From Idiomarina rhizosphaerae (GTDB taxonomy: Bacteria > Pseudomonadota > Gammaproteobacteria > Enterobacterales > Alteromonadaceae): a stretch of DNA of 64,000 nucleotides. Below, piece by piece: positions 1 through 64,000 of the stretch. The position numbers and the translations under genes are program-made. The stretch is from NCBI RefSeq assembly GCF_024159085.1, contig NZ_JAMZDE010000005.1, forward strand, positions 124,001 through 188,000, given 5' to 3'. Position 1 is the stretch's first letter. Every line of letters starts with the position of its first letter. Below the pieces are notes generated by a model. The model saw only the letters and a list, made by a program, of their open reading frames with translations. It was not told the origin of the DNA and searched no databases.

Positions 1-153
1 AAAGGACGCTTCGACGAAGGCGTTAAAAACGGCAATTTAAACACCATGTTTGAATATGTTTTTGACTACGAAATGCAACCGACCAAGGTTAAAGTTCATA
101 TGAAGAAAGCTTTAACCGGCGACACCTACTGGGTATTCGTTAAGCGACTATAA
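1..153 (+). CDS. C-terminal end of an unidentified protein (partial)
   Basis: Frame 1 is open from the first base and ends in TAA, giving the last 50 residues of a protein that begins outside the window. The tail is rich in Lys and aromatic residues ([20 protein letters not shown]) and has no motif I can assign. The next gene starts one base after its stop, so the two are almost certainly cotranscribed and translationally coupled; the missing gene may therefore act with the AMP-dependent ligase. Confidence 0.6.
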
Positions 154-154
154 A

Positions 155-1423
155 GTGACAGACTCGCTTCAGCAGCACCTTATTGTTACTGTCATCGGCG
201 ATATTATCGCCGATGAACTTGCGCGTATGCGTCCAGCTGAAAGTGAGTACTGGAAACGTCGCCAATGGCATGAAGACGACACGTTAATAGCAAGACACAA
301 GTCAACCAAAGACAGTGGTGAGGATGGAGTTGCAGTTGATTCGCTGGAAAGGCTGGCGTTAGCCGGCCGGGTAGTTCAGTTCTTTCATATGGGCGACAGC
401 GGAGTTGAAGATTACCTTCTGCGCCGTAACAGTCTGGCCGAATGGGCTAAAATTGTTCTGAAATCGCGGCAAGTTCACACCCAAAACGTAACAGTTACAA
501 CTTCTGGCAGCACCGGGCAGCCCAAAGCCTGCGAGCATTCATGGAGTACATTGGTTGAGGAAGTAAGGGAGTTTGTCCGTATCTTTGACAACGATTATGA
601 GTTACCTCCAGCTCGTATTGTCGCTTTAGTGCCCAGCCATCATATTTATGGCTTTTTATTTACTATATTGCTGCCGCATCTTGTTGATGCCCCAGTTCTG
701 CGCGGCTTTAAAGCTTATAGCCATGTTCGCAACGGTGGCTTACGTGCCGGAGATGTTGTTGTCGGTTTCCCTGAATTACTCACTCAGTTATCGTCAGAGA
801 TGCCACCATTACCGCCCGGAGTACTTTTTATCAGCTCTGCCGGACCATGCCCGGCCAGCACCTTGCACCAGTTATATGCCATAGGTGCAGCACGCACTGT
901 CGAAATTTATGGTAGCTCAGAGACTGCCGGTATGGGTTACCGAAGTAAACCCGAAAACAACTACCGTTTGTTATCCCGCTGGCGCAGGAATGCAGAAAAC
1001 CATCAGCAGTTAATTGATAGACAAGTAAAAGTTATTTACGAAATACCAGATAATACCCAATGGCATACAGAGGATGAATTCCAAATCACCGGACGAGTCG
1101 ACACGGCAGTTTCGATACGTGGGATCAATGTGTTCCCGGCTCATATTGCTGAGTGTCTACGCCGACATCCGGCGGTCGCCGATGCAACGGTACGTCCGAT
1201 GAGATCCGACGAAGGCTATGGACTGAAAGCCTTTATTGTTTTGCAGGAAAGTATTAGCGAAACGGTAACTGAACAAAGTGTTCAGGCCTGGTTGAGCGAC
1301 AACCTCTGTGCTGCAGAAATACCTGAGCGCATTAGCTTTGGGAACCAGTTACCTATAAATTCCATGGGTAAGGCGCAAGACTGGAGTGTCGATAACTCGC
1401 CAACCGGTAAGCCGTTAAATTAA
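155..1423 (+). CDS. AMP-dependent acyl/aryl-CoA ligase-like protein (ANL superfamily)
   Basis: Adenylate-forming enzyme expected to activate a carboxylic acid as acyl-AMP. The ANL signatures are present: the nucleotide loop TSGSTGQPK (about residues 116-124), YGSSE (252-256), TGRVDT (312-317) and the C-terminal catalytic lysine in INSMGK (Lys406). At 422 residues it is shorter than typical 500-560-residue CoA ligases and lacks much of the N-terminal subdomain, like the short ligases found in aryl-polyene and lipid-type clusters. The start is a GTG one base after the preceding stop, with no clear ribosome site, which suggests coupling. The stop overlaps the convergent PAS gene by 4 bases. The substrate cannot be read from the sequence. 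Confidence 0.8.
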   Translation: MTDSLQQHLIVTVIGDIIADELARMRPAESEYWKRRQWHEDDTLIARHKSTKDSGEDGVAVDSLERLALAGRVVQFFHMGDSGVEDYLLRRNSLAEWAKIVLKSRQVHTQNVTVTTSGSTGQPKACEHSWSTLVEEVREFVRIFDNDYELPPARIVALVPSHHIYGFLFTILLPHLVDAPVLRGFKAYSHVRNGGLRAGDVVVGFPELLTQLSSEMPPLPPGVLFISSAGPCPASTLHQLYAIGAARTVEIYGSSETAGMGYRSKPENNYRLLSRWRRNAENHQQLIDRQVKVIYEIPDNTQWHTEDEFQITGRVDTAVSIRGINVFPAHIAECLRRHPAVADATVRPMRSDEGYGLKAFIVLQESISETVTEQSVQAWLSDNLCAAEIPERISFGNQLPINSMGKAQDWSVDNSPTGKPLN

Positions 1424-2718
1424 ATCAACGCGCGTAGCAACACATCATCAAACCTCAGATCTGTTATTTGTGCGCATTCCAACGCTATTTTATGCTCAAT
1501 TTCGTGCTGCTCTAACAACTGCCGGGTAGCCTTTAGGCAATTCTTGTTTTGCTCTGCTGACAGCGTTGACATGAGTACAACGATAATTCCTTTTCCTAAA
1601 CAACCCGGAGTGTCGTAATCCTGAATGTTCTGGCGGACAATTTTACTGACGATTTTTAAAGTTTCTGCGTTGTTAGCAACGCGCACGACCATTATATAAT
1701 ACTGATGCTCAGAATGAGCCTGATACAAACTAAAGCGCCTTTGCAGAGACTGCAGCATAAGCCGACGATTATAAAAACCGGTGTGCTCGTCGTTGCCACC
1801 GGTTTCCCTGAGTTTGAGCTCCAGTTCTTTATAATCGGTAATATCCTGCGTTGTGCCAAAAATAATTTCACGCCCAGCTTCGTCAATACGATAAATTCCC
1901 GAGCGTCTTAACCACCGAATTTCACCGTCACCCAACATAATGCGATGCTCAACATCTCTCGCGCCGGACTGTTTAACGGCGTTAATGGCTTCTGTTACGG
2001 CTTGTCTATCTTCGGGGTGAGTTCTTTCTATCGTCAGAGCTAAGGAGGGGGTAACTTTGGCCTTGTCCAAACCATGCAAATTGTACATGGTATCCGACCA
2101 CAACGACTGGCCGGTTTCTAAGTCAAGCTGCCAATGCCCGAGCCCGGCAACTCGCTCAGCAAGCATTAAATTACGCTGATTTTCTTCAACTTTCAGCTCC
2201 AGCATTTTTCTCTCAGTAATGTCCAGCATCTGTCCATTCCAGAGTGTGCTGCCATCGGCCTGTTGACTGGTCACTGCGTGCCCGTAAATCCAGCTTACCC
2301 TGCCATTTTTAATCACCCGATACTCTTTCACCCACAAATATTGATAGCGGGCAGAGTTATGCATACTGCTCAGAACAGATTGTAAGTCGTCGGGATGAAT
2401 AATTTCACTCAGCAATGTCACATCATTTGCCAGTGACTCAGCAGAGCACCCAAAAATGGCCTCAACGCCCTGACTGACATAATTAAATTTCAATTGCCCG
2501 TCCGGTGAGCGTTCAAGCTGGTATAGCGCACCCGGTACCGAGTTTGCTAATTGTTCAAGATTAACCAGTTGTTTCTCATGATCCATAAATTGCAACATAA
2601 CTCGTTGTCGATAAACATACGCCGCAATATTAACCCACAGACCAGAAACTAAACAGCAAATAAATGCAAAGTGACCCATTACAAATCTTTTTAAGTAGTC
2701 TATATATAAATAAATCAT
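1420..2718 (-). CDS. Membrane PAS-PAS protein with degenerate GGDEF domain
   Basis: Likely sensory protein of the inner membrane. One hydrophobic segment (about residues 14-36) is followed by two PAS/PAC modules (about 50-170 and 185-305, each ending in a DITE/DITD-type PAC motif) and a C-terminal part that starts like a GGDEF domain (EHTGFYNRR). The signature GGDEF loop is absent; the equivalent region reads PGCLGKGII, so diguanylate cyclase activity is not expected. The start is uncertain: ATG at 2718 or at 2679, neither with a good ribosome site. Only 19 bases separate 2718 from the divergent BCCT transporter, so the two promoters must overlap each other or the coding sequence. Confidence 0.75.
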   Translation of the reverse strand: MIYLYIDYLKRFVMGHFAFICCLVSGLWVNIAAYVYRQRVMLQFMDHEKQLVNLEQLANSVPGALYQLERSPDGQLKFNYVSQGVEAIFGCSAESLANDVTLLSEIIHPDDLQSVLSSMHNSARYQYLWVKEYRVIKNGRVSWIYGHAVTSQQADGSTLWNGQMLDITERKMLELKVEENQRNLMLAERVAGLGHWQLDLETGQSLWSDTMYNLHGLDKAKVTPSLALTIERTHPEDRQAVTEAINAVKQSGARDVEHRIMLGDGEIRWLRRSGIYRIDEAGREIIFGTTQDITDYKELELKLRETGGNDEHTGFYNRRLMLQSLQRRFSLYQAHSEHQYYIMVVRVANNAETLKIVSKIVRQNIQDYDTPGCLGKGIIVVLMSTLSAEQNKNCLKATRQLLEQHEIEHKIALECAQITDLRFDDVLLRALI

Positions 2719-2737
2719 AATAAAAACAGGAGCTTTT

Positions 2738-4780
2738 ATGTCGACCGAGAAGCGAAAGTGGCATTCAGCGATTTTACTGCCTGTCTTTCTTCCTGCGGTT
2801 ATCGTTATAGCTTTACTGGTTGTAGGAACTTTAAGTGCCCCGGAAAAAGCCGGCGAGCTGTTTAGCTGGACTCTTGCTGGTATTACCGAAAATTTCGGTT
2901 GGTTCTACATGTTAGCCGTCGCACTTTTCCTCATGTTCATTATTGGCGTGGGTGTTTCAAGCTGGGGAAAAATTAAACTCGGCCCCGATCATTGCGAACC
3001 CGAATACAGTTTCACCTCTTGGTTCGCCATGCTATTTTCGGCCGGGTACGGTATAGCCTTGCTCTTTTTTGGTGTCTCTGAGCCCATACTACATTATGCC
3101 GAGCCCCCGGCTGGTGCGGCTGAAACCGTCGGCTCAGCTAAACAGGCGATGCAAATCGCTTATTTCCACTGGGGCTTTCACATTTGGGCAATTTACGGCC
3201 TGGTCGGTTTGGTTCTGGCCTATTTTTCATTTCGCCACGGCTTACCGCTCACCATGCGCTCAACCTTGTACCCACTCATCGGTGATAAAATTAATGGCCC
3301 CATTGGGCATGCTATTGATACCTTCGCCATTCTCGGCACCATGTTCGGCATTGCCACCACATTAGGGCTTTCGGTTATTCAAATTAATGCCGGTCTCAAC
3401 TATTTGTGGGAAGACATTCCGGTCGGAACCACGGTTCAGGTTATCGCTATTGGCATTATTACCTTGGCCGCAATTGCTTCAGTAGTTGCAGGCATGGATA
3501 AAGGAATTAAACGATTATCTTTGATCAATATAGCTTTAGTCCTGTTCCTGGTTCTGTTTGTTTTTGCTGTTGGGCCTACTATCCATATTCTGGAAACCTT
3601 CCTGCAAAATACTGGCGCGTATTTGAGTGGCATTGTTGAGCGCACTTTCAACTTGCAAGCCTATGAACGCAGTGACTGGATTGGTAACTGGACTTTATTC
3701 ATATTTGGCTGGACTATTGCCTGGGCACCTTTTGTCGGGCTGTTTATTGCCAAAATCAGTCGCGGCCGTACCATCCGTCAGTTTGTGTTTGGCGTCATGC
3801 TGGTACCGACCATATTCACCTTCTTCTGGTTTGCCGTATTTGGCGATACCGCGTTGAATATGATTATGAACGAAGGCTACACAGCCCTAATTTCAGAAGT
3901 TCAGGATAACCAGGCAATAGCGTTATTTAAGCTCTACGAAAACCTGCCTATGACCAGTATTTTGAGCTTCCTGACGGTATTACTCATCATCACGTTTTTC
4001 GTAACGTCATCGGATTCCGGATCGTTGGTGATTGATTCGTTGTCCTCTGGCGGCATGATGGAAACACCTGTCTGGCAACGTGTTTTTTGGGCAAGCACCG
4101 AAGGAATTGTTGCCTCTGTGCTACTGGTAGCCGGTGGTCTAGAAGCTCTGCAAACTGCCGCTATTACCAGCGCCTTGCCATTTGCGATTATTATTTTAAT
4201 ATCGGCGGCAGGCATGTGGCGCGCACTTATCATAGAAGGACACCAGTCCAATAGTCTTCAAAGTCACCGCCACTCTCATCGTCGCGGAGTCAATGAGGGA
4301 GCCGACTACTGGAAAAAACGTCTGGCGGGTCTGGTCGACTTTCCAAAGAAAGAGAAGGTACTTGAGTTCATCAACGGACCTGCAACAAAAAGTATGAAAC
4401 AAGTCCGGGACGAGTTAAGAGATCAGGACTGGCCGGCAGAATTCAAAGCTGACGAAGAACATAACCGTATTATTCTCAGCGTTGAGCGAAAAGGCGATTT
4501 AGAATTTGCTTACGAAATTCGTTTAAAAGACTATCTGTTGCCTGAATTCGCTTTAACCAACGATAAAAACAGAGAAGTTTACTATCGGGCTGAGGTGTTT
4601 CTCAGACAGGGCGGACAGTCTTATGACCTATACGGTTATGAGCAAACCGATATCATTAACGATGTGATTAATCAGTTTGAGAACTATCTGCACTTCCGTC
4701 ATAACAGCCCCGGAGTTCTCCCGTGGGACCTGGAAAAGCATGACGAAGACCTTAATGAAGACCTTGAATCACAAAAGTAA
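2738..4780 (+). CDS. BCCT-family transporter (betaine/choline/carnitine type), BetT-like length
   Basis: Secondary transporter of the inner membrane for quaternary ammonium compounds, probably an osmolyte or its precursor. About 12 membrane segments fill residues 10-500, followed by a hydrophilic C-terminal domain of about 180 residues, the layout of E. coli BetT (677 residues). The family motif FFGVSEP and the block W-T-x5-W-T-I-A-W-A-P-F-V-G are recognisable, but the glycine stretch reads GYGIAL where BetP has GMGIGL, and the WWxxW aromatic-box motif is WTIAW, so one substrate-box Trp is a Thr. The substrate is thus uncertain. A good ribosome site (AGGAG) precedes the ATG and a strong terminator follows. 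Confidence 0.88.
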   Translation: MSTEKRKWHSAILLPVFLPAVIVIALLVVGTLSAPEKAGELFSWTLAGITENFGWFYMLAVALFLMFIIGVGVSSWGKIKLGPDHCEPEYSFTSWFAMLFSAGYGIALLFFGVSEPILHYAEPPAGAAETVGSAKQAMQIAYFHWGFHIWAIYGLVGLVLAYFSFRHGLPLTMRSTLYPLIGDKINGPIGHAIDTFAILGTMFGIATTLGLSVIQINAGLNYLWEDIPVGTTVQVIAIGIITLAAIASVVAGMDKGIKRLSLINIALVLFLVLFVFAVGPTIHILETFLQNTGAYLSGIVERTFNLQAYERSDWIGNWTLFIFGWTIAWAPFVGLFIAKISRGRTIRQFVFGVMLVPTIFTFFWFAVFGDTALNMIMNEGYTALISEVQDNQAIALFKLYENLPMTSILSFLTVLLIITFFVTSSDSGSLVIDSLSSGGMMETPVWQRVFWASTEGIVASVLLVAGGLEALQTAAITSALPFAIIILISAAGMWRALIIEGHQSNSLQSHRHSHRRGVNEGADYWKKRLAGLVDFPKKEKVLEFINGPATKSMKQVRDELRDQDWPAEFKADEEHNRIILSVERKGDLEFAYEIRLKDYLLPEFALTNDKNREVYYRAEVFLRQGGQSYDLYGYEQTDIINDVINQFENYLHFRHNSPGVLPWDLEKHDEDLNEDLESQK

Positions 4781-4793
4781 AAGGAACGTAAAG

Positions 4794-4818
4794 AAGCCGC
4801 TCTTCGGAGCGGCTTTTT
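4794..4818 (+). terminator. Rho-independent terminator of the BCCT gene
   Basis: Perfect 9-bp stem AAGCCGCTC / GAGCGGCTT closed by a UUCG tetraloop and followed by a T run, 13 bases after the BCCT stop. Confidence 0.92.
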
Positions 4819-4892
4819 AGTGGTCGGACTGTTGATAGCAGGAGACATGTGCGAGAATAGCCGTATTGTCAGTATGGAGTTTAACTATCACT

Positions 4893-5783
4893 ATGGAACG
4901 TGTTGATACAAGCCCTCAAAAGCTAAGCCCAATGCCCAGCATGTTACTGCGTTCTCTGTTGACGTTACAACGCAGTGATGAGTCAGCAGCAGAGTCTGAA
5001 ACTTTGCTCAAAGAATATTCTATTCCTGCGCCAACAGCTAAGCACCTGAGTCGTTATCAACAGTCGTTCGGTGGTTTCGTCAGTGATGTCCCCCTGGCCA
5101 TGCTGTACTGCATTGCGCAAAGGGCTCATTTATCGCAAATGCTTGATGATAGCTTTCCCTGGCCTGCGCCTGGTCTGGTTCATGTCAGTAATAAAATTGA
5201 GCGCCATCAGGTTATTTCTGCACAAGTGCCTTTTCAACTGGTATCCAAAGTAAAAGTACCTAAGCGTGGCCCTGATGTTTCTCCGCGTCGCCTGCGTCCT
5301 CAGTTTGTGGTTGAGTTCTGGCAAAATAACGAGAAAGTCGCAACTTGCTCCAGCGTTTATCAGGTGATGAACGGCCAAAATACTGGAACAACGAAAAAAT
5401 CGACGCCTCCGATAAAAGCATTTGAGCCGGAAGCCGGCTGGGAAAATCTCAGTCACTGGCAATTAGGCAGTGGTATGGGCCGACGCTATGCTCGCATCTC
5501 CGGCGACTTTAACCCTATTCACCTGCATCCGCTGGTCTCACGCTGGTTTGGTTTTGAAAAACCAATTATTCATGGCATGTATATGATGGCAAGAGCTCAG
5601 GCGGAGCTCGAACAGCGTCAGCAAAAGCCAGTAACTTATATCGACGTTACCTTTAAGCGCCCAGTTATTTTACCTGCCCGGGTACAGCTATGGGCGTCAG
5701 AACAAGATGATAAAACCAAATATGAAGTGCGCAGTGCGGATCACAGTTCATTAAAACTGGAAGGGTCAGTTCGTTTCGACTAA
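4893..5783 (+). CDS. MaoC-like (R)-specific enoyl hydratase/dehydratase
   Basis: Hot-dog-fold hydratase probably acting on an acyl-CoA or acyl-carrier substrate. The C-terminal half holds the hydratase-2 signature (SGDFNPIHLHP, followed by FIHGMYM-like IIHGMYMMA), containing the expected catalytic Asp and His. The N-terminal half is divergent, consistent with a double hot-dog protein of about 290 residues. I chose ATG 4893, giving 296 residues; the in-frame TTG at 4866 adds nine residues with no homology, and a GGAG lies 14 bases before 4893. The gene stands alone between two terminating or convergent units. Confidence 0.75.
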   Translation: MERVDTSPQKLSPMPSMLLRSLLTLQRSDESAAESETLLKEYSIPAPTAKHLSRYQQSFGGFVSDVPLAMLYCIAQRAHLSQMLDDSFPWPAPGLVHVSNKIERHQVISAQVPFQLVSKVKVPKRGPDVSPRRLRPQFVVEFWQNNEKVATCSSVYQVMNGQNTGTTKKSTPPIKAFEPEAGWENLSHWQLGSGMGRRYARISGDFNPIHLHPLVSRWFGFEKPIIHGMYMMARAQAELEQRQQKPVTYIDVTFKRPVILPARVQLWASEQDDKTKYEVRSADHSSLKLEGSVRFD

Positions 5784-5797
5784 CCCTTCCGGGTGCC

Positions 5798-7072
5798 TTA
5801 CTGGTGCTTATAAACCTTGCCGTCTTTCATCACAAAGCTCACATTCTGTAATAGCGTGATGTCATCCAGCGGATTCCCTTTTACAGCAACAATATCGGCC
5901 AGTTTACCTTCCTCCAGATGACCAATATTTTCATTTTTCAGTAGCTTCGCTGCTGTTTTAGTCGCTGACTGAATTGCTTCTGCTTCCGATACCCCGGCCT
6001 CTACCATGTACTGGAATTCAAGCGCGTTATCGCCGTGCGCTGAAACACCGCTATCGGTACCAAAAGCAAAGTTCACACCAGCCTTATAAGCTTTAGCAAA
6101 AGTATCCTGAATTTTAGGTCCTATGGCGCGTGCTTTGGGTCTTACAACATCGGGGAAGTAACCATCAATTTCAGCTTTCTTGGCAACAAATTTACCGGCC
6201 ATAATTGTCGGAACCAAATAAGTACCATGCTCTTTCATCGCAGCAATCACTTCGTCATCCATGTAAGTGCCGTGTTCCACCGACGTGATACCTGCTTTCA
6301 CAGCACGTAGCATACCCGCTTTACCATGAGCATGAGCTGCAACGTGAAAGTTATAATCGTTAGCTATATCCACCAGAGCTTTTAATTCATCATCGGTAAA
6401 CTGTGGGTTATCGCCACTACTGGCCATACTTAAAACACCACCAGTTGCAGTAATTTTGATGAAATCAGCTCCATCTTTATAATGCTGTCGTACCGCTTCA
6501 CGTGCGCCCGCCGCACTATTAATGACACCGTCTTTTGGTGTGGGACGCCCCATTAGCTCTTCTTTCCAGCCATTGGTAGGATCAGCATGCCCACCTGTCG
6601 TTGCCAACGACTTGCCAGCCGAATAAATCCTGGGACCATCGACTACACCAGCATTAATAGCATCACGCAGAGCAATAGTTACGTTATGAGAGTCCCCCGG
6701 ATTTCTTACCGTAGTAAAGCCGGCATTCAGCGTTTTCATGCCATAATGCTGAGCCGTTAAAGCGAGATCGGCTGGGTTTTCAGTAAACTGCTTTATATAT
6801 GAGTTCGGCCCTGACTGACCGTCAAGGTGCACGTGCAAGTCAATGAGGCCGGGTAAACACGTGTGCGAGCTTAAGTCGGTAATCGAAGCATCATCACCGG
6901 GCCGGTTCACTTTTACAGCGGTAATTTTGTTGTCAGTGACTTCAATATAACGCTCACCAGCCAGGCGACCACTTTCACTATCAAAAACGTTTCCACAGTG
7001 CAGCCATTCACCGGCTTGAGCAGAATGTCCGGCTAATGCAACAGTCAATCCGATAGCTATCTTTTTCAGCAT
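5798..7072 (-). CDS. Exported amidohydrolase-family metallohydrolase (Xaa-Pro/Xaa-Arg dipeptidase-like)
   Basis: TIM-barrel metal-dependent hydrolase exported to the periplasm: a Sec signal peptide (residues 1-20, cleavage near SAQA-GE) precedes the barrel. Metal ligands are visible in order: HVH in LIDLHVHLD, the lysine of [10 protein letters not shown] (carbamylated Lys in binuclear members), HAHGK, EHGTY and the Asp of FGTDSG. This is the arrangement of the imidazolonepropionase-like or Xaa-Pro dipeptidase subgroup of COG1228, where some characterised members cleave dipeptides. The substrate is inferred only from the subgroup. A purine-rich ribosome site (AGGGGGAAC) precedes the ATG. Confidence 0.83.
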
Positions 7073-7166
7073 AGTTCCCCCTAATCTTCATTCTAGTTAT
7101 TGTTCTTCTTTGATACTCCGAACTCTAACCAATTGCAACGGCAGCGACCAACATTGAGACAAAAAG

Positions 7167-7619
7167 TCAGTCTTTGTCGATAGTTACCGGAATAGGGGTC
7201 CCCCAAAACTCTCTAATTTTTTCGTCGTTGCTGACCAATGAAGCAAGAGTATAGTTTGAGAGAAAGTCGTAGAAGGTTTCTTTACCCTGATTAATCACAT
7301 TTTTCAGCTCGCAAACAGGAAAAATTGCGCACTCGGGTTTATGACAGTCGACCCAGTACTCATCGCCCTCTAGTCTGCGTATGACTTTATCCAGCCGGAT
7401 ATCAGACGCCTTAATAGCCAATAAGAAGCCACCATTTTTACCACGACGCGTTTCAATTAGACCTTCTTTACCTAATTGATGAACAACCTTATTTAAGTGA
7501 TTGCGGGGAACATTAAATATGCCGCTCAACTCATCAATAGTGGCGCGCTTCGTATCCTCTTTTGCAGCCAGATACATAAGAACTCGCAGACCGTAATCCG
7601 TGTACTTTTTTAATTGCAT
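7167..7619 (-). CDS. nsrR: Rrf2-family iron-sulfur regulator, NsrR-like
   Basis: Transcription factor with an N-terminal winged helix (the MQLKKYTDYGLR start is typical of NsrR) and three cysteines at 92, 97 and 103 in the spacing of the NsrR cluster ligands (C-x4-C-x5-C). NsrR senses nitric oxide through its Fe-S cluster and represses NO-detoxification genes. The 150-residue length fits. It lies 18 bases downstream of the three-domain lipoprotein on the same strand, so the two may be cotranscribed; no hmp or norVW gene is in the window. The gene symbol rests on motif spacing alone; another Rrf2 member is possible. Confidence 0.8.
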   Translation of the reverse strand: MQLKKYTDYGLRVLMYLAAKEDTKRATIDELSGIFNVPRNHLNKVVHQLGKEGLIETRRGKNGGFLLAIKASDIRLDKVIRRLEGDEYWVDCHKPECAIFPVCELKNVINQGKETFYDFLSNYTLASLVSNDEKIREFWGTPIPVTIDKD

Positions 7620-7637
7620 GGTGGCGCCCTTTTGCCT

Positions 7638-8579
7638 TTATTCGCTCTGTTGCTTAAATGTCATTTGACGGCCCCCGCGAGTGCTCAATATCAAGCGCCC
7701 TTTATCATCAATATTCACTTGATAAACTCGCTCCAGAACACTGCTGAACTCCTGTGAGAGTTCGTTAGCCTCGCCACTGCACGCCATTCTTGTGCTTCCT
7801 GTAATACGAATCTGAGCAAGTTCTCCACCCATGTTGTAGTTCCCAAAGTAACGATTACAACCATTAAAACCGGCAAGCTGGCTGTCTTTCAAAAACTGAA
7901 TTGTTGCTGGTTTAGAGTGGATGGCATGGCCTTCAAATTCCGAGAGCTCCCAGGTAGCCCCCTGAAGTAACCATTCGCTATCGCCGCCGCAGCCAGAATA
8001 CATGCGGTCAGATTCTTGTAAGTCGACCTGATATGGATATAAACGTCCGCTCATCGAATCGCGACATAGCCTGTCAATAACAATAAGATGTTTATCGGTC
8101 GTCGACTCAATACGCCATTCATAAGGCTGCTTAGAAACAACCTCCGCGGCAACTAAATCAATAATTGCTTCGCTCTCAGGGGTAGTCAGCGCCATATGCT
8201 GCGGATTTACCGCCACTTGCCAAAAAGGTTCATTGCCTCTTGCCGTAAAGTGTTTGGGTAAAGTTCCCTGCTCGATGCAAAGCGGCATTTCCTGACCCCT
8301 CCAGATAATGTCGGCTTCGTTACCTTTATTCCAGACTTGAGTTAATGGCTCTTTATCATTTGAGTAGCGAGCCCCTGAGCCACTCACAGCCTGAGGTAAC
8401 TCTTCCTGTTGCGACCCGTAACTTAACAGCACGCCGTCTTCTTTTTGCAGCACACTGAGCTCGCTCGCTCCACACTGGTAATATGTCGGCACTTGCTCTC
8501 CCGGAGTTAACAAGGCGCAACCTGACAGCAGCATTACGACGAGAATAGAGACACTTTCTTTCATATGTATCGCGGGCAT
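7638..8579 (-). CDS. Lipoprotein with MliC-like, COG3650-like and META (HslJ) domains
   Basis: Predicted outer-membrane or periplasmic lipoprotein. The lipobox LSGC lies about 21 residues from the chosen start. Three envelope modules follow: an MliC-like lysozyme-inhibitor domain (starting near YYQCGA, ending near the PLC cysteine), a COG3650-type segment (FTARGNEPFW) and a C-terminal META domain (GFNGCNRYFG, TRMAC), the fold of heat-shock protein HslJ. The role is probably envelope stress or lysozyme defence, by inference. I chose ATG 8579 because AAGGA lies 8 bases before it; ATG 8588 sits too close to that site and ATG 8564 is also possible. It precedes the NsrR-like gene by 18 bases. Confidence 0.72.
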   Translation of the reverse strand: MPAIHMKESVSILVVMLLSGCALLTPGEQVPTYYQCGASELSVLQKEDGVLLSYGSQQEELPQAVSGSGARYSNDKEPLTQVWNKGNEADIIWRGQEMPLCIEQGTLPKHFTARGNEPFWQVAVNPQHMALTTPESEAIIDLVAAEVVSKQPYEWRIESTTDKHLIVIDRLCRDSMSGRLYPYQVDLQESDRMYSGCGGDSEWLLQGATWELSEFEGHAIHSKPATIQFLKDSQLAGFNGCNRYFGNYNMGGELAQIRITGSTRMACSGEANELSQEFSSVLERVYQVNIDDKGRLILSTRGGRQMTFKQQSE

Positions 8580-8724
8580 ACTTGCCATCCTTATATTTTT
8601 AACCGTTAAGTTAGAATTCTATAGATCGCGCTGGTAATTGCATTAATTCTTCCAAGTCTTTTTCAAATCTGCGGAAGCAACGGCAGAATCAAGAGCTAGA
8701 TCAAAAAACAACGGAATCTATTAT

Positions 8725-8739
8725 TGCGAATCATTCTTA
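8725..8739 (+). promoter_or_regulatory. Candidate Fur box upstream of the TonB receptor
   Basis: TGCGAATCATTCTTA matches 10 of 14 defined positions of the 7-1-7 Fur consensus (TGATAAT-N-ATTATCA), and the following TTTTAATTATCATC can form an overlapping second half. It lies about 70 bases before the FecA-like receptor start, in an AT-rich promoter region. Confidence 0.5.
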
Positions 8740-8809
8740 TTTTAATTATCATCCCCTCGAATTTAATTAATCTAAAATAATTTTTTAATAAAGGTGAAAT
8801 GAGTCCGTT

Positions 8810-10945
8810 ATGAAGAAAACGATCTTAGCCAGCACCATATTGGCCGCTCTTGCAACTCCCGCTATGGCCAATAACGCCAGCGGCGATACTGATATTGAGC
8901 AAATCAAAATTATTGGCAGTAAAACAGACGCCCGCAATGTCGCCGGCTCCAGTGCTGTCATTGACGAAGAACAGATGCGCATTGAGGTTCCAAGCGATAT
9001 CAATCAGCTGATGAAAACCATCCCAGGCGTTTATGTACGTGAAGAAGATGGCGAAGGCCTGCGCCCTAACATCGGTATTCGTGCTGCGACAGCTGGTCGC
9101 GTCAGCAAGGTCACGCTGCTGGAAGACGGCGTCATGATGGCTCCGGCACCTTATTCAAACCCGGCGGCCTACTATTTTCCGACTACCTTCCGTATGTCAT
9201 CAGTTGAAGTATTAAAAGGCGCACCTTTATTACGTTACGGCCCACAAACAACTGGCGGCGTTTTAAACCTGGTTTCAACACCTATTCCAGAAGACTTTGG
9301 TGGCCAGGTTCTGACTCAGTTTGGCGAAAACAGTAGCCGTGACATTCACGCTCATGTGGGCGGCACTGAAGGCCAGTGGGGCTTTTTATTAGAAACAGTG
9401 CAACGCAGCAGCGACGGCTTCAAAGAAATTGATCGTAGCAGTCGCGATGCCGGTTTTGATATTGAGGACTACGTTGCAAAACTTCAGTGGACAGGCGAGC
9501 GCCAGAGCCTGTTGGCTAAGGTGCAATATTCCGAAGAAATCTCAAACGAAACTTATCTCGGTTTGACCGATGCCGATTTCGCTCAGAATGAAAACCGTCG
9601 CTACGGGCTTTCTGAAATTGATCAGATGGATAACTCGCACAAAGGCTACAGCTTAAACTATGCATTTGAAGCGACGGATAATCTGACTTTCAGTATTTTA
9701 GGCTATTACAACGACTATGCTCGCAACTGGTTCAAATTGGATGGCGGTAATGCATACGTCAGTGCGGCTAATAACGGAGACGCCGATGCATTGGCTATTT
9801 TGCGAGGCACTCAGGATGAAGCCGGTCTGAACTATAAAAACAACAACCGCGCTTATGAATCTAAAGGCATTGAAGCCAATGCTCAGTTTATTTTTGGAAC
9901 TCATAACCTGGAAGTGGGGGTTCGTGACCACAGTGACGAAATGGATCGTTTCCAGCCAGTTGAAATTTATGATCAGGTTAACGGTAGCCTCGTTTACCAG
10001 GGCGAAGTTATGCCTACCGGCAGTAATAACCGTTTAGAAGGCGCTGACGCAATCAGCTTTTGGCTGACAGACCAGTGGCAGGCAACCGAAAACCTTAAGG
10101 TGCACTTTGCACTGCGCTATGAAGATGTCGAGTCCTATCGTAACCAGTTTGCGGACACAGCACGCGAACAGTTGGACAGCACGCGTTCAAACGACAGCGA
10201 CGAATGGTTGCCGGGCGTATCCTTCACTTATGACGTCAACGACAACTGGCAGGTACTGGCCGGCGCACATAAAGGATTTTCTCCTTTAGGCGGCGGTGCG
10301 AAAGAATTCCAGGAACCAGAAACCAGCAACAACTACGAAGCCGGTGTTCGCTTTAACCAAGGCTCTTTCTTTGCGGAAGCTATTGGTTTCTACAGCGACT
10401 TCAGCGACACCACACAGCAGTGTTCAATTGCTAACCCGTGTGACAATGGCGCTGAGTCAGGCTCTTATGTACTGGGTGAGTCAACCGTAGCCGGTCTGGA
10501 ATTACAGGCAAGCAATACCTTTGAACTTGGTCAGTTCCTTATGCCGGTTGATTTGGCTTACACCTACACCAAAGGTGAAATCAGTCAGGACAACGCGGTA
10601 ACAGGTTTGATGGACGGCGATGAACTGAATGACATTCCGCAGAATACCTTCAGCATTCGTGTTGCACTAGACAACAATAAAGGCTGGGTAAACTATGTGG
10701 TCGGTAAATACATTGATGAAATGTGTGTTTCTGTTGGCTGTAACCGCGACAACAGCCGTTTTAACAAAACCGAATCACTGTTCGTGACTGACTTTGTCAG
10801 CCGTTATGAAGTGGACAATAACATGGCGGTTTATTTCAAAGTTGAGAACCTGTTCGATCAGCAGAAAATTGTTGCTCGCTCACCACATGGTGCGCGCCCG
10901 AACAAACCTCAAACAGCTTCTTTCGGTGTGGAATACACTTTCTAA
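8810..10945 (+). CDS. TonB-dependent outer-membrane receptor, FecA-like
   Basis: Energised outer-membrane transporter, probably for a ferric siderophore or ferric citrate. A signal peptide ends at AMA-NN (residue 20-21); the plug domain follows (VPSDINQLMKTIPGVYV, RPNIGIRA, EVLKGAPLLRYGPQTTGG), then a 22-strand barrel ending in a terminal Phe (FGVEYTF). The 711-residue length and the plug wording resemble the FecA family, but the N-terminal signalling domain of true FecA is missing, as is any fecIR pair nearby. A Fur-like box upstream suggests iron control. A strong terminator follows. Substrate assignment is inference. Confidence 0.85.
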   Translation: MKKTILASTILAALATPAMANNASGDTDIEQIKIIGSKTDARNVAGSSAVIDEEQMRIEVPSDINQLMKTIPGVYVREEDGEGLRPNIGIRAATAGRVSKVTLLEDGVMMAPAPYSNPAAYYFPTTFRMSSVEVLKGAPLLRYGPQTTGGVLNLVSTPIPEDFGGQVLTQFGENSSRDIHAHVGGTEGQWGFLLETVQRSSDGFKEIDRSSRDAGFDIEDYVAKLQWTGERQSLLAKVQYSEEISNETYLGLTDADFAQNENRRYGLSEIDQMDNSHKGYSLNYAFEATDNLTFSILGYYNDYARNWFKLDGGNAYVSAANNGDADALAILRGTQDEAGLNYKNNNRAYESKGIEANAQFIFGTHNLEVGVRDHSDEMDRFQPVEIYDQVNGSLVYQGEVMPTGSNNRLEGADAISFWLTDQWQATENLKVHFALRYEDVESYRNQFADTAREQLDSTRSNDSDEWLPGVSFTYDVNDNWQVLAGAHKGFSPLGGGAKEFQEPETSNNYEAGVRFNQGSFFAEAIGFYSDFSDTTQQCSIANPCDNGAESGSYVLGESTVAGLELQASNTFELGQFLMPVDLAYTYTKGEISQDNAVTGLMDGDELNDIPQNTFSIRVALDNNKGWVNYVVGKYIDEMCVSVGCNRDNSRFNKTESLFVTDFVSRYEVDNNMAVYFKVENLFDQQKIVARSPHGARPNKPQTASFGVEYTF

Positions 10946-10970
10946 AAATGAATCCCTCTCTGGATTTATC

Positions 10971-11000
10971 ATGGCCCCATTTTTATGGGGCCATTTTTTT
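10971..11000 (+). terminator. Rho-independent terminator of the TonB receptor gene
   Basis: Perfect 10-bp stem ATGGCCCCAT / ATGGGGCCAT with a TTTT loop and six Ts, 25 bases after the receptor stop. Confidence 0.93.
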
Positions 11001-11010
11001 CAGAGTTACC

Positions 11011-11958
11011 TTACTGAGCTAAGCTAATAAGGTAATCCGCTAACGCGCCCATACCGGTTCTTTTAACGTCAGCTTCACGCTCTGCACTCTGGTTATAATT
11101 AGTGTTGGTGTTCACATCGTAAACGTACAGTTCGCCTTTTGCATCTTCAATAAATTCAATGCCCGCCACATCAATATCATTGGCTTTCAAAAAGGCTTCC
11201 AGCGCAAAAATAATTTCATGGTCATTAAAGCGCTGCGTAATAGTGAATTTATTGGGTTGATTGCCATCAGCAGGTGCTTCGCTGGTTGGGCAAAACGCAT
11301 CATCCACACTGCATACATCGGCAGGGCATAACTCAAAGCCTTGCTCAGTATTAACGTTAACCGCGTAAACAAATTTCTGCCCGACAAACTCACTGCGGGT
11401 AATATGCGGCTGCTTTGGCTGAATGTATTCTTGTAACAACCAGATGCCATCTAACGGCTCTTCGTAATCGTCACTGTTTATGTAGTTCTTTAAGCTCGCA
11501 ACATCATCAAACTTAATAACACCTAAACCCTTACCACCGCGATTAGGCTTTAAAATCAGTGGCCACTCGGCAAATTTCTCAGCGGCATCTGCCAGCAGTT
11601 CTTTTCCCACCACAGCCTGAGTTTTCGGCACGTTAAGTCCGGCTTTCTGTAACGCCGCATATTGCGACAGCTTACACACTTCCAGCGCCAGCACCCGGGT
11701 GCCATTAACCACAGTTCTATTACTGTTTTCCAACCAGGTTAACGCCATGCGAGTCAGTTCCGGTGCAAACCGATGACCCCGTGTGTGCGAGGAAGCACTC
11801 ATACGGTTATAGTAAACCGCATCTTCCGGAAGCTCGGAAAAAGGTATAACTCCCTTATCCAGAAACCATTCTTTGGCTTCTACGCCGCGCTTTTCAAACT
11901 CTGCTCTTAGCGGCACCAGCCACTCTTCATTTTCGTGCAGAATAACAATATCTCGCAT
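11011..11958 (-). CDS. ATP-grasp ligase, RimK / alpha-L-glutamate ligase type
   Basis: ATP-dependent carboxylate-amine ligase that would join an amino acid or amine to a carboxylate through an acyl-phosphate. ATP-grasp features are visible: the Lys of WPLILKPNRGGKGLGV (about residues 134-149), the LLQEYI hinge and the metal-binding end GIEFIEDAKGELYVYDVNTN. The N-terminus (MRDIVILHENEEW) forms a RimK-like pre-ATP domain. The gene is 9 bases after an APC amino-acid permease, with a strong ribosome site (AAGAGGT), so the pair is likely one operon: uptake or export of an amino acid plus its ligation. Neither substrate can be named from the sequence. Confidence 0.8.
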   Translation of the reverse strand: MRDIVILHENEEWLVPLRAEFEKRGVEAKEWFLDKGVIPFSELPEDAVYYNRMSASSHTRGHRFAPELTRMALTWLENSNRTVVNGTRVLALEVCKLSQYAALQKAGLNVPKTQAVVGKELLADAAEKFAEWPLILKPNRGGKGLGVIKFDDVASLKNYINSDDYEEPLDGIWLLQEYIQPKQPHITRSEFVGQKFVYAVNVNTEQGFELCPADVCSVDDAFCPTSEAPADGNQPNKFTITQRFNDHEIIFALEAFLKANDIDVAGIEFIEDAKGELYVYDVNTNTNYNQSAEREADVKRTGMGALADYLISLAQ

Positions 11959-11967
11959 GGTTACCTC

Positions 11968-13191
11968 TTAGCGTCTCAGCTGATGTATCAGCAGAACTAC
12001 GACAATAAAAACAAGCCCTGACAACAACACCTGCCAGGGAACAAAAACGGCCAGCCCAAGACAGCTGACTAAACCTAGTATGGATACCCACTTAGGCACA
12101 AAACGATCACTTTTTGCGACTTTCAGCGCCGCTAAATTCGTAATGCCATAATACACTAAAACCGTAAAGGCGCTGAACGACCATGCGGTCTTTATATCAC
12201 CAATTGCGACCAGCACCAGCATGACAATACAAGTTAGCCAGGTTGCCGGGGGTGCCGAAGTTTGTTGGTCGTTTAAGTTAGCAAAGCGCATGGGTAAATC
12301 GGCGCGACGCCCCATAGCCAGAACCACCCGGGACACGCCCAAAATTAAGTTGAGGATAACTCCGCCCATAGCAACCACTGCACCAGCGGTGACCAACCAT
12401 TGTATTGGTCCATTTGGTAGCAAACTCGCCAAGGAGAAGTGCTCCGCCTGAAAGTCCGCTATGCCGGGAAAATGCAATAGGGCGCTACCAACACCTAAAT
12501 ACAGAAGCGTTACAGCCGCCAGAGTTAAAACAACAGCAAGAGGAATAACCCGGCGCGGGTTTTGTACTTCTTCTCCCATGGTGGCAATACGTCCGTAGCC
12601 TGTGTAAGCAACAAAAAGCAGAGCTGCCGCCTGCAAAACGTGCCACCACTTGACCGAAGCTCGCTCAACAACAACGGCAGTTTGCTGATGAGCTGTAAAA
12701 ATAAATGTCAGCAGAGCGGCTATGCTAACCGTAACAATGGCTGCATTAACCCAGTTTGTGCGCTTAACGCCACCCAGTACTAATAACGTGAATAACACCA
12801 ATACCGCGGCAGCTATCCACTGTGCTAAATATTCCGGTATTGCCGTAGCATTCGTCACATACCAGCCTACCGCCAGCGCAGCGGTTGCCGCTGATGCACT
12901 TTTCGCCACAACGAACAAACTACCGGCTGTTACGCCATAAGCCGGAGTCAGGAACCGATAACCATACTCATAGGTACCTCCGCTTACCGAGTGTGCGGAA
13001 GCCAACTGCGCCGAAGACAGGCCATTGCATAAAGCCGTTACCGCCGCAATAAGAATGGCCCATAAAACGGCACCGCCGGCAATATCAGCACCTATACCAA
13101 CACTAACGAAGGCACCCGTGCCTAAAATGGAACCCAACCCCAAGACAATGGCGCCCGCCAGCGAGGTGGAACGAACCAACTGCTGATTCAT
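11968..13191 (-). CDS. APC-family amino-acid permease
   Basis: Inner-membrane amino-acid transporter with about 11-12 hydrophobic segments. The APC entry motif is clear at the N-terminus (GLGSILGTGAFVSVG), where the broken first helix binds the substrate backbone, and MGEEVQNPRRVIP is the conserved loop after TM6. At 407 residues it is somewhat short for the family (430-500). A good ribosome site (AAGGGGA) precedes the ATG. It is the first gene of a two-gene unit with the ATP-grasp ligase. It is divergent from the DASS transporter across an 88-base promoter region. Confidence 0.85.
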   Translation of the reverse strand: MNQQLVRSTSLAGAIVLGLGSILGTGAFVSVGIGADIAGGAVLWAILIAAVTALCNGLSSAQLASAHSVSGGTYEYGYRFLTPAYGVTAGSLFVVAKSASAATAALAVGWYVTNATAIPEYLAQWIAAAVLVLFTLLVLGGVKRTNWVNAAIVTVSIAALLTFIFTAHQQTAVVVERASVKWWHVLQAAALLFVAYTGYGRIATMGEEVQNPRRVIPLAVVLTLAAVTLLYLGVGSALLHFPGIADFQAEHFSLASLLPNGPIQWLVTAGAVVAMGGVILNLILGVSRVVLAMGRRADLPMRFANLNDQQTSAPPATWLTCIVMLVLVAIGDIKTAWSFSAFTVLVYYGITNLAALKVAKSDRFVPKWVSILGLVSCLGLAVFVPWQVLLSGLVFIVVVLLIHQLRR

Positions 13192-13279
13192 GCTATCCCC
13201 TTTAATCTTTCGTTGCTGATTCAGTCATTTCTCTATTATCTTACAGGGTAAAAGATGAAATGGATGTGACAAGACTTTA

Positions 13280-14644
13280 ATGAAACATTTAGCACTGGGG
13301 CCCATAACCGCCCTTATTGTATTGCTCACAACACAACTTGCAGCCATGCCATTACCCGCAGCGCTAACCTTAAGCACCGTGATCTGGGTGGCCTGGTGGT
13401 GGGTAACCGAGTGTATTCCTTTACCTGTCACCTCATTACTGCCTTTTGTATTGCTTCCTGCTTTTGGGGTTATTGATACACAAACCGCTGCCAGCGCTTT
13501 AGGCGACAATATTATTTTGTTGTTTATGGGCGCCTTTATGCTTGCCAAAGCCGTTGAAGCCAGTGGTGTCCATAAACGTATGGCCCTGTCTTTGGTTGCC
13601 CGCATTGGTGCTGACAATGGTCGCAAAGTGGTTATTTCCTTTATGGCCGCAACGGCATTTCTGTCCATGTGGATATCGAACACAGCGAGTGTTTTAGCAC
13701 TTTTACCCGTTGCTTTAGCTCTGGCCGATGCCAGCGACGACGAGAATTTCCAACGGGCTCTGCTGTTAGGTCTGGCCTACGCAGGTTCGCTTGGCGGCAT
13801 AGCTACTTTAGTAGGAACGCCGCCGAATCTGATTTTTGCGTCTATTTACCAGAATATTACCGGCGCGGAGTTCAGTTTTACCCGTTGGCTGGGCATTGGT
13901 TTACCCATGGTTCTGCTGGGGTTACCTGTTATCGCACTTTGGTTAACGCGTAACGTCAAATTGTCAAAGCCACTTGAGTTACCAACCACCAGTGAAATGA
14001 CAACCTATGAAAAGCGCGTGCTGATGGTTTTCGGTGCTGTCGTCATTTTGTGGATAACACGTACCGCTCCCTTTGGCGGCTGGACAGGCTTACTGGGTAT
14101 TGGCAGCCTCAATGACGCGACCGTTGCACTAGCCGGTGTGGTTGCCATGTTCGTTATCCCAACCGGAAAAGTAAAACACGAAAAGCTATTAAACTGGCCA
14201 TTAGCAAAAGATATTCCCTGGGGCATTTTATTGCTGTTTGCCGGTGGTATTTGCTTAGCCCGCGGCGTTATGGAAAGTGGGCTTGGCGACCTTATTGGTC
14301 AGTCGCTTACTGCATTGGGTGTGCTGCCGTTATGGTTACTCATTTTTGTGTTAACACTGACCGTGTCTTTTGTTACAGAATTCACTTCCAATACCGCAAC
14401 TGCCACCTTACTGATGCCCATTCTGGCAGCCACAGCAACGGCACTTGAGTTACCTATCGAGTTACTCATGATACCGGCGGTTATTGCCTGCAGTTGTGCC
14501 TTTTGCATGCCGGTTGCCACACCTCCAAACTCTATTGTTTTTGCCTCTAATCGAGTCACCATAAAAGCCATGGCGAAAGAGGGGGTGGTGCTGAATGTTC
14601 TGCTCGCCGTTGTCACGACACTGGTCGTACTCATTTTTGTCTAG
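13280..14644 (+). CDS. DASS/SLC13-family anion:sodium symporter
   Basis: Transporter for di- or tricarboxylates, or sulfate, coupled to sodium. Characteristic segments are WWWVTECIPLPVTSLLP near residue 36-52, a first SNT motif in FLSMWISNTASVLALLP, and the second repeat TEFTSNTATATLLMP followed by the family's MPVATPPNSIVFAS end motif. The two SNT motifs coordinate sodium and substrate in VcINDY, so this protein should be functional. Its length of 454 residues is normal. Upstream it faces the APC permease; the region between holds the promoters of both. Succinate-type substrates are the commonest in this clade, but that is inference. Confidence 0.87.
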   Translation: MKHLALGPITALIVLLTTQLAAMPLPAALTLSTVIWVAWWWVTECIPLPVTSLLPFVLLPAFGVIDTQTAASALGDNIILLFMGAFMLAKAVEASGVHKRMALSLVARIGADNGRKVVISFMAATAFLSMWISNTASVLALLPVALALADASDDENFQRALLLGLAYAGSLGGIATLVGTPPNLIFASIYQNITGAEFSFTRWLGIGLPMVLLGLPVIALWLTRNVKLSKPLELPTTSEMTTYEKRVLMVFGAVVILWITRTAPFGGWTGLLGIGSLNDATVALAGVVAMFVIPTGKVKHEKLLNWPLAKDIPWGILLLFAGGICLARGVMESGLGDLIGQSLTALGVLPLWLLIFVLTLTVSFVTEFTSNTATATLLMPILAATATALELPIELLMIPAVIACSCAFCMPVATPPNSIVFASNRVTIKAMAKEGVVLNVLLAVVTTLVVLIFV

Positions 14645-14704
14645 TGCGCCGACAGCTCTGACAGGCTATAATCGCACGCTTTCATCTCCTCAAAAGGATC
14701 TGAC

Positions 14705-15043
14705 ATGAGCGACTTCCCAGCCTGCCCTGAGTGTAAATCAAGCTTCACCTACCACGATGGTACCTTATTAGTTTGTGCTGAATGCGGGCACGAATGGTCT
14801 GAAAACGAGCCGGAAACAACTGACGATGCGCCCACTTTTCGCGATGCCAACGGTGCACCACTGGAAGACGGCGATACTGTCACTGTCATTAAAGATCTTA
14901 AAATTAAAGGTTCATCATCGGTGGTTAAAGTCGGTACCAAAGTTAAAAATATCCGCTTAATTGATGGTGACCATGACATCGACTGTAAGATTGATGGTAT
15001 CGGTGCAATGAAACTGAAATCTGAATTTGTTAAAAAGGTCTAA
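14705..15043 (+). CDS. yjdM: YjdM/PhnA-family zinc-ribbon protein
   Basis: Small cytosolic protein of 112 residues matching YjdM (formerly PhnA) over its whole length: an N-terminal zinc ribbon with CPEC and CAEC pairs (cysteines near 8, 11, 24, 27), an acidic linker, then the PhnA domain ([43 protein letters not shown]). Despite the old name it is not the phosphonoacetate hydrolase, and its function is not established. An AAAGGAT ribosome site lies 6 bases before the ATG. The next gene, a phosphodiesterase, begins 21 bases downstream and may be cotranscribed. Confidence 0.9.
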
Positions 15044-15064
15044 AATCGGATACCGGAATTTACT

Positions 15065-16273
15065 ATGAAAACGCTTTTAGCTGTCTGCCTTGTTCTTTTT
15101 TCCTCATTTACTTTCGGAAAAAGTAACGAACAAACTGTGGTGCTTATTTCAATTGATGGTTTTCGTCACGATTATATTGAAAAACATGACGCCAAAAATA
15201 TTGCAGAGTTAGCTAAAAATGGAGTGCGTAGTGAAGGCCTTATTCCCGTTTATCCGTCAAAGACTTTTCCAAATCATCTGTCTATTATCACCGGTCGTTA
15301 CCCCACTAATCACGGCCTGGTCGATAATAATTTTTACGATACCGAGCGCCAGCAAAAGTACAGCATGGGCGACGGCTTAGAGGACAGTAGCTGGATTACC
15401 GCTTTACCTCTGTGGAACCTTGCCGAATTTCAGGGCGTAAAAGCGGCGACCTTTTTCTGGCCTGAGTCCGATGCCCGCATCAACGGCCGGACGCCCAGTT
15501 ACTTTTATCATTACAGTACACCGGTTCCTAACCGCCAACGGGTAGACCAAATTATTGAATGGTTAAAGTTACCGGAGAAAGCACGTCCAAGACTGGTTAC
15601 TGGCTATTTTTCTGTCGTTGACACCATGGGCCACCGTTTTGGCCCGGACGCTAAACAAGTGAAAGGTGCAGTTCAGCACGTTGACAAGCTTATTGGCGAG
15701 TTATGGCAACGAATGCAAACAGAAGTGGATGCGCCGGTTAATCTGGTTTTGGTTTCTGACCACGGCATGGCGCCGATAAAGGCCAACAAGATGATTGATG
15801 TTAATGAGCTGAATATTGATGAAGAGCTTTTTAACGTTGTAAATGCACAAACTCGACTGCTCATTTACCAAAATGAGGAGACTTCGGACAAGCAAGTAGA
15901 GTCACTCCGACAACGCCTGAACCAAGTGGCTGACGCCTCCTTTTATACAGAATCGGAAGAAGCCTTGGCGCAACGACACTTCGTTAACAGCCCGCGGGTC
16001 CCTTCCATTGTTTTAGCAACGGATGCTCCTACCAGCTTCGCTACACGGCCGCGTGATCAGTGGTCAGACGGCGGCACTCACGGGTATTACGGCACCCGCG
16101 ATATGGACGGCTTTTTTGTTGCAGCCGGAAGCGGTTTTCATCGTGGCCAGCAAATTGAGCGTTTTGAGAATATCCATATATACCCAATGCTGGCAGAATT
16201 ACTCAATTTAGAGCTGCTCACCGAAATTGATGGCCGGGCTGAAGTGCTCCGGCCAATCTTAAAAGCGAATTAA
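15065..16273 (+). CDS. Exported nucleotide pyrophosphatase/phosphodiesterase (NPP, alkaline phosphatase superfamily)
   Basis: Periplasmic two-zinc phosphodiesterase that would hydrolyse nucleotide pyrophosphates or phosphodiesters. The signal peptide covers residues 1-18. Zinc and nucleophile motifs are intact: ISIDGFRHDY (metal Asp), VYPSKTFPNHLS (nucleophilic Thr), VVDTMGHRFGP (Asp and His ligands), SDHGMAP (Asp-His) and GTHGYYG (His). Its order and 402-residue length match bacterial ENPP homologues such as the Xanthomonas NPP. Its stop overlaps the stop of the convergent DUF4199 gene by 4 bases. Confidence 0.88.
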   Translation: MKTLLAVCLVLFSSFTFGKSNEQTVVLISIDGFRHDYIEKHDAKNIAELAKNGVRSEGLIPVYPSKTFPNHLSIITGRYPTNHGLVDNNFYDTERQQKYSMGDGLEDSSWITALPLWNLAEFQGVKAATFFWPESDARINGRTPSYFYHYSTPVPNRQRVDQIIEWLKLPEKARPRLVTGYFSVVDTMGHRFGPDAKQVKGAVQHVDKLIGELWQRMQTEVDAPVNLVLVSDHGMAPIKANKMIDVNELNIDEELFNVVNAQTRLLIYQNEETSDKQVESLRQRLNQVADASFYTESEEALAQRHFVNSPRVPSIVLATDAPTSFATRPRDQWSDGGTHGYYGTRDMDGFFVAAGSGFHRGQQIERFENIHIYPMLAELLNLELLTEIDGRAEVLRPILKAN

Positions 16274-16764
16274 TTATCGTCAAGTTGCGGTGTTTTCATA
16301 AATATCGCGACTATTGCTGCCGTGATGGTGCCGACAACAAGGGCAAAAAGCATTGACTGAATAATATAGCTACCTAAAGTAAAATAAACTTCTGCTTGCT
16401 CAGCGTCCATTCCACCTTCATTAACAGCAAAGTTACTAACGTTTTCAAAATAATTCGGTGAAATAATAACGTGCGTTATCCACTGGCTAATTGGCGTTAA
16501 AACCGCCACCACAATGGCTATAATCAGACCACTAATAAACCCCTGCTTCCAGGTCATTGATCCATTAAGATCTTTTTCCCGTTTTTCTCTAAGTGCTAAT
16601 ACGTAAATGGCGATAGCAATAAGTGCAAAGAAGTTCGAGTAAGTTGAATGGTAAGCAATGTAATTGTCATGAAGACCAACTAGCCTTGCTATTAATACCC
16701 ACAACATACTGGCTATAATAAAAATAACGCCCCACTTTATTTCTGTTGTTCGTGTTTTAAGCAT
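16270..16764 (-). CDS. DUF4199-like four-helix membrane protein
   Basis: Inner-membrane protein of 164 residues with four predicted segments: near residues 11-29, 42-60, 74-97 and 127-152. The pattern (KWGVIFIIASMLW start, the RE-rich loop before the second pair, MTWKQGFISGLIIA) is that of DUF4199, a family of unknown function common in Bacteroidetes and some gammaproteobacteria. It stands alone, convergent with the phosphodiesterase and divergent from the poly-gamma-glutamate operon. No function can be assigned. Confidence 0.65.
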   Translation of the reverse strand: MLKTRTTEIKWGVIFIIASMLWVLIARLVGLHDNYIAYHSTYSNFFALIAIAIYVLALREKREKDLNGSMTWKQGFISGLIIAIVVAVLTPISQWITHVIISPNYFENVSNFAVNEGGMDAEQAEVYFTLGSYIIQSMLFALVVGTITAAIVAIFMKTPQLDDN

Positions 16765-16867
16765 TCTGGATTACCCTTTTGTAAAGATCCCTAAAAACAA
16801 TAGCACTATTAAGGGATAGTCTGTAATTATAGTCCCGTTTTAAACGAATTAATTCAGGAGGATTCCC

Positions 16868-18073
16868 GTGGAAATACCCAGCATGCTCGCTATCGTAGCT
16901 GCACTGTGGGTTGTTCTGGTCATAGCCGGCGTTTTTGAGGCCGTTCGCCATTGGGCACTTGTCCGTAAAATTCCCGTTCGAGTCCATGTAAATGGTACTC
17001 GGGGTAAAACCAGCGTCACCCGGCTAATTGCGGCGGGGTTACGCAGTGGTGGCAAACGTATTTGTGCTAAAACAACTGGTTCTGCAGCAGCTATTACTGA
17101 CCCGGATGGTCGCGAATTTCCTATTTACCGAATAAGCGGTGCAAATATTATTGAGCAAATGCGTACGCTAAAAAGAATGGCCGCGTTAAAGCCTGAAATT
17201 GTGGTTATAGAGTGTATGGCACTGCAGCCACAGTATCAGTCTTTGAGTGAATTGCGAATGGTTCGCTCAACCGTTGGTGTTATTACCAATGCCCGTGCCG
17301 ACCATTTAGATGTTATGGGCCCGGGTGAAAACGACGTAGCCCTAGCACTGGCAGGCAGCACTCCACTTAAAGGCGACTTATTCACCGCCGAACGCGACTT
17401 ACTCGATGTATTCAAATATTCATGCAAAGACCGTAAAAGTGAACTGCATGGCGTAACCGAGGACGAAGTTAACGCTATTACCGATGACACCATGAAGCGT
17501 TTCCGTTACGCAGAGCACGCCGAAAATGTTGCTTTAGCTCTGAATGTCTGCCAGCACCTTGGTGTTGACCGGGAGAAAGCTCTGGATGGAATGGTTGCAT
17601 TAGAGCCGGAAGCGGGTGCCATGCAGGTTCTTCACGTTAACTACTTCAAGCGCGAAATTGTATTCGTCAACGCCTTTGCAGCCAATGACCCTGAGTCTAC
17701 AGGACGCATTTGGGAGAATATGCTGGAGAAACATGGAGAAGGTCGCCGCAAAATTGTTTTAATCAACTGCCGGGCTGACCGTCCGCACCGCTCTCAGCAA
17801 ATGGCCGAAGACATCGTCAAATGGAGTCACGCGGATAAATATCTGCTGATGGGTTCAGGTACATTTATTTTTGTTCGAAATGCCGTCAAATATGGCCTCG
17901 ATCCAGAAAAACTATTAGTCATGGAAAACGCTCATATGACCGAAATTACTGAAACAATTTTAGAAGAGTCCGGCAGTAGCGCATTAGTTGTCGGTATGTG
18001 CAATATTCACGGTGGTGGCGAAGAAGTTGCTCGTTTCTTCCAGAACCGGGCAATTAAGGAGGAAGATCTATGA
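16868..18073 (+). CDS. pgsB: Poly-gamma-glutamate synthase subunit PgsB/CapB
   Basis: Catalytic ligase that polymerises glutamate through its gamma-carboxylate using ATP; it belongs to the Mur-ligase/folylpolyglutamate synthase group. One N-terminal membrane helix (residues 5-25) anchors it, then comes the P-loop HVNGTRGKTSVTR (about 40-52), and later the Mur-type conserved blocks VIECMALQP and ITNARADHLDVMG, with NCRADRPHRS near the C-terminus. The length of 401 residues matches Bacillus PgsB (393). The start is GTG, fixed by a strong AGGAGG five bases upstream; an ATG six codons in is less well placed. The stop overlaps the pgsC start (ATGA). Confidence 0.93.
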   Translation: MEIPSMLAIVAALWVVLVIAGVFEAVRHWALVRKIPVRVHVNGTRGKTSVTRLIAAGLRSGGKRICAKTTGSAAAITDPDGREFPIYRISGANIIEQMRTLKRMAALKPEIVVIECMALQPQYQSLSELRMVRSTVGVITNARADHLDVMGPGENDVALALAGSTPLKGDLFTAERDLLDVFKYSCKDRKSELHGVTEDEVNAITDDTMKRFRYAEHAENVALALNVCQHLGVDREKALDGMVALEPEAGAMQVLHVNYFKREIVFVNAFAANDPESTGRIWENMLEKHGEGRRKIVLINCRADRPHRSQQMAEDIVKWSHADKYLLMGSGTFIFVRNAVKYGLDPEKLLVMENAHMTEITETILEESGSSALVVGMCNIHGGGEEVARFFQNRAIKEEDL

Positions 18074-18645
18074 TTGCATTAAACATTCTTGCCGTCGCCA
18101 TTGGGGTTGGTCTATTTTTCACCTTGTTATTGACTCAAACCTTAGGTCTGGCCGCTGGCGGCTTAGTTGTACCAGGTTACGTTGCATTACAGCTGACAGA
18201 CCCTCTAAGCTTAGCTATCACACTTATTGCTGCGCTAATCACCTATCTCATTGTCAGAATTATCGCTAGCTTCGCTATTATCTATGGTCGTCGCCAAACC
18301 ATTATTATGATTCTTACCGGTTATCTCATTGCTGGCCTGATGGATTTATTCCTTGGCAACATCGTTAACTGGGTAGATTTACAAATGATTGCAGGCGGTG
18401 ATGATGCTCAGGCTCAAATAGCCACGCTTGAATCGAGCTTTATGATGTCAATTATGGAAAGCAGCATCATTGGTTACATTATTCCCGGGCTTATTGCCAT
18501 TTGGTTTGACCGGCAAGGCGTACTGCAGACCTTATGCGGACTTGCGGTAACGGCGGTACTAGTCCGTCTTGCGCTTATCATTATTATGCCGGAATCATTA
18601 CAAATGTACGAAGCAAGCCAAGCATTTCAGATGCCAGGCTGGTAA
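18070..18645 (+). CDS. pgsC: Poly-gamma-glutamate biosynthesis membrane protein PgsC/CapC
   Basis: Polytopic membrane partner of PgsB. The protein has about five hydrophobic segments and the PgsC-typical start with a glycine-rich helix (GLAAGGLVVPGYVAL), then YLIVRIIASFAIIYGRRQ, a widely conserved stretch of the family. At 191 residues it is slightly longer than Bacillus PgsC (149), with an extra acidic loop (GGDDAQAQ) and two further helices. Translation is coupled to pgsB by a 4-base overlap, with a GGAGG just before. The three-gene order pgsB-pgsC-pgsW is what identifies it most firmly. Confidence 0.88.
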   Translation: MIALNILAVAIGVGLFFTLLLTQTLGLAAGGLVVPGYVALQLTDPLSLAITLIAALITYLIVRIIASFAIIYGRRQTIIMILTGYLIAGLMDLFLGNIVNWVDLQMIAGGDDAQAQIATLESSFMMSIMESSIIGYIIPGLIAIWFDRQGVLQTLCGLAVTAVLVRLALIIIMPESLQMYEASQAFQMPGW

Positions 18646-18659
18646 CAGGAGGACGAATC

Positions 18660-19811
18660 ATGAGTAGTTTTACAAAGATTTATTGGCGTTCGTCGGGTGT
18701 ACCAACCTGGGGACTTCTTTTTCTTATCGTGCTGTCAGTTATCGTTATGGTTGCTGCTGAGAATGTTAAGCAGCGTGATCCCGTTGTTGATGACAACTAC
18801 GCAACCATGGTTAACGCGTCAAAAATAATGCGCGAAGGTATGCAGGTGCTTAAACCTCTGCGTGCGAAACTGGCGCCAATTAACCCGGAATTCGACCCCC
18901 AGCGCTCTGGTCTGGTTGGCCTGGAAAACAGTATTGTGACCACTAACCATGGTGGTCGAGAGTCGAAGCAAACAACGGTTAATCCAAACTGGGCAGCTGT
19001 CGCAGTAAAGTTAATGGCTGACGCTGGCGTGCAGGAAGGAGACTTGGTTGCAGTTACCGTATCAGGCTCATTCCCGGCACTGAACCTTGCGGTGTACTCA
19101 GCCATTGAAGCTATGGGGGCTGAAGCGGTTATTATCGCATCGGCGTCGTCATCACAGTGGGGCGGAAACGTGCCTAACTTCCTGTGGCTTGATATGGAAC
19201 GTGAGCTTCGCGAAGCTGGCGTACTAAGTTCGAAACCCGTTTATGCTTCTATCGGTGGCATTGAAGACCGCGGTATCGGTATTGCCGAAGAAGGCATCAC
19301 CTCAATACGCAACACTATCGAACGGTCAGGAATCAACTTTATTGACCCAGCCAGCTATCAGGAGGCAGTTGCTGATCGTATCGCGATATTCCGCGAATAC
19401 TCGGCTGATCGCCAGTACAAGGCGTTTATTAACGTCGGTGGAGGCGCAACTATCGTTGGCCCTCCGGGAATTGACGATATGTTTAAATCCGGCTTACAGG
19501 AAGACGCTCCGGCTCGCGCCTTTGCGGTAGATACCGTAATGGGTTACTTCTTACAAGAAGACATTCCAGGTATCCATTTCATAGGCATTAAAGATATGGC
19601 CACTCGATATGGTCTCCCGTTGATGCCGCAAGAAGTGGTTCCGGTCGGGAATGGTGGCGTTTATTCAGCAACGATATACAACCGCTGGCTAGCGCTTGGT
19701 TTAGGACTTGGCTTATTTGCTATGACCTGGCTTATCGTTCGTTCTGCGCGTATTACCAGCTTGTGGCGCCGAACAGGCGAAAGCGGCAAGAGCACCAAAC
19801 CTATGGTTTAA
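18660..19811 (+). CDS. pgsW: Poly-gamma-glutamate system protein PgsW-like
   Basis: Protein of 383 residues with an N-terminal membrane helix (about residues 14-32) and a C-terminal one (about 345-363), the domain between probably lying outside the cytoplasm. The position directly after pgsC and features such as NPNWAAVAVKLMADAGV, ASASSSQWGGN and GGATIVGPPG fit the family known as poly-gamma-glutamate system protein, which accompanies PgsB and PgsC in several Gram-negative and fusobacterial genomes. Its biochemical role is not established; it may stand in for PgsA, which is absent. ATG 18660 has AGGAGG seven bases upstream; a longer frame from 18534 overlaps pgsC and is not credible. Confidence 0.8.
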   Translation: MSSFTKIYWRSSGVPTWGLLFLIVLSVIVMVAAENVKQRDPVVDDNYATMVNASKIMREGMQVLKPLRAKLAPINPEFDPQRSGLVGLENSIVTTNHGGRESKQTTVNPNWAAVAVKLMADAGVQEGDLVAVTVSGSFPALNLAVYSAIEAMGAEAVIIASASSSQWGGNVPNFLWLDMERELREAGVLSSKPVYASIGGIEDRGIGIAEEGITSIRNTIERSGINFIDPASYQEAVADRIAIFREYSADRQYKAFINVGGGATIVGPPGIDDMFKSGLQEDAPARAFAVDTVMGYFLQEDIPGIHFIGIKDMATRYGLPLMPQEVVPVGNGGVYSATIYNRWLALGLGLGLFAMTWLIVRSARITSLWRRTGESGKSTKPMV

Positions 19812-19824
19812 TAAAACCAACCAC

Positions 19825-19857
19825 AACGGGAGCAGGTTAACCTTTGCTCCCGTTCTT
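19825..19857 (+). terminator. Terminator between pgsW and the LOG-family gene
   Basis: Ten-bp perfect stem AACGGGAGCA / TGCTCCCGTT, ten-base loop, then CTTT. The stop codon of the convergent gene lies in the loop. The T run is short. Confidence 0.7.
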
Positions 19858-20727
19858 TAAGTCATAGCAATGACAAATAGCCTGCCACGCGTCTTCTGCA
19901 CTATCCACAATCTGGAACAAATCTAAGTCGTATTCTGCAATAGTGCCTTCTTCGACCAGCAAATCAAAATCAATTGCCCGACGCCAGAATTCGGAACCCA
20001 CCAAAACGATAGGTACCGGCTCGGATTTTCTGGTTTGTACCAGAGTTAAGGTTTCGAATAACTCGTCGAGTGTTCCAAAGCCACCGGGAAAAGCAACTAA
20101 CGCACGGGCTCGTTGCAGGAAGTGCATTTTACGAATAGCAAAATAATGAAACTGGAAGCAGTATTCCGGGGTTATGTATGGGTTTGGTCGTTGCTCATGA
20201 GGCAGCACAATATTCAGTCCAATACTTTCACCTCCGGCTTCCATCGCACCCCGGTTCGCAGCTTCCATTATGCCGGGACCACCGCCACTGACAATCATCA
20301 GGTTTTCATCGTTGTGACGAAGGTTGTGTTCGGTCGCTATACGGGCAAATTCCATTGCCTGCTGATAATAAGCACTATTTTTTAATGCCCGCTGAGCACG
20401 CTTTAAGTTACCCTTTAAGCTGTCGTTTTCCGGTTCTTCTGCTAATGCCTGCTCGGCCATGCGAGCATCATGTTGCGCCTGTTCGGGGGATAAAAATCGT
20501 GCACTACCGAAGACAACAATGGTTGCGTCTATTTGATGCTTTTCCAGAGTTAACTGAGGCTTTAAATATTCCAGTTGCAAACGTACCGCACGCAAATCGT
20601 ACTGCAGTAAAAAATCATGATCGGCAAATGCCAGCTTATACGAACTTTGTCCTTCTATTTTTGCGATAGATTCTTCAGACTGCTTTGCCGAAATTAAGCG
20701 GCGTCGATGTAATTCATTTTCTGTCAT
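19837..20727 (-). CDS. LOG-family (TIGR00730-like) nucleotide phosphoribohydrolase
   Basis: Rossmann-fold protein of 296 residues with both hallmark motifs of the LOG family: GGGPGIMEAANRGA (about residues 147-160) and PGGFGTLDELFETLT (about 214-228), which form the nucleotide pocket and contain the catalytic Arg/Glu pair. Family members cleave the ribosyl bond of nucleoside 5'-monophosphates; plant homologues release cytokinins and E. coli PpnN acts on purine and pyrimidine nucleotides. The extra N-terminal 100 residues are typical of the longer bacterial subgroup. It converges on the pgs operon and shares its terminator region. Confidence 0.85.
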   Translation of the reverse strand: MTENELHRRRLISAKQSEESIAKIEGQSSYKLAFADHDFLLQYDLRAVRLQLEYLKPQLTLEKHQIDATIVVFGSARFLSPEQAQHDARMAEQALAEEPENDSLKGNLKRAQRALKNSAYYQQAMEFARIATEHNLRHNDENLMIVSGGGPGIMEAANRGAMEAGGESIGLNIVLPHEQRPNPYITPEYCFQFHYFAIRKMHFLQRARALVAFPGGFGTLDELFETLTLVQTRKSEPVPIVLVGSEFWRRAIDFDLLVEEGTIAEYDLDLFQIVDSAEDAWQAICHCYDLKNGSKG

Positions 20728-20804
20728 GGGAAGCCCGTATACACGAATTTAATGGCAATCAATAACGGCTAGTTTATCTTAAATACAGAGCAAAGCCTTT
20801 TGAA

Positions 20805-21251
20805 TTATTCTTTCTCCAGCCGCATAGCAACCATACCGTTATTCTCACCCACCACGTGAAACCCCAGGTCTTTATAGAGTGACCGCGCTGGCGTATTTTC
20901 GGGGTATACATTCAACGTAATAAACCGCGTTTGCTGCTGCGCCCAGGCATTTCCCAGTAAGGCTTTTACAAACAACCGGCCCAGTCCTTTGCCTCTCACT
21001 TTCGGGTTAACAATAAGGCAGGCTATGTGAATACCGTTCTCGACTTTTTCATAAGCCTGAGCAAAACCGACCAGTTCACCTTCCTGATAAAACCCGAAAG
21101 CCCCGCGCTCGTTGCCTTTAATCTGCTGCCAGATGGCCTCTGCCGGACTGCCATACCGAACTTTATCGCCAAACCACAGCCGGAACTCGGCGGCATTCTC
21201 AGGCCAGGTTAGCGCCACTTTTAACTCGTTGATTTCAGCTTTCTTTAACAT
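20805..21251 (-). CDS. GNAT-family N-acetyltransferase
   Basis: Acetyl-CoA-dependent acetyltransferase of about 148 residues. The acetyl-CoA loop reads VNPKVRGKGLGRLFVKAL (motif A, R/Q-x-x-G-x-G/A), followed by TLNVYPENTPARSLYKDLGF, the usual motif B. The substrate is unknown; the N-terminal WPENAAEFRLWFGDKV block occurs in GNAT proteins near RimI-like members. I chose ATG 21251: an upstream in-frame GTG at 21293 would add 14 residues without a ribosome site. The gene is a single unit. Confidence 0.82.
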   Translation of the reverse strand: MLKKAEINELKVALTWPENAAEFRLWFGDKVRYGSPAEAIWQQIKGNERGAFGFYQEGELVGFAQAYEKVENGIHIACLIVNPKVRGKGLGRLFVKALLGNAWAQQQTRFITLNVYPENTPARSLYKDLGFHVVGENNGMVAMRLEKE

Positions 21252-21384
21252 CGCTATTTGTTTTAACAATGGGTTTCCAACGTAAATTAGCACAGAAGAA
21301 AACCTGACGTCGCGTTAGTTCGCTAACTAAGGTAATGTAAGGCCAATAAAAAATAACCTCCTAAAAGATGCAACTAAAGGCGCC

Positions 21385-22563
21385 ATGCTAAGCAATACCA
21401 AACTGCACCAGCAACTCGCTTTACCCTTGATTATTCTCTCTCAATTACTGGGCACGTCCTTGTGGTTCAGCATTAACGGTGTCTGGCTTCCTTTATCGGC
21501 AGAGCATCACCTTAACGAAGCAGACTTAGGCGCTTATACCCTGGCTGTGCAGCTGGGCTTTATTATCGGAACTCTAACGCTGGCATTAACAGGTCTTGCT
21601 GATCGTTACCGAGCCAGTCAGATATTCTTACTCTCGAGCATTGCCGGTGCCCTGGTTAATGCCCTATTTATTGTTGCAATTGATCACTCAACTCTCGGCT
21701 GGCTATTACGCTTCTTAACTGGACTTTGCCTAGCCGGAATTTACCCAATGGGAATGAAACTGGTGATATCCTGGGTTCCACGCTACGCTGGTAGTGCCCT
21801 CTCCTGGTTATTAGCCATGCTAACTCTCGGAACAGCACTGCCACATCTTATGCGCGGCATAACTCTGGACTTTTCCTGGGAAATTCCTCTTTTAACTTCG
21901 TCAATACTGGCATTGCTTGGCGGTTTATTAGTGGGCTGGCTTGGTAGTGGACCTCATTTACCTAGCGTAGCGACATCCAACACTTTACGCTCCGGATTAC
22001 GCGCACTAACCCAACCTAAATTTCGTGCCATAGCAATAGGCTACTTTGGTCATGCCTGGGAACTCTACGCGTTTTGGATGCTGACACCATTGTTGGTATT
22101 GCACCCATTAGCGACTCTCAACTTGCCGTTAGCCGCGGTGCCCTGGCTGGCCTTTAGCATTATTGCTATTGGTAGCCTGGGCTGCATTGGCGGCGGTATC
22201 ATGAGTAAAAAAATAGGTGGTTTACGCGTTGCCCGACTGGCTTTATTCAGTTCCGGCGCAATTTGCTTACTATACCCTTTAATGACAGGGCTTCCTGCAG
22301 GGTTAATTTTCGGTTTGTTACTATTGTGGGGACTGACTGTTATCGCCGACTCCCCACAATTTTCGGCACTAGCCGCCCAGTTTGCGCCAAAGGAGAATAT
22401 TGGCTCGGCACTGGCTATAATGAATGCCATTGGCTTTTCTTTAACGCTACCGGCAATATGGCTAACCAGCAATTTGTGGTCTATACATAATGAATGGGTA
22501 ACCTGGCTTTTACTGCCCGGCCCCGTTATTGGTTTATGGGCAATGCGTAAATTATCAGCATAG
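21385..22563 (+). CDS. Major facilitator superfamily transporter
   Basis: Inner-membrane transporter with 12 predicted segments in 392 residues. The loop between TM2 and TM3 carries GLADRYRASQ, the usual MFS motif A form (G-x-x-x-D-R-x-x-R), and TM4-5 has GIYPMGMKLVISW as in nitrate/nitrite and cyanate-type or hexuronate-like exporters. The substrate cannot be stated. Eight of its last codons are followed, after 9 bases, by a 35-codon membrane peptide gene on the same strand. Confidence 0.8.
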   Translation: MLSNTKLHQQLALPLIILSQLLGTSLWFSINGVWLPLSAEHHLNEADLGAYTLAVQLGFIIGTLTLALTGLADRYRASQIFLLSSIAGALVNALFIVAIDHSTLGWLLRFLTGLCLAGIYPMGMKLVISWVPRYAGSALSWLLAMLTLGTALPHLMRGITLDFSWEIPLLTSSILALLGGLLVGWLGSGPHLPSVATSNTLRSGLRALTQPKFRAIAIGYFGHAWELYAFWMLTPLLVLHPLATLNLPLAAVPWLAFSIIAIGSLGCIGGGIMSKKIGGLRVARLALFSSGAICLLYPLMTGLPAGLIFGLLLLWGLTVIADSPQFSALAAQFAPKENIGSALAIMNAIGFSLTLPAIWLTSNLWSIHNEWVTWLLLPGPVIGLWAMRKLSA

Positions 22564-22572
22564 AGAAAAGAC

Positions 22573-22680
22573 ATGACGACAGAACAGAAAGATCAGCGTA
22601 TCTACAAACACGGCATTTTTACCATTGTCGGGGTGGTTGCTGCTTTAGTTCTTATTTTTCTTATTGCCAGGTTTGGCTAA
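22573..22680 (+). CDS. Small single-span membrane protein, 35 residues
   Basis: Short open frame starting ATG 9 bases after the MFS stop. It encodes a charged N-terminus (MTTEQKDQRIYKHG) followed by one clear transmembrane helix (about residues 15-32) ending in ARFG. A purine-rich GAGAAAAGA precedes the ATG. Gene-like composition and the tight spacing suggest it is real and cotranslated with the transporter, possibly as an accessory subunit. I recognise no named family. Confidence 0.6.
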   Translation: MTTEQKDQRIYKHGIFTIVGVVAALVLIFLIARFG

Positions 22681-22698
22681 GTGAGTACTCGCTACCCC

Positions 22699-23121
22699 TC
22701 ACTCACCCTGCAATGTCAAAACTAGAGTGCGGGCACTACCATGATCCCTATGCTCGCATAGATAAATGCCCTGCCATGTTCCCATATTCAAGCGCCCATC
22801 GATAACCGGAACCGTTAGACTACTGCCTAAAATACTGGACTTTAAATGCGCGGGCATGTCATCAGGACCTTCAAATGTATGCCTGTAATAGGGAGCATTC
22901 TCCGGCACCATTTCATTAAAATGGCTTTCAAAATCCTGCCGTACTGTTGGATCAGCGTTTTCATTGATAGTGAGTGACGCCGATGTATGTTTTATAAATA
23001 CGTGTAACAGCCCTGCTTTAACCGAGCCGAGTTGCGATAAAGCATGCTCAACTTCATGGGTAATAAGATGAAACCCTCGTGTTTTGGACTTTAACTGAAC
23101 TTCGGTCTGTTTAGTAAGCAT
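22699..23121 (-). CDS. YjbQ/UPF0047 family protein
   Basis: Protein of 140 residues matching the UPF0047 family throughout: [12 protein letters not shown] near the start, [24 protein letters not shown] (first His and the STAS-like loop), [18 protein letters not shown] and the C-terminal [15 protein letters not shown] with conserved histidines. Members have been reported to show weak thiamin-phosphate synthase activity, and the physiological role is not settled. ATG 23121 gives the usual family length; an ATG at 23157 adds 12 residues and cannot be excluded, since neither has a good ribosome site. Confidence 0.87.
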
Positions 23122-23207
23122 ATGTAAACCTATTTGCCGCTTATGAAAGCTTGCCATATGCTGACAGCATACAGAAAATAAAAGTATAACTTAAAGGAAG
23201 AATAACC

Positions 23208-23642
23208 ATGCGATACTTAATTATAGTTTTAACTTTGCTATTCAGCAGTGCGGTTTTAGCGCAAGAGAGCGTAGAAGAGGCTACAACGAAAGCTGTTGAA
23301 GGCTTTCTTTATGGCGCCAGCATTAACGACCCTCAAGCTCACGATCGTTTCTGGGCAGATGAGTTAACTTACACCAGCTCCAGCGGTAATCGCTTCGATA
23401 AAGAACATCTTATGTCCGGCATGCAGAAAGCGAAAGCCAAAGACCCTGAAGAGGTAGAGGTCTGGTATGGCGCCGAAGATATCGAAGTAAAACAATTTGG
23501 TGACACGGTGGTTTTTAATTTCACACTAACCGCCGAAGAAGAAGGAAAAGTGACAAAATACTATTACAATACCGGCGTTCTTATTGAACGGGACGGTCGC
23601 TGGCAGGCTGTTAACTGGAACTCGACTGAAGTCCCTGAATAA
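23208..23642 (+). CDS. Exported SnoaL/DUF4440-like (NTF2-fold) protein
   Basis: Secreted protein with a signal peptide (residues 1-18, cleavage at VLA-QE) and one NTF2-type domain of about 125 residues. The pattern EEATTKAVEGFLYGASINDPQAHDRFW, then TYTSSSGNRFDKEHLMS and the C-terminal VLIERDGRWQAVNWNSTEVP is the DUF4440/SnoaL-like layout, where a deep pocket binds small ligands. No catalytic residues can be named. A strong AAAGGAAG precedes the ATG. The PpiC gene follows after 26 bases on the same strand. Confidence 0.75.
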   Translation: MRYLIIVLTLLFSSAVLAQESVEEATTKAVEGFLYGASINDPQAHDRFWADELTYTSSSGNRFDKEHLMSGMQKAKAKDPEEVEVWYGAEDIEVKQFGDTVVFNFTLTAEEEGKVTKYYYNTGVLIERDGRWQAVNWNSTEVPE

Positions 23643-23668
23643 AACCGATATAAACTCCGGGGGTAAAA

Positions 23669-23947
23669 ATGGCAAGAGCACACGCATTACATATTTTAGT
23701 GGAAACTAAAGATGAAGCCGAAAAACTAAAAGAGCAACTGACCAAAGGTGCAAAGTTTGCCGAGCTTGCACGTAAGCACTCACTTTGCCCCTCGGGTAAA
23801 AAAGGTGGTGACTTAGGCGAGTTTAACCGGGGACAAATGGTACCGGCTTTTGACAAAGTGGTGTTCGGTAAGCCCACTCTTGAAGTCCATGGCCCGGTCA
23901 AAACCCAATTTGGCTGGCACTTAATTAAGACGTTGTCTCGCAGTTAG
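23669..23947 (+). CDS. ppiC: Parvulin-type peptidyl-prolyl isomerase PpiC
   Basis: Single-domain cytosolic parvulin of 92 residues, the same size as E. coli PpiC (93). The complete domain is readable: [48 protein letters not shown] and [11 protein letters not shown], including the conserved catalytic-pocket histidines, cysteine and the FGWH end. It catalyses cis-trans isomerisation of peptidyl-prolyl bonds. A GGGGG-containing site lies just upstream of the ATG. Confidence 0.94.
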
Positions 23948-23968
23948 CTAACCGAGCCGATGCCGGAC

Positions 23969-24439
23969 TTAATTGTTTTGTTCCGGCTTAACGGCTTTCT
24001 CGTCTTCAGGTTTTACATAAATAGCAATGCCTTCTCCGGTTTTATCAGTCAACCCAAAAGCCTTACCCACACTGACTCCTAAGCCCAAATTACCAGAGTA
24101 TTTCCCGGCACCAGTACCGACATAAACAGAGTTACCTTCTTTTTCACCCGTTTTTTGAAGCAAAATTCCATTCGCCCCAACTTTTGCAGCTTCCTGTTTC
24201 AGGCGCTTTAATACAGCATCCATTTTCGCCTGCTCACCAAAGCTCCATGAAGAGTCGCTGGTTGCTTCAATTAAAGCTATTTCCTCATAGTTCGCTGGCT
24301 TTTCTAAATAGACTTTTACCTGCTCAACCGGAATTTCAGGACGAGCATCACCAATAAGTACCGAAGATGACGGTGATGCACACCCAGCCATTAAAGCCGC
24401 CAGGGTAAAAACCAAACCATAATAAACTTTAAATTGCAT
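23969..24439 (-). CDS. Small lipoprotein, possibly DUF4156-like
   Basis: Predicted lipoprotein of 156 residues. ATG 24439 gives a short signal with lipobox MAGC and the mature cysteine at residue 20, followed by a Ser/Pro linker. The body (VKVYLEKPANYEEIALIEA, LKRLKQEAAKVGANGILLQKTGE) has the betaalpha arrangement of the YjfN/DUF4156/RcsF-type small lipoproteins, in which the GANGI motif is common. The frame extends upstream to 24511, but that start leaves the lipobox internal and is less likely. Function unknown. Confidence 0.7.
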   Translation of the reverse strand: MQFKVYYGLVFTLAALMAGCASPSSSVLIGDARPEIPVEQVKVYLEKPANYEEIALIEATSDSSWSFGEQAKMDAVLKRLKQEAAKVGANGILLQKTGEKEGNSVYVGTGAGKYSGNLGLGVSVGKAFGLTDKTGEGIAIYVKPEDEKAVKPEQNN

Positions 24440-24531
24440 AATACGAATCCTGCTTTCAATTCCATCCTTAATCAATAGCACAGAAGTGGAGATTTCACTC
24501 AACTCTTTCAATATCTTTAAGGAGCCGTAAA

Positions 24532-24558
24532 ATGGAAAACATTAAGCAGACCAATTAA
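24532..24558 (+). CDS. Eight-codon leader ORF
   Basis: A strong ribosome site (AAGGAG) seven bases before an ATG opens a frame of eight codons (MENIKQTN) that stops 12 bases before the TTG of the next gene. Its good initiation signal and short length suggest a leader that feeds ribosomes to the poorly initiated TTG gene. No attenuator hairpin is obvious. Confidence 0.35.
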   Translation: MENIKQTN

Positions 24559-24570
24559 ACGGAGAGTTTT

Positions 24571-25194
24571 TTGTTTGATATAGACCTGATTAGCCGTCAC
24601 TTTTTAGCCCTGTACTTTCTATTTATTGCGGTTCATTACGCCAGTACTGCCATTGGTTTATCCAGCCGTACCGCACAGAGCCATATACAATATGGAAAGA
24701 AAGGCAGTGTCACCTGGTGGGTAAGACAGGTTTTTAACCTTTTCCGCGGAGCTATTTTAATAGTTTGTATTGCCCGGGTCTTTTTTCCAATAGACCCCTG
24801 GCTTGGTGTGATTACACCGCTTTATAACCCGTGGCTGCTTTCTATTGGCATGGTCACTATGCTGGCATCTCTGGGGTTAGTAAGTTATAACCACGCCTAC
24901 ATGAGACAAGACTGGCGCTCAGGTATCGATAACGATAAAAATCGTAATTTACTGACCAGAGGTCCTTTCTCTCGCTCACGTAACCCCATGTTTTTAGCCA
25001 TTATGCTGGGACAGCTTGGTCTCTTTTTAGCACTACCCAGTTTGTTTACACTGGTCTGTCTGGCTACAGGTGTGGCGATGATAAGACTACAAGCATCAAA
25101 AGAAGAACAGGCGCTTCAGGAGCTTTATGGTGATGAGTACCTACAATACCAATCGCAGGTGCCGCGTTGGTTCAAATGGATGCACACTCGTTGA
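24571..25194 (+). CDS. Isoprenylcysteine carboxyl methyltransferase-like membrane protein (ICMT/PEMT family)
   Basis: Membrane methyltransferase-like protein of 207 residues with four to five segments. The C-terminal part has the family's SAM-binding signature [15 protein letters not shown] (R-N-P motif), a hydrophobic helix pair and [24 protein letters not shown], matching isoprenylcysteine methyltransferase and phospholipid methyltransferase families. The acceptor in bacteria is mostly unknown. Translation begins at TTG, supported by GGAG six bases upstream; no ATG or GTG nearby fits. The 3' end overlaps the DUF2256 gene by 19 bases. Confidence 0.78.
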
Positions 25195-25334
25195 CACACC
25201 AAAAACCACACCTGCCCGGTAAGCTATGTCCGGTTTGCCAACGCCCCTTTATCTGGCGTAAAAAATGGAAGGACTGTTGGGAAGAAGTTAAATACTGCTC
25301 TGAACGCTGTCGAAGGCAACGTCGTCAAAACTAG
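25176..25334 (+). CDS. DUF2256 zinc-binding small protein, 52 residues
   Basis: Short gene overlapping the end of the methyltransferase-like gene in another frame. The product is a near-complete DUF2256 domain: [20 protein letters not shown] then [14 protein letters not shown], with five cysteines (C-x2-C, C, C-x3-C) spaced to bind zinc. The family is widespread, short and functionally uncharacterised. The start ATG at 25176 has no separate ribosome site, which fits translational coupling to the upstream gene. Confidence 0.88.
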
Positions 25335-25398
25335 CGACAACCGTATTTCTTCCGTCAGCTTTAGCTTGATAAAGGTTTTTATCCGCTTTTTTTCTGTG
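25288..25398 (-). pseudogene. Remnant of a GGDEF (diguanylate cyclase) gene 3' end
   Basis: On the minus strand one frame reads [20 protein letters not shown] and continues for 15 more codons to a TAA. This is the canonical C-terminal helix of a GGDEF domain (ADxxLYxAKxxGRN). Upstream the frame meets a TAG at once and no GGDEF core is found in any frame before the intact PAS-GGDEF gene at 25563. It is therefore the truncated tail of a lost cyclase, now partly antisense to the DUF2256 gene. Confidence 0.75.
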
Positions 25399-25562
25399 CT
25401 AGCGCGGTTTTGTAAATATTGGAATGTGTATACTGAACCTACAAACACAAAATTGCGTATTAGTCGCACAGGTAAAACCTGCTTAAAACAGTGGACAATG
25501 GTTTTGCTTATGCGCAACCATGTCCGTATTCATATTTACACCAGCCGGGTCCTATATTTTCA

Positions 25563-26462
25563 ATGAATAAAACCGCGTTCGCCGATCTTGCCGAATACAT
25601 GGATTTGCTATTAGATGCGATTTGCGTTGTTAATAAGCAGCATCAGTTCAGTTATCTGAGCCCGGGTGCGGCCCGTGTTTTTGGTTATGCCCCTGAAGAA
25701 ATGATCGGTCATTCAATGTTTGACTTTATGCACCCCGACGACCATCAGACAACAATGGCCGTGGCTCAACAAGTCAACTCAGGTAACGAGGTTGTTCACT
25801 TCGAGAACCGATACATACGTAAAGACGGTTCTATAGTCTATTTGCTGTGGTCGGCGCGCTGGTCTGAACGAGACCAGATGCGGGTTGGCGTTGCCCGCGA
25901 TATATCCGAGCAGAAACAACTTGAAGCAGAACGTGAAGCTTTAATAGCACGCTTAGAACATATGGCACTAACCGATCCATTAACCCAGTTGCCCAACCGC
26001 GCACTATTTTATGACCGGGTTCGTACATCGCAAACACGAGCAGAACGCGATGGCGGCGGCCTGGGTCTGTTGTATTTAGATCTCGATAAATTCAAAGTTG
26101 TTAATGACGCCCATGGGCACGCAACCGGTGACCAGTTACTGAAGGGCGTTGCGAAGCGGATTGCGGCTTCAGTTCGTGCAACCGACACAGTAGCGCGCTT
26201 AGGTGGCGATGAGTTTGTGGTACTTATTGATGCAGTTCCGACGACGGAGGAAGGAGTCGATGTAGTGCGGGCCGTTGCTGACAAAATTCGTCAGGCAATG
26301 CAGGCACCATTAATGCTTCCGCATGGAGAAGAGGTTATTACCGCCAGTATGGGAATGGCTCTGTGGCCTAAACATGGCGACACTGTCGATGCTTTAATCA
26401 ACCGCGCCGATCAGGCGATGTATCAGGCCAAACGCGATGGCGGAAATCGACTGAGTGAATAG
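25563..26462 (+). CDS. PAS-GGDEF diguanylate cyclase
   Basis: Cytosolic c-di-GMP synthase of 299 residues. A PAS domain with PAC tail occupies about residues 10-125 (FGYAPEEMIGHS, VGVARDISEQKQLE), followed by a linker helix and the GGDEF domain (about 140-299): TDPLTQLPNRALF, YLDLDKFKVVND, the active loop LGGDEF and the C-terminal ADQAMYQAKRDGGN. The inhibitory I-site RATD sits five residues before GGDEF, so product feedback is expected. No EAL domain is present. ATG 25563 puts the PAS domain at the N-terminus; an earlier ATG at 25491 adds a low-complexity segment. Confidence 0.92.
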   Translation: MNKTAFADLAEYMDLLLDAICVVNKQHQFSYLSPGAARVFGYAPEEMIGHSMFDFMHPDDHQTTMAVAQQVNSGNEVVHFENRYIRKDGSIVYLLWSARWSERDQMRVGVARDISEQKQLEAEREALIARLEHMALTDPLTQLPNRALFYDRVRTSQTRAERDGGGLGLLYLDLDKFKVVNDAHGHATGDQLLKGVAKRIAASVRATDTVARLGGDEFVVLIDAVPTTEEGVDVVRAVADKIRQAMQAPLMLPHGEEVITASMGMALWPKHGDTVDALINRADQAMYQAKRDGGNRLSE

Positions 26463-26473
26463 CGAATGGAAGT

Positions 26474-26508
26474 AGCGCATCACCTTAGAGTAAGTGCGAT
26501 GATGCGCT
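26474..26508 (+). terminator. Hairpin between the convergent cyclase and DUF885 genes
   Basis: Nine-bp stem AGCGCATCA / TGATGCGCT with a 17-base loop, 11 bases after the cyclase stop. The T tail is weak on either strand, so termination is only inferred. Confidence 0.5.
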
Positions 26509-26525
26509 GTATTTAGAGAAAACGT

Positions 26526-28394
26526 CTAAGAACTTTTCGTTTCACTAATGTAATCGTTAACGAATTGCTCCAGGATATTAAGTGGAACTGGGCCACTACC
26601 CAGCACAACATCATGGAACTCACGAATATCAAACTTATCACCAAGCTCTGATTTCGCTTTCTCACGCAATTCCAGAATTTTGTTCATACCAATTTTATAG
26701 GCTGTTGCCTGACTTGGCATAACAATATGACGCTCAACCATTTTCACGGCATCGGCTTTAGCGTTCGGTGTATTGTTTACGTAGAAATCGATACCCTCTT
26801 CACGAGTCCATTTTTTATCATGGATACCGGTATCAACAACCAAACGCACTGCACGCCACAATTCCATAGCTAAGCGACCGAAGTCGGAGTATGGGTCTTC
26901 ATACAGACCAATCTCTTTTGGAAGTTTCTCGGTGTAAAGCCCCCAACCCTCAGTGTACGCAGTGTAACGGCCATACTTTCTGAAGCTAGGAATACCTTCC
27001 AGTTCCTGCGCCATCGCAATTTGCATATGGTGACCCGGAATACCCTCGTGATAAGCCAAAGCTTCCATCTGATAGGTCGGCATGGAGGCCATGTCATAAA
27101 GGTTGGCGTAGTAAATTCCCGGACGTGAACCGTCCATTGACGGTTGCTGATAGAAAGCTTTACCCGCAGATTTCTCGCGGAAAGGCTCTACCGCTTTTAC
27201 CGTTAAATCAGCTTTTGGCTTGTTCAGAAACAGTTCGTCAAGACGTCCACGCATATTGTTAATAATAGCTGTAGCTTCATCCAAATAGCGTTTGCGGCCG
27301 TCTTCGGTGCTTGGGTAAGTAAAGTCATCACTGTTGCGCATGTGCACAAAGAACTCCTGAAGCGTACCGTCAAAGCCAACTTCTTTCATTATGCCGCGCA
27401 TTTCTTCGTGGATACGCTCTACTTCGTCCAGACCAATTTGATGAATTTCTTCTGCGGTTAAATCTGTGGTAGTAGTGCGTTGTAGTGCGTTATTGTAGAA
27501 CGCTTCACCGTCAGGAAATTTCCAGACACCATCTTTCGTGTTCGCTTGCTCCGCAATGCCCTCCACTGAGGTGATTAAGCCTTCATAGGCAGGTTTTACC
27601 GACTCCAGCATCGCTTTTTTCGCAGAATCCAGCAGAGCGTCACGCTGACTGTCGTCAATATCCAGGCTTTCCAGCTTCTTGGTAAAGTCCGCCCACAGTG
27701 CACTTGGTTCGCCATCGTCAAACGGCGCACCGCTAATAATATTTCTGCTGTCGCTAATTACATAAGGGTAAACGAACTTAGGTGCGATAATGCCTTTTTC
27801 AGCACGCAGCTCGAGATTCTCAGCCAACTGCTCAAATAACTCAGGCAGGCCATTAAGACGCGCAATATAATCTTCTGCGTCGTCCACTTCGCTAATACCG
27901 TGCTGATTAATTAATAACGACGCAACGCTCGAGTGCATACCGAACATTTGGTTAACCGGGTAGTTATAGTGACGCCATTTAAAGTCAGCTATCTCCTGCT
28001 CCAACTTCTGCTTCATCAGTAGCCAGCTCACTCTGGTCTGCTCATTAAGCTTCGACTCATCAATTGCCATTACCCGCTCAAGCTGCTCTTTTTTAAACGC
28101 CAGGTCTTCCTGAGCCTGCTCTTCAGAAATATCGTCCCATTTATCCTGGTCATCTTTAATACCAAGGTAAGACTGATACATTGGGCTGCGCATGACCGTT
28201 TTCATGAAAATATCTTCAAACAGCTTATTCGCCTTTTCCGATTCGGTTTGCTCCGCATTCTGAGTAGCGTTTTCAGTCGTCGCTGTTTTCGACTCAGCAG
28301 TTGCCGTCGTCGCTTCTTCTTTGGAAGCGTCAGAGCAGGCCGTTGTCATTAACACTAGCGAGACCGCCAGCGCTATCTTTTTATATTCAAACAT
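26526..28394 (-). CDS. DUF885-family exported (lipo)protein, putative metallopeptidase-like
   Basis: Protein of 622 residues with a signal sequence ending in a cysteine (LMTTAC), then a Thr/Ala/Glu-rich low-complexity linker (about 22-55) and a long helical DUF885 domain. The conserved core reads ALAYHEGIPGHHMQIA, a zinc-peptidase-like HEGxPGHH motif, followed by RYTAYTEGWGLYTEKL with its downstream glutamate. DUF885 proteins resemble M3/M32-type metallopeptidases in fold and motif. Activity has not been settled for most members. The lipobox is imperfect (Thr at -3), so lipidation is likely rather than certain. Confidence 0.82.
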   Translation of the reverse strand: MFEYKKIALAVSLVLMTTACSDASKEEATTATAESKTATTENATQNAEQTESEKANKLFEDIFMKTVMRSPMYQSYLGIKDDQDKWDDISEEQAQEDLAFKKEQLERVMAIDESKLNEQTRVSWLLMKQKLEQEIADFKWRHYNYPVNQMFGMHSSVASLLINQHGISEVDDAEDYIARLNGLPELFEQLAENLELRAEKGIIAPKFVYPYVISDSRNIISGAPFDDGEPSALWADFTKKLESLDIDDSQRDALLDSAKKAMLESVKPAYEGLITSVEGIAEQANTKDGVWKFPDGEAFYNNALQRTTTTDLTAEEIHQIGLDEVERIHEEMRGIMKEVGFDGTLQEFFVHMRNSDDFTYPSTEDGRKRYLDEATAIINNMRGRLDELFLNKPKADLTVKAVEPFREKSAGKAFYQQPSMDGSRPGIYYANLYDMASMPTYQMEALAYHEGIPGHHMQIAMAQELEGIPSFRKYGRYTAYTEGWGLYTEKLPKEIGLYEDPYSDFGRLAMELWRAVRLVVDTGIHDKKWTREEGIDFYVNNTPNAKADAVKMVERHIVMPSQATAYKIGMNKILELREKAKSELGDKFDIREFHDVVLGSGPVPLNILEQFVNDYISETKSS

Positions 28395-28493
28395 GTGTTC
28401 TCTCCTGTCAGGTTTATAAACTTAATATCTGTTGTAGCACAGTATGTCAACGCAGGCACGACCGCAGGGGGAATTGTTAAGGCAGGTAGCGGC

Positions 28494-28790
28494 TTATTGC
28501 AGTCTATGTTCCCGGCAAGCCTCAATTTGCGCTGCGGGCAAGGACTCACCTATTACCGGTTCAAGTGCTAACTGCACTTTTGGGATCAGTGCCTGAAACT
28601 CCGCCAGCAAAACCTCTTCGCTTACGCTTTCATTAAACACAAGTGTCACCTTTAAGCTTTACGGAAAGCGCTGGTAGTTCACTTCATGAGTCAGCCAGAT
28701 AAAGCCCTCATGATCAAACTTTGCGACTTCGCACATTTGAGTCAGTTCGCGGATTATCTCACGTTCAAGTTTTTTGTCTGTTTTTCGCAT
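28494..28790 (-). pseudogene. Small conserved gene interrupted by an in-frame stop
   Basis: One minus-strand frame reads 43 codons (MRKTDKKLEREIIREL ... WLTHEVNYQRFP), then TAA at 28659-28661, then 54 more codons in the same frame (SLKVTLVFNESVSEE ... CREHRLQ) to a second TAA. The joined product of about 98 residues resembles a short gammaproteobacterial family often labelled as a Fis-like regulator, which starts MRK.DKK and has a WLTH.VNY...FP.SLKV core, so homology crosses the stop. A single AAA or CAA to TAA change would explain it. A sequencing error or readthrough is not excluded. Confidence 0.72.
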
Positions 28791-28851
28791 CAACAAACCC
28801 TTTTTATTCAAGCTGTGGATAGAAGCAATCTAATCGCCAAAATCGACATTT

Positions 28852-28886
28852 ATTATGTATAGAAAACCCCACTTTCTATACATAAT
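28852..28886. promoter_or_regulatory. Perfect 14-bp inverted repeat upstream of fic
   Basis: ATTATGTATAGAAA and its exact complement TTTCTATACATAAT are separated by 7 bases, 76 bases before the Fic start. The Fic protein ends in a winged-helix-like domain, so this could be its operator. The symmetric arms, not a T run, argue against a terminator. Confidence 0.65.
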
Positions 28887-28961
28887 TAGCCTTTCATGCA
28901 TAATATTTTCGATTATTTATATATATTCCGACTCAAATACACAGAAAAGGCAAAAATCTAT

Positions 28962-30041
28962 ATGCCAGCTTCGCCACCATTTCTTCCGTTGGAAAACATT
29001 GAGCAATGGGAAACACGAACAGTGCTCAAAAGAACAGCAGAAGCCCATCGTTTTCTGGCTGAACTTAAAGGTATTGCGGCCAGTATTCCCAATGAAGCAA
29101 TTCTTATTAATACGCTCTCACTTCAAGAAGCAAAAGATAGCTCTGAAGTTGAAAACATTGTAACCACTCATGACGAACTCTATAAAGCGAACCTGTTTGA
29201 GGATGCGCTGGTTAATCCTGCCACTAAAGAAGTTCAGGATTGCGCTATTGCTTTGAAACAAGCTTTCGCAACCGTGCGAAAAACAAAGACTATTCGTTTG
29301 CATGATATTCTGGTCGTACAACAGCATCTTGAGCATAACAACGCAGGATTGCGTCGTTTACCAGGAACCGAACTCAAAAATGTAAACACTGGCAAAATAG
29401 TTTACACACCACCACAACAAGCTGATGAAATCTCCTCGTTGATGGACAACCTTGTTCAATACATTAATGACGACGAGCTCTGCGATGCCGATCCACTGGT
29501 AAAAATGGCAATTATCCACCATCAATTCGAGAGTATTCATCCGTTTTACGATGGCAATGGCCGGACAGGTCGTATCGTCAATATTTTGTATCTAGTAGCA
29601 AAGGATTTACTTAATCTTCCGGTGCTTTATCTGAGCCGCTTCATCACACAGCATAAAGCAGACTACTACCAGCAACTCCAAAGTGTGCGAGAAACGGGAA
29701 ACTGGGAGCCCTGGCTTCTTTATATTCTAGACGGTGTAATTGATACAGCTAAAAACACAATCGCATTAATTTCAGAAATGAAGGTGTTGATGACAGACGT
29801 AAAACACCGCATGCGAGATCAGTTGCCTAAGATCTACCGGCAAGATCTGCTCAACAATATGTTTCACCACCCCTACACCAAAATCGAATTTGTCATTGAT
29901 GAACTTGGGGTTACTCGCATTACGGCGACTAAATACCTAGAGCAACTCGTCGAGCACGGTTTTTTGCAAAAACAACGCATCGGACGCGCAAATTATTATA
30001 TTAATCAGCCGTTATGCGCTCTGCTCATGGTTCGCGGTTAA
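28962..30041 (+). CDS. fic: Fic-family AMP-transferase with N-terminal inhibitory motif and C-terminal wHTH (SoFic-like)
   Basis: Fic enzyme of 359 residues that would transfer AMP (or another nucleotide moiety) from ATP to a protein hydroxyl. Order: Fic-N region, inhibitory helix SSEVEN (about 60-65, the (S/T)xxxE(G/N) form of class II), flap GKIVYTPP (about 144-151), catalytic HPFYDGNGRTGR (193-204) and a C-terminal winged-helix-like domain (FVIDELGVTRITATKYLEQLVEHGFL). It resembles the Shewanella oneidensis Fic protein across its length. ATG 28962 follows AAAAGG; an ATG at 28896 would add 22 AT-rich residues inside the likely promoter. A perfect inverted repeat upstream suggests autoregulation. 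No separate antitoxin is adjacent. Confidence 0.9.
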   Translation: MPASPPFLPLENIEQWETRTVLKRTAEAHRFLAELKGIAASIPNEAILINTLSLQEAKDSSEVENIVTTHDELYKANLFEDALVNPATKEVQDCAIALKQAFATVRKTKTIRLHDILVVQQHLEHNNAGLRRLPGTELKNVNTGKIVYTPPQQADEISSLMDNLVQYINDDELCDADPLVKMAIIHHQFESIHPFYDGNGRTGRIVNILYLVAKDLLNLPVLYLSRFITQHKADYYQQLQSVRETGNWEPWLLYILDGVIDTAKNTIALISEMKVLMTDVKHRMRDQLPKIYRQDLLNNMFHHPYTKIEFVIDELGVTRITATKYLEQLVEHGFLQKQRIGRANYYINQPLCALLMVRG

Positions 30042-30246
30042 CCACCTAAATAACTGGACCTTATTCCGGGTGTGGCTGTTGCTAAGTCAAATCTAGTCAA
30101 CGCTCATCTACTCCGGCGAAAATTAGCGCTGATTTGTTTCTTTTCGCTATCTAACAAGTATCTCTTGTATATGTTTTAAGCAGTGCTACATTAATTTATG
30201 TCGCTTTATAAGATGAAAATATTCATATTTTTTAACGGAGAAAGGC

Positions 30247-33180
30247 ATGGCTGCGCACTGGTTACTCATTCCGCTATTGGTATTAACACTTTCAGCCTGC
30301 GGCGGAGACAGCTCAAGCGACAATAGCAGCCCCCCGCCAACTAGCGGTACTCCTGCCGAGCCTGATCCCGTTTCGCCACCCACCGAAGACTTACCCGAAC
30401 CAGATTTTGAACCAGCGCCAAATACCGACATCAGCCCACTGCCTTCGCCGGACGCGCCCATCTTACCGGCCCCTCCAGACACGCTCCGTCTAGCGGATAG
30501 TTATGACAAAAGCCAGCTGGCAGAGACCATTGTCGGGGTTGTTGCAAGTTCATCCGGTGACGAGAACAACAATAATACAGCCGATAAAGCCGTTGACGGG
30601 GACTTTAATAGTCGCTGGGAAAGTGCCTGGGGAGAGAATATCAGTGATCCCGATGATGCGTGGATACAATTCGACTTTGGCTCAAAAACCGCTATCGGTT
30701 ATATGAAACTTTATTGGGAAAACGCATACGCTGACGAATACGCTATCTATGTTTCTGACGACGCAAAAGACTGGTATCAGTTACGTTATATCACTGCCGG
30801 TAAAGGCAATACAGAAGCTTTTTACAATCTCAACGCGCATGTTCGCTACATTCGTTTGCAAGGTGTGCGACGACACACTCAGTACGGTTACTCGCTATTT
30901 GAGGCCGAATTTAAAAGCCCCGGCCGCGATAACTCCATGCCAACACTAGAAACCTCTTACGTAGCCTATCCGTTGGACGGCAATAGCCGTACGCCCTTGC
31001 CTGCGCCGGCTAAACCAGTTGAGAGCATAAGCTTCACTTTAGCCGATGGCACCTTAGTAACCCGTTTTGGTATGGTCGGCAGGTCGCGTCACGCGCGGGA
31101 ACGTGGTGAAGAGTGGAACGAATATGGTTTCGGTAGCAACGATACTATCGACGGCCAGGGAAACGCAGTTGATAAAGGGCCAGGGGCACACTTAAATTTT
31201 GTTGCTAATTACTTTAAAAACCGCACCTGGGGCGTTGAGTTTATCGACAACAGCAACGTCGCTGGCGTTAAAGAGCCACGTATTATCGTCAACCAGTACT
31301 TCATGCAGGCGCAAAAAGGTGGGGGACACGCCTTTGTTCGTCGCTTCGATGACCCGAATGTCACCGGCTTTGGCTGGATGAGTCCGGGCGATCTGTTGGA
31401 CGACTCAACCTACTTAAGCGACGGGGCACCTTGCCCGGTAGTCCCAAAACCCGACAACGGTAAACTATTAAATCCAGATAGCGGATATAACGACATTATA
31501 GGCGCTAACGACGGCTGCAGCGTAGTGTTTGACACCTACCCCTCGCATAGCCAACTCAGTGCAAACGCAGATGGAGTACTTGTTCCCAACGGTACCAATG
31601 TTCCTGCCAGACCATTAAAAAAAGGCGACATCATCGAGTTCACCAGCTCTTTCTTCTCCACTCGCGAAGCCATGGATGCAATCGGCGACGACGGCGCAGT
31701 CCGTTATTATACTAACGAGCTGACTTACGTGATGGGCGAAGGCTTACGCCCCTGGTACGGTGTACAACCACGGTTAATGAACAAGCCACTACCTAAACGC
31801 GTTCTGCAAGGTGGTTTAGGATCGGTGTCATACGATTACGCCGATAACTCGAGCTTTATCTTTCAGCAGCCTCACAACACCATCGGCATGCAAAATATTC
31901 AGCGTTTTATGGAAGGCCGGCGCTGGTTACACACCAACCTCTGGAGCGGCGATCATAACGAAACCGGCAACGACCGTAATGATGACGGCCGCAGGTTACA
32001 AGGCCAACATTTTAACCAGTCAACCTGTGTCAGTTGTCACATCAACAACGGCCGTAGCGTCGCTCCAGTGGTTGTTAACCAGCGGCTAGACACCATGGTG
32101 GTACGCGTAGGGGCGGAAGACGAACCGGCAAACGGTCAGTATTTACCTCATCCAATTTATGGTCAAAGCTTACAAATGAATGCTCGCTCGACCACCACCG
32201 GTGCCACTGAAAACTGGGGTAATGCCGCTTATGTTAGCGACTTTAATAGCAGTAAAATCACCCTTGCCGATGGCACTGTGGTGGAATTGCGTGAGCCCGT
32301 TATAGCCTTTGAAGGCCCTGTACCCGCCTCTTACTCCCTGCGTTCAGCACAACCGTTAATCGGCATGGGACTGCTGGAGGCCATCTCTGATGAAACTATT
32401 TTAAATAGAGTACGCAATACCCCGGATGTTGATGGTGTCCTCGGAACCGCCAATTATGCCTATGACCCGGAGACAGGCGATGTGCGTTTAGGCCGCTATG
32501 GCTGGAAAGCCGGCAAGGTCAGTCTGCGTCATCAGGTAGCAAACGCGGCTTTACTGGACATGTCGGTGACGTCTTCAATTTATCCCAACCGCACCTGCTT
32601 AGCCGGACCGCAGTACTGCGATGCCGCCAGCGGCACTGAAGCAGGGTTGCCAGATGATGCCTTGCAGTTGATGACGGACTACTTGCAGTTACTAGCAGTA
32701 CCCGCCCAACGCAGTATGAGCAGTGGTTTTCCTCAGGGTGTATCACCACTTGCCTATCTCGACATCGAGCCAGAAAAGATCGCACAAGGTGAACAGGTAT
32801 TTAAAGAAATTCGCTGCAACGCTTGCCACCTGGACGAGGTACAAACCAGTACCCGCTCTAAGTTTGCCGAAGTCCGCAACCAAACCATTCGCCCTTATAC
32901 CGATATGCTATTACACGATATGGGGGAAGGCCTAGCTGATGAATTTGTCGAAGGCCTGGCCAATGGGCAAATGTGGCGTACCCCGGCGTTATGGGGCATC
33001 GGTTACACTAAATACGTTGCCGCTGGCACACCTACCGGTTATTTGCACGATGGTCGAGCTCGCACTCTTACCGAAGCCATCGTCTGGCACGGTGGCGAAG
33101 CCGAAGTGATTAAAAACCGCTTTATCAACCTTAACAGCGACGATCGGCAAGCACTGCTGGCATTTTTGGGATCGCTGTAG
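30247..33180 (+). CDS. Lipoprotein: discoidin (F5/8 C) domain fused to a di-haem oxidoreductase (DUF1111-like)
   Basis: Surface or periplasmic lipoprotein of 977 residues. After the lipobox LSAC come a Ser/Asn then Pro/Glu/Asp-rich linker (about 19-85) and a discoidin-type carbohydrate-binding domain (about 90-225: AVDGDFNSRWESAWG, WIQFDFGS, RYIRLQGVRRH). The large C-terminal part is the di-haem oxidoreductase family, with two c-haem motifs: CVSCH near residue 598 and CNACH near 858, plus GYLHDGRARTLTEAI. The family is annotated as thiol oxidoreductase or putative peroxidase; the reaction is unproven. A good ribosome site (GGAGAAAGG) fixes the ATG. Confidence 0.85.
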   Translation: MAAHWLLIPLLVLTLSACGGDSSSDNSSPPPTSGTPAEPDPVSPPTEDLPEPDFEPAPNTDISPLPSPDAPILPAPPDTLRLADSYDKSQLAETIVGVVASSSGDENNNNTADKAVDGDFNSRWESAWGENISDPDDAWIQFDFGSKTAIGYMKLYWENAYADEYAIYVSDDAKDWYQLRYITAGKGNTEAFYNLNAHVRYIRLQGVRRHTQYGYSLFEAEFKSPGRDNSMPTLETSYVAYPLDGNSRTPLPAPAKPVESISFTLADGTLVTRFGMVGRSRHARERGEEWNEYGFGSNDTIDGQGNAVDKGPGAHLNFVANYFKNRTWGVEFIDNSNVAGVKEPRIIVNQYFMQAQKGGGHAFVRRFDDPNVTGFGWMSPGDLLDDSTYLSDGAPCPVVPKPDNGKLLNPDSGYNDIIGANDGCSVVFDTYPSHSQLSANADGVLVPNGTNVPARPLKKGDIIEFTSSFFSTREAMDAIGDDGAVRYYTNELTYVMGEGLRPWYGVQPRLMNKPLPKRVLQGGLGSVSYDYADNSSFIFQQPHNTIGMQNIQRFMEGRRWLHTNLWSGDHNETGNDRNDDGRRLQGQHFNQSTCVSCHINNGRSVAPVVVNQRLDTMVVRVGAEDEPANGQYLPHPIYGQSLQMNARSTTTGATENWGNAAYVSDFNSSKITLADGTVVELREPVIAFEGPVPASYSLRSAQPLIGMGLLEAISDETILNRVRNTPDVDGVLGTANYAYDPETGDVRLGRYGWKAGKVSLRHQVANAALLDMSVTSSIYPNRTCLAGPQYCDAASGTEAGLPDDALQLMTDYLQLLAVPAQRSMSSGFPQGVSPLAYLDIEPEKIAQGEQVFKEIRCNACHLDEVQTSTRSKFAEVRNQTIRPYTDMLLHDMGEGLADEFVEGLANGQMWRTPALWGIGYTKYVAAGTPTGYLHDGRARTLTEAIVWHGGEAEVIKNRFINLNSDDRQALLAFLGSL

Positions 33181-33258
33181 ACAAGCAGAGCAATATGCCT
33201 TCGGACGTAGCAAGTAAGAGCCTCAGACAGTTCTAACGGGAAGTTCTTGCACAAAAGC

Positions 33259-33289
33259 TTGTGGCTTAGCTCAGGAAGCTAAGCCACAA
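33259..33289. terminator. Perfect 13-bp hairpin downstream of the di-haem gene
   Basis: TTGTGGCTTAGCT / AGCTAAGCCACAA with a 5-base loop, about 80 bases after the stop. No T run follows, so this may be an mRNA-stabilising hairpin or a factor-dependent terminator rather than an intrinsic one. Confidence 0.5.
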
Positions 33290-33340
33290 CGCTACCACCT
33301 CATGTTTTCACTCCGATCAACGATCTCTCACACTATTTAA

Positions 33341-33355
33341 TTACGTTTTACGTAA
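33341..33355. promoter_or_regulatory. Candidate operator TTACGT-TTT-ACGTAA
   Basis: Perfect 6-3-6 inverted repeat in an AT-rich region 68 bases before the DUF2975 gene. The operon encodes a Cro/XRE-type HTH protein as its second gene, which makes this a plausible autoregulatory site. Confidence 0.4.
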
Positions 33356-33422
33356 ATTTTTTATTGCAAAAGATTAATTTATAGTTTAATTTTCATCCAT
33401 CAACCAGAATTTAAAACGTGTT

Positions 33423-34058
33423 ATGACAGCAACTAATTTTCACCGACTAATTAATTTCGCTCTCGTTGTTACCGTGTTCGCAACCATAAGCCTAGCCCTT
33501 GTTGCGATAGCTCTGCCGGCTTTTGACGAACATTTGCTGACAACTTGGCAAATTGAGCTTGCTAACTCCGGGACGTCTTACCACGATGTTCTTCCCGCAG
33601 GGAAATGGGGAATAGAGAGAAATCAAGGCACATTATATATTCAGACATCAGGATTTGGATTCGCAATTAGTCGCGCACTCACGATTTTATTGATTGGCGG
33701 ACTGATTAGCTATTCCTTATTCGGCTTACGACTGTTCGTGAGTGACTTGCGAACGGACAGGCCCTTTAAAGCCTCAACGCCCAAGCTGCTGAAGAAAGTA
33801 GGCACCTCGTTTATCGCTCTCGCAGTACTGTTCTACATTGAAGTCATTGCTCGTTTTTACCTTTTCATGCCCAACGCGACCGATATCGCCGACTTTTACG
33901 TTACCCATATAAAAGTGTCACCGCCTAATACCCCAGTGTTCTCTATCCTTCCTTCGTTTTACTGGGGTTTGGTTATTGCTGGTTTATTTCTTTTAGCTAT
34001 CTCAAAAGCCTTCGCTTTGGGACTGTCCTTACAAACCGAAAACGACGAGATTATCTAA
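33423..34058 (+). CDS. DUF2975 membrane protein
   Basis: Inner-membrane protein of 211 residues with four predicted segments (about 11-32, 83-101, 122-143, 178-200). The cytosolic stretch LRLFVSDLRTDRPFKASTPKLLKKVG is the core of DUF2975, which typically has LF.DLR...PF at this point. This family is nearly always encoded next to a small XRE-type HTH regulator, as here: the stop and the next ATG share bases (TAATG). The pair is thought to form a membrane-linked regulatory unit of unknown signal. It begins a four-gene operon with two serine hydrolases. Confidence 0.8.
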   Translation: MTATNFHRLINFALVVTVFATISLALVAIALPAFDEHLLTTWQIELANSGTSYHDVLPAGKWGIERNQGTLYIQTSGFGFAISRALTILLIGGLISYSLFGLRLFVSDLRTDRPFKASTPKLLKKVGTSFIALAVLFYIEVIARFYLFMPNATDIADFYVTHIKVSPPNTPVFSILPSFYWGLVIAGLFLLAISKAFALGLSLQTENDEII

Positions 34059-34270
34059 TGCCAATTATTGTAAACCTGGATGTGATGATGGCTCGTCGGA
34101 AAATGAAGATGAAAGATCTGGCCGATGAAATTGGTATTTCACAAACCAACCTGTCGCTCTTAAAAAATAGTCACGTTCGTGGTATCCGCTTTAATACCTT
34201 AGAGAAGTTGTGTGAGGTGCTGGAATGCCAGCCGGGCGACTTACTCGAATACAAAGAGGATGAATCATGA
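34058..34270 (+). CDS. Cro/XRE-type HTH regulator (YozG-like), DUF2975 partner
   Basis: Seventy-residue DNA-binding protein that is little more than a helix-turn-helix: VMMARRKMKMKDLADEIGISQTNLSLLKNSHVRGIRFNTLEKLCEVLECQPGDLLEY split here into recognition parts LADEIGIS and NLSLLKN. The conserved C-terminal CQPGDLLEY is the YozG signature. Its start overlaps the DUF2975 stop and its own stop overlaps the next start (ATGA), so the three genes are translationally coupled. Confidence 0.88.
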   Translation: MPIIVNLDVMMARRKMKMKDLADEIGISQTNLSLLKNSHVRGIRFNTLEKLCEVLECQPGDLLEYKEDES

Positions 34271-35541
34271 AACCGCTCTCACTATTATTAGCGTGCTTTT
34301 TATTAACAGCATGTCAGGACTACGAGACAGCTAAGCTCAGCGACATTCCTCCTGATGTAAAGGAAAGCGTTCGTGCAGCGGTAGATAACCAGCATCGTCC
34401 AGGGGTCGTCATTGGTTTGCTAACCCCCAATGGCACCTACTTTTACAGCTATGGCGTAACGCTAGCCGGTGGAGAAGATGTGTTATCAGAACATTCACAG
34501 TTTGCAATTGGCTCGTTGACCAAGCTCTTCACCGCAGAAATGCTAGAGGTACTAGAAAGAAAAGGGGTTGTAACTCAACAGACATCAGTCTCTGAAATTT
34601 GGTCGACAGTTAACGATAAGAGCGATACGCGCCTTATTCACTTGGCTAGTCACACCGCAGCACTGCCAAGAGATTTACCTCAAGAAGCCGTCGCTGAAAA
34701 CAGCGTAGATAAGCTGCTCAATGAACTCTTGCGCAACACGAGTCTACCTGCCGATTATTCGTATTCAAGCGTTGGCATGGCCATCCTCGGCGTATCACTA
34801 GCCAAAGCCTCTGACTCAAGTCTTAAAGATGAGCTGACGAAAGAAGTCATAACTCCGCTCCAGTTAGCCGGCACAGGCTATGAACCCAACGAAAATATTA
34901 TTGCGGCTCGACATCAAACCACTACACCCATCGAATCTTCGGCAGATACACCAGAAGTTGCGTACGGTGCCGGAGGTTTATACTCAACCGCGAAAGACTT
35001 AATGAGCTTTTTGAAAAATGAGATGAAACAGTCAGAGCATTTGGGATGGAAACATTACCAAAATCAGAGTTTTGAAGCTTTTTATCATGGTGGAGACGGC
35101 AATGGTCATCAAGCATTTATTGCCTTTCGCCCAGATAATGGTGTTGGCGTAGTCTTACTTAGCAACTCATCATCTGACGATGAGCTTCAGAATATTGCAC
35201 TTCACTTAATTGATCCGGGCATGGACTTACCAACCTTTGAGCACCGTCCTCACCAACAGTTAACCGCAGAAGCACTTTCGCTGTATGTGGGTAGCTACCG
35301 ACTAAAGGAAGATGACAACAGCAATCAAATCAATTTGAGCCTTGCCAATAACCGCCTCATTTATCACGAGTTCACCCCCGAAGGGAAAACTGTTCGCAAA
35401 ACGCCGCTTTATGCGATTGACAGTAAAACGTTTGAGTTAGCCGATGTACCAGTCACTATTTCGTTTGAGGATGCAGAGAATAAACCTGAGGCAACACTAA
35501 GCTTTGGTGAGCAAGCATTCACAATGGTGCGGGTAGATTAA
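34267..35541 (+). CDS. Serine hydrolase lipoprotein (class C beta-lactamase / PBP4* family)
   Basis: Periplasmic lipoprotein of 424 residues (lipobox LTAC, Cys16). The beta-lactamase-fold active site is present: SLTK (about residue 80, nucleophile Ser and Lys), YSS as the Y-x-N/S tyrosine motif in DYSYSSVGMAIL, and HGGDG as the third motif. About 100 residues follow the catalytic domain and likely form a lipocalin-like C-terminal domain. Such proteins are usually D-amino-acid peptidases or esterases rather than true beta-lactamases. It is cotranslated with the HTH gene and 31 bases before a second, tandem enzyme. Confidence 0.83.
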   Translation: MKPLSLLLACFLLTACQDYETAKLSDIPPDVKESVRAAVDNQHRPGVVIGLLTPNGTYFYSYGVTLAGGEDVLSEHSQFAIGSLTKLFTAEMLEVLERKGVVTQQTSVSEIWSTVNDKSDTRLIHLASHTAALPRDLPQEAVAENSVDKLLNELLRNTSLPADYSYSSVGMAILGVSLAKASDSSLKDELTKEVITPLQLAGTGYEPNENIIAARHQTTTPIESSADTPEVAYGAGGLYSTAKDLMSFLKNEMKQSEHLGWKHYQNQSFEAFYHGGDGNGHQAFIAFRPDNGVGVVLLSNSSSDDELQNIALHLIDPGMDLPTFEHRPHQQLTAEALSLYVGSYRLKEDDNSNQINLSLANNRLIYHEFTPEGKTVRKTPLYAIDSKTFELADVPVTISFEDAENKPEATLSFGEQAFTMVRVD

Positions 35542-35572
35542 GTTTAGTAAAACTAACAATAAGAAATGCATC

Positions 35573-38002
35573 ATGAAAAAATTTACCCTTATTACCCTGC
35601 TTTTTCTTGGGAGTATTGCCAATACGGCGTCTGCGCAAACCGTCCAGTCTATTGAAAGCGAATTATTACCCAACCAGTTTTTGGAAGGGCAGTTGAAAAC
35701 AAAGTCAATTGCAGAAGTGATGCTGCGAGATAATATACCCGGTGTCAGTATGACGTTTATTGATAACGGCAACATAGCCTGGCAACGAACCTATGGCTAC
35801 GCAGACTTAAATAAGTTCTCACCCATCACAACACAGACTGTATTTGCCGGAGCCTCACTCAGTAAGCCGCTGACCACAGTTACGGCAATGCAACTGGTCG
35901 AAGCGGGTAAAGTCAGTCTTGATGACGATATCAATCGTTATTTAACCTCGTGGCAGCTCCCGGCTAATGAGTTCACCGACAGCCAGAAAGTCACACTTCG
36001 GCATCTTATCGGCCACCGCGCCGGTGTCAGTAATCATGTTCCGACACCTTACGCGGTAGATGAAAAAACGCCTACGGTGACTCAGATGCTCGCCGGAGAA
36101 TCGCCATTTACCGGCCCTGAGATTACGCTTTTCACAGCGCCTGGCGAGAATTATCAGTATTCCAACCCGGGTTATACGATAATCCAACAGCTTATCGAAG
36201 ATGTGACAGAAACAAGCTTCGAAGCGGCGGTTCATAATGCGATATTCGATCCACTGGACATGGAAAGTAGTTCTTTCAAGCAGCCTATTCCTGAAAAGCT
36301 TATGGCTCATCGTGCAACCGGCTACAACAAAAACGTGACTCCATACCCTTACCAGCTCTTTCCTTTCAAAGGAGCTGGCGGTGTATGGACGACACCTACT
36401 GACTTAGCCACGTTTACTATGACGCTTATTGATGATTACCACTCCAATGAGAGTCGGTTGATCTCACAGGAAATGGCGGCCGAAATGTTCGCCCGTAATC
36501 CAATTCGGCTTGGATTTAAGAAGCACTATATAGACGGTTCAGACGATATTATCTTTGACCACTGGGGCAGTATTCCAGGCTTCACCAGCTACATGGTTGG
36601 CTCAGTACAGAACCGGCAAGCGCTGGTTATTATGACCAATAGTGATAACGGATTTAACTTGATGGCCGCTATCGCCAGAACTGTCGCACAGCAGTATGAC
36701 TGGGAACCCATTCAACCCAAAGTTTACCAACGATACGACATTGATTCTAAGCAGCTGCCCAGTTTAGCCGGGACATTTGGTAAACCATCGGGCAACGAAG
36801 TACAGCACGTTTTTGCAGTGAAGGGTAAACAATTGCATTTAATCTCGAATGTTGATGGTGGCACCGCTCCGCTCGTTGCCGTCGATAACTATAAATTTAT
36901 CGACCCGGCATCAAATACGACGTTTGAGTTTTTACCCAGCAAAACAGGCGAGGTCAATTGGATTCGGGTTACTCTCGAAAGTGGCTACAATTATGACCAA
37001 CCGAGACAACAAACACTGACAGACTTTATTGAAAAGAGCATGAATGAAGCCAACGTCGAAGGGCTTGCCGTTTCGGTCATTCAGAACGGTGAGATAGCCT
37101 TTAACCAGGGGGTTGGTGTGGCTAACTCGGATACAGGCACTGAAATTACATCGCAAACGCTATTTGAAGCAGCTTCTTTATCCAAGCCGCTTTTTGCTTA
37201 CTTTACGTTGCTTCAGGCTGAGAAGGGAGTGATTGAACTAGACCAACCGCTTTATACCTATTTACCATACCCTGATCTTCCTGATAATGAATGGCATAAG
37301 TTAATCACCGCCCGGATGGTGTTAACTCACACCTCGGGGCTACCTAACTGGCGCTCTGATACCGGAGGCCAGCTATCACTTTTATTCAAGCCAGGAACAA
37401 GCTTTCAATACTCGAGCGAAGGTTATGAATACTTAAGGCAGGTTCTGCAGAAACAACTGAAGGTTGATGATAGTGGATTGCAGGCCTTAATAGACGAACA
37501 AATAGCGAATGAAATTGACGCAGACTTTATGAAGTATGTCTGGGATGAACGCATACCCGAACAAAAGGCGTTTGGACACCGCAATGGAAAACCCACCGAT
37601 AACGACAAGCATGACCACAATTTTGGTGCCTCATACAGCCTAATAACCACGGCTGGCGACTACGCCAAATTTATCACAGATATTTTAGTGCCTGCCACGG
37701 CTGAAAAGCAGAAGGTTGCTGAAGAATTACTCAAGCTTCAGACAGATGTTCCTCAGGAAAAAGGAAAGCTTCATCGAGCTTTAGGCTTCGCTGCCAAACA
37801 AGTTGATGGGCGACTAAAATATTATCACTCAGGAAATAACGGTGATTTTCTTGCTTATGTGGAGTTCGACCCAGCTAGTCGCGACGGTGTCGTTATTTTT
37901 AGCAATTCTGACAAGCTCTTTTCGTCGCATCTGGCCAGAGACATTGTTGAGTATCTGCAAAATAGTAGTAAGGATTATCCAGACGAACCTAAACCAAAGT
38001 AA
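35573..38002 (+). CDS. Exported protein with two tandem serine beta-lactamase-like domains
   Basis: Protein of 809 residues with a signal peptide (1-21, cleavage at ASA-QT). Two class C beta-lactamase-like domains are present. The first has SLSK (about 91), QYSNPGY as the tyrosine motif and HWGSIPG as the third motif; the second, after about residue 480, has SLSK again, QYSSEGYEYL and HSGNNGD. Both active sites look complete, so this is a duplicated enzyme, not an inactive repeat. Between them lies a beta-rich connector. It is last in the DUF2975-HTH operon and ends 5 bases from the convergent J-protein gene. Confidence 0.85.
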   Translation: MKKFTLITLLFLGSIANTASAQTVQSIESELLPNQFLEGQLKTKSIAEVMLRDNIPGVSMTFIDNGNIAWQRTYGYADLNKFSPITTQTVFAGASLSKPLTTVTAMQLVEAGKVSLDDDINRYLTSWQLPANEFTDSQKVTLRHLIGHRAGVSNHVPTPYAVDEKTPTVTQMLAGESPFTGPEITLFTAPGENYQYSNPGYTIIQQLIEDVTETSFEAAVHNAIFDPLDMESSSFKQPIPEKLMAHRATGYNKNVTPYPYQLFPFKGAGGVWTTPTDLATFTMTLIDDYHSNESRLISQEMAAEMFARNPIRLGFKKHYIDGSDDIIFDHWGSIPGFTSYMVGSVQNRQALVIMTNSDNGFNLMAAIARTVAQQYDWEPIQPKVYQRYDIDSKQLPSLAGTFGKPSGNEVQHVFAVKGKQLHLISNVDGGTAPLVAVDNYKFIDPASNTTFEFLPSKTGEVNWIRVTLESGYNYDQPRQQTLTDFIEKSMNEANVEGLAVSVIQNGEIAFNQGVGVANSDTGTEITSQTLFEAASLSKPLFAYFTLLQAEKGVIELDQPLYTYLPYPDLPDNEWHKLITARMVLTHTSGLPNWRSDTGGQLSLLFKPGTSFQYSSEGYEYLRQVLQKQLKVDDSGLQALIDEQIANEIDADFMKYVWDERIPEQKAFGHRNGKPTDNDKHDHNFGASYSLITTAGDYAKFITDILVPATAEKQKVAEELLKLQTDVPQEKGKLHRALGFAAKQVDGRLKYYHSGNNGDFLAYVEFDPASRDGVVIFSNSDKLFSSHLARDIVEYLQNSSKDYPDEPKPK

Positions 38003-38007
38003 AAGTA

Positions 38008-39078
38008 CTACCTCGCATAACGAAAATACTTCAAGCCTCGGCTCAAACAAAGCCCCATTCTTACGCCCAAAAAAGTTCCTATAGGGAAGAAAAAAAGCAA
38101 TAAACATGACGTTGGCCACATAGTGTAGAGAATATACCTATTTTTAATAGTGACTCCTACCAACTGTATAATAAATAAAATAAAAAATGTGCTACTGAAG
38201 GCAATTTCACTAGGTACTTGTTTCTCCATTAAGGTGTTAATTGAAAATAGAAGAACAAGAATTCCTATACCATGAGTAAAATAAGTAATGTTTTTTAGTT
38301 CTCCTAAAGCATCTCTAGCTTCGGAAAACGCTCTCGCTTCGTCAACTCTCTGACTAGCCTTCTCTTTAACCTCACCACCTTTAACTGATTTTATTGCGCT
38401 GATTTCATCAATGTTTTGATCATATTCATCTAACATATTCAGTATTTTTACGGTATCGTCGTCTCCGAAGTAATAACGTAAATTTTGAACTTTTCCTCTC
38501 CAATAAAAAATTGTATCGAGATATCTGACCGTTTCTTCTCTCACCGTTGCATCCGGTAAACTGTATCTCTTTTTATGGCGAGTTAAATTTTGAAAATCAT
38601 TATTTATCGCCAAAATATTCTCAATCACAAAAAGACCTAGCTCTTCGTTAAATTGAGGGTCTAATATGCAATCCGACTTGAAAAGGAACTTCCATTGTGA
38701 AATATCGTTTCGAGTTTTTGTATTTTTCAATACTTCCGTAATTATCCGAGTATAATTCTGATATTCCTGATTTAACTTTTCAGTATAAGCTACAGATCCT
38801 ATTGTTTTTTCTACTTCTTGATTTTCCGTAACCTTGAGAGGCTCATCTACCAGTTTCGAATTGTCGATATAAACTTGTTCTGAATCCCGACTACTTTTAC
38901 TATTTAGCTCATTCTGTTCATGAGCTATACGTAGAGCTTCTTTGTATGCTCTATGTAATACTTGAAACCCTTCAGGATCTATATCAGGTCGACAATTCTT
39001 TAATTGTTTTGCATAAGCATTTTTTATTTCATTTACGCTTAACGTTTGTTGTATAGCTAAAGCTTCCCACACAGACAT
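38008..39078 (-). CDS. Membrane J-domain-like protein, partner of HscC-type Hsp70
   Basis: Protein of 356 residues. The N-terminus is a J-like domain (VWEALAIQQTLSVNEIKNAYAKQLK, then CRPDIDPEGFQVLHRAY), in which the canonical HPD is RPD at residues 30-32. This variant, with the motif RPD..PE.FQ.L..AY, recurs in DnaJ-like proteins encoded next to HscC. The middle is hydrophilic and the C-terminus holds about four hydrophobic segments. The start overlaps the hscC stop (TAATG), so the chaperone and its J partner are translationally coupled. The base composition is clearly more AT-rich than the flanking genes. Confidence 0.8.
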   Translation of the reverse strand: MSVWEALAIQQTLSVNEIKNAYAKQLKNCRPDIDPEGFQVLHRAYKEALRIAHEQNELNSKSSRDSEQVYIDNSKLVDEPLKVTENQEVEKTIGSVAYTEKLNQEYQNYTRIITEVLKNTKTRNDISQWKFLFKSDCILDPQFNEELGLFVIENILAINNDFQNLTRHKKRYSLPDATVREETVRYLDTIFYWRGKVQNLRYYFGDDDTVKILNMLDEYDQNIDEISAIKSVKGGEVKEKASQRVDEARAFSEARDALGELKNITYFTHGIGILVLLFSINTLMEKQVPSEIAFSSTFFILFIIQLVGVTIKNRYILYTMWPTSCLLLFFFPIGTFLGVRMGLCLSRGLKYFRYAR

Positions 39079-40772
39079 TAAAAATGTCCTTCTTTATCAA
39101 GCTCTTCTAAATAGTCGGAAAATTCCTTTTGCGCTCTTTCAATCTGCACTTTGTTTTGCTTTTCCAGAACTCGCTCGAAATTAGAGATTGCCATTGCAAT
39201 TTGATTTCGGACTTCGCCCAAACTTGATGTATACAACCTGTCTCCTTTAGCTATCAGTTGCGCGTTCTTCTGATCGTCTCTCGGGTGAAATTTTAATTTT
39301 TCTAACTTTTTGAGGGAACTTTGTTTTTCAGCATCACTGAGCATACCCGGAGCATTCTCAATAACCTTATTAAAGATTTTTCCTGTAGATTCCACTGTGA
39401 CATCAACAACTAATAAACCATTCATATCATAACTGTAACGAACTCTGACCGATTCAATTCCCGCTTTAGATTTTGGTACGGGCACATTAACAAACCCGAG
39501 AAAAACATTTTTTTCGACTAATCTATTTTCGCCTTGGTAGACTTTTATCATCAAGAATTTTTGATCGTTTTGAGTTGTATATACTCTTCTCTCAATACTG
39601 ACGGGAACGATGGAGTTTCGCTCAATTATAGGTAAAAATTGTCCCGGCTTACCATTTTCATCCACTACTTCTATACCCAGTGTGTAAGGACATACATCTG
39701 TAAGGACAATATCATCCAAAGCCCGGTTTTTTTCGAGCAACCCAGCCTGAATTCCCGCGCCAATACCTACTACAGTATCAGGATCGATATCACAAAAAGG
39801 AAGTCTTCCAAAGATTTTTGCTACCATAGAGCGAAATTGTCGAAGCCTCGTTGCTCCCCCAGCCAAAATAATTTCATCAATTTGTTGAGCGTGCATACCT
39901 GCATCGTTTAAGGCCATCTGAATAGGGGTTCTGACTCTTAATAAAAGAGGGGTGATGGTTGTTGAGAACCACTGTTGGCTAACCTTAAAATCGACGAACT
40001 CATCACCTACTTGAATCTGTAGTGTTTCTCGATCCACTTGGTCAATTCGGTTTTTCAAGGATTCCATTTGCAAGTAAAGGAGATGGTTTTCTTTTGAAGT
40101 TAGTTCTTCTTTTCTTAAATTTAGTTTAACCAAGGCATCGTCAATCATTGCCTGAACAAAGTCTTCTCCTCCTAGGAAGTTATCTCCAGAACTGGCATGG
40201 ACCTCCATAACACCTGAAAAATATTCAAGTATTGAAACATCAAAAGTCCCTCCCCCCATATCAAGAATTAAAAACGTACCCTCTTGGCGTCGATTCAGTC
40301 CATAAGCCATAGCTGCTGCAGTAGGTTCGTTAATTAGGCGTCGAACTCTCACTCCAGCAAGTTCTCCAGCGAGTTTTGTGGCGGCTCGTTGATTTTCGTT
40401 GAAATAGGCAGGAACACTGATTACTGCTTCTGTCACTTTTTCATCAAGATGAGTTTCAGCATCTTCGATCAAACTTCTAATAATAATCGACGAGAGTTCT
40501 GGAGCAGAATATGAGTTAGACGCGATCTTAACTTTATGATCGCTTCCCATAAGACGCTTAAATACAGCAACCGTTTTATCCGGATGGGTCAGCAGCCGTT
40601 CCTTTGCTGTTTGACCAACTATAATCGTCTTATGATCATCTATTCCGACTACAGACGGTGTGAGAAATGAATTTAGGGCATTGGGAATTTTTAACAGTTC
40701 ATTACCTTTCCATGCACAACAGGTACTATTTGTCGTACCAAGATCAATACCGATAATCGCCATAGGGATCAT
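39078..40772 (-). CDS. hscC: Hsp70-family chaperone HscC
   Basis: Hsp70-type ATPase of 564 residues, the size of E. coli HscC (556) rather than DnaK (638). ATPase motifs are present: [10 protein letters not shown] (phosphate 1), [29 protein letters not shown] (phosphate 2) and [13 protein letters not shown]. The substrate domain is short and lacks a long lid. No grpE is nearby. In E. coli HscC works with DjlB/DjlC; here the downstream J-like protein plays that part. The ATG at 40772 has AAGGA only 3 bases upstream; ATG 40763 is the alternative. AT-richness suggests acquisition by transfer. Confidence 0.9.
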
Positions 40773-40888
40773 TAATCCTTTAATTCTAATTATTCGCTTT
40801 TTAACTATTACTAAGCCAGCATAAACTACTACTGACGCCCTAAACTCCAGTAGACTATTCTTTAATTAAAGCACTTTATAGTCTAACA

Positions 40889-41752
40889 TTACTCAATATT
40901 CTGGATTTGCTCTCTCATCTGCTCAATCAAAACCTTCAATTCCACTGCAGCGGCGGTAATTTCAGAGTTGATAGACTTAGAAGCCAGGGTGTTTGCTTCG
41001 CGGTTGAACTCTTGCATCATAAAGTCCAGGCGGCGTCCGCAGGGGCCACCTTTTTTAAGTATTTTGCGGGCTTCTTCCACGTGAGCGTCTAAGCGGTCGA
41101 GCTCTTCGGCTACGTCGGTTTTCTGCGCCAGCATGACCATTTCCTGTTCAACGCGTTGCGGGTCCAGCTCCACTTTCGCTTCTTCAAAGCGGGTTAGTAA
41201 GCGCTCACGTTGCCATGTCATAACTTCCGGCATGCGCTCACGCACAAAAGCCACCTGCGAGGTCACACCGTCTAAGCGCTCCTGCAGCATTTTATCAATA
41301 GCTGCACCTTCGCTTTTGCGGTTTTCAATAAAGTCATTGGTGGTCTTTTCCAGTGCAGCCAGAACGTCTTTTTGCAGCTCGTCCATATCCTGATCCTGAG
41401 CGGCAACAACGCCGGGCCATTTTAGAACATCAATAGGGTTTAACTGACCCGCGGCGGAATGCTGGCTCACCCACTTGGCGCTGGCAATCACGCTTTTTGC
41501 CAGGTCTTCGTTAATCGACAAGGCACTTTGTTGGGCTTCATCTACCTGCAGGCTCAGCTTGCACTCAACTTTGCCGCGCTGCAGCTTTTTACGAAACTGT
41601 TCACGCAATGAGTTTTCCAGCGAACGGAAAGTTTCCGGCAAGCGGAAGTAGGTTTCCAGATACCGTTGGTTAACGGAACGTATTTCCCAAACTGCGGTGC
41701 CCCAGTCAGCTTTTTGCTCGTAACGAGCATAGCCAGTCATACTTTGAATCAT
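40889..41752 (-). CDS. yicC: YicC-family endoribonuclease
   Basis: Conserved protein of 287 residues matching YicC from end to end: MIQSMTGYARYE at the start, EIRSVNQRYLETYFRLPE, and the C-terminal GPCGRRLDFMMQEFNREANTLASKS. Members are reported endoribonucleases acting in small-RNA and stationary-phase control. ATG 41752 gives the family start; the longer frame from 41803 adds 17 residues. In many gammaproteobacteria yicC lies divergently next to rph; here three genes intervene. Confidence 0.93.
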   Translation of the reverse strand: MIQSMTGYARYEQKADWGTAVWEIRSVNQRYLETYFRLPETFRSLENSLREQFRKKLQRGKVECKLSLQVDEAQQSALSINEDLAKSVIASAKWVSQHSAAGQLNPIDVLKWPGVVAAQDQDMDELQKDVLAALEKTTNDFIENRKSEGAAIDKMLQERLDGVTSQVAFVRERMPEVMTWQRERLLTRFEEAKVELDPQRVEQEMVMLAQKTDVAEELDRLDAHVEEARKILKKGGPCGRRLDFMMQEFNREANTLASKSINSEITAAAVELKVLIEQMREQIQNIE

Positions 41753-41963
41753 GTCGGTTCCTTTGCTGCTAAGCAGCCGTTGCGGATGACGTTGTGATAA
41801 CAATGTGCGCTGATATTACCTGTGATCCCGACCAAGGTGAAGTCAAAGCCTCGATAAATAAAGATGTCACACTTTTAACGGCCAACCTGACTTTATTACT
41901 GAGTACGCAACATTAACCCACACAGTAAACCGCCGTAGCCGGCCACAACAAAGGAAATAAATA

Positions 41964-42860
41964 ATGAAATTCACAATAACCGTTATTTTGTCATTCATAG
42001 TCAATGCCAGTATGAACCCTGCGTTTGCCAATGAAAACTCAGACATTCTTTCAAGTCAGGTGTCAGGTAGCGGGCAGGATGTGTTGCTCATACCCGGTCT
42101 TACCAGCGACACTCGAGTTTGGCAGGATACTGCACATAAACTGAGTGAAAATTATCAGGTTCATCAGCTCAGTATTGCCGGCTTTGGTGATCAGCCACAT
42201 TACCCGCCACTACGGCAGCAATTTACCCAGCCCGTCATGGCTGCCATATCCAACTATCTAACTGACCATACTTCCGGGAATGCGATAATTGTAGGTCATA
42301 GTCTGGGCGGCTTCCTCGGTTACCAGTTAGCCTTAGCCGATAAGCCTGCCATAAGCTGTGTGGTTGCCGTTGATGGCATCCCGTTTTTCTCTGCATTAGT
42401 GACGATGAATCCAGCTTTAACTGCAGACCAAGCCAAACCTCAGGCACAGCAATTACTGTCGGTTTATCAGAAAATGTCTGCAGCAACCATGGCGGATCAA
42501 ACAGCGCAGGGAGTCTCCCGGCACACTGCTTCAACTCAAGGGCAAAAACTTATTGTAGATATGGCTAAATCGTCCGATCCGAAAACGGCAGGGCGTGCTA
42601 TCTATGAGTTGATGACAACAGATTTAAGACCTCAACTAACACAACTGGAGATTCCGGTGTTACAGATGGCAGCAACGGGTGCATTTCCGAAAGAGCAACG
42701 CGCTACCGCTATGACGCATTACCAAAAACAAGTCAGTGGTAGCAACCTGATAACCTTGGTAGAGTTTGAGCAGGCGCGGCATTTTATTATGTGGGACCAG
42801 CCGCAATCCTTTATTCAGCAAACCACCGACTTTATCGAGGAGCGTTGTCATGCACAGTAA
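41964..42860 (+). CDS. Exported alpha/beta hydrolase
   Basis: Periplasmic hydrolase of 298 residues with a signal peptide (1-23, cleavage near AFA-NE). The alpha/beta fold is recognisable: LLIPGLTSDTRVW (oxyanion-loop region), the nucleophile elbow GHSLGG (Ser about 112), and the C-terminal His in FEQARHFIMWDQP. The substrate is unknown; the general type includes esterases and lipases. The last 11 bases overlap the ATG of the ECF sigma gene, so a periplasmic enzyme and a sigma factor are made together, which is unusual. Confidence 0.83.
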   Translation: MKFTITVILSFIVNASMNPAFANENSDILSSQVSGSGQDVLLIPGLTSDTRVWQDTAHKLSENYQVHQLSIAGFGDQPHYPPLRQQFTQPVMAAISNYLTDHTSGNAIIVGHSLGGFLGYQLALADKPAISCVVAVDGIPFFSALVTMNPALTADQAKPQAQQLLSVYQKMSAATMADQTAQGVSRHTASTQGQKLIVDMAKSSDPKTAGRAIYELMTTDLRPQLTQLEIPVLQMAATGAFPKEQRATAMTHYQKQVSGSNLITLVEFEQARHFIMWDQPQSFIQQTTDFIEERCHAQ

Positions 42861-43923
42861 CATCGCTGCGTTAACTCAACACGTCAAACACGCGCAAGCC
42901 GGTGATAAATCAGCTTTTGCTGAAATTATTCAGTGCACACAAAACCTGGTTGCCAGTGTCGCGTTGGCCATTGTTCAGGACGTTAAAGCCAGTGAAGATG
43001 TGGCCCAAGAAGCCTATATACTGGCCTGGCAGAAAATGAACCAGTTGAAACAGGCACAAAGCTTTTTACCCTGGCTTCGACAGACCACTCGCCATTGTGC
43101 TTATCAATGGCTTGAGAAGGAAAAACACAATCACCGTCAACGCCAAAAACCTCTCGACAAAGAGCTGGAACAACTCATAGCAACTGAACAGCCAGATGAG
43201 GACTTTACACAGCAGCAGCGGAACCAAATTATTGCACAAGCACTCACTCGCCTGCCCGATGACAGCCGCGATATTGTGCTGCTGTACTACCGAGAGCAAC
43301 AGTCCAGTGAGCACGTTGCTGAACTGTTGGGTGTTGACGCTGCAACGGTGCGTAAACGTTTGTCCCGCGCCCGCAAAATGCTTGCGGCGGACTTACTGAG
43401 TCGAGTCGGAAAAGCCGCCTTACTCAGTGCTCCGTCTCTCAGCGTCACCACGATACTCAGCTCGACACTAACATTTGGCAGTCCACCGGCAGCAGCGGCT
43501 GGCTTATCCGCTTCCGGTGCACTCGGTAGCGGAATCAAGTGGATCACCTTTTTGGGTATTGCAGCCATTGGTATTTTTGCAGCCTTAGCCGGCTTGTTTA
43601 TCGGCTCCCGTCAGGCACAGAAGTACGCCGAAACACAGCAAGCCAAGAAGCATCTGGTCCGTTTAAGAAATCGGGCAGCAATATTTTTGGTGGTTATAGG
43701 CGGTTTGTTTTTTGCTAGTTATGAGTTGGACCCCGGCTGGGTTCTGCCACTTACCACCTACAGTCTGTTGGTAGCCGGCATCATGTACTATCAGGTTCAG
43801 GTGCAACGCCACGTTAATACGCCAAAGTCCAAACGTTGGGGGTGTTATTTAGGCGTTATTCTGGGGTTTGGCGGCGGCGGCATATCCTTCATTGCCGGCT
43901 TGATCATGAGTGGCCGACTGTAG
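42850..43923 (+). CDS. ECF-type sigma factor fused to a four-helix membrane domain
   Basis: Protein of 357 residues. Residues about 1-190 are an ECF sigma factor: region 2 (AFAEIIQCTQNLVASVALAI, VAQEAYILAWQKMNQL) and region 4 (LPDDSRDIVLLYY, HVAELLGVDAATVRKRLSRARKML). The rest is hydrophobic with about four membrane segments (roughly 225-250, 268-286, 291-312, 325-350), joined by a Ser/Ala/Gly-rich stretch. No separate anti-sigma gene follows, so the membrane part may tether or sequester the sigma domain. ATG 42850 overlaps the upstream hydrolase; the frame upstream of it is antisense-free but non-homologous. Confidence 0.82.
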   Translation: MHSNIAALTQHVKHAQAGDKSAFAEIIQCTQNLVASVALAIVQDVKASEDVAQEAYILAWQKMNQLKQAQSFLPWLRQTTRHCAYQWLEKEKHNHRQRQKPLDKELEQLIATEQPDEDFTQQQRNQIIAQALTRLPDDSRDIVLLYYREQQSSEHVAELLGVDAATVRKRLSRARKMLAADLLSRVGKAALLSAPSLSVTTILSSTLTFGSPPAAAAGLSASGALGSGIKWITFLGIAAIGIFAALAGLFIGSRQAQKYAETQQAKKHLVRLRNRAAIFLVVIGGLFFASYELDPGWVLPLTTYSLLVAGIMYYQVQVQRHVNTPKSKRWGCYLGVILGFGGGGISFIAGLIMSGRL

Positions 43924-43929
43924 TCGGCC
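43912..43929. terminator. Palindrome at the end of the ECF gene
   Basis: GGCCGACT-GT-AGTCGGCC spans the ECF stop codon, between this gene and the convergent smrA. The following T-rich stretch is short, so intrinsic termination is only possible. Confidence 0.4.
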
Positions 43930-43944
43930 TCAGATTATTCTGGC

Positions 43945-44532
43945 TTACCGCTTAGCGTGCTTTTCACGGTTCTTTTGTTTCTGTTCGGCGTTCTTTTTCA
44001 TCATTATGTAGGCTGCGCCGCGGCCACCATGGGGTCGCTGTGCGCTATGAAACGCCAGTACCGGCGCCAGCTCGCGCAGCCATTTATTCACGTAACTTTT
44101 AATCAGTGCCGGGTGCGGTTTACTGTGCTTACCCTGACCGTGAATAATCAACGCCGTACGCACACCCGCTTTATGGCAATCTTGCACAAAATTGAACAGT
44201 GCTGTGCGCGCTTCTACCAGCGTATGGTGGTGCAGGTTCAGACTGGCTTCCATGGTATAACGACCTTGTTTCAAACGTTTATAAACACCGGCCTGAACAC
44301 CGTCGCGATGAAATTCAATAATGTCGTCCGGCTCGACCAAATCCACATACTCGGTCGATAAAAAGTTTTCGTTTTCAGCCTCTTCCGCCTCCGCAGCGCG
44401 GCGACGCTCTTTTTGTGCCAGCGTGGGTTCAAAAGCCTGCTTAATATCGGCAACTTCTTCACCGGCCAAGGGTGTTACGTCAGTCATTTCCTGACGAAAC
44501 AGCTCAAATTCTTCATCATCTGAACGCGACAT
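43945..44532 (-). CDS. smrA: Smr-domain DNA endonuclease SmrA
   Basis: Protein of 195 residues with a charged N-terminal half and a C-terminal Smr domain: LNLHHHTLVEAR (the LDLHG equivalent), LIIHGQGKHSKP and the end GGRGAAYIMMKK. E. coli SmrA (YdaL) has the same size and layout and nicking endonuclease activity. A Lys/Arg-rich tail closes the protein. The gene is convergent to the ECF sigma gene and divergent from rph across 137 bases. Confidence 0.88.
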   Translation of the reverse strand: MSRSDDEEFELFRQEMTDVTPLAGEEVADIKQAFEPTLAQKERRRAAEAEEAENENFLSTEYVDLVEPDDIIEFHRDGVQAGVYKRLKQGRYTMEASLNLHHHTLVEARTALFNFVQDCHKAGVRTALIIHGQGKHSKPHPALIKSYVNKWLRELAPVLAFHSAQRPHGGRGAAYIMMKKNAEQKQKNREKHAKR

Positions 44533-44669
44533 ACTGCCTCCCGCTCATATTTTTCTACTGGGTCTAGTGTAATACGTTGCTGCGCGAATCGCGATCCATT
44601 ACTCGTGCAATTCTGCTACAATTGCGCCCAATTTCATACATTGCGACATTCACTCAGTAAGGAGATGAC

Positions 44670-45383
44670 ATGCGTCCAAGTGGCCGTACGGCACAACAAA
44701 TTCGACCGGTAACCATTACCCGTAACTTTACCCGACACGCAGAGGGCTCGGTTTTAATTGAGTTTGGCGAAACCAAAGTGCTTTGTAATGCCTCGGTAGA
44801 AAGAGGTGTTCCTCGCTTTTTAAAAGGTAAAGGTCAGGGCTGGGTTACCGCTGAATACAGCATGTTACCCCGCGCAACGCATACCCGTTCTGCCCGCGAA
44901 GCATCCCGTGGTAAGCAAGGCGGTCGTACCTTAGAAATTCAACGCCTGATTGGCCGCTCACTGCGTACCTGCATCGACATGAGCGCCTTAGGTGAACACA
45001 CCATTACTATCGACTGTGACGTGATTCAGGCCGACGGTGGCACACGTACCGCATCTATCACCGGTGCTTGCGTCGCCTTAGTTGACGCACTGAACTGGAT
45101 GCGCGGTCAGGGCATGGTCAAAGTGAACCCGTTAAAAGAAATGGTCGCAGCAATTTCAGTCGGTATTTTGGACGGAGAGCCGGTCAGCGATCTGGAATAC
45201 ATTGAAGACTCAAAAGCCGATACCGACATGAACATTGTCATGACAGAAGCCGGCAAGTTTATCGAAATTCAGGGCACCGCCGAGGGCGAAGCCTTCAGTT
45301 TTGACGAAATGAATAGCTTAGTCGAAATGGCGCGTCACAGTATTCGCGAGTTAATTGATATTCAAAAACAAGCGTTAGCGTAA
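44670..45383 (+). CDS. rph: Ribonuclease PH
   Basis: Phosphate-dependent 3'-5' exoribonuclease that trims tRNA 3' ends. All 237 residues match RNase [18 protein letters not shown] start, [12 protein letters not shown]-type block [46 protein letters not shown] (phosphate-binding Arg) and [14 protein letters not shown]-type [16 protein letters not shown] strong ribosome site (AAGGAG) precedes the ATG. pyrE follows 36 bases downstream, as in most gammaproteobacteria. Confidence 0.97.
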
Positions 45384-45419
45384 GCTTCAGTATAAAAGTA
45401 AGCGAGGAATAAGCAGGCA

Positions 45420-46064
45420 ATGAAAGCGTATCAAAAAGAGTTTATTGAGTTTGCCATAGAGCGTGGCGTATTAAAGTTTGGTGAATTTACCTTAAAGTCC
45501 GGCCGCACCAGTCCGTACTTTTTTAATGCAGGGCTTTTTAATAAAGGTTCTGACTTAGCCCGTTTAGGTCGCTTTTACGCCGCCGCGCTGGTCGACTCCG
45601 GTATCCATTTTGATGTGCTTTTTGGCCCTGCCTACAAAGGCATTCCTATTGCCACTGCCACAGCGGTCGCCTTATACGACCACCATCAGCAAGACACCCC
45701 ATATTGCTTTAACCGCAAGGAAAAGAAAGATCACGGCGAAGGCGGTAACCTGGTGGGGTCTGCGCTCGAAGGTAAAGTGATGCTGGTTGATGACGTGATC
45801 ACCGCCGGCACAGCTATTCGTGAAGCCATGGAAATTGTCGAAGCAAACGGCGCCGAATTATCGGGCGTTCTTATTGCTTTAGACCGTCAGGAAAAAGGCA
45901 AGGGGGAGTTATCCGCCATTCAGGAAGTTGAGCGCGACTTTAATGCTCAGGTGGTCAGCATTGTGAGCTTAAATGATGTCATCACCTTTTTGAAAGATGA
46001 CGACACCTTTAACGAGTATTTGCCCAAAGTTGAGGCGTATCGCGCCGAGTTCGGCGTCGCCTGA
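45420..46064 (+). CDS. pyrE: Orotate phosphoribosyltransferase
   Basis: Converts orotate and PRPP to OMP in pyrimidine synthesis. The 214-residue sequence is standard Pyr[19 protein letters not shown] at the start, [14 protein letters not shown], the basic loop [13 protein letters not shown], and the PRPP loop [17 protein letters not shown]. It is in the usual rph-pyrE order. No classic attenuator of the E. coli rph-pyrE type is seen in the 36-base gap, so UTP-sensing attenuation is not evident here. A REP-type inverted pair lies 10 bases after the stop. Confidence 0.97.
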
Positions 46065-46074
46065 TACGTATTTC

Positions 46075-46130
46075 GTAGCCTGGCGTTTACGTCAGGTCCA
46101 GTACCTCACCTGACATGAATGTCAGGCTAC
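46075..46130. repeat. Inverted pair of REP-like elements with GTAG head
   Basis: Two REP-like units face each other. The first is GTAG followed by the near-palindrome CCTGGCGT-TT-ACGTCAGG; the second, on the other strand, is GTAG followed by the perfect palindrome CCTGACAT-TC-ATGTCAGG. A GTAG tetranucleotide before a short stem-loop is the layout of REP elements mobilised by RAYT (TnpA-REP) transposases. The pair can also fold as one long imperfect hairpin and so may protect or end the pyrE mRNA. No second copy was noticed in the window. Confidence 0.68.
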
Positions 46131-46149
46131 GCACTCGATTCTCCAGTTG

Positions 46150-47826
46150 TTACAGCTGCTCCTGTGGCTGCCAGGCAATACCAATGCTGCCGTTTACAAT
46201 CTGGCATTCGCCACCTGAAGACTGTACGCGACTGGATTCCCCGCGCTGTGCAATTAGGCGGAAGTCCTTATTCAACAAGCTGACCTGCTTACGCTCGCCA
46301 CACAAAATGCGCATGGAATCGATTAAGCCACGATCGCTGAGAAAGTTGGTTGTTGGCTCTTCCTGGATCACGTCATCACCTTCCGCAAATTCGGCAGTTT
46401 GTAATCCATACGGAGAGATAACCCCCGATGCTCCGGCGACCAGATAATGAAACGTAGCAGCTACTGCATTATCGGTTCCCTGTGCATCTTCCACCATAAA
46501 TGCACCACGCTCACCAATAATGTTGAAAGCACCGCTCTCTAAATTCACTTCCATTGCAGTGTTTTCGTCAATACCAATAGACAACGGTGTTGAGCTGGAA
46601 GCCGCCAAACGCATTAAGCGCCCCTGACGTCCACGCTCAGAAAACTCAGTATCTAGTGTGGCATAGTGAAACAAACTTAACCCACCCAGCGGATGGTAAG
46701 TCAGGCTATCAGGCTCGACATTCGGCGGACAAGTAGTGTCTAAATCGCAACCAAATAGAGGAGGATCGGAAGCAATAGCTCCCTCTTTTATGGCCTCGGC
46801 GGTTGTGCCATTAGAAATCATCGGCTTAGACGTCATAACCGCAGTGCCGGCACCCGTTCCGCCAATAACCAATTCCTTCTGTTGCACAGCTGCGATAATT
46901 GTCTTCAGCACATCGCCGGGTTCATTGTTCACCTTAATAAAGGTTGAACGAGTCAGGTTCTGATCACCATCATTAAAAAACAGTCCATCGGCGTCCGCTA
47001 GCATCTCTGCAGCCGCATCAGAATCTTTGCAAAAAGCGACTTGCTCCTGATACCGGTCCTGATGCACTCGGTCACGTTCATAAGCACCTAATTGCTTTTG
47101 CTGAATTTTTGCTAGTTCATCGCAGCGACCTTCCCGCTGAGCTTTTACTAAAGCAGAATCCAGTGGCAGCCAATGCACTTCCGCTCCCAGCTGTTCAAAT
47201 ACACTATTGTAAAAATCTACCTTATCGTACGGATTACGTGATGCAGAGGTCAGGAAATACACCTTTGGCTTCCGTTCATCTCCGGCAACTGACTGCGCCA
47301 TTTCAACAAAGCGCTGAAAAATAGCTTTTGACTCGCCTTTGAGGTTTTCATCCAGATTAACCACTTCACGTGCGGAATCCGGAACCGGCAACTCAATTAA
47401 ATCAATAATCCGGTTCCATTCCGCATCTGACAACGAGTTATAAAGCTGTTGTGTCGCCCGCCGGGTAAATTCACGCAGAAAAACGCGCTCAGGAACAATG
47501 TCCTCTTTTAAACGTTCATGAATTAATTCCAGCGCATCAGCGACTTTTTTGCGAGTCTCTTCGCGATAAGTTGGCCAAACCGATTCTGCCGTTGCTTTCG
47601 AGCGAAACTTTTTCGACAGGTTTAAATATCTGTCTGTGCGCATCGTTTCCTTATCTATCCAGTCAACGTCGTCACAGTTATCCGACGCGAAACTCGAACA
47701 GGCCTTCAGACCACCACCAGCCAACAGTAAATGCCGATACGTATCATTATCGGCAGCATTTGACGGCGCAGTAAAAACTGATGACAATGCCGCCAAAGAG
47801 AGCAAGGAAAACAACGACCTAACCAT
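46150..47826 (-). CDS. Exported cyanophycinase-like (S51) protein lacking the catalytic Ser
   Basis: Secreted protein of 558 residues with a signal peptide (1-24, cleavage at SNA-AD). The S51/cyanophycinase core is recognisable: KVYFLTSASRNP, ADGLFFNDGDQNLTRS, VIGGTGAGTAVMTS (about 321-333) and LSIGIDENTAMEV. In active cyanophycinases the elbow reads GTSAGA with the nucleophilic Ser; here the position is Gly325 (GTGAGT). It is also about twice the length of cyanophycinase (270-300 residues), with a long helical insertion before the core. It may be catalytically dead, use another residue, or bind a substrate. Divergent from the next gene across 296 bases that show only an AT-rich promoter region. 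Confidence 0.78.
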   Translation of the reverse strand: MVRSLFSLLSLAALSSVFTAPSNAADNDTYRHLLLAGGGLKACSSFASDNCDDVDWIDKETMRTDRYLNLSKKFRSKATAESVWPTYREETRKKVADALELIHERLKEDIVPERVFLREFTRRATQQLYNSLSDAEWNRIIDLIELPVPDSAREVVNLDENLKGESKAIFQRFVEMAQSVAGDERKPKVYFLTSASRNPYDKVDFYNSVFEQLGAEVHWLPLDSALVKAQREGRCDELAKIQQKQLGAYERDRVHQDRYQEQVAFCKDSDAAAEMLADADGLFFNDGDQNLTRSTFIKVNNEPGDVLKTIIAAVQQKELVIGGTGAGTAVMTSKPMISNGTTAEAIKEGAIASDPPLFGCDLDTTCPPNVEPDSLTYHPLGGLSLFHYATLDTEFSERGRQGRLMRLAASSSTPLSIGIDENTAMEVNLESGAFNIIGERGAFMVEDAQGTDNAVAATFHYLVAGASGVISPYGLQTAEFAEGDDVIQEEPTTNFLSDRGLIDSMRILCGERKQVSLLNKDFRLIAQRGESSRVQSSGGECQIVNGSIGIAWQPQEQL

Positions 47827-48122
47827 AAATAAACCCCTAGTTACCGACGGCTTTCACCGCTAAAATATTTCAACTGATAAAATCAACAGACTGCAACGCT
47901 AGAGCGTTAACGACCTAACTGTCAAATTAGGACAATAGATTAACGCATTTATTATCAACAGACCTAAAATTCTCACGCAGTTAACTTATGTAATACGCCT
48001 TAGTAGACCCACTGTTAACAAGCGTAACCATATGAAAATAAATAACTTTCAGGGCTCGTGACGAGCCTCTGAAGACTGCTATACTAACCACTCTTTTATG
48101 AAATAAGATCACACGTGTTGTT

Positions 48123-49463
48123 ATGAAGTCACCGTTACGTTTTTGCGTTCTGTTACTGCTCACGGGCCTGCTCCCGATGACCAGTTTTGCCTTCTCAGAG
48201 CAGAAACTGACCTTCCGTGCTCCCGAGGAAGGCCCCTTTACGCAATATGTAACAGCGGTGCTTGAAGAGGCATACGAAAAACTCGGTATTGAACTCGAGT
48301 ACATCGAACTTCCCCGCTTACGAGGTGAACAGTTGGCTGCTGAAGGTACCATCGCCGGGGAGCTAGGAAGAACAGCGCTACTTGAAGACAAACGTCGACA
48401 CCTGCGCCGGGTGCCTTTTCCACTATTCACTTTCGACATTATCGCGGTAGCCGATCGTCGTAACTGTGGTTACTGCCCATTGTCAGAAATGAAAAGTCTG
48501 GCCTATGTTAACGGTATGGACTCAATTACCAAATTGGTCGAAAACCTGCCTTACGAACCGTCTATTGTCACCCCTATTGATATTGAGCAAGTGGTAAAAT
48601 TACTCGATTCGGGGCGCATTCAAATGGCATTTATGGGGGATTTTCAATTTGAAAATTCAGATCTGAAAGATAACCCTCATTTAATTACTCATAAGTTATC
48701 GACAGAGGTTGGCTTTCATTATCTGAATGAAGAGCATGCGAGACTGATACCTCAACTGACTTATCACCTGCAAACTATGCGCGACAACGGCCGGATGAAG
48801 GCACTGCGCGAGCAGTATGGTGTCACCCTGGAAACACCAATACAGCCCATAAAGCGTCCTGAGCAACTGACGGTTGTAGGAGCCATACACCAGGGCTTAC
48901 TGAATGCCGACGGCACAGGTAAATTATGGAATTTAGCTAAATCCGTATTTCCGACTTTTACATCCCGGCTCAATACGGTTGTCAGCAGCTGGCAGCGAAG
49001 TATTCAATTACTACAAGAAGGCCGTGCAGATGCGTTAATCGGTGTTCGTCCTGATCAGAAAATAAAAAATATCATTCTGTCTAAATATCATATTGCCTAC
49101 GACGACAGCATTTTTCTCTTTACTCTTGAAAAGCCGAATGATGGTCCTATTTGTGTATCCGGGCCCCGCTTCATGCAAACCTTAGTGAATACCGAGCAAC
49201 CCTTTTACCGGGCATCGAATTCTCTGGACTGCTTTGCACTACTGGATATGGAAAGAGTTAGTGCGGTAATAGACTATAAAGATAATCTGCCTGACTGGAC
49301 TGAAAAGCCCTACAAGAAGCAGAAGCTGTCGGACCCACAACCTTTATTCGTGGCCTTTTCCGACAACAACAGAGGCCGTGCACTTCGTCAGCTATTTGAT
49401 AACACGCTGTTCGAACAGACAATTGAGAAAACAGCTAAGCAGCAAATTAACGAGCGCCTGTAA
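48123..49463 (+). CDS. Exported protein with two solute-binding (SBP_bac_3-like) domains
   Basis: Periplasmic protein of 446 residues with a signal peptide (1-23, cleavage at SFA-FS). Two periplasmic-binding-protein-type halves are visible: one from about 25-235 ([48 protein letters not shown]) and a second from about 250-446 with [16 protein letters not shown] and an [18 protein letters not shown] end. The YELPRLRG and GELGR patterns match transporter-substrate-binding proteins used as sensors. No permease or ATPase gene is adjacent, so signalling or orphan binding is more likely than ABC uptake. The 3' end overlaps the convergent trmL by 17 bases. Confidence 0.72.
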
Positions 49464-49911
49464 AATCATGCTGCCGCCAGGCTTCATAAGCAAAAATAGC
49501 CACTGAATTAGATAAATTAAGGCTTCGGCTGGTATCCGCCATTGGCAGTCTCAACCAATTCTCTTGTGGAAAGGTTTCCAGAACTTCCATTGGCAGTCCG
49601 CGGGTTTCAGGGCCAAACAACAAAACATCTCCGGCCTGATAAGCCACCGCAGAGTAATTTGTCTTACCTTTAGTTGTGCACGCAAAAATGCGGTTAAACG
49701 AGGTATTATTCAAAAAGCTCTGCCAGTCTTTGTGAATATTCACAGAAGCTAAATCGTGATAATCAAGACCCGCCCGGCGTACTTTTTTTTCATCCAGCTC
49801 AAACCCTAAGGGTTCAATTAAATGCAAGGACATGCCCGTGTTCGCCGCCAGACGGATAACGTTACCGGTATTAGGGGGAATTTCAGGCTCAAACAGTACA
49901 AGGTGCAACAT
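49447..49911 (-). CDS. trmL: tRNA (cytidine(34)-2'-O)-methyltransferase TrmL
   Basis: SPOUT methyltransferase of 154 residues that methylates the wobble base ribose of leucine tRNAs. Motifs are complete: [24 protein letters not shown] at the N-terminus, [18 protein letters not shown] and the knot [10 protein letters not shown] then [19 protein letters not shown]. The size matches E. coli TrmL (157). ATG 49911 begins the conserved region; ATG 49926 adds five residues. Confidence 0.95.
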
Positions 49912-49965
49912 GGTCGTTTTCATCACTTAGGTAAAAGCGGTAGAATAGCAGAATATCTTTTATAA

Positions 49966-50895
49966 ATGTGTACCGGTACTGTGGCAATTCAGAAAAACTA
50001 CCAACAGAATTATGCGTTTTGGGTGCGACTGGCAAGTACAGCTTCGGTTATAGTCGCCATCACCCTAATTACCATTAAGCTTTTTGCCTGGTTCCAGACC
50101 GAATCCGCCAGTATGCTGGCATCTCTCACCGATTCAATTTTAGACAGCGGCGCTTCCATATTTAGCTTTTTTGCGATTCGCTACGCTTTGCAACCTGCAG
50201 ATGAAGAGCATAGATTCGGTCACGGTAAAGCTGAGTCCCTGGCGGCATTAGCGCAAAGCGCTTTTATTTCTGGTTCCAGCATGCTGCTTATTTTTCACAG
50301 CGTTCAACAATTTATGCAGGGCGGCAGTGTGCCTAAAGTGGGCTACGGCATCGCGGTTTCTGCCATTGCTATTGTCATTACCTTTGTTTTAATTGTTATT
50401 CAACGTATGGCTATTCGTCATACTAACTCTCAGGCCGTGCAGGCCGATAATCTTCACTATCAGTCGGACATACTGCTGAATTTAGCCGTTATTGTGGCAT
50501 TAATTTTAAGTAGCTATGGGTGGCTCTGGGCTGACAGTATTTTTGCCATGGGCATTGCGGTTTATCTCATTATTGGCGCAGTTCGTATTGGCTGGGACGC
50601 ATTTCAGGCACTGATGGATCGCGAACTGTCAGAAGAGCTACAAGAGCAGATTGGTAATATCACAATGGAGGTGGACGGCGTAAGGGGCTTTCACGGTCTA
50701 CGCACACGCGAAGCCGGCCCGGTACGTTTTATTCAGTTGCACATTGAGCTGGCCAACGAGTTGTCTCTATTACGGGCACACGCCATTGCCGATGATGTTG
50801 AAGCCCAACTGATGAAAGCTTTTCCGGGAGCCGACATTATTGTCCACATGGATCCTGAAATTGTCGCCGTGGTAGAAGGCTCACTCAAGCGTTAA
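49966..50895 (+). CDS. fieF: Cation diffusion facilitator FieF (iron/zinc efflux)
   Basis: Proton-coupled metal exporter of the CDF family, 309 residues, about 10 longer than E. coli FieF. Six membrane segments precede a cytosolic C-terminal domain. The metal site residues are present: SLTDSILDSG in TM2 and HYQSDILLN in TM5 (DxxxD and HxxxD), and the cytosolic motif MDRELSEE. The first codons (MCTGTVAIQ) are unusual for the family, so a GTG at 49981 is an alternative start. The end overlaps the convergent hydrolase by 11 bases. Confidence 0.9.
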   Translation: MCTGTVAIQKNYQQNYAFWVRLASTASVIVAITLITIKLFAWFQTESASMLASLTDSILDSGASIFSFFAIRYALQPADEEHRFGHGKAESLAALAQSAFISGSSMLLIFHSVQQFMQGGSVPKVGYGIAVSAIAIVITFVLIVIQRMAIRHTNSQAVQADNLHYQSDILLNLAVIVALILSSYGWLWADSIFAMGIAVYLIIGAVRIGWDAFQALMDRELSEELQEQIGNITMEVDGVRGFHGLRTREAGPVRFIQLHIELANELSLLRAHAIADDVEAQLMKAFPGADIIVHMDPEIVAVVEGSLKR

Positions 50896-51889
50896 CAAGT
50901 TTCCGGGTTTCTTCAATAAGAGCGTCAAGCACAGGTTGACGAAACTCGTCAGTTTCCATCATCAGCTCGTGCGACGCACCTTTAATGATCTCAAACCGAA
51001 AGTGGTCTCCGGTAACCGCTGCCGCCACTTTCTTTTGCCCGGAAGCGGAAACCACTTTGTCATTCCCGGCCTGAAACAGAATGACCGGAATGGTGATGTC
51101 ATTTACCAGCTTCTGCGCGCTGATAGCGGCACTGATAGCTTCATACAGCCAGTTAAATGTCGGCCCTCCCAGCTGAACATCCGAAACATTATCGTAAACA
51201 TCACGAAATGCCTTATACCGCTGTCGACTATGTGTCAGAACGTTATCTTCAAAAGGCACCGACTTGTAATTTCCCATACCGAGAAAGTACCAGGGTTTTG
51301 CCAGCCAGCGGTTTAGCCAGGCTCCCGCAAAAACTATCCAACGCGCCAGCCAATAGGGAACTATTCCTGTTTCTATGGAAAACATAGGAGCGGAGAGTAT
51401 GAGTTTTTTATAAGGGTGGGGGTAAGTAGCACAGTAAATGGTCGCTATCGTTCCGCCCATCGAATGGGAAAACAAGATTTTAGGTACATCGCCAAATCGT
51501 GCCATTAACTGGTCGGTAAAATCCGAGAAGTCACGTACAAAGTCGTTAAAGTTCTCGACATGTCCCTGATGAGGGTTCGCCGTCAGACGCCCCGACAATC
51601 CCTGACCCCGATGATCCAGTGCGGCAACGGAAAAGCCCTGCTGCGCCAGTTCCCAAAACAGTTCCTGATACTTCAGGGCTGATTCAATTCGCCCTGGAGC
51701 AATAACCACTAAGGGTGCGGAATCACTATGCCGGTAATAGGCAAAGTGTAGTTTGATACCATCAAATGCAGTGAAATACTCAGAGGTAACTTGCTGCTCC
51801 CAAAAGACTTCGACTTGAGAATTAAAAAATTCCAGCCATTCGGGCGTGTCGTCTGCAGGGCGTTGTTGTGTAGTAGGTGGTTGCTTCAT
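50885..51889 (-). CDS. pldB: Lysophospholipase-like alpha/beta hydrolase (PldB family)
   Basis: Hydrolase of 334 residues of the serine aminopeptidase S33/PldB group: LVVIAPGRIESALKYQEL (oxyanion loop), LDHRGQGLSGR, the nucleophile elbow FSHSMGGTIA (Ser about 145) and the C-terminal IIKGASHELMMETDE with catalytic His. E. coli PldB (340 residues) has the same blocks. It hydrolyses lysophospholipids in the family's best-known members. The start overlaps the cpxA stop by 4 bases, so it belongs to the cpxR-cpxA-pldB unit; this could link envelope stress to membrane lipid turnover, which is inference. Confidence 0.8.
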   Translation of the reverse strand: MKQPPTTQQRPADDTPEWLEFFNSQVEVFWEQQVTSEYFTAFDGIKLHFAYYRHSDSAPLVVIAPGRIESALKYQELFWELAQQGFSVAALDHRGQGLSGRLTANPHQGHVENFNDFVRDFSDFTDQLMARFGDVPKILFSHSMGGTIATIYCATYPHPYKKLILSAPMFSIETGIVPYWLARWIVFAGAWLNRWLAKPWYFLGMGNYKSVPFEDNVLTHSRQRYKAFRDVYDNVSDVQLGGPTFNWLYEAISAAISAQKLVNDITIPVILFQAGNDKVVSASGQKKVAAAVTGDHFRFEIIKGASHELMMETDEFRQPVLDALIEETRKLVNA

Positions 51890-53247
51890 TCTTTCTGTTC
51901 GGGCTGACTTTTGGGTAAGTCTAACACGACTTCAAGTCCCCCTTCAGAGTGATTATGAGCTTTTAGTTCACCACCCAGAACAGCCGCCGCGCGATGACTC
52001 AGGGCTAAACCAAGACCAACGCCAGCTTTATGGTGTCGCGCCGGATCGCCGCGATAAAAGGGCACAAAAAGTTTACTTATGGTGCTTTCATCAACCCCCG
52101 GACCGTGGTCCCGAATGCGTATATGACACCCTTTGCCGTAGTCGTCACAAGAAAGCTCTACGTTATCTTCGGTGTAGTGCAGCGCGTTACGAACAATATT
52201 CTCGAGAACCAGCCGCAGCAATTCAGGGTCGGTATCAATAACCGGCCAGTTGCTACCATGCCGCAGCAAGCGCTCGCGTACTTCTGGATGCTGATAACAC
52301 ATATCGTTAATCAGCTGCTGTACCAGTTCGCCGCTATCCAGGCTTTCATGGTTCAAATCAACCAGCCCGTTCTCCAGTCTCGATAACGACAGAATACGTT
52401 CAATAATCACACTGAGACGCTCAGTATCGCGGCGCAGCTGTTGCCAATTGGGGTCGTCCTCATTGCAATCGGCTAAATCCAAAGCCACCTGCATACGTGC
52501 CATAGGCGAGCGCAGCTCATGCGATACATCGCTGAGTAGTCGCCGTTGCGCGTCACGCGAAGTTGCTAAGTCGAGCGCACCTTGCGATAAAGCTCGTGCC
52601 AGTTCGCCAATTTCATCACCACGTTTAGGTAAACGTTTAAGTTCAGGCGTCGCACTACCGTCAGCCACTTCACGCATTGCCAGAATCATTCGTCGTATGG
52701 GACGAATAAGCCAAATACCAAGTAATACCGCTAGCAAACCGCTACCGACCAGTAAGGTCAGTATGCGTGCGCGGGTGGATTCTGCTTCCAGGCGTTCACG
52801 GTCAACCTGCTCTTCAATGCCTAAGGGCTTAGTCACCAGAATTTTATTGCCATTGAGCTCAAACGGCCCCATTAACAAACGTTCATCCAGAGGAATTTGC
52901 TGAGGTGAATCCTGACCCAGCATACGCAATAGCGTGGAGCCGTGACTCACGCGCAGCATCTCATCCATTAAGAGCTTCTCGCTGCCCTGTACCGATAACT
53001 GCGCGGCAACGCGGTAGTCGCCAGCAATAAGCCGGCCGGGTTGTAGAGAGTGAAAGGTTAACGCATCGCTCAATAAAGGCTGTAACGTCTGATAAATCTC
53101 CGGCTCCAGTGGTTTAAGTTCAGCTTTGGGTTTGTTCCAAACCGCCAACAAATAACCACTGGCCGCTGTGACCGAAAGCAGCGCCCAAAAAATGAAAAGT
53201 AATCTCAGAGCAAGCGATCGGTACCACCGCGTACGCCGGTTCTTCAT
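51886..53247 (-). CDS. cpxA: Sensor histidine kinase, CpxA-like
   Basis: Inner-membrane kinase of 453 residues: TM1 (about 11-33), a periplasmic domain of about 130 residues, TM2 (about 165-187), HAMP, HisKA with H-box HELRSPMARMQ, and HATPase with the N box IVRNALHYT and GPGVDESTISKLFVPFY. The sensor domain is a typical Cpx size. CpxA phosphorylates CpxR in response to envelope misfolding and dephosphorylates it otherwise. Its start overlaps the cpxR stop by 4 bases. cpxP is not adjacent. Confidence 0.85.
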   Translation of the reverse strand: MKNRRTRWYRSLALRLLFIFWALLSVTAASGYLLAVWNKPKAELKPLEPEIYQTLQPLLSDALTFHSLQPGRLIAGDYRVAAQLSVQGSEKLLMDEMLRVSHGSTLLRMLGQDSPQQIPLDERLLMGPFELNGNKILVTKPLGIEEQVDRERLEAESTRARILTLLVGSGLLAVLLGIWLIRPIRRMILAMREVADGSATPELKRLPKRGDEIGELARALSQGALDLATSRDAQRRLLSDVSHELRSPMARMQVALDLADCNEDDPNWQQLRRDTERLSVIIERILSLSRLENGLVDLNHESLDSGELVQQLINDMCYQHPEVRERLLRHGSNWPVIDTDPELLRLVLENIVRNALHYTEDNVELSCDDYGKGCHIRIRDHGPGVDESTISKLFVPFYRGDPARHHKAGVGLGLALSHRAAAVLGGELKAHNHSEGGLEVVLDLPKSQPEQKE

Positions 53248-53924
53248 AAGCTTGCAATCAGTCGGTAGCCGCGACCTCGTATAGTTTGAATACGATCAGG
53301 TTTTGCCGGGAATTTCTTCCTGATGTTGCTAATATGCACGTCAAGACTGCGGTCGAAAGGTTCCATTTTTCGTCCCAGTGCAGCCACTGAAAGCTGATCT
53401 TTACTGACCATTTGACCGGCTTGCTGCATCAGGCAACGCAAAATATCAAACTCGGTTGGTGTCAGTATCAGTTCGGCGTCATCGCATTTCACTTCGGTGG
53501 TAGCCGGGTCCAGCACTATGCCGCAAACATTCAGGCTCTCATTCTGCATAGTCGTGTTTGGCGTGCGACGCAGCAGAGCTCTGACACGGGCGATCAGTTC
53601 ACGTGGATTAAAAGGTTTTGGCAGATAATCATCTGCGCCAAGCTCCAGCCCCATAACTCTGTCGTCATCGTCGCCACGAGCCGTCAGCATCAGTACGGCG
53701 GTATCACGATGTTGTTGGCGTAACCGCTGCAAAAGCTGCATACCATCAATGCCGGGTAACATAACGTCCAGCAAAATAAGTTCGTAGTCACCGTTAAGTG
53801 CTTTATCAAGACCAGTGACACCATCTTCAGCGACACTTAAATCCACAGATTCACGTTTAAACAATTCTGTCAGCATGACAGACATTTCAGTATCATCGTC
53901 AATGAGTAGTACGGAATGTCTCAT
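53244..53924 (-). CDS. cpxR: Response regulator, CpxR-like (OmpR family)
   Basis: Two-domain regulator of 226 residues: receiver with acidic pocket DDD (about 9-11) and phospho-acceptor Asp in LILLDVMLPG (about 52), Thr in MLTARGD, Lys in PKPFNPREL; then a winged helix (TPTEFDILRCLMQ, RSLDVHISNIRKKF, RTIRGRGYRL-type IQTIRGRGYRLI). A GTAAA-N6-GTAAA box lies about 65 bases upstream, which fits CpxR autoregulation and supports the assignment. It is the first gene of cpxR-cpxA-pldB. Confidence 0.88.
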   Translation of the reverse strand: MRHSVLLIDDDTEMSVMLTELFKRESVDLSVAEDGVTGLDKALNGDYELILLDVMLPGIDGMQLLQRLRQQHRDTAVLMLTARGDDDDRVMGLELGADDYLPKPFNPRELIARVRALLRRTPNTTMQNESLNVCGIVLDPATTEVKCDDAELILTPTEFDILRCLMQQAGQMVSKDQLSVAALGRKMEPFDRSLDVHISNIRKKFPAKPDRIQTIRGRGYRLIASL

Positions 53925-53987
53925 AACTTGTTGTTCTCTCCAGAAATAAATCCATGATCCAAAATGCCGGGGATGGATACGACCCTC

Positions 53988-54003
53988 TTTACATAACTTT
54001 TAC
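53988..54003 (-). promoter_or_regulatory. CpxR box (GTAAA-N6-GTAAA)
   Basis: On the minus strand GTAAA-AGTTAT-GTAAA matches the tandem CpxR-binding consensus. It lies about 64 bases upstream of cpxR and overlaps the ntrC stop codon. Confidence 0.68.
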
Positions 54004-55406
54004 TTTAGCAGAGTTTTTAGCTTTCGGGTTAAGGTATTCCTTCCCCAGCCCAGCCATGCGGCTGCTTTTTGTTTATGTCCGGAAAAACGTTTTAACGCAG
54101 TCTGTAACGCAACCTGCTCCAGCTGCTGCTGATAACTTTGCAGAACATCCTGCGAGTTTAACGGCTGCTGTTCCAGCTCAGTTTGCAAAAAGTGTAACCA
54201 GGTAAGTTCACCGCCAGGCTCTGTCGAACCTGGCTCTGAAGTCACTAGAATGTCTTCAGGCAAGTCCCGGGGACTTATTTGCTGCCCGGGCGCCATAACG
54301 GTTAGCCAGCGACAGGTATTTTCCAGTTGTCGGACGTTCCCTGGCCAATTGTAACTCTTTAATGTGCTAAGCGTTTCATTTAACAACGATTTTGGTGTGA
54401 CATTCAACTCTTCAGCCGATTTTTTAAGGAAGTGTCTGGCCAGAGTATCAATATCCTCTGATCGTTCTCGCAGAGGCGGCAGCCGCAAACGAATAACGTT
54501 AAGACGATGATAAAGGTCATCCCTGAATGTGCCCTGGTTAACCAAGTGTTCCAGCTCCCGGTGAGTGGCAGCAATAACACGCACATCCACTTTTACCGGC
54601 TGCAGCGCTCCCACCGGATAAAATTGCCCTTCGGCCAGAACCCGCAGCAGCCGGGTCTGAACCGGTAACGGCATATCACCAATTTCATCCAGAAACAAAG
54701 TACCACCGTCGGCTTGCTGAAAACGTCCTACGCGTTTTCGGTCGGCTCCGGTAAAGGCTCCACGCTCGTGCCCGAACAGTTCCGACTCAATTAAATCGGC
54801 CGGTATCGCAGCCATGTTAAGTGCAATAAAGGGTTTATCCGCCCGCGGGCTGTGTTTATGCAGAGCACGCGCAACAACTTCTTTGCCGGTACCAGTTTCT
54901 CCGGTAAGCAGCACACTAACACTTGAGCCCGACAAGCGTCCGATAGCACGAAACACGTCCTGCATAGGCGTGGCTTCGCCAATAAGTTCGGGAACTGAAT
55001 TTGCATCCGCTTCCGCGGGCGCATTTTCGCTTTGTCTGGCATGCTGCAAAGCACGGTCAACGGCGGTAATAGCTTCATCAATATCAAAAGGCTTTGCCAG
55101 ATACTCAAATGCGCCGCCCTGAAACGCTTTTACCGTTGTCTCAAGATCGGAATGCGCGGTCATAACAACAACAGGCAGATGCGCCTGAGTCTGATGCAGA
55201 CGCTCCAGTACAGCCAGGCCGTCTTCTCCCGGCATACGGATATCGGTGAGCACAACGGTTGGTTTATCACTCTTTAAAGCCGTGAAAAAATCTTCGCCAT
55301 TGGCAAAACTGCGCACGTGATAGCGGCTATCGGCAAAGGCTTTTTCCAGTACCCAGCGAATAGAATCGTCGTCATCAATTATCCATAACTGAGCATTAGT
55401 GGTCAT
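54000..55406 (-). CDS. ntrC: Nitrogen regulator NtrC (GlnG), sigma-54 activator
   Basis: Enhancer-binding activator of 468 residues: receiver domain with phospho-acceptor Asp55 in LTDIRMPG; AAA+ domain with Walker A GETGTGKE (about 169-176), the sigma-54 contact loop GAFTGA (216-221) and Walker B LFLDEIGDMP; a Fis-type C-terminal HTH (ALKRFSGHKQKAAAWLGWGRNTLTRKLKTL). It is phosphorylated by NtrB under nitrogen limitation and activates glnA from sigma-54 promoters. The start overlaps ntrB by 11 bases. The order glnA-ntrB-ntrC is the usual operon. Confidence 0.96.
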   Translation of the reverse strand: MTTNAQLWIIDDDDSIRWVLEKAFADSRYHVRSFANGEDFFTALKSDKPTVVLTDIRMPGEDGLAVLERLHQTQAHLPVVVMTAHSDLETTVKAFQGGAFEYLAKPFDIDEAITAVDRALQHARQSENAPAEADANSVPELIGEATPMQDVFRAIGRLSGSSVSVLLTGETGTGKEVVARALHKHSPRADKPFIALNMAAIPADLIESELFGHERGAFTGADRKRVGRFQQADGGTLFLDEIGDMPLPVQTRLLRVLAEGQFYPVGALQPVKVDVRVIAATHRELEHLVNQGTFRDDLYHRLNVIRLRLPPLRERSEDIDTLARHFLKKSAEELNVTPKSLLNETLSTLKSYNWPGNVRQLENTCRWLTVMAPGQQISPRDLPEDILVTSEPGSTEPGGELTWLHFLQTELEQQPLNSQDVLQSYQQQLEQVALQTALKRFSGHKQKAAAWLGWGRNTLTRKLKTLLK

Positions 55407-56469
55407 CCGTCACCTCATTACCATTTTCTGCAGAAAGATAAGGCAAATACACTGAAAACCGGGTTTTTCCGGGACTGGAATCAAAATCAATTTTCCCTTT
55501 ATGCTGATGCACTAGGTTTTGTGCCAGCGACAAGCCGAGCCCGGTTCCTTCCGCACGACCACTTATCAACGGATAAAACAGGGTATCGCGCAACTCTGTC
55601 GGAATACCGGGTCCATTATCGGTCAAAGTAACCACTGCACATTGCCGATAGCGCTGTCCAAACAGAGTCAATTGATGCTCTACCCGGGTTTTAATTGTAA
55701 TGGTGCCTTCGCCGGACATCGCTTGTGCTGCATTTTGGGCAATATTCAAAAATACCTGCTCACAAGCTTCCGCAACCACCTGAATATCCGGTAGCGACGG
55801 GTCGTAATCCCGGATCAAATGCAGCGAGTCGCCATATTCGTACACCAGAGTTCTGGCAACTCTTTCCAACACCTCATGAATATTGGTTTCCTTCGGCTCG
55901 CCCCTTTTTACCGGCCCAAGTAACCTGTCGACCAAATACCTTAACCGGTCCGACTGGCTAATAATCAAATCCGTATACTCTGTCAGGCTCTCGTCCGGAA
56001 GTTGCCGGGCCAATAATTGCGCCGCGCCGCGTAAACCTCCCAGAGGGTTCTTTATTTCATGCGCCATACCGCGCAATAAGTGCTGGGTAGCGAATAGCTG
56101 ATTACGCTGTTGGTCTTCCTGATTTATCCGCCGCAACTGGTCTACTTGTTTTAATTCCAGTAGCAAAGCACGCCCAAAAGGTTGCTCTACCGTCTGAATG
56201 CTGGTTTCCACCTGAATATTGTGCCCCGAATGCAGCGCAAACTGAGCTTCCGCATTCAGCACCGTCTGCTCACTATTCAGACACTCCATCAGCGTTTCTG
56301 AGGCCAGCGAACATTGGTAAAAAGCCGCAGTAAAGGGTTCGCCCAACAAGCGTTTTGCACTGTGATCGAGCAAGGATTCAGCAGACGAATTGACGTAACG
56401 GATGGTCAGGCGATCATCGAGGATGAGTATGCCTGTGAGTAGTTGGTTAAGTAGCGCGCTATCGTTCAC
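55396..56469 (-). CDS. ntrB: Nitrogen sensor kinase/phosphatase NtrB (GlnL)
   Basis: Cytosolic histidine kinase of about 357 residues. A PAS domain (LLTGILILDDRLTIRYVNSSAE) leads to the H-box MAHEIKNPLGGLRGAAQLL, with the long linker typical of NtrB, then an ATPase with QVFLNIAQNAAQAM and DNGPGIP and a G2 box GTGLGLSLAQ. It receives the PII signal and phosphorylates or dephosphorylates NtrC. I prefer GTG 56469, which starts just before the PAS domain (VNDSALLNQLL); the frame continues to a TTG at 56517 but that would run through the NtrC-type site and hairpin. Confidence 0.92.
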   Translation of the reverse strand: MNDSALLNQLLTGILILDDRLTIRYVNSSAESLLDHSAKRLLGEPFTAAFYQCSLASETLMECLNSEQTVLNAEAQFALHSGHNIQVETSIQTVEQPFGRALLLELKQVDQLRRINQEDQQRNQLFATQHLLRGMAHEIKNPLGGLRGAAQLLARQLPDESLTEYTDLIISQSDRLRYLVDRLLGPVKRGEPKETNIHEVLERVARTLVYEYGDSLHLIRDYDPSLPDIQVVAEACEQVFLNIAQNAAQAMSGEGTITIKTRVEHQLTLFGQRYRQCAVVTLTDNGPGIPTELRDTLFYPLISGRAEGTGLGLSLAQNLVHQHKGKIDFDSSPGKTRFSVYLPYLSAENGNEVTDDH

Positions 56470-56486
56470 GAAGGCAGGATAAATTA

Positions 56487-56503
56487 CGCACCAAGTTGGT
56501 GCA
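56487..56503 (-). promoter_or_regulatory. NtrC-binding site between glnA and ntrB
   Basis: GCACC-N5-GGTGC, exact dyad of the NtrC consensus, lies just upstream of ntrB. In E. coli an NtrC site at glnLp represses ntrBC transcription from its own promoter; the same layout here suggests that function. Confidence 0.7.
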
Positions 56504-56504
56504 A

Positions 56505-56531
56505 CCGGGTAAGGCAAGACACCTTACCCGG
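56505..56531 (-). terminator. Hairpin in the glnA-ntrB gap (attenuating type)
   Basis: Perfect 10-bp stem CCGGGTAAGG / CCTTACCCGG with a 7-base loop, 11 bases after the glnA stop. It lacks a T run, so it may only partly terminate or stabilise the glnA mRNA, giving more glnA than ntrBC. Confidence 0.6.
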
Positions 56532-56541
56532 CCAGTAACCA

Positions 56542-57951
56542 TTAAACGCTGTAGTACATATCGAATTCTACCGGGTGGGTAGTCTTCTTCAATGTTTCTA
56601 CTTCGTTGTACTTAAGATCGATGTAAGCATCAATCATGTCGTCATCCATAACTCCGCCCTGCTTCAGGAAGTCGCGGTCTTTATCCAGCGCGTCCAGAGC
56701 CATTTCTAATGAATGACAAACGGTCGGAATGTCTTTCGCTTCTTCAGGAGGCAGATTGTATAAATCTTTGTCCATGGCATCGCCAGGGTGGATCTTGTTA
56801 CGGATGCCGTCAAGACCAGCCATTAACAGCGCAGTAAAGGCCAGGTACGGGTTCGCACTTGGGTCAGGGAAGCGAACTTCAATACGGCGGCCTTTCGCAC
56901 TGGAAACCAATGGAATACGGATAGAAGCCGAACGGTTACGGGCAGAATAAGCCAGCATGACCGGTGCTTCAAAACCAGGAACCAGACGCTTGTACGAGTT
57001 AGTTGAGGCGTTCGCAAAGGCGTTTATGGCACGTGCGTGCTTAATAATACCGCCAATGTAAAACAGTGCCGTTTCACTTAGGCCTGCGTACTGGTCGCCG
57101 GCAAATAAGTTTTCGCCGCCTTTGTTCAGTGACATATGCACGTGCATACCAGAACCGTTATCTCCAACCAATGGCTTCGGCATAAAGGTTGCTGTCATGC
57201 CATAAGAGTGTGCAACGTTGTGTACCACATACTTATAAACCTGCAGTTCATCGGCTTTCTTAGTCAGGGTGTTAAAACGAGTTGCAACTTCGTTCTGACC
57301 AGCTGTTGCTACTTCGTGGTGATGGGCTTCAACAACCATACCCATGTCTTCCATTACTAAGCTCATGGTGCCACGAATGTCGTGCGCTGAGTCTACCGGA
57401 GGTACCGGGAAGTAACCGCCTTTTACACCAGGACGGTGAGCCAGGTTACCTTCTGAATATTCACGGCCTGAGTTCCACTTCGCTTCTTCAGCGTCAATTT
57501 TGTAGAACGAACCACTCATATCAGTATGGAAACGCACGTCGTTGAACAGGAAAAACTCAGGCTCAGGACCGAAGTAAGCGTCGTCTGCAATGCCTGATGA
57601 ACGCAGGAAGTCTTCCGCACGCTTTGCAATTGAACGCGGGTCACGGCTGTAACCTTGCATAGTTTCCGGCTCAAGAATGTCGCAACGTACATTCAATGTG
57701 ACTTCATCAGTAAAGGGGTCAATCACCGCAGACTCGTTGTCTGGCATCAGTACCATGTCTGATTCGTTAATACCTTTCCAACCGGAAATAGATGAACCAT
57801 CAAACATTTTACCTTCTTCAAAGAAGTCTTCGTCGATTTGCGACACCGGAATAGTGACGTGTTGCTCTTTACCTTTAGTATCGGTAAAGCGTAAATCGAC
57901 GAATTTTACGTCGTGTTCTTTGATGGTATCGAAAATCTTATTAGCTGACAT
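56542..57951 (-). CDS. glnA: Glutamine synthetase type I
   Basis: Makes glutamine from glutamate, ammonia and ATP. The 469-residue GSI-beta sequence is complete: [15 protein letters not shown] and [11 protein letters not shown] in the N-terminal domain, MFLFNDVRF-type metal site block, [12 protein letters not shown], the NRSASIRIP substrate loop and the adenylylation region [14 protein letters not shown] with its Tyr. The C-terminus ends MYYSV. It is transcribed from a sigma-54 promoter. The Tyr in this loop indicates GlnE-type adenylylation control. Confidence 0.97.
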
Positions 57952-57992
57952 GTTGTCCTCCGTAGACAGCGTCTAAAAATACAGCTTGAGTA

Positions 57993-58010
57993 TAGCAAAG
58001 CCTGTGCCAA
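57993..58010 (-). promoter_or_regulatory. Sigma-54 promoter of glnA
   Basis: TTGGCACAGGCTTTGCTA on the minus strand has GG-N10-GC and matches the -24/-12 consensus at every defined position. It would start transcription about 33 bases upstream of the glnA ATG. Confidence 0.9.
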
Positions 58011-58073
58011 CTGACTTTTTTGTTTATATTCATAAAGTTAGTTCATTTAGCACTATAATGCGTAAATTAATGC

Positions 58074-58108
58074 GCACCAGTATAGCGCATAACGCACAAA
58101 ATTGGTGC
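58074..58108. promoter_or_regulatory. Two NtrC-type sites upstream of glnA
   Basis: GCACA-N5-GGTGC (58094-58108) is a one-mismatch NtrC dyad; GCACC-N5-AGCGC (58074-58088) is a half-matching neighbour. They lie about 90-125 bases upstream of the glnA sigma-54 start, the usual enhancer distance. The 310-base gap between glnA and typA also must hold the typA promoter; nothing else is recognised there. Confidence 0.68.
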
Positions 58109-58261
58109 AAAAGTAAAACTTTAGAATAACGTCATAAAAATATAACGAACAAAAAACAATCAGGTCTTTCTTAATCCAACTCAAAAAGGTAGAATACGCC
58201 GCTATTTTTCACAAAACCCCTTGGACGGGTTTCATTCCCGGACAACTACAGGCAGTTCTTA

Positions 58262-60103
58262 ATGACAATTCAGGTATTTGATATAGAAAAATTACGCAAC
58301 ATCGCGATTATCGCGCACGTTGACCATGGTAAAACCACCCTAGTCGACAAGTTGTTGCAACAGTCTGGCACTTTAGAAAGCCGTGGCGAAATAGAAGACC
58401 GTATTATGGATTCCAACGATCTTGAAAAAGAACGTGGTATTACTATCCTCGCCAAAAACACCGCGGTTAACTGGCAAGATTACCGCATCAACATTCTGGA
58501 TACTCCGGGACACGCCGATTTCGGTGGCGAAGTTGAACGCGTACTTTCTATGGCAGACTCCGTATTGTTGGTGGTTGATGCCGTTGACGGTCCTATGCCT
58601 CAAACTCGATTTGTCACGCAGAAAGCCTTCTCTCATGGTTTGAACCCTATTCTTGTTATTAACAAAGTTGACCGTCCTGGTGCACGCCCTGACTGGGTAA
58701 TGGATCAGGTATTCGACTTATTCGATAACCTGGGCGCTACTGACGAACAACTAGACTTTCCGGTAGTTTACGCATCAGCGCTTAACGGCTGGGCATCATT
58801 AGACATAGAAGATCAAGGCGGCGACATGACGCCATTGTTCGAAACTATCGTTAGTAAGGTAAGCCATCCCGATGCTGACCCTGAAAGCGACCTGCAAATG
58901 CAGGTGTCACAGCTTGATTACTCGAGCTACTTAGGCGTTATTGGTATTGGTCGTGTTACCCGCGGTAGCGTTAAAGTTAACCAGCAAGTGACTATTGTTG
59001 GTGCCGACGGCAAAGAACGTAACGGCAAAATTGGTAAAGTCTTTAGCTACTTAGGTCTTGATCGCATTGAAGCGGACAAAGCTGCAGCAGGCGACATCTG
59101 CGCCATTACCGGTCTCGGCGAGTTAAAAATCTCCGACACCGTGTGTGCAGTTGGTAAAGCTGAAGCTATGAAGCCACTGACAGTTGACGAGCCAACAGTA
59201 ACTATGACCTTCCAGGTCAACACCTCACCTTTCGCAGGTAAAGAAGGTAAATTTGTTACTTCTCGTCAAATTCTTGAACGTTTGCAACAAGAATTAGTTC
59301 ATAACGTAGCTTTACGCGTTGAAGAAACTGACAACCCGGATCGTTTCCGCGTATCAGGCCGTGGTGAGCTTCACTTAGGTGTTCTTATTGAAAACATGCG
59401 TCGTGAAGGTTTTGAATTAGCCGTTTCTCGTCCAGAAGTTATCATCAAGTACGAAGATGGTAAGAAAATGGAACCTTATGAAACCATGACTGTTGATATT
59501 GAAGAACAGCATCAGGGCGCCGTTATGGAAAAATTAGGCTTGCGTAAAGCTGAAATGACCAACATGACACCAGACGGTAAAGGTCGCGTCCGCGTTGACT
59601 TTGAAGTACCAAGCCGTGGTTTGATTGGCTTCCAGACAGAATTCATGACACTGACGTCAGGTACTGGCCTTATGTACCATACGTTTGATCACTACGGTCC
59701 GCACAAAGGCGGAACCATTGGTCAGCGTAGTAACGGTGTACTAATTTCAAATGCTCAGGGTAAAGCTCTGACTTACTCACTGTTTAACCTGCAGGAACGC
59801 GGTAAGTTATTTGCTTCGCACGGTGATGAAGTTTATGAAGGCCAGATCATCGGTATTCATAATCGTTCAAACGATCTGACAGTAAACTGTCTGAAAGGTA
59901 AGCAGCTGACCAACGTTCGTGCATCAGGTACTGATGAAGCGCAGACGCTGAGTACACCAATTCGTTTAACGCTGGAACAGGCGCTTGAGTTTATCAACGA
60001 TGATGAGCTGGTCGAAGTAACGCCAGAGTCTATTCGTATTCGTAAACGCGCACTGACAGAAAACGATCGTAAACGTTTAGGCCGTGAGCCGAAGAACGGT
60101 TAA
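58262..60103 (+). CDS. typA: Translational GTPase TypA/BipA
   Basis: Ribosome-associated GTPase of 613 residues. G motifs: [14 protein letters not shown] (G1), [14 protein letters not shown] (G2), [14 protein letters not shown] (G3), [13 protein letters not shown] (G4). Domains II, III and V follow with [19 protein letters not shown], and the BipA-specific C-terminal domain with [27 protein letters not shown]. It works in ribosome assembly and stress adaptation. A terminator follows. Confidence 0.96.
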
Positions 60104-60124
60104 TAGATGACTTAATCTGTAATC

Positions 60125-60155
60125 AAAAAAGCCCGCTACATCAGCGGGCTTTTTT
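60125..60155. terminator. Bidirectional Rho-independent terminator after typA
   Basis: AAAAAA-GCCCGCT-ACATC-AGCGGGC-TTTTTT: a 7-bp GC stem flanked by A and T runs, serving typA and the convergent trhA. Confidence 0.93.
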
Positions 60156-60177
60156 ATGTCTGAAACTCAACGAAAAG

Positions 60178-60843
60178 CTAACCTACGCTGAGCAATTCCG
60201 GCTGCGGCAGCACGAAATAAAAAATCGAAAAGAAATGGAAAACACTGCCAGCCAACACGAATAAATGCCAAATGGCGTGGTGATAAGGCAAAGACTTCCA
60301 AACATAAAAAACAACGCCCAGCGTATAAGCTAAACCACCGGCAACAAGCAGCATTAATCCACCACTGTCAACGTTATCGATCATCGGGTTCACTGCAATT
60401 AAAGCCATCCAGCCCATGCCAAGGTATAGAGTAAGGGACAACCAGCCAATTCGCTTTTTCATACAAAGTTCAAGCACGACACCCACCAAAGCTATGCCCC
60501 AGGCCACACCCAACAACGTCCAGCCCCACGCATCTCTTAAATTTATTAAGGCAAATGGTGTATAGGTACCGGCAATTAAAATATAAATAGCGGCATGATC
60601 AAGCTGTTGGAACACCGCTTTCATTCTTGGCCAGGGGAAGGCATGATAAAGCGTAGAGGCGGTATAAAGCAGAATAAGGCTTGCCCCGTAGATACTGGCC
60701 GCAACAATATGCCAAGCGTCGCCATAGGCAGCAGACCAGATCAACATGAAAACTAAGGCAACAATACTCAAAACGGCACCAATGCCATGAGTTAGTGCAT
60801 GAGCCACCTCTTCCTTTATGGTGTAAGCTTTATCCTGGCTCAT
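60178..60843 (-). CDS. trhA: Hemolysin III-family (TrhA/YqfA) membrane protein
   Basis: Seven-helix inner-membrane protein of 221 residues of the progestin/adipoQ-receptor-like hemolysin III family. Conserved pieces: ALTHGIGAVLSI near the start, YGASLILLYTASTLYHAFPW, FQQLDHAAIYILIAGTYTPFAL and the C-terminal HHAIWHLFVLAGSVFHFFSI. The His and Asp residues in these blocks form a predicted zinc site. E. coli TrhA tunes membrane energetics and fluidity. Its start overlaps the stop of the DUF3081 gene by 4 bases. Confidence 0.9.
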   Translation of the reverse strand: MSQDKAYTIKEEVAHALTHGIGAVLSIVALVFMLIWSAAYGDAWHIVAASIYGASLILLYTASTLYHAFPWPRMKAVFQQLDHAAIYILIAGTYTPFALINLRDAWGWTLLGVAWGIALVGVVLELCMKKRIGWLSLTLYLGMGWMALIAVNPMIDNVDSGGLMLLVAGGLAYTLGVVFYVWKSLPYHHAIWHLFVLAGSVFHFFSIFYFVLPQPELLSVG

Positions 60844-61124
60844 CCCCTTTCCAGTCCCGGCGTTTCATAACCTTTGCTGATATTCTTAAGTGCCCGTATA
60901 AATTGGTCATACTGTCTTTCGTTATCGTACTTTAGGTTGTACGAATTATGGAATTGCAGGGTTAATGTAACACCATGCCCTTCCAGAAAGACCGTATAGC
61001 CGTCATGGTCAGTATAAGCTTCTATACCGTCTAAATAATGGCGCCCCTGACGAGCTTCTCCATGAGTGTGGATCTTTTCGTACGCATCCAACATCAGTTT
61101 GTTATCAAGTTCGTTTTTCATCAC
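60840..61124 (-). CDS. DUF3081-like small protein
   Basis: Cytosolic protein of 94 residues (MMKNELDNKLMLDAYEKIHTHG ..., with DGIEAYTDHDGYTVFLEGHGVTLTLQFHN and YDNERQYDQFIRALKNI). This pattern resembles the DUF3081 family of Vibrio and Shewanella, whose function is unknown. No membrane helix or signal peptide is present. It is translationally coupled to trhA by a 4-base overlap, so a shared function is possible. Confidence 0.7.
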   Translation of the reverse strand: MMKNELDNKLMLDAYEKIHTHGEARQGRHYLDGIEAYTDHDGYTVFLEGHGVTLTLQFHNSYNLKYDNERQYDQFIRALKNISKGYETPGLERG

Positions 61125-61229
61125 ACACCTCAGCGTTTGCGAATTAAATGTATACCCTTATTATTAGGGTCGAATGTCCATTCCACAACCGCTTTTCCCT
61201 ATTTGTTTTAAAAACCTTGTATCAAAATA

Positions 61230-61252
61230 TACATACATAGGTGCATGATTAC
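61230..61252. promoter_or_regulatory. AcrR-like operator half-sites upstream of the TetR gene
   Basis: TACATACATAGGTGCATGATTA resembles the AcrR operator (TACATACAT-N-ATGTATGTA), though the right half is degraded. A TATAAT lies just downstream at 61264-61269, so the site could control the TetR gene itself. Confidence 0.4.
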
Positions 61253-61301
61253 GCAAAAGCCGTTATAATGATGAACGGATGCTAAGAAATAGGAGCCCGA
61301 A

Positions 61302-61916
61302 ATGGTTCGACGCACAAAAGAAGACGCAATGGAGACCCGCGCCAAATTGTTAGATGCTGCTGAAGCTTTGTTCAGCGAAAAAGGTGTGACTCAAACGTCG
61401 ATGATGCAAGTGGCGGAGAAGGCAGGCGTTACTCGCGGTGCAATTTACCATCATTTTGAGAATAAAATGGACTTAATTGAGTCTCTTATGGGGCGCGTTA
61501 AACTACCATTTGATGAAATGCGGGAACAAGTTGCTGAAGGCTCCGAGTTTGATCCATTAATTGAAGTCAAAGAACGCTCTAAAGAGTTTATTCGCCGTGT
61601 TCAGGACGACGATCAGGTACGTTCATTAGCCAGTATTCTTCTACATAAATGTGAATACATTGACGAAGTAAACCCAATTAAATTAAGACATATAAGCGGT
61701 CGCAACGAGTGCATTTGCGATGTCGAAAAGCTCTTCGAAACTGCTTTAAAGAAAAATGAACTTGCGCCGACAGTCCACTCACGCGTGGCGGTTATTGGCT
61801 TGTTCTCTCTGGTCGACGGCCTTATTTACAACTGGCTACTCGCGCCTGATTACTTTCCTCTAGTTGAGTACGGCAACCAGGCTATCGATAGCTACGTTAA
61901 TGGATTAAAACGCTAA
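61302..61916 (+). CDS. TetR-family regulator, AcrR-like
   Basis: Repressor of 204 residues with the N-terminal HTH of the AcrR subgroup: VRRTKEDAMETRAKLLDAAEALFSEKGV, ASMMQVAEKAGVTRGAIYHHFENKMDLIESL split by one residue step. The C-terminal ligand-binding domain of about 150 residues is variable and tells nothing about the inducer. No efflux genes lie beside it, so its regulon is probably elsewhere. An AGGAG site precedes the ATG and an AcrR-like operator lies upstream. The stop overlaps the convergent mgtC-like gene by 4 bases. Confidence 0.88.
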   Translation: MVRRTKEDAMETRAKLLDAAEALFSEKGVTQTSMMQVAEKAGVTRGAIYHHFENKMDLIESLMGRVKLPFDEMREQVAEGSEFDPLIEVKERSKEFIRRVQDDDQVRSLASILLHKCEYIDEVNPIKLRHISGRNECICDVEKLFETALKKNELAPTVHSRVAVIGLFSLVDGLIYNWLLAPDYFPLVEYGNQAIDSYVNGLKR

Positions 61917-62413
61917 GGCTCATTGCTGTCACCGCGGCTACGACGCCAACCACTGTATTTTCGGTGTACGCCGCGGGTCAAGGACTGAAAAGTGTCTTCT
62001 AGTAGGTCAACGCCAAGTAATACACCAACAATAACCAGCGACAACACAATGCTAACCCCGTACATACCCAGGCCAACCGCAATGCCAATTGCCGCCAGAG
62101 CCCAGATGGTCGCTGCTGATGTAACACCAACTACAACACCATCTCGTGCCAGCATAACGCCAGCGCCAAGAAAGCCAATACCGGTAATAATTTGACCAAT
62201 AACCCGAGATGGATCGCCGCTTTCACCAACGGCTGAAGAACCACCAACCAAAAACAAATAGGTTCCCAGAATAATCAGTGCCGCTGTTCTTATACCTACG
62301 GGCTTACCCCTAATTTGTCGTTCCAGTCCCACAATAGCACCACATAGTAGCGCGGTGCCTATACCATTCCATGAGTAAGGACCTAATTCCTCTACAACTT
62401 GCCAGTCAATCAC
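61913..62413 (-). CDS. MgtC/SapB-family membrane protein
   Basis: Inner-membrane protein of 166 residues with about five segments, matching the N-terminal domain of MgtC: GTALLCGAIVGLERQIRGKPVGIRTAALI, the conserved GLERQ-x2-K/G region, QIITGIGFLGAGVML and VTSAATIWALAAIGIAVGLGMY. The long C-terminal soluble domain of Salmonella MgtC is missing, as in the short family members. Proposed roles include magnesium and ATP-synthase control in relatives; here no partner is visible. FMN reductase follows on the same strand, separated by only 3 bases. Confidence 0.88.
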   Translation of the reverse strand: MIDWQVVEELGPYSWNGIGTALLCGAIVGLERQIRGKPVGIRTAALIILGTYLFLVGGSSAVGESGDPSRVIGQIITGIGFLGAGVMLARDGVVVGVTSAATIWALAAIGIAVGLGMYGVSIVLSLVIVGVLLGVDLLEDTFQSLTRGVHRKYSGWRRSRGDSNEP

Positions 62414-62416
62414 TAA

Positions 62417-62932
62417 CTAGCCCTCTCCTTGTTCTAAAAATTGTTTCAGAAAACTTTCATCCATTGCCGCAATAGCGTCATCGCTGGCCTTAGGACAACT
62501 GGCGCATAGAGGCGCAGTCCACGCCTGAACATTGGCAAGAATATCGCGTAAATGACTTACGGCTCGCAAACCACCTAAACCGCCGGGAGACGCAGCAGCC
62601 AGTAAAACTGTTTTACCGGCCCACGCTTGGCTATCAAGCCGTGACACCCAGTCAATCGCATTTTTTATCAGCGGCGACACCGACGAATTATACTCCGGGC
62701 TCACCAGAACAACTTTCGATGCTGCCTGAATTTTCTCACCTAAGGTCTTCATCGACTCAGGCACTCCGTCGGTGGCTTCTAAATCACCATGGTAAATCGG
62801 CGCGTCAAGCGCATCCGCATCGACCAGTTCATAGCGAATACCGTGTTTATCAGCCACTTCGGCTAAACGGTGTTTCAGTTTGGTATTAAGTGAATCCTTA
62901 CGACGACTGCCACCAATAAATAAAACGGTCAT
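62417..62932 (-). CDS. NADPH-dependent FMN reductase / quinone reductase-like
   Basis: Flavodoxin-fold oxidoreductase of 171 residues. The FMN phosphate loop is FIGGSRRKDSLNTKL and the flavin isoalloxazine loop is VSPEYNSSVSPLIKNAIDWVSR, the pattern of the NADPH_FMN_red family (chromate/azo/quinone reductases such as ChrR/YieF). It probably reduces quinones or other electrophiles with NAD(P)H. A GGAGAT site precedes the ATG. Confidence 0.87.
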   Translation of the reverse strand: MTVLFIGGSRRKDSLNTKLKHRLAEVADKHGIRYELVDADALDAPIYHGDLEATDGVPESMKTLGEKIQAASKVVLVSPEYNSSVSPLIKNAIDWVSRLDSQAWAGKTVLLAAASPGGLGGLRAVSHLRDILANVQAWTAPLCASCPKASDDAIAAMDESFLKQFLEQGEG

Positions 62933-62953
62933 ATTATCTCCTGCTTATTAAGA

Positions 62954-63595
62954 TTAAGAGTCTTTCATTGCTTCGATAAAACGGTTCGACTCAGCTACGG
63001 CCGCTTCCATATCTTTTATTAATACGGAAATATCGCTTTGCAGATTACTAAACTCACCCCGAATGGCGTCAATAGCCTTAGCATTTAAGTTATGTTTCAG
63101 ATAAAGCACGTTATCCTGCATTTTATCCAGAACCGGCTGCATTTTATCTGCCGCACGCTCCATAACCCTCAATAGTTCAGCATAGCGACGCTCAGTTTCG
63201 CGCAACTGCCGCTCGCTCTCGCGGCGCATATTGTCGTTACTGTATTCACCCAGCTCTTCGCTCCACTCGTCGAATAAGTCATTGGCGACTTCATCAACTT
63301 CGTCTATGCGGCTACGAACACTCTCTGCCGCCGATTTACTGTCTTCGTAATCATCAAGTAATGCATTATATTGCTTTTCCAGATTACCACCATCAATATC
63401 CAGCATGGCGTCCAGCCGTTCTAACGCAGAACGAAACTCTTCCTGAGCATCGGTTTGCGAATCGCGTGCATCATCCACTCTATCGACCAGAATATCGCGC
63501 TTTTCTACACCAAATTTTTCCATAGTACCGTAGTAAGCACTTTGACATGCTGACAGCATAAAGACCGTTACCAACGGCAATGTCCATTTTCTCAT
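62954..63595 (-). CDS. DUF2959 coiled-coil lipoprotein
   Basis: Lipoprotein of 213 residues (lipobox LSAC, Cys17). The mature part is almost all charged heptads, forming a long coiled coil (VDDARDSQTDAQEEFRSALERL, RRESERQLRETERRYAELLRVM). The GVEKRDILVDRVDDARD start is the DUF2959 signature; the function is unknown, though the shape suggests an envelope or membrane-tethering role. It overlaps the following YqaE/Pmp3-like gene by 4 bases. Confidence 0.82.
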   Translation of the reverse strand: MRKWTLPLVTVFMLSACQSAYYGTMEKFGVEKRDILVDRVDDARDSQTDAQEEFRSALERLDAMLDIDGGNLEKQYNALLDDYEDSKSAAESVRSRIDEVDEVANDLFDEWSEELGEYSNDNMRRESERQLRETERRYAELLRVMERAADKMQPVLDKMQDNVLYLKHNLNAKAIDAIRGEFSNLQSDISVLIKDMEAAVAESNRFIEAMKDS

Positions 63596-63831
63596 TTGTC
63601 ACCTCGTGCAGCTTTAATGATACGTTCGTCGCGTTTGTCCCGGTGATAACCATGCACCGCAATAATAGCGTGAAGAATAGCGATAATGTAAAGAGCGCCC
63701 AGCGCACCAAGTGAAACAATAAAAAGCACCACGCCGACAATGGCGATAACCGCATTAAATATCGCCTGAAAGATTTTACCTGTAAGTAAAATTGCAACAG
63801 GTGGAAGTAAAATAGCTAAAATATATAACAT
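63592..63831 (-). CDS. YqaE/Pmp3-family small membrane protein
   Basis: Membrane peptide of 79 residues with two hydrophobic segments (about 1-25 and 28-55) and a charged tail HRDKRDERIIKAARG. The proline-containing LPPVAILLTGK start is characteristic of Pmp3/YqaE proteins, which are linked to osmotic and cold stress. It is the first gene of a pair, overlapping the DUF2959 lipoprotein by 4 bases. Confidence 0.75.
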   Translation of the reverse strand: MLYILAILLPPVAILLTGKIFQAIFNAVIAIVGVVLFIVSLGALGALYIIAILHAIIAVHGYHRDKRDERIIKAARGDK

Positions 63832-63901
63832 TGCATTCTCCTTGCACTGAATTGTGCCTCATATCAAGTAAGAGACATTCCTTTAGAAAAAGCAAACTAA
63901 A

Positions 63902-64000
63902 TCAGTAAGGTAAACGGCTACCATCCCAGTGCCATAGCGCCCCGGTATTTTCCGGCTTTAAGTTTTTCACAACAGCCACAATGCGCTCTGCAGAGAGCTC
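63902..64000 (-). CDS. C-terminal end of a short-chain dehydrogenase-like protein (partial)
   Basis: The minus-strand frame is open to the window edge and gives 32 residues ending in a TGA: ELSAERIVAVVKNLKPENTG then LWHWDGSRLPY. The final -G-x-W-x-W-D-G-x-x-L-P-Y is a common ending of C-factor-like short-chain dehydrogenases. The catalytic part lies outside the window, so this is a tentative call. Confidence 0.55.
   Translation of the reverse strand, partial: ELSAERIVAVVKNLKPENTGALWHWDGSRLPY

Follow-up and report, generated by a model that had tools for sequence, protein, structure and literature searches.

The window analysed here, a 64,000-nucleotide stretch of the Idiomarina rhizosphaerae genome, carries a real, well-formed polyglutamate operon of the W type, pgsB-pgsC-pgsW, in which the third gene encodes a member of the family TIGR04332 and is not the CapA/PgsA gene found in Bacillus. 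We put at about two in three the probability that this operon encodes a W-type poly-gamma-glutamate synthase, in which membrane-bound PgsBC would work with PgsW as a periplasmic partner and the product would be L-rich. The Idiomarina pgsBCW operon is an ordinary member of a widespread, little-studied class, and the PgsW protein itself is already known as a curated family. The useful addition made here is a picture of two branches within the PgsB family, one associated with W and one with CapA, which may have been noted elsewhere.

The three genes lie on the forward strand, at the coordinates and in the order given by an earlier reading made from the sequence alone (the sequence-only reading), and all three products pass their curated models. 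pgsB (16868–18073) begins with GTG and is preceded by the ribosome-binding site AGGAGG at 16856–16861. The site for pgsC (18070–18645), AAGGAGG at 18056–18062, falls within the end of pgsB, and the pgsC start overlaps the pgsB stop as ATGA. Between pgsC and pgsW (18660–19811) there is a gap of 14 bases, which contains a further AGGAGG at 18647–18652. With an AGGAGG-type site upstream of all three starts, the tight coupling and strong ribosome sites that had been claimed for the operon are borne out. The alignment with four close relatives begins at 18660, which makes the start of a longer pgsW frame, at 18534, unlikely. Downstream of the operon, on the same strand, a stable hairpin at 19825–19854 (−18.2 kcal/mol, z −4.78, with none of 200 shuffles equally stable) overlaps the end of a convergent gene ending at 19837. 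The terminator that had been proposed after pgsW is plausible on the stability of this fold, but the tail is only modestly U-rich (four U in the eight bases 3′ of the stem) and the hairpin is absent from the list returned by a pattern scan for terminators. The terminator-like (three) and promoter-like (five) sites in that pattern scan showed no excess over shuffles, none of the promoter-like ones falling between 16700 and pgsB.

The identity of the first two genes is clear. PgsB (401 aa) scores 532.7 bits against TIGR04012, for which the curated cut-off is 222.7; this is an equivalog cut-off, which does not separate W-type from A-type (CapA-containing) operons. The protein has the Mur ligase middle domain PF08245, a GTRGK[TS] motif conserved in all eight rows of alignment A2, and a hydrophobic segment at residues 5–23 that points to one N-terminal membrane helix. 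PgsC (191 aa) passes TIGR04011 with 113.2 bits against a curated cut-off of 96.45, corresponds to the CapC domain PF14102, and has six hydrophobic segments at a mean of at least 1.3, consistent with a polytopic membrane subunit. The third protein (383 aa) is a full-length member of TIGR04332, scoring 356.4 bits where the cut-off is 100. This is a curated NCBI (NCBIfam) family described as 'poly-gamma-glutamate system protein', for which we keep the symbol PgsW from the sequence-only reading. Nothing was found that sets the Idiomarina PgsW apart, and its nearest named counterparts, in Idiomarina abyssalis and I. ramblicola, are 94% identical to it.

The sequence-only reading had reported no pgsA in the operon or the window, and this holds for the genome as a whole. 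A search of the entire 2.87-Mb, 99.9%-complete host assembly for CapA (PF09587) gave no match, with three candidates scored, and a control search with the same model was positive in 7 of 14 genomes, B. subtilis included. Hydrolases of the CapD and PgdS types had also been reported absent from the window. Searches for the PghP and GGT families give a mixed picture for the genome: no PghP-type hydrolase (PF05908) was found in the whole genome, and the operon contains no gene of the CapD superfamily (GGT) such as accompanies the B. anthracis-type anchored capsule, but two GGT-family genes, the only ones in the genome, lie on another contig. CapD is a member of the GGT family (PMC4497714), and enzymes of its superfamily are present in the host as candidate hydrolases.

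Across genomes, W is closely tied to PgsB and PgsC, which according to a 2015 survey co-occur in 250 species from 58 bacterial genera (PMC4497714). A scan of a genome collection gave 104 confirmed relatives of W, and in the 79 loci that hold the best 80 of these 104, the genes B, C and W are colinear in 76. Two of the remaining three loci begin at a contig end, and the third (L098) has C and W without an adjacent B. By their record titles, the W loci come from Pseudomonadota, Planctomycetota, Verrucomicrobiia, Acidobacteriota, Nitrospirae, Myxococcota, Bacillota and others. These loci were gathered via W and are uninformative on PgsB without W; genomes were approached from PgsB only in a Bacillota sample and in the host's own family. 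In that family (118 genomes), W is present in eight genomes, all of which have PgsB above the cut-off, and the ninth genome with a PgsB score above the cut-off contains a 1,373-aa relative. Such giant PgsB-like frames (1,109–1,431 aa), including that of G098, which at 223.2 bits is barely above the cut-off, were set aside as not PgsB. Among 398 Pseudomonadota genomes, PgsB exceeded the cut-off in the window genome alone. The genome samples overlap partly (G020 and L108, for example, are the same genome), and counts from different samples are not additive.

The sample approached from PgsB comprised 398 genomes from the phylum of Neofamilia massiliensis (Bacillota), of which 33 were above the PgsB cut-off. 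The best 30 loci of these 33 were used, and one of them (L178) ends before PgsC and so was left out, giving 29 readable PgsB-C operons. Their third gene is W in 20, A in six, neither in three and both in none, a near-exclusivity of W and A for which Fisher's exact test gives p = 0.00018, a value to be read in the knowledge that the loci share ancestry and so are not independent events. Of the six A loci, five have PF09587 by Pfam. For the other, L171, Pfam matched nothing in the frame tested, and the assignment comes from a local CapA profile, which picks out another frame upstream of PgsB as well. In two of the three loci with neither gene, the third gene is a PF05908 gamma-PGA hydrolase. The loci were also extended downstream and searched with a CapA profile wider than one built from three gammaproteobacterial sequences: the extensions of 17 of the 20 W operons held no CapA by this local profile, and those of the three loci with neither gene held no A and no W.

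These counts support the suggestion of the sequence-only reading that W occupies the slot of A in the operon, with limits that appear when whole genomes are searched for CapA. Among the 28 W genomes of the Idiomarina group (29 minus L045), PF09587 has no match in 24, a weak match in three (29.4–29.7 bits) and a match of 108 bits in one. The weak match in L027 is a 5′-nucleotidase-type phosphoesterase (PF02872, PF00149), not CapA. Among 50 W genomes outside this group, PF09587 is above the cut-off in 27 and over 100 bits in 24. Three of these 24 strong genes lie directly after W and 21 lie on a different contig (in Algicola DT_2, on another short contig), from where they could act in trans. On the suggested check of whether pgsW always appears where pgsA is missing, the Idiomarina group largely fits, but W also occurs in genomes that have CapA. 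The three adjacent cases, all gammaproteobacterial, are Algicola sagamiensis, an Alteromonadaceae MAG and Candidatus Marithrix, in which B, C and W are colinear as in Idiomarina and a CapA gene (566–715 aa) directly follows W, whereas the Idiomarina genome is without CapA. Because these three operons have both genes, W is not simply a substitute for CapA everywhere.

The phylogeny of PgsB places the two operon types on two branches of one family. A quick tree was built from 101 PgsB rows, reduced to 71 by dropping six that were too short and thinning near-copies at 82% identity; a careful tree of 66 rows omitted five long-branch rows. In the careful tree, one branch with support of 100/100 divides the 59 W-type rows, all on one side, from four A-type rows together with the two hydrolase loci, and a single change between A and W is found in 100% of 200 bootstrap trees. 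The quick tree also needs one A/W change, with L176, a locus with neither gene, among the W-type rows. The PgsB of the window falls among the W-type rows, on the opposite side of the split from the A-type. The A-type rows are from Bacillota genomes, with B. subtilis left out of the tree, and the A-type branch is likely the Bacillus branch. The W/A split is a single event and not repeated independent evidence.

Set beside pgsBCA(E)/capBCA of Bacillus, the Idiomarina operon has the same PgsB and PgsC families, the same order of B, C and a third gene, and a membrane synthase architecture. The difference lies in the third gene, which in Bacillus encodes CapA/PgsA (PF09587) and in Idiomarina encodes W, with no detectable kinship between the two. 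Comparison of W with CapA by hhalign gave a probability of 0.2% and an E-value of 0.38, indicating no sequence kinship. For this reason, we propose that a common PgsBC core takes either W or CapA as its partner, the two types lying on separate PgsB branches. Judging from work on Bacillus, PgsB would be an ATPase resembling Mur ligases, anchored in the membrane by its one N-terminal helix, that forms gamma-glutamyl amide bonds, and PgsC, a small polytopic membrane protein, would complete the synthase and let the chain out. PgsW, predicted to be anchored at both ends with a periplasmic alpha/beta domain, would stand in place of the Bacillus CapA/PgsA and may receive, guide or process the emerging chain on the external side of the inner membrane.

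The need for PgsA is contested even in Bacillus. The sequence-only reading had taken PgsA to be required there for polymer production, and a review agrees that deletion of pgsA blocks synthesis (PMC5751247), but one study reports that B. subtilis pgsBC without pgsA gave 26 g/L of PGA at a D/L ratio of roughly 4/96, whereas pgsBCA gave 3 g/L at 75/25 (Sawada et al., 2018; PMC6029982). The same study states that earlier reports disagree over the need for PgsA. Since the D-rich B. subtilis polymer was obtained only with PgsA in that one study, the product of the Idiomarina operon is predicted to be L-rich. Such a polymer could conceivably serve in osmoprotection or as a surface layer, as the sequence-only reading suggested. 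Polymer formation by pgsBC alone also gives a footing to a rival explanation, that PgsW is an extra accessory subunit for release, length control or anchoring, with PgsBC working by itself, as it does when overexpressed in B. subtilis, and CapA either dispensable or supplied in trans. The joint presence of W and CapA in three operons, the 21 of 50 other W genomes with a strong CapA gene on a different contig and the three Bacillota PgsB-C operons with no W or A in the stretches read are all in keeping with it. An accessory part is harder to square with the finding that no operon of the sample approached from PgsB has both W and A, with the near-constant adjacency of W to B and C, and with the lack of a CapA match in most of the Idiomarina group, and we judge this explanation rather unlikely.

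Several features of PgsW are consistent with its proposed place as the periplasmic partner of PgsBC. They were drawn from an alignment of 50 diverse W proteins, obtained from 80 pieces by removing five short ones and thinning near-copies at 80% identity; in alignment A3, the window protein stands in place of L041. The window protein is 26–79% identical to the other 49. Hydrophobic segments are present at both ends in 43 of the 50 proteins, in agreement with the membrane anchor described for each end, and a positive tail follows the second segment in 41 of these 43. By the positive-inside rule, the domain between the two helices would on this basis lie outside the inner membrane, as had been supposed in calling it external. 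An AlphaFold2 model based on the 50 sequences (mean pLDDT 92.3, compared with 76.2 for an earlier model based on eight) predicts an alternating alpha/beta core for this domain. Nine columns are invariant across the 50 proteins (G87, K103, S137, P139, A148, S165, G168, G199 and G260), and the conserved residues likely form a binding or active site.

This conservation admits a second rival, in which PgsW is a periplasmic enzyme, for example a serine/lysine amidase or transferase, that uses the invariant K103, S137 and S165 to cleave the polymer, release it or attach it. Genes for known or possible gamma-glutamyl hydrolases, of the PF05908 or AstE/AspA-like kinds, do adjoin PgsB-C in some other lineages. 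The searches returned no relative of known activity by either sequence or fold, and an enzymatic PgsW accordingly seems improbable to us. The window protein has no Pfam family, and Pfam and PDB sequence searches with the aligned W proteins gave only weak, scattered matches (best E 0.015 in Pfam) and no relative in the PDB. When both models were compared with the PDB by Foldseek, the best 50 matches of each had TM-scores of at most 0.26 and rmsd values of 8.5 to 25.6, none of them convincing. Kinship with aminotransferases or adenylate ligases was rejected on these low TM-scores, despite an E-value of 7.6e-4 at rank 1 for the second model.

The literature offers few points of comparison. A search of one paper library, conducted mostly short of full text, found no paper pairing pgsW with pgsB, none linking Idiomarina with poly-gamma-glutamate, none mentioning TIGR04332 and no account of a W-type operon yielding polymer. 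Fusobacterium nucleatum is, by the title of the paper concerned, the first Gram-negative bacterium reported to make polyglutamate. For capA of Francisella tularensis, one paper gives the product name 'Hypothetical poly-gamma-glutamate system protein' (PMC5362203), and from the match of this name to the description of TIGR04332, Francisella CapA is probably of the W type. The likeness of Francisella 'capBCA' to the Idiomarina operon is one of product name, compared by description only, and its product is disputed: a review states that capB and capC are not involved in capsule production (PMC4688374), for which reason some W-type systems may make something else. That the Idiomarina operon itself makes another gamma-glutamyl product, such as an oligomer or a decoration of a surface molecule, and not long poly-gamma-glutamate, would suit this Francisella report and the Mur ligase domain of PgsB, but we think it doubtful given a PgsB score so far above the equivalog cut-off, even with a cut-off blind to operon type.

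A W-type poly-gamma-glutamate synthase in Idiomarina would fit into a broader proposal, to which we give somewhat less than even odds: that PgsBCW is a second class of polyglutamate synthase, found in many phyla and commoner than PgsBCA, in which W, as a periplasmic protein with a fold that has no known relatives, does the export or processing done by CapA, and in which the Francisella 'capBCA' is included. If true, such a class would explain why the Francisella genes do not behave like the Bacillus capsule operon. With 24 of its 28 W genomes free of a CapA match, the Idiomarina group offers a clean background for finding the role of W. Polyglutamate research rests mainly on the PgsBCA system of Bacillus, and should the W type prove to be the usual form elsewhere, PgsW must enter models of how the chain exits the cell, how its D/L make-up is set and how Gram-negative bacteria handle it.

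A possible gamma-glutamyl hydrolase of the W-type systems, i.e., operons with PgsW in third place, is suggested by a neighbouring AstE/AspA-like gene, which lay within about 4 kb of pgsB-pgsC-pgsW in 13 of the 79 loci found via PgsW (L100-L105, L107, L110-L112, L115, L118 and L119). None of these 13 belonged to the Idiomarina group. Three further Bacillota loci (L192, L195 and L197) carry an AstE/AspA-like gene immediately 3′ of pgsW. Pfam family PF24827 was tested on four loci: its cut-off was passed by the genes of L103 (barely), L112 and L192, the last along with a DUF6305 match, and the score at L104 fell under it. In the Bacillota loci L153 and L154, pgsB-pgsC is followed in third position by a PF05908 poly-gamma-glutamate hydrolase gene and neither CapA/PgsA nor PgsW was found in the downstream stretches examined. 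A sensor histidine kinase gene directly 3′ of pgsW in the Bacillota loci L107, L111 and L118 hints at regulated expression there.

At L098 (genome G146), pgsC and pgsW adjoin without a neighbouring pgsB, and a PgsB match of 225.3 bits lies on a different contig. The presence of PgsW and PgsB is patchy inside a single genus (code g27), both (PgsB above cut-off) being found in one of the three genomes seen under that code (G070 versus G026 and G102). Giant PgsB-like frames, mostly of 1,347-1,431 aa, occur in the family of Idiomarina rhizosphaerae and in other Pseudomonadota (L017-L023 and L122-L127). All but one score under the TIGR04012 cut-off for PgsB, their genomes lack PgsW save G073, and a Pfam scan of one such frame returned no match.

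The window itself encodes a RimK-like ATP-grasp protein (11011-13191, minus strand) that passed the Pfam cut-off and scored under the NCBIfam curated cut-off. Its gene adjoins an amino-acid permease gene, and the two possibly constitute a further amino-acid ligation system.
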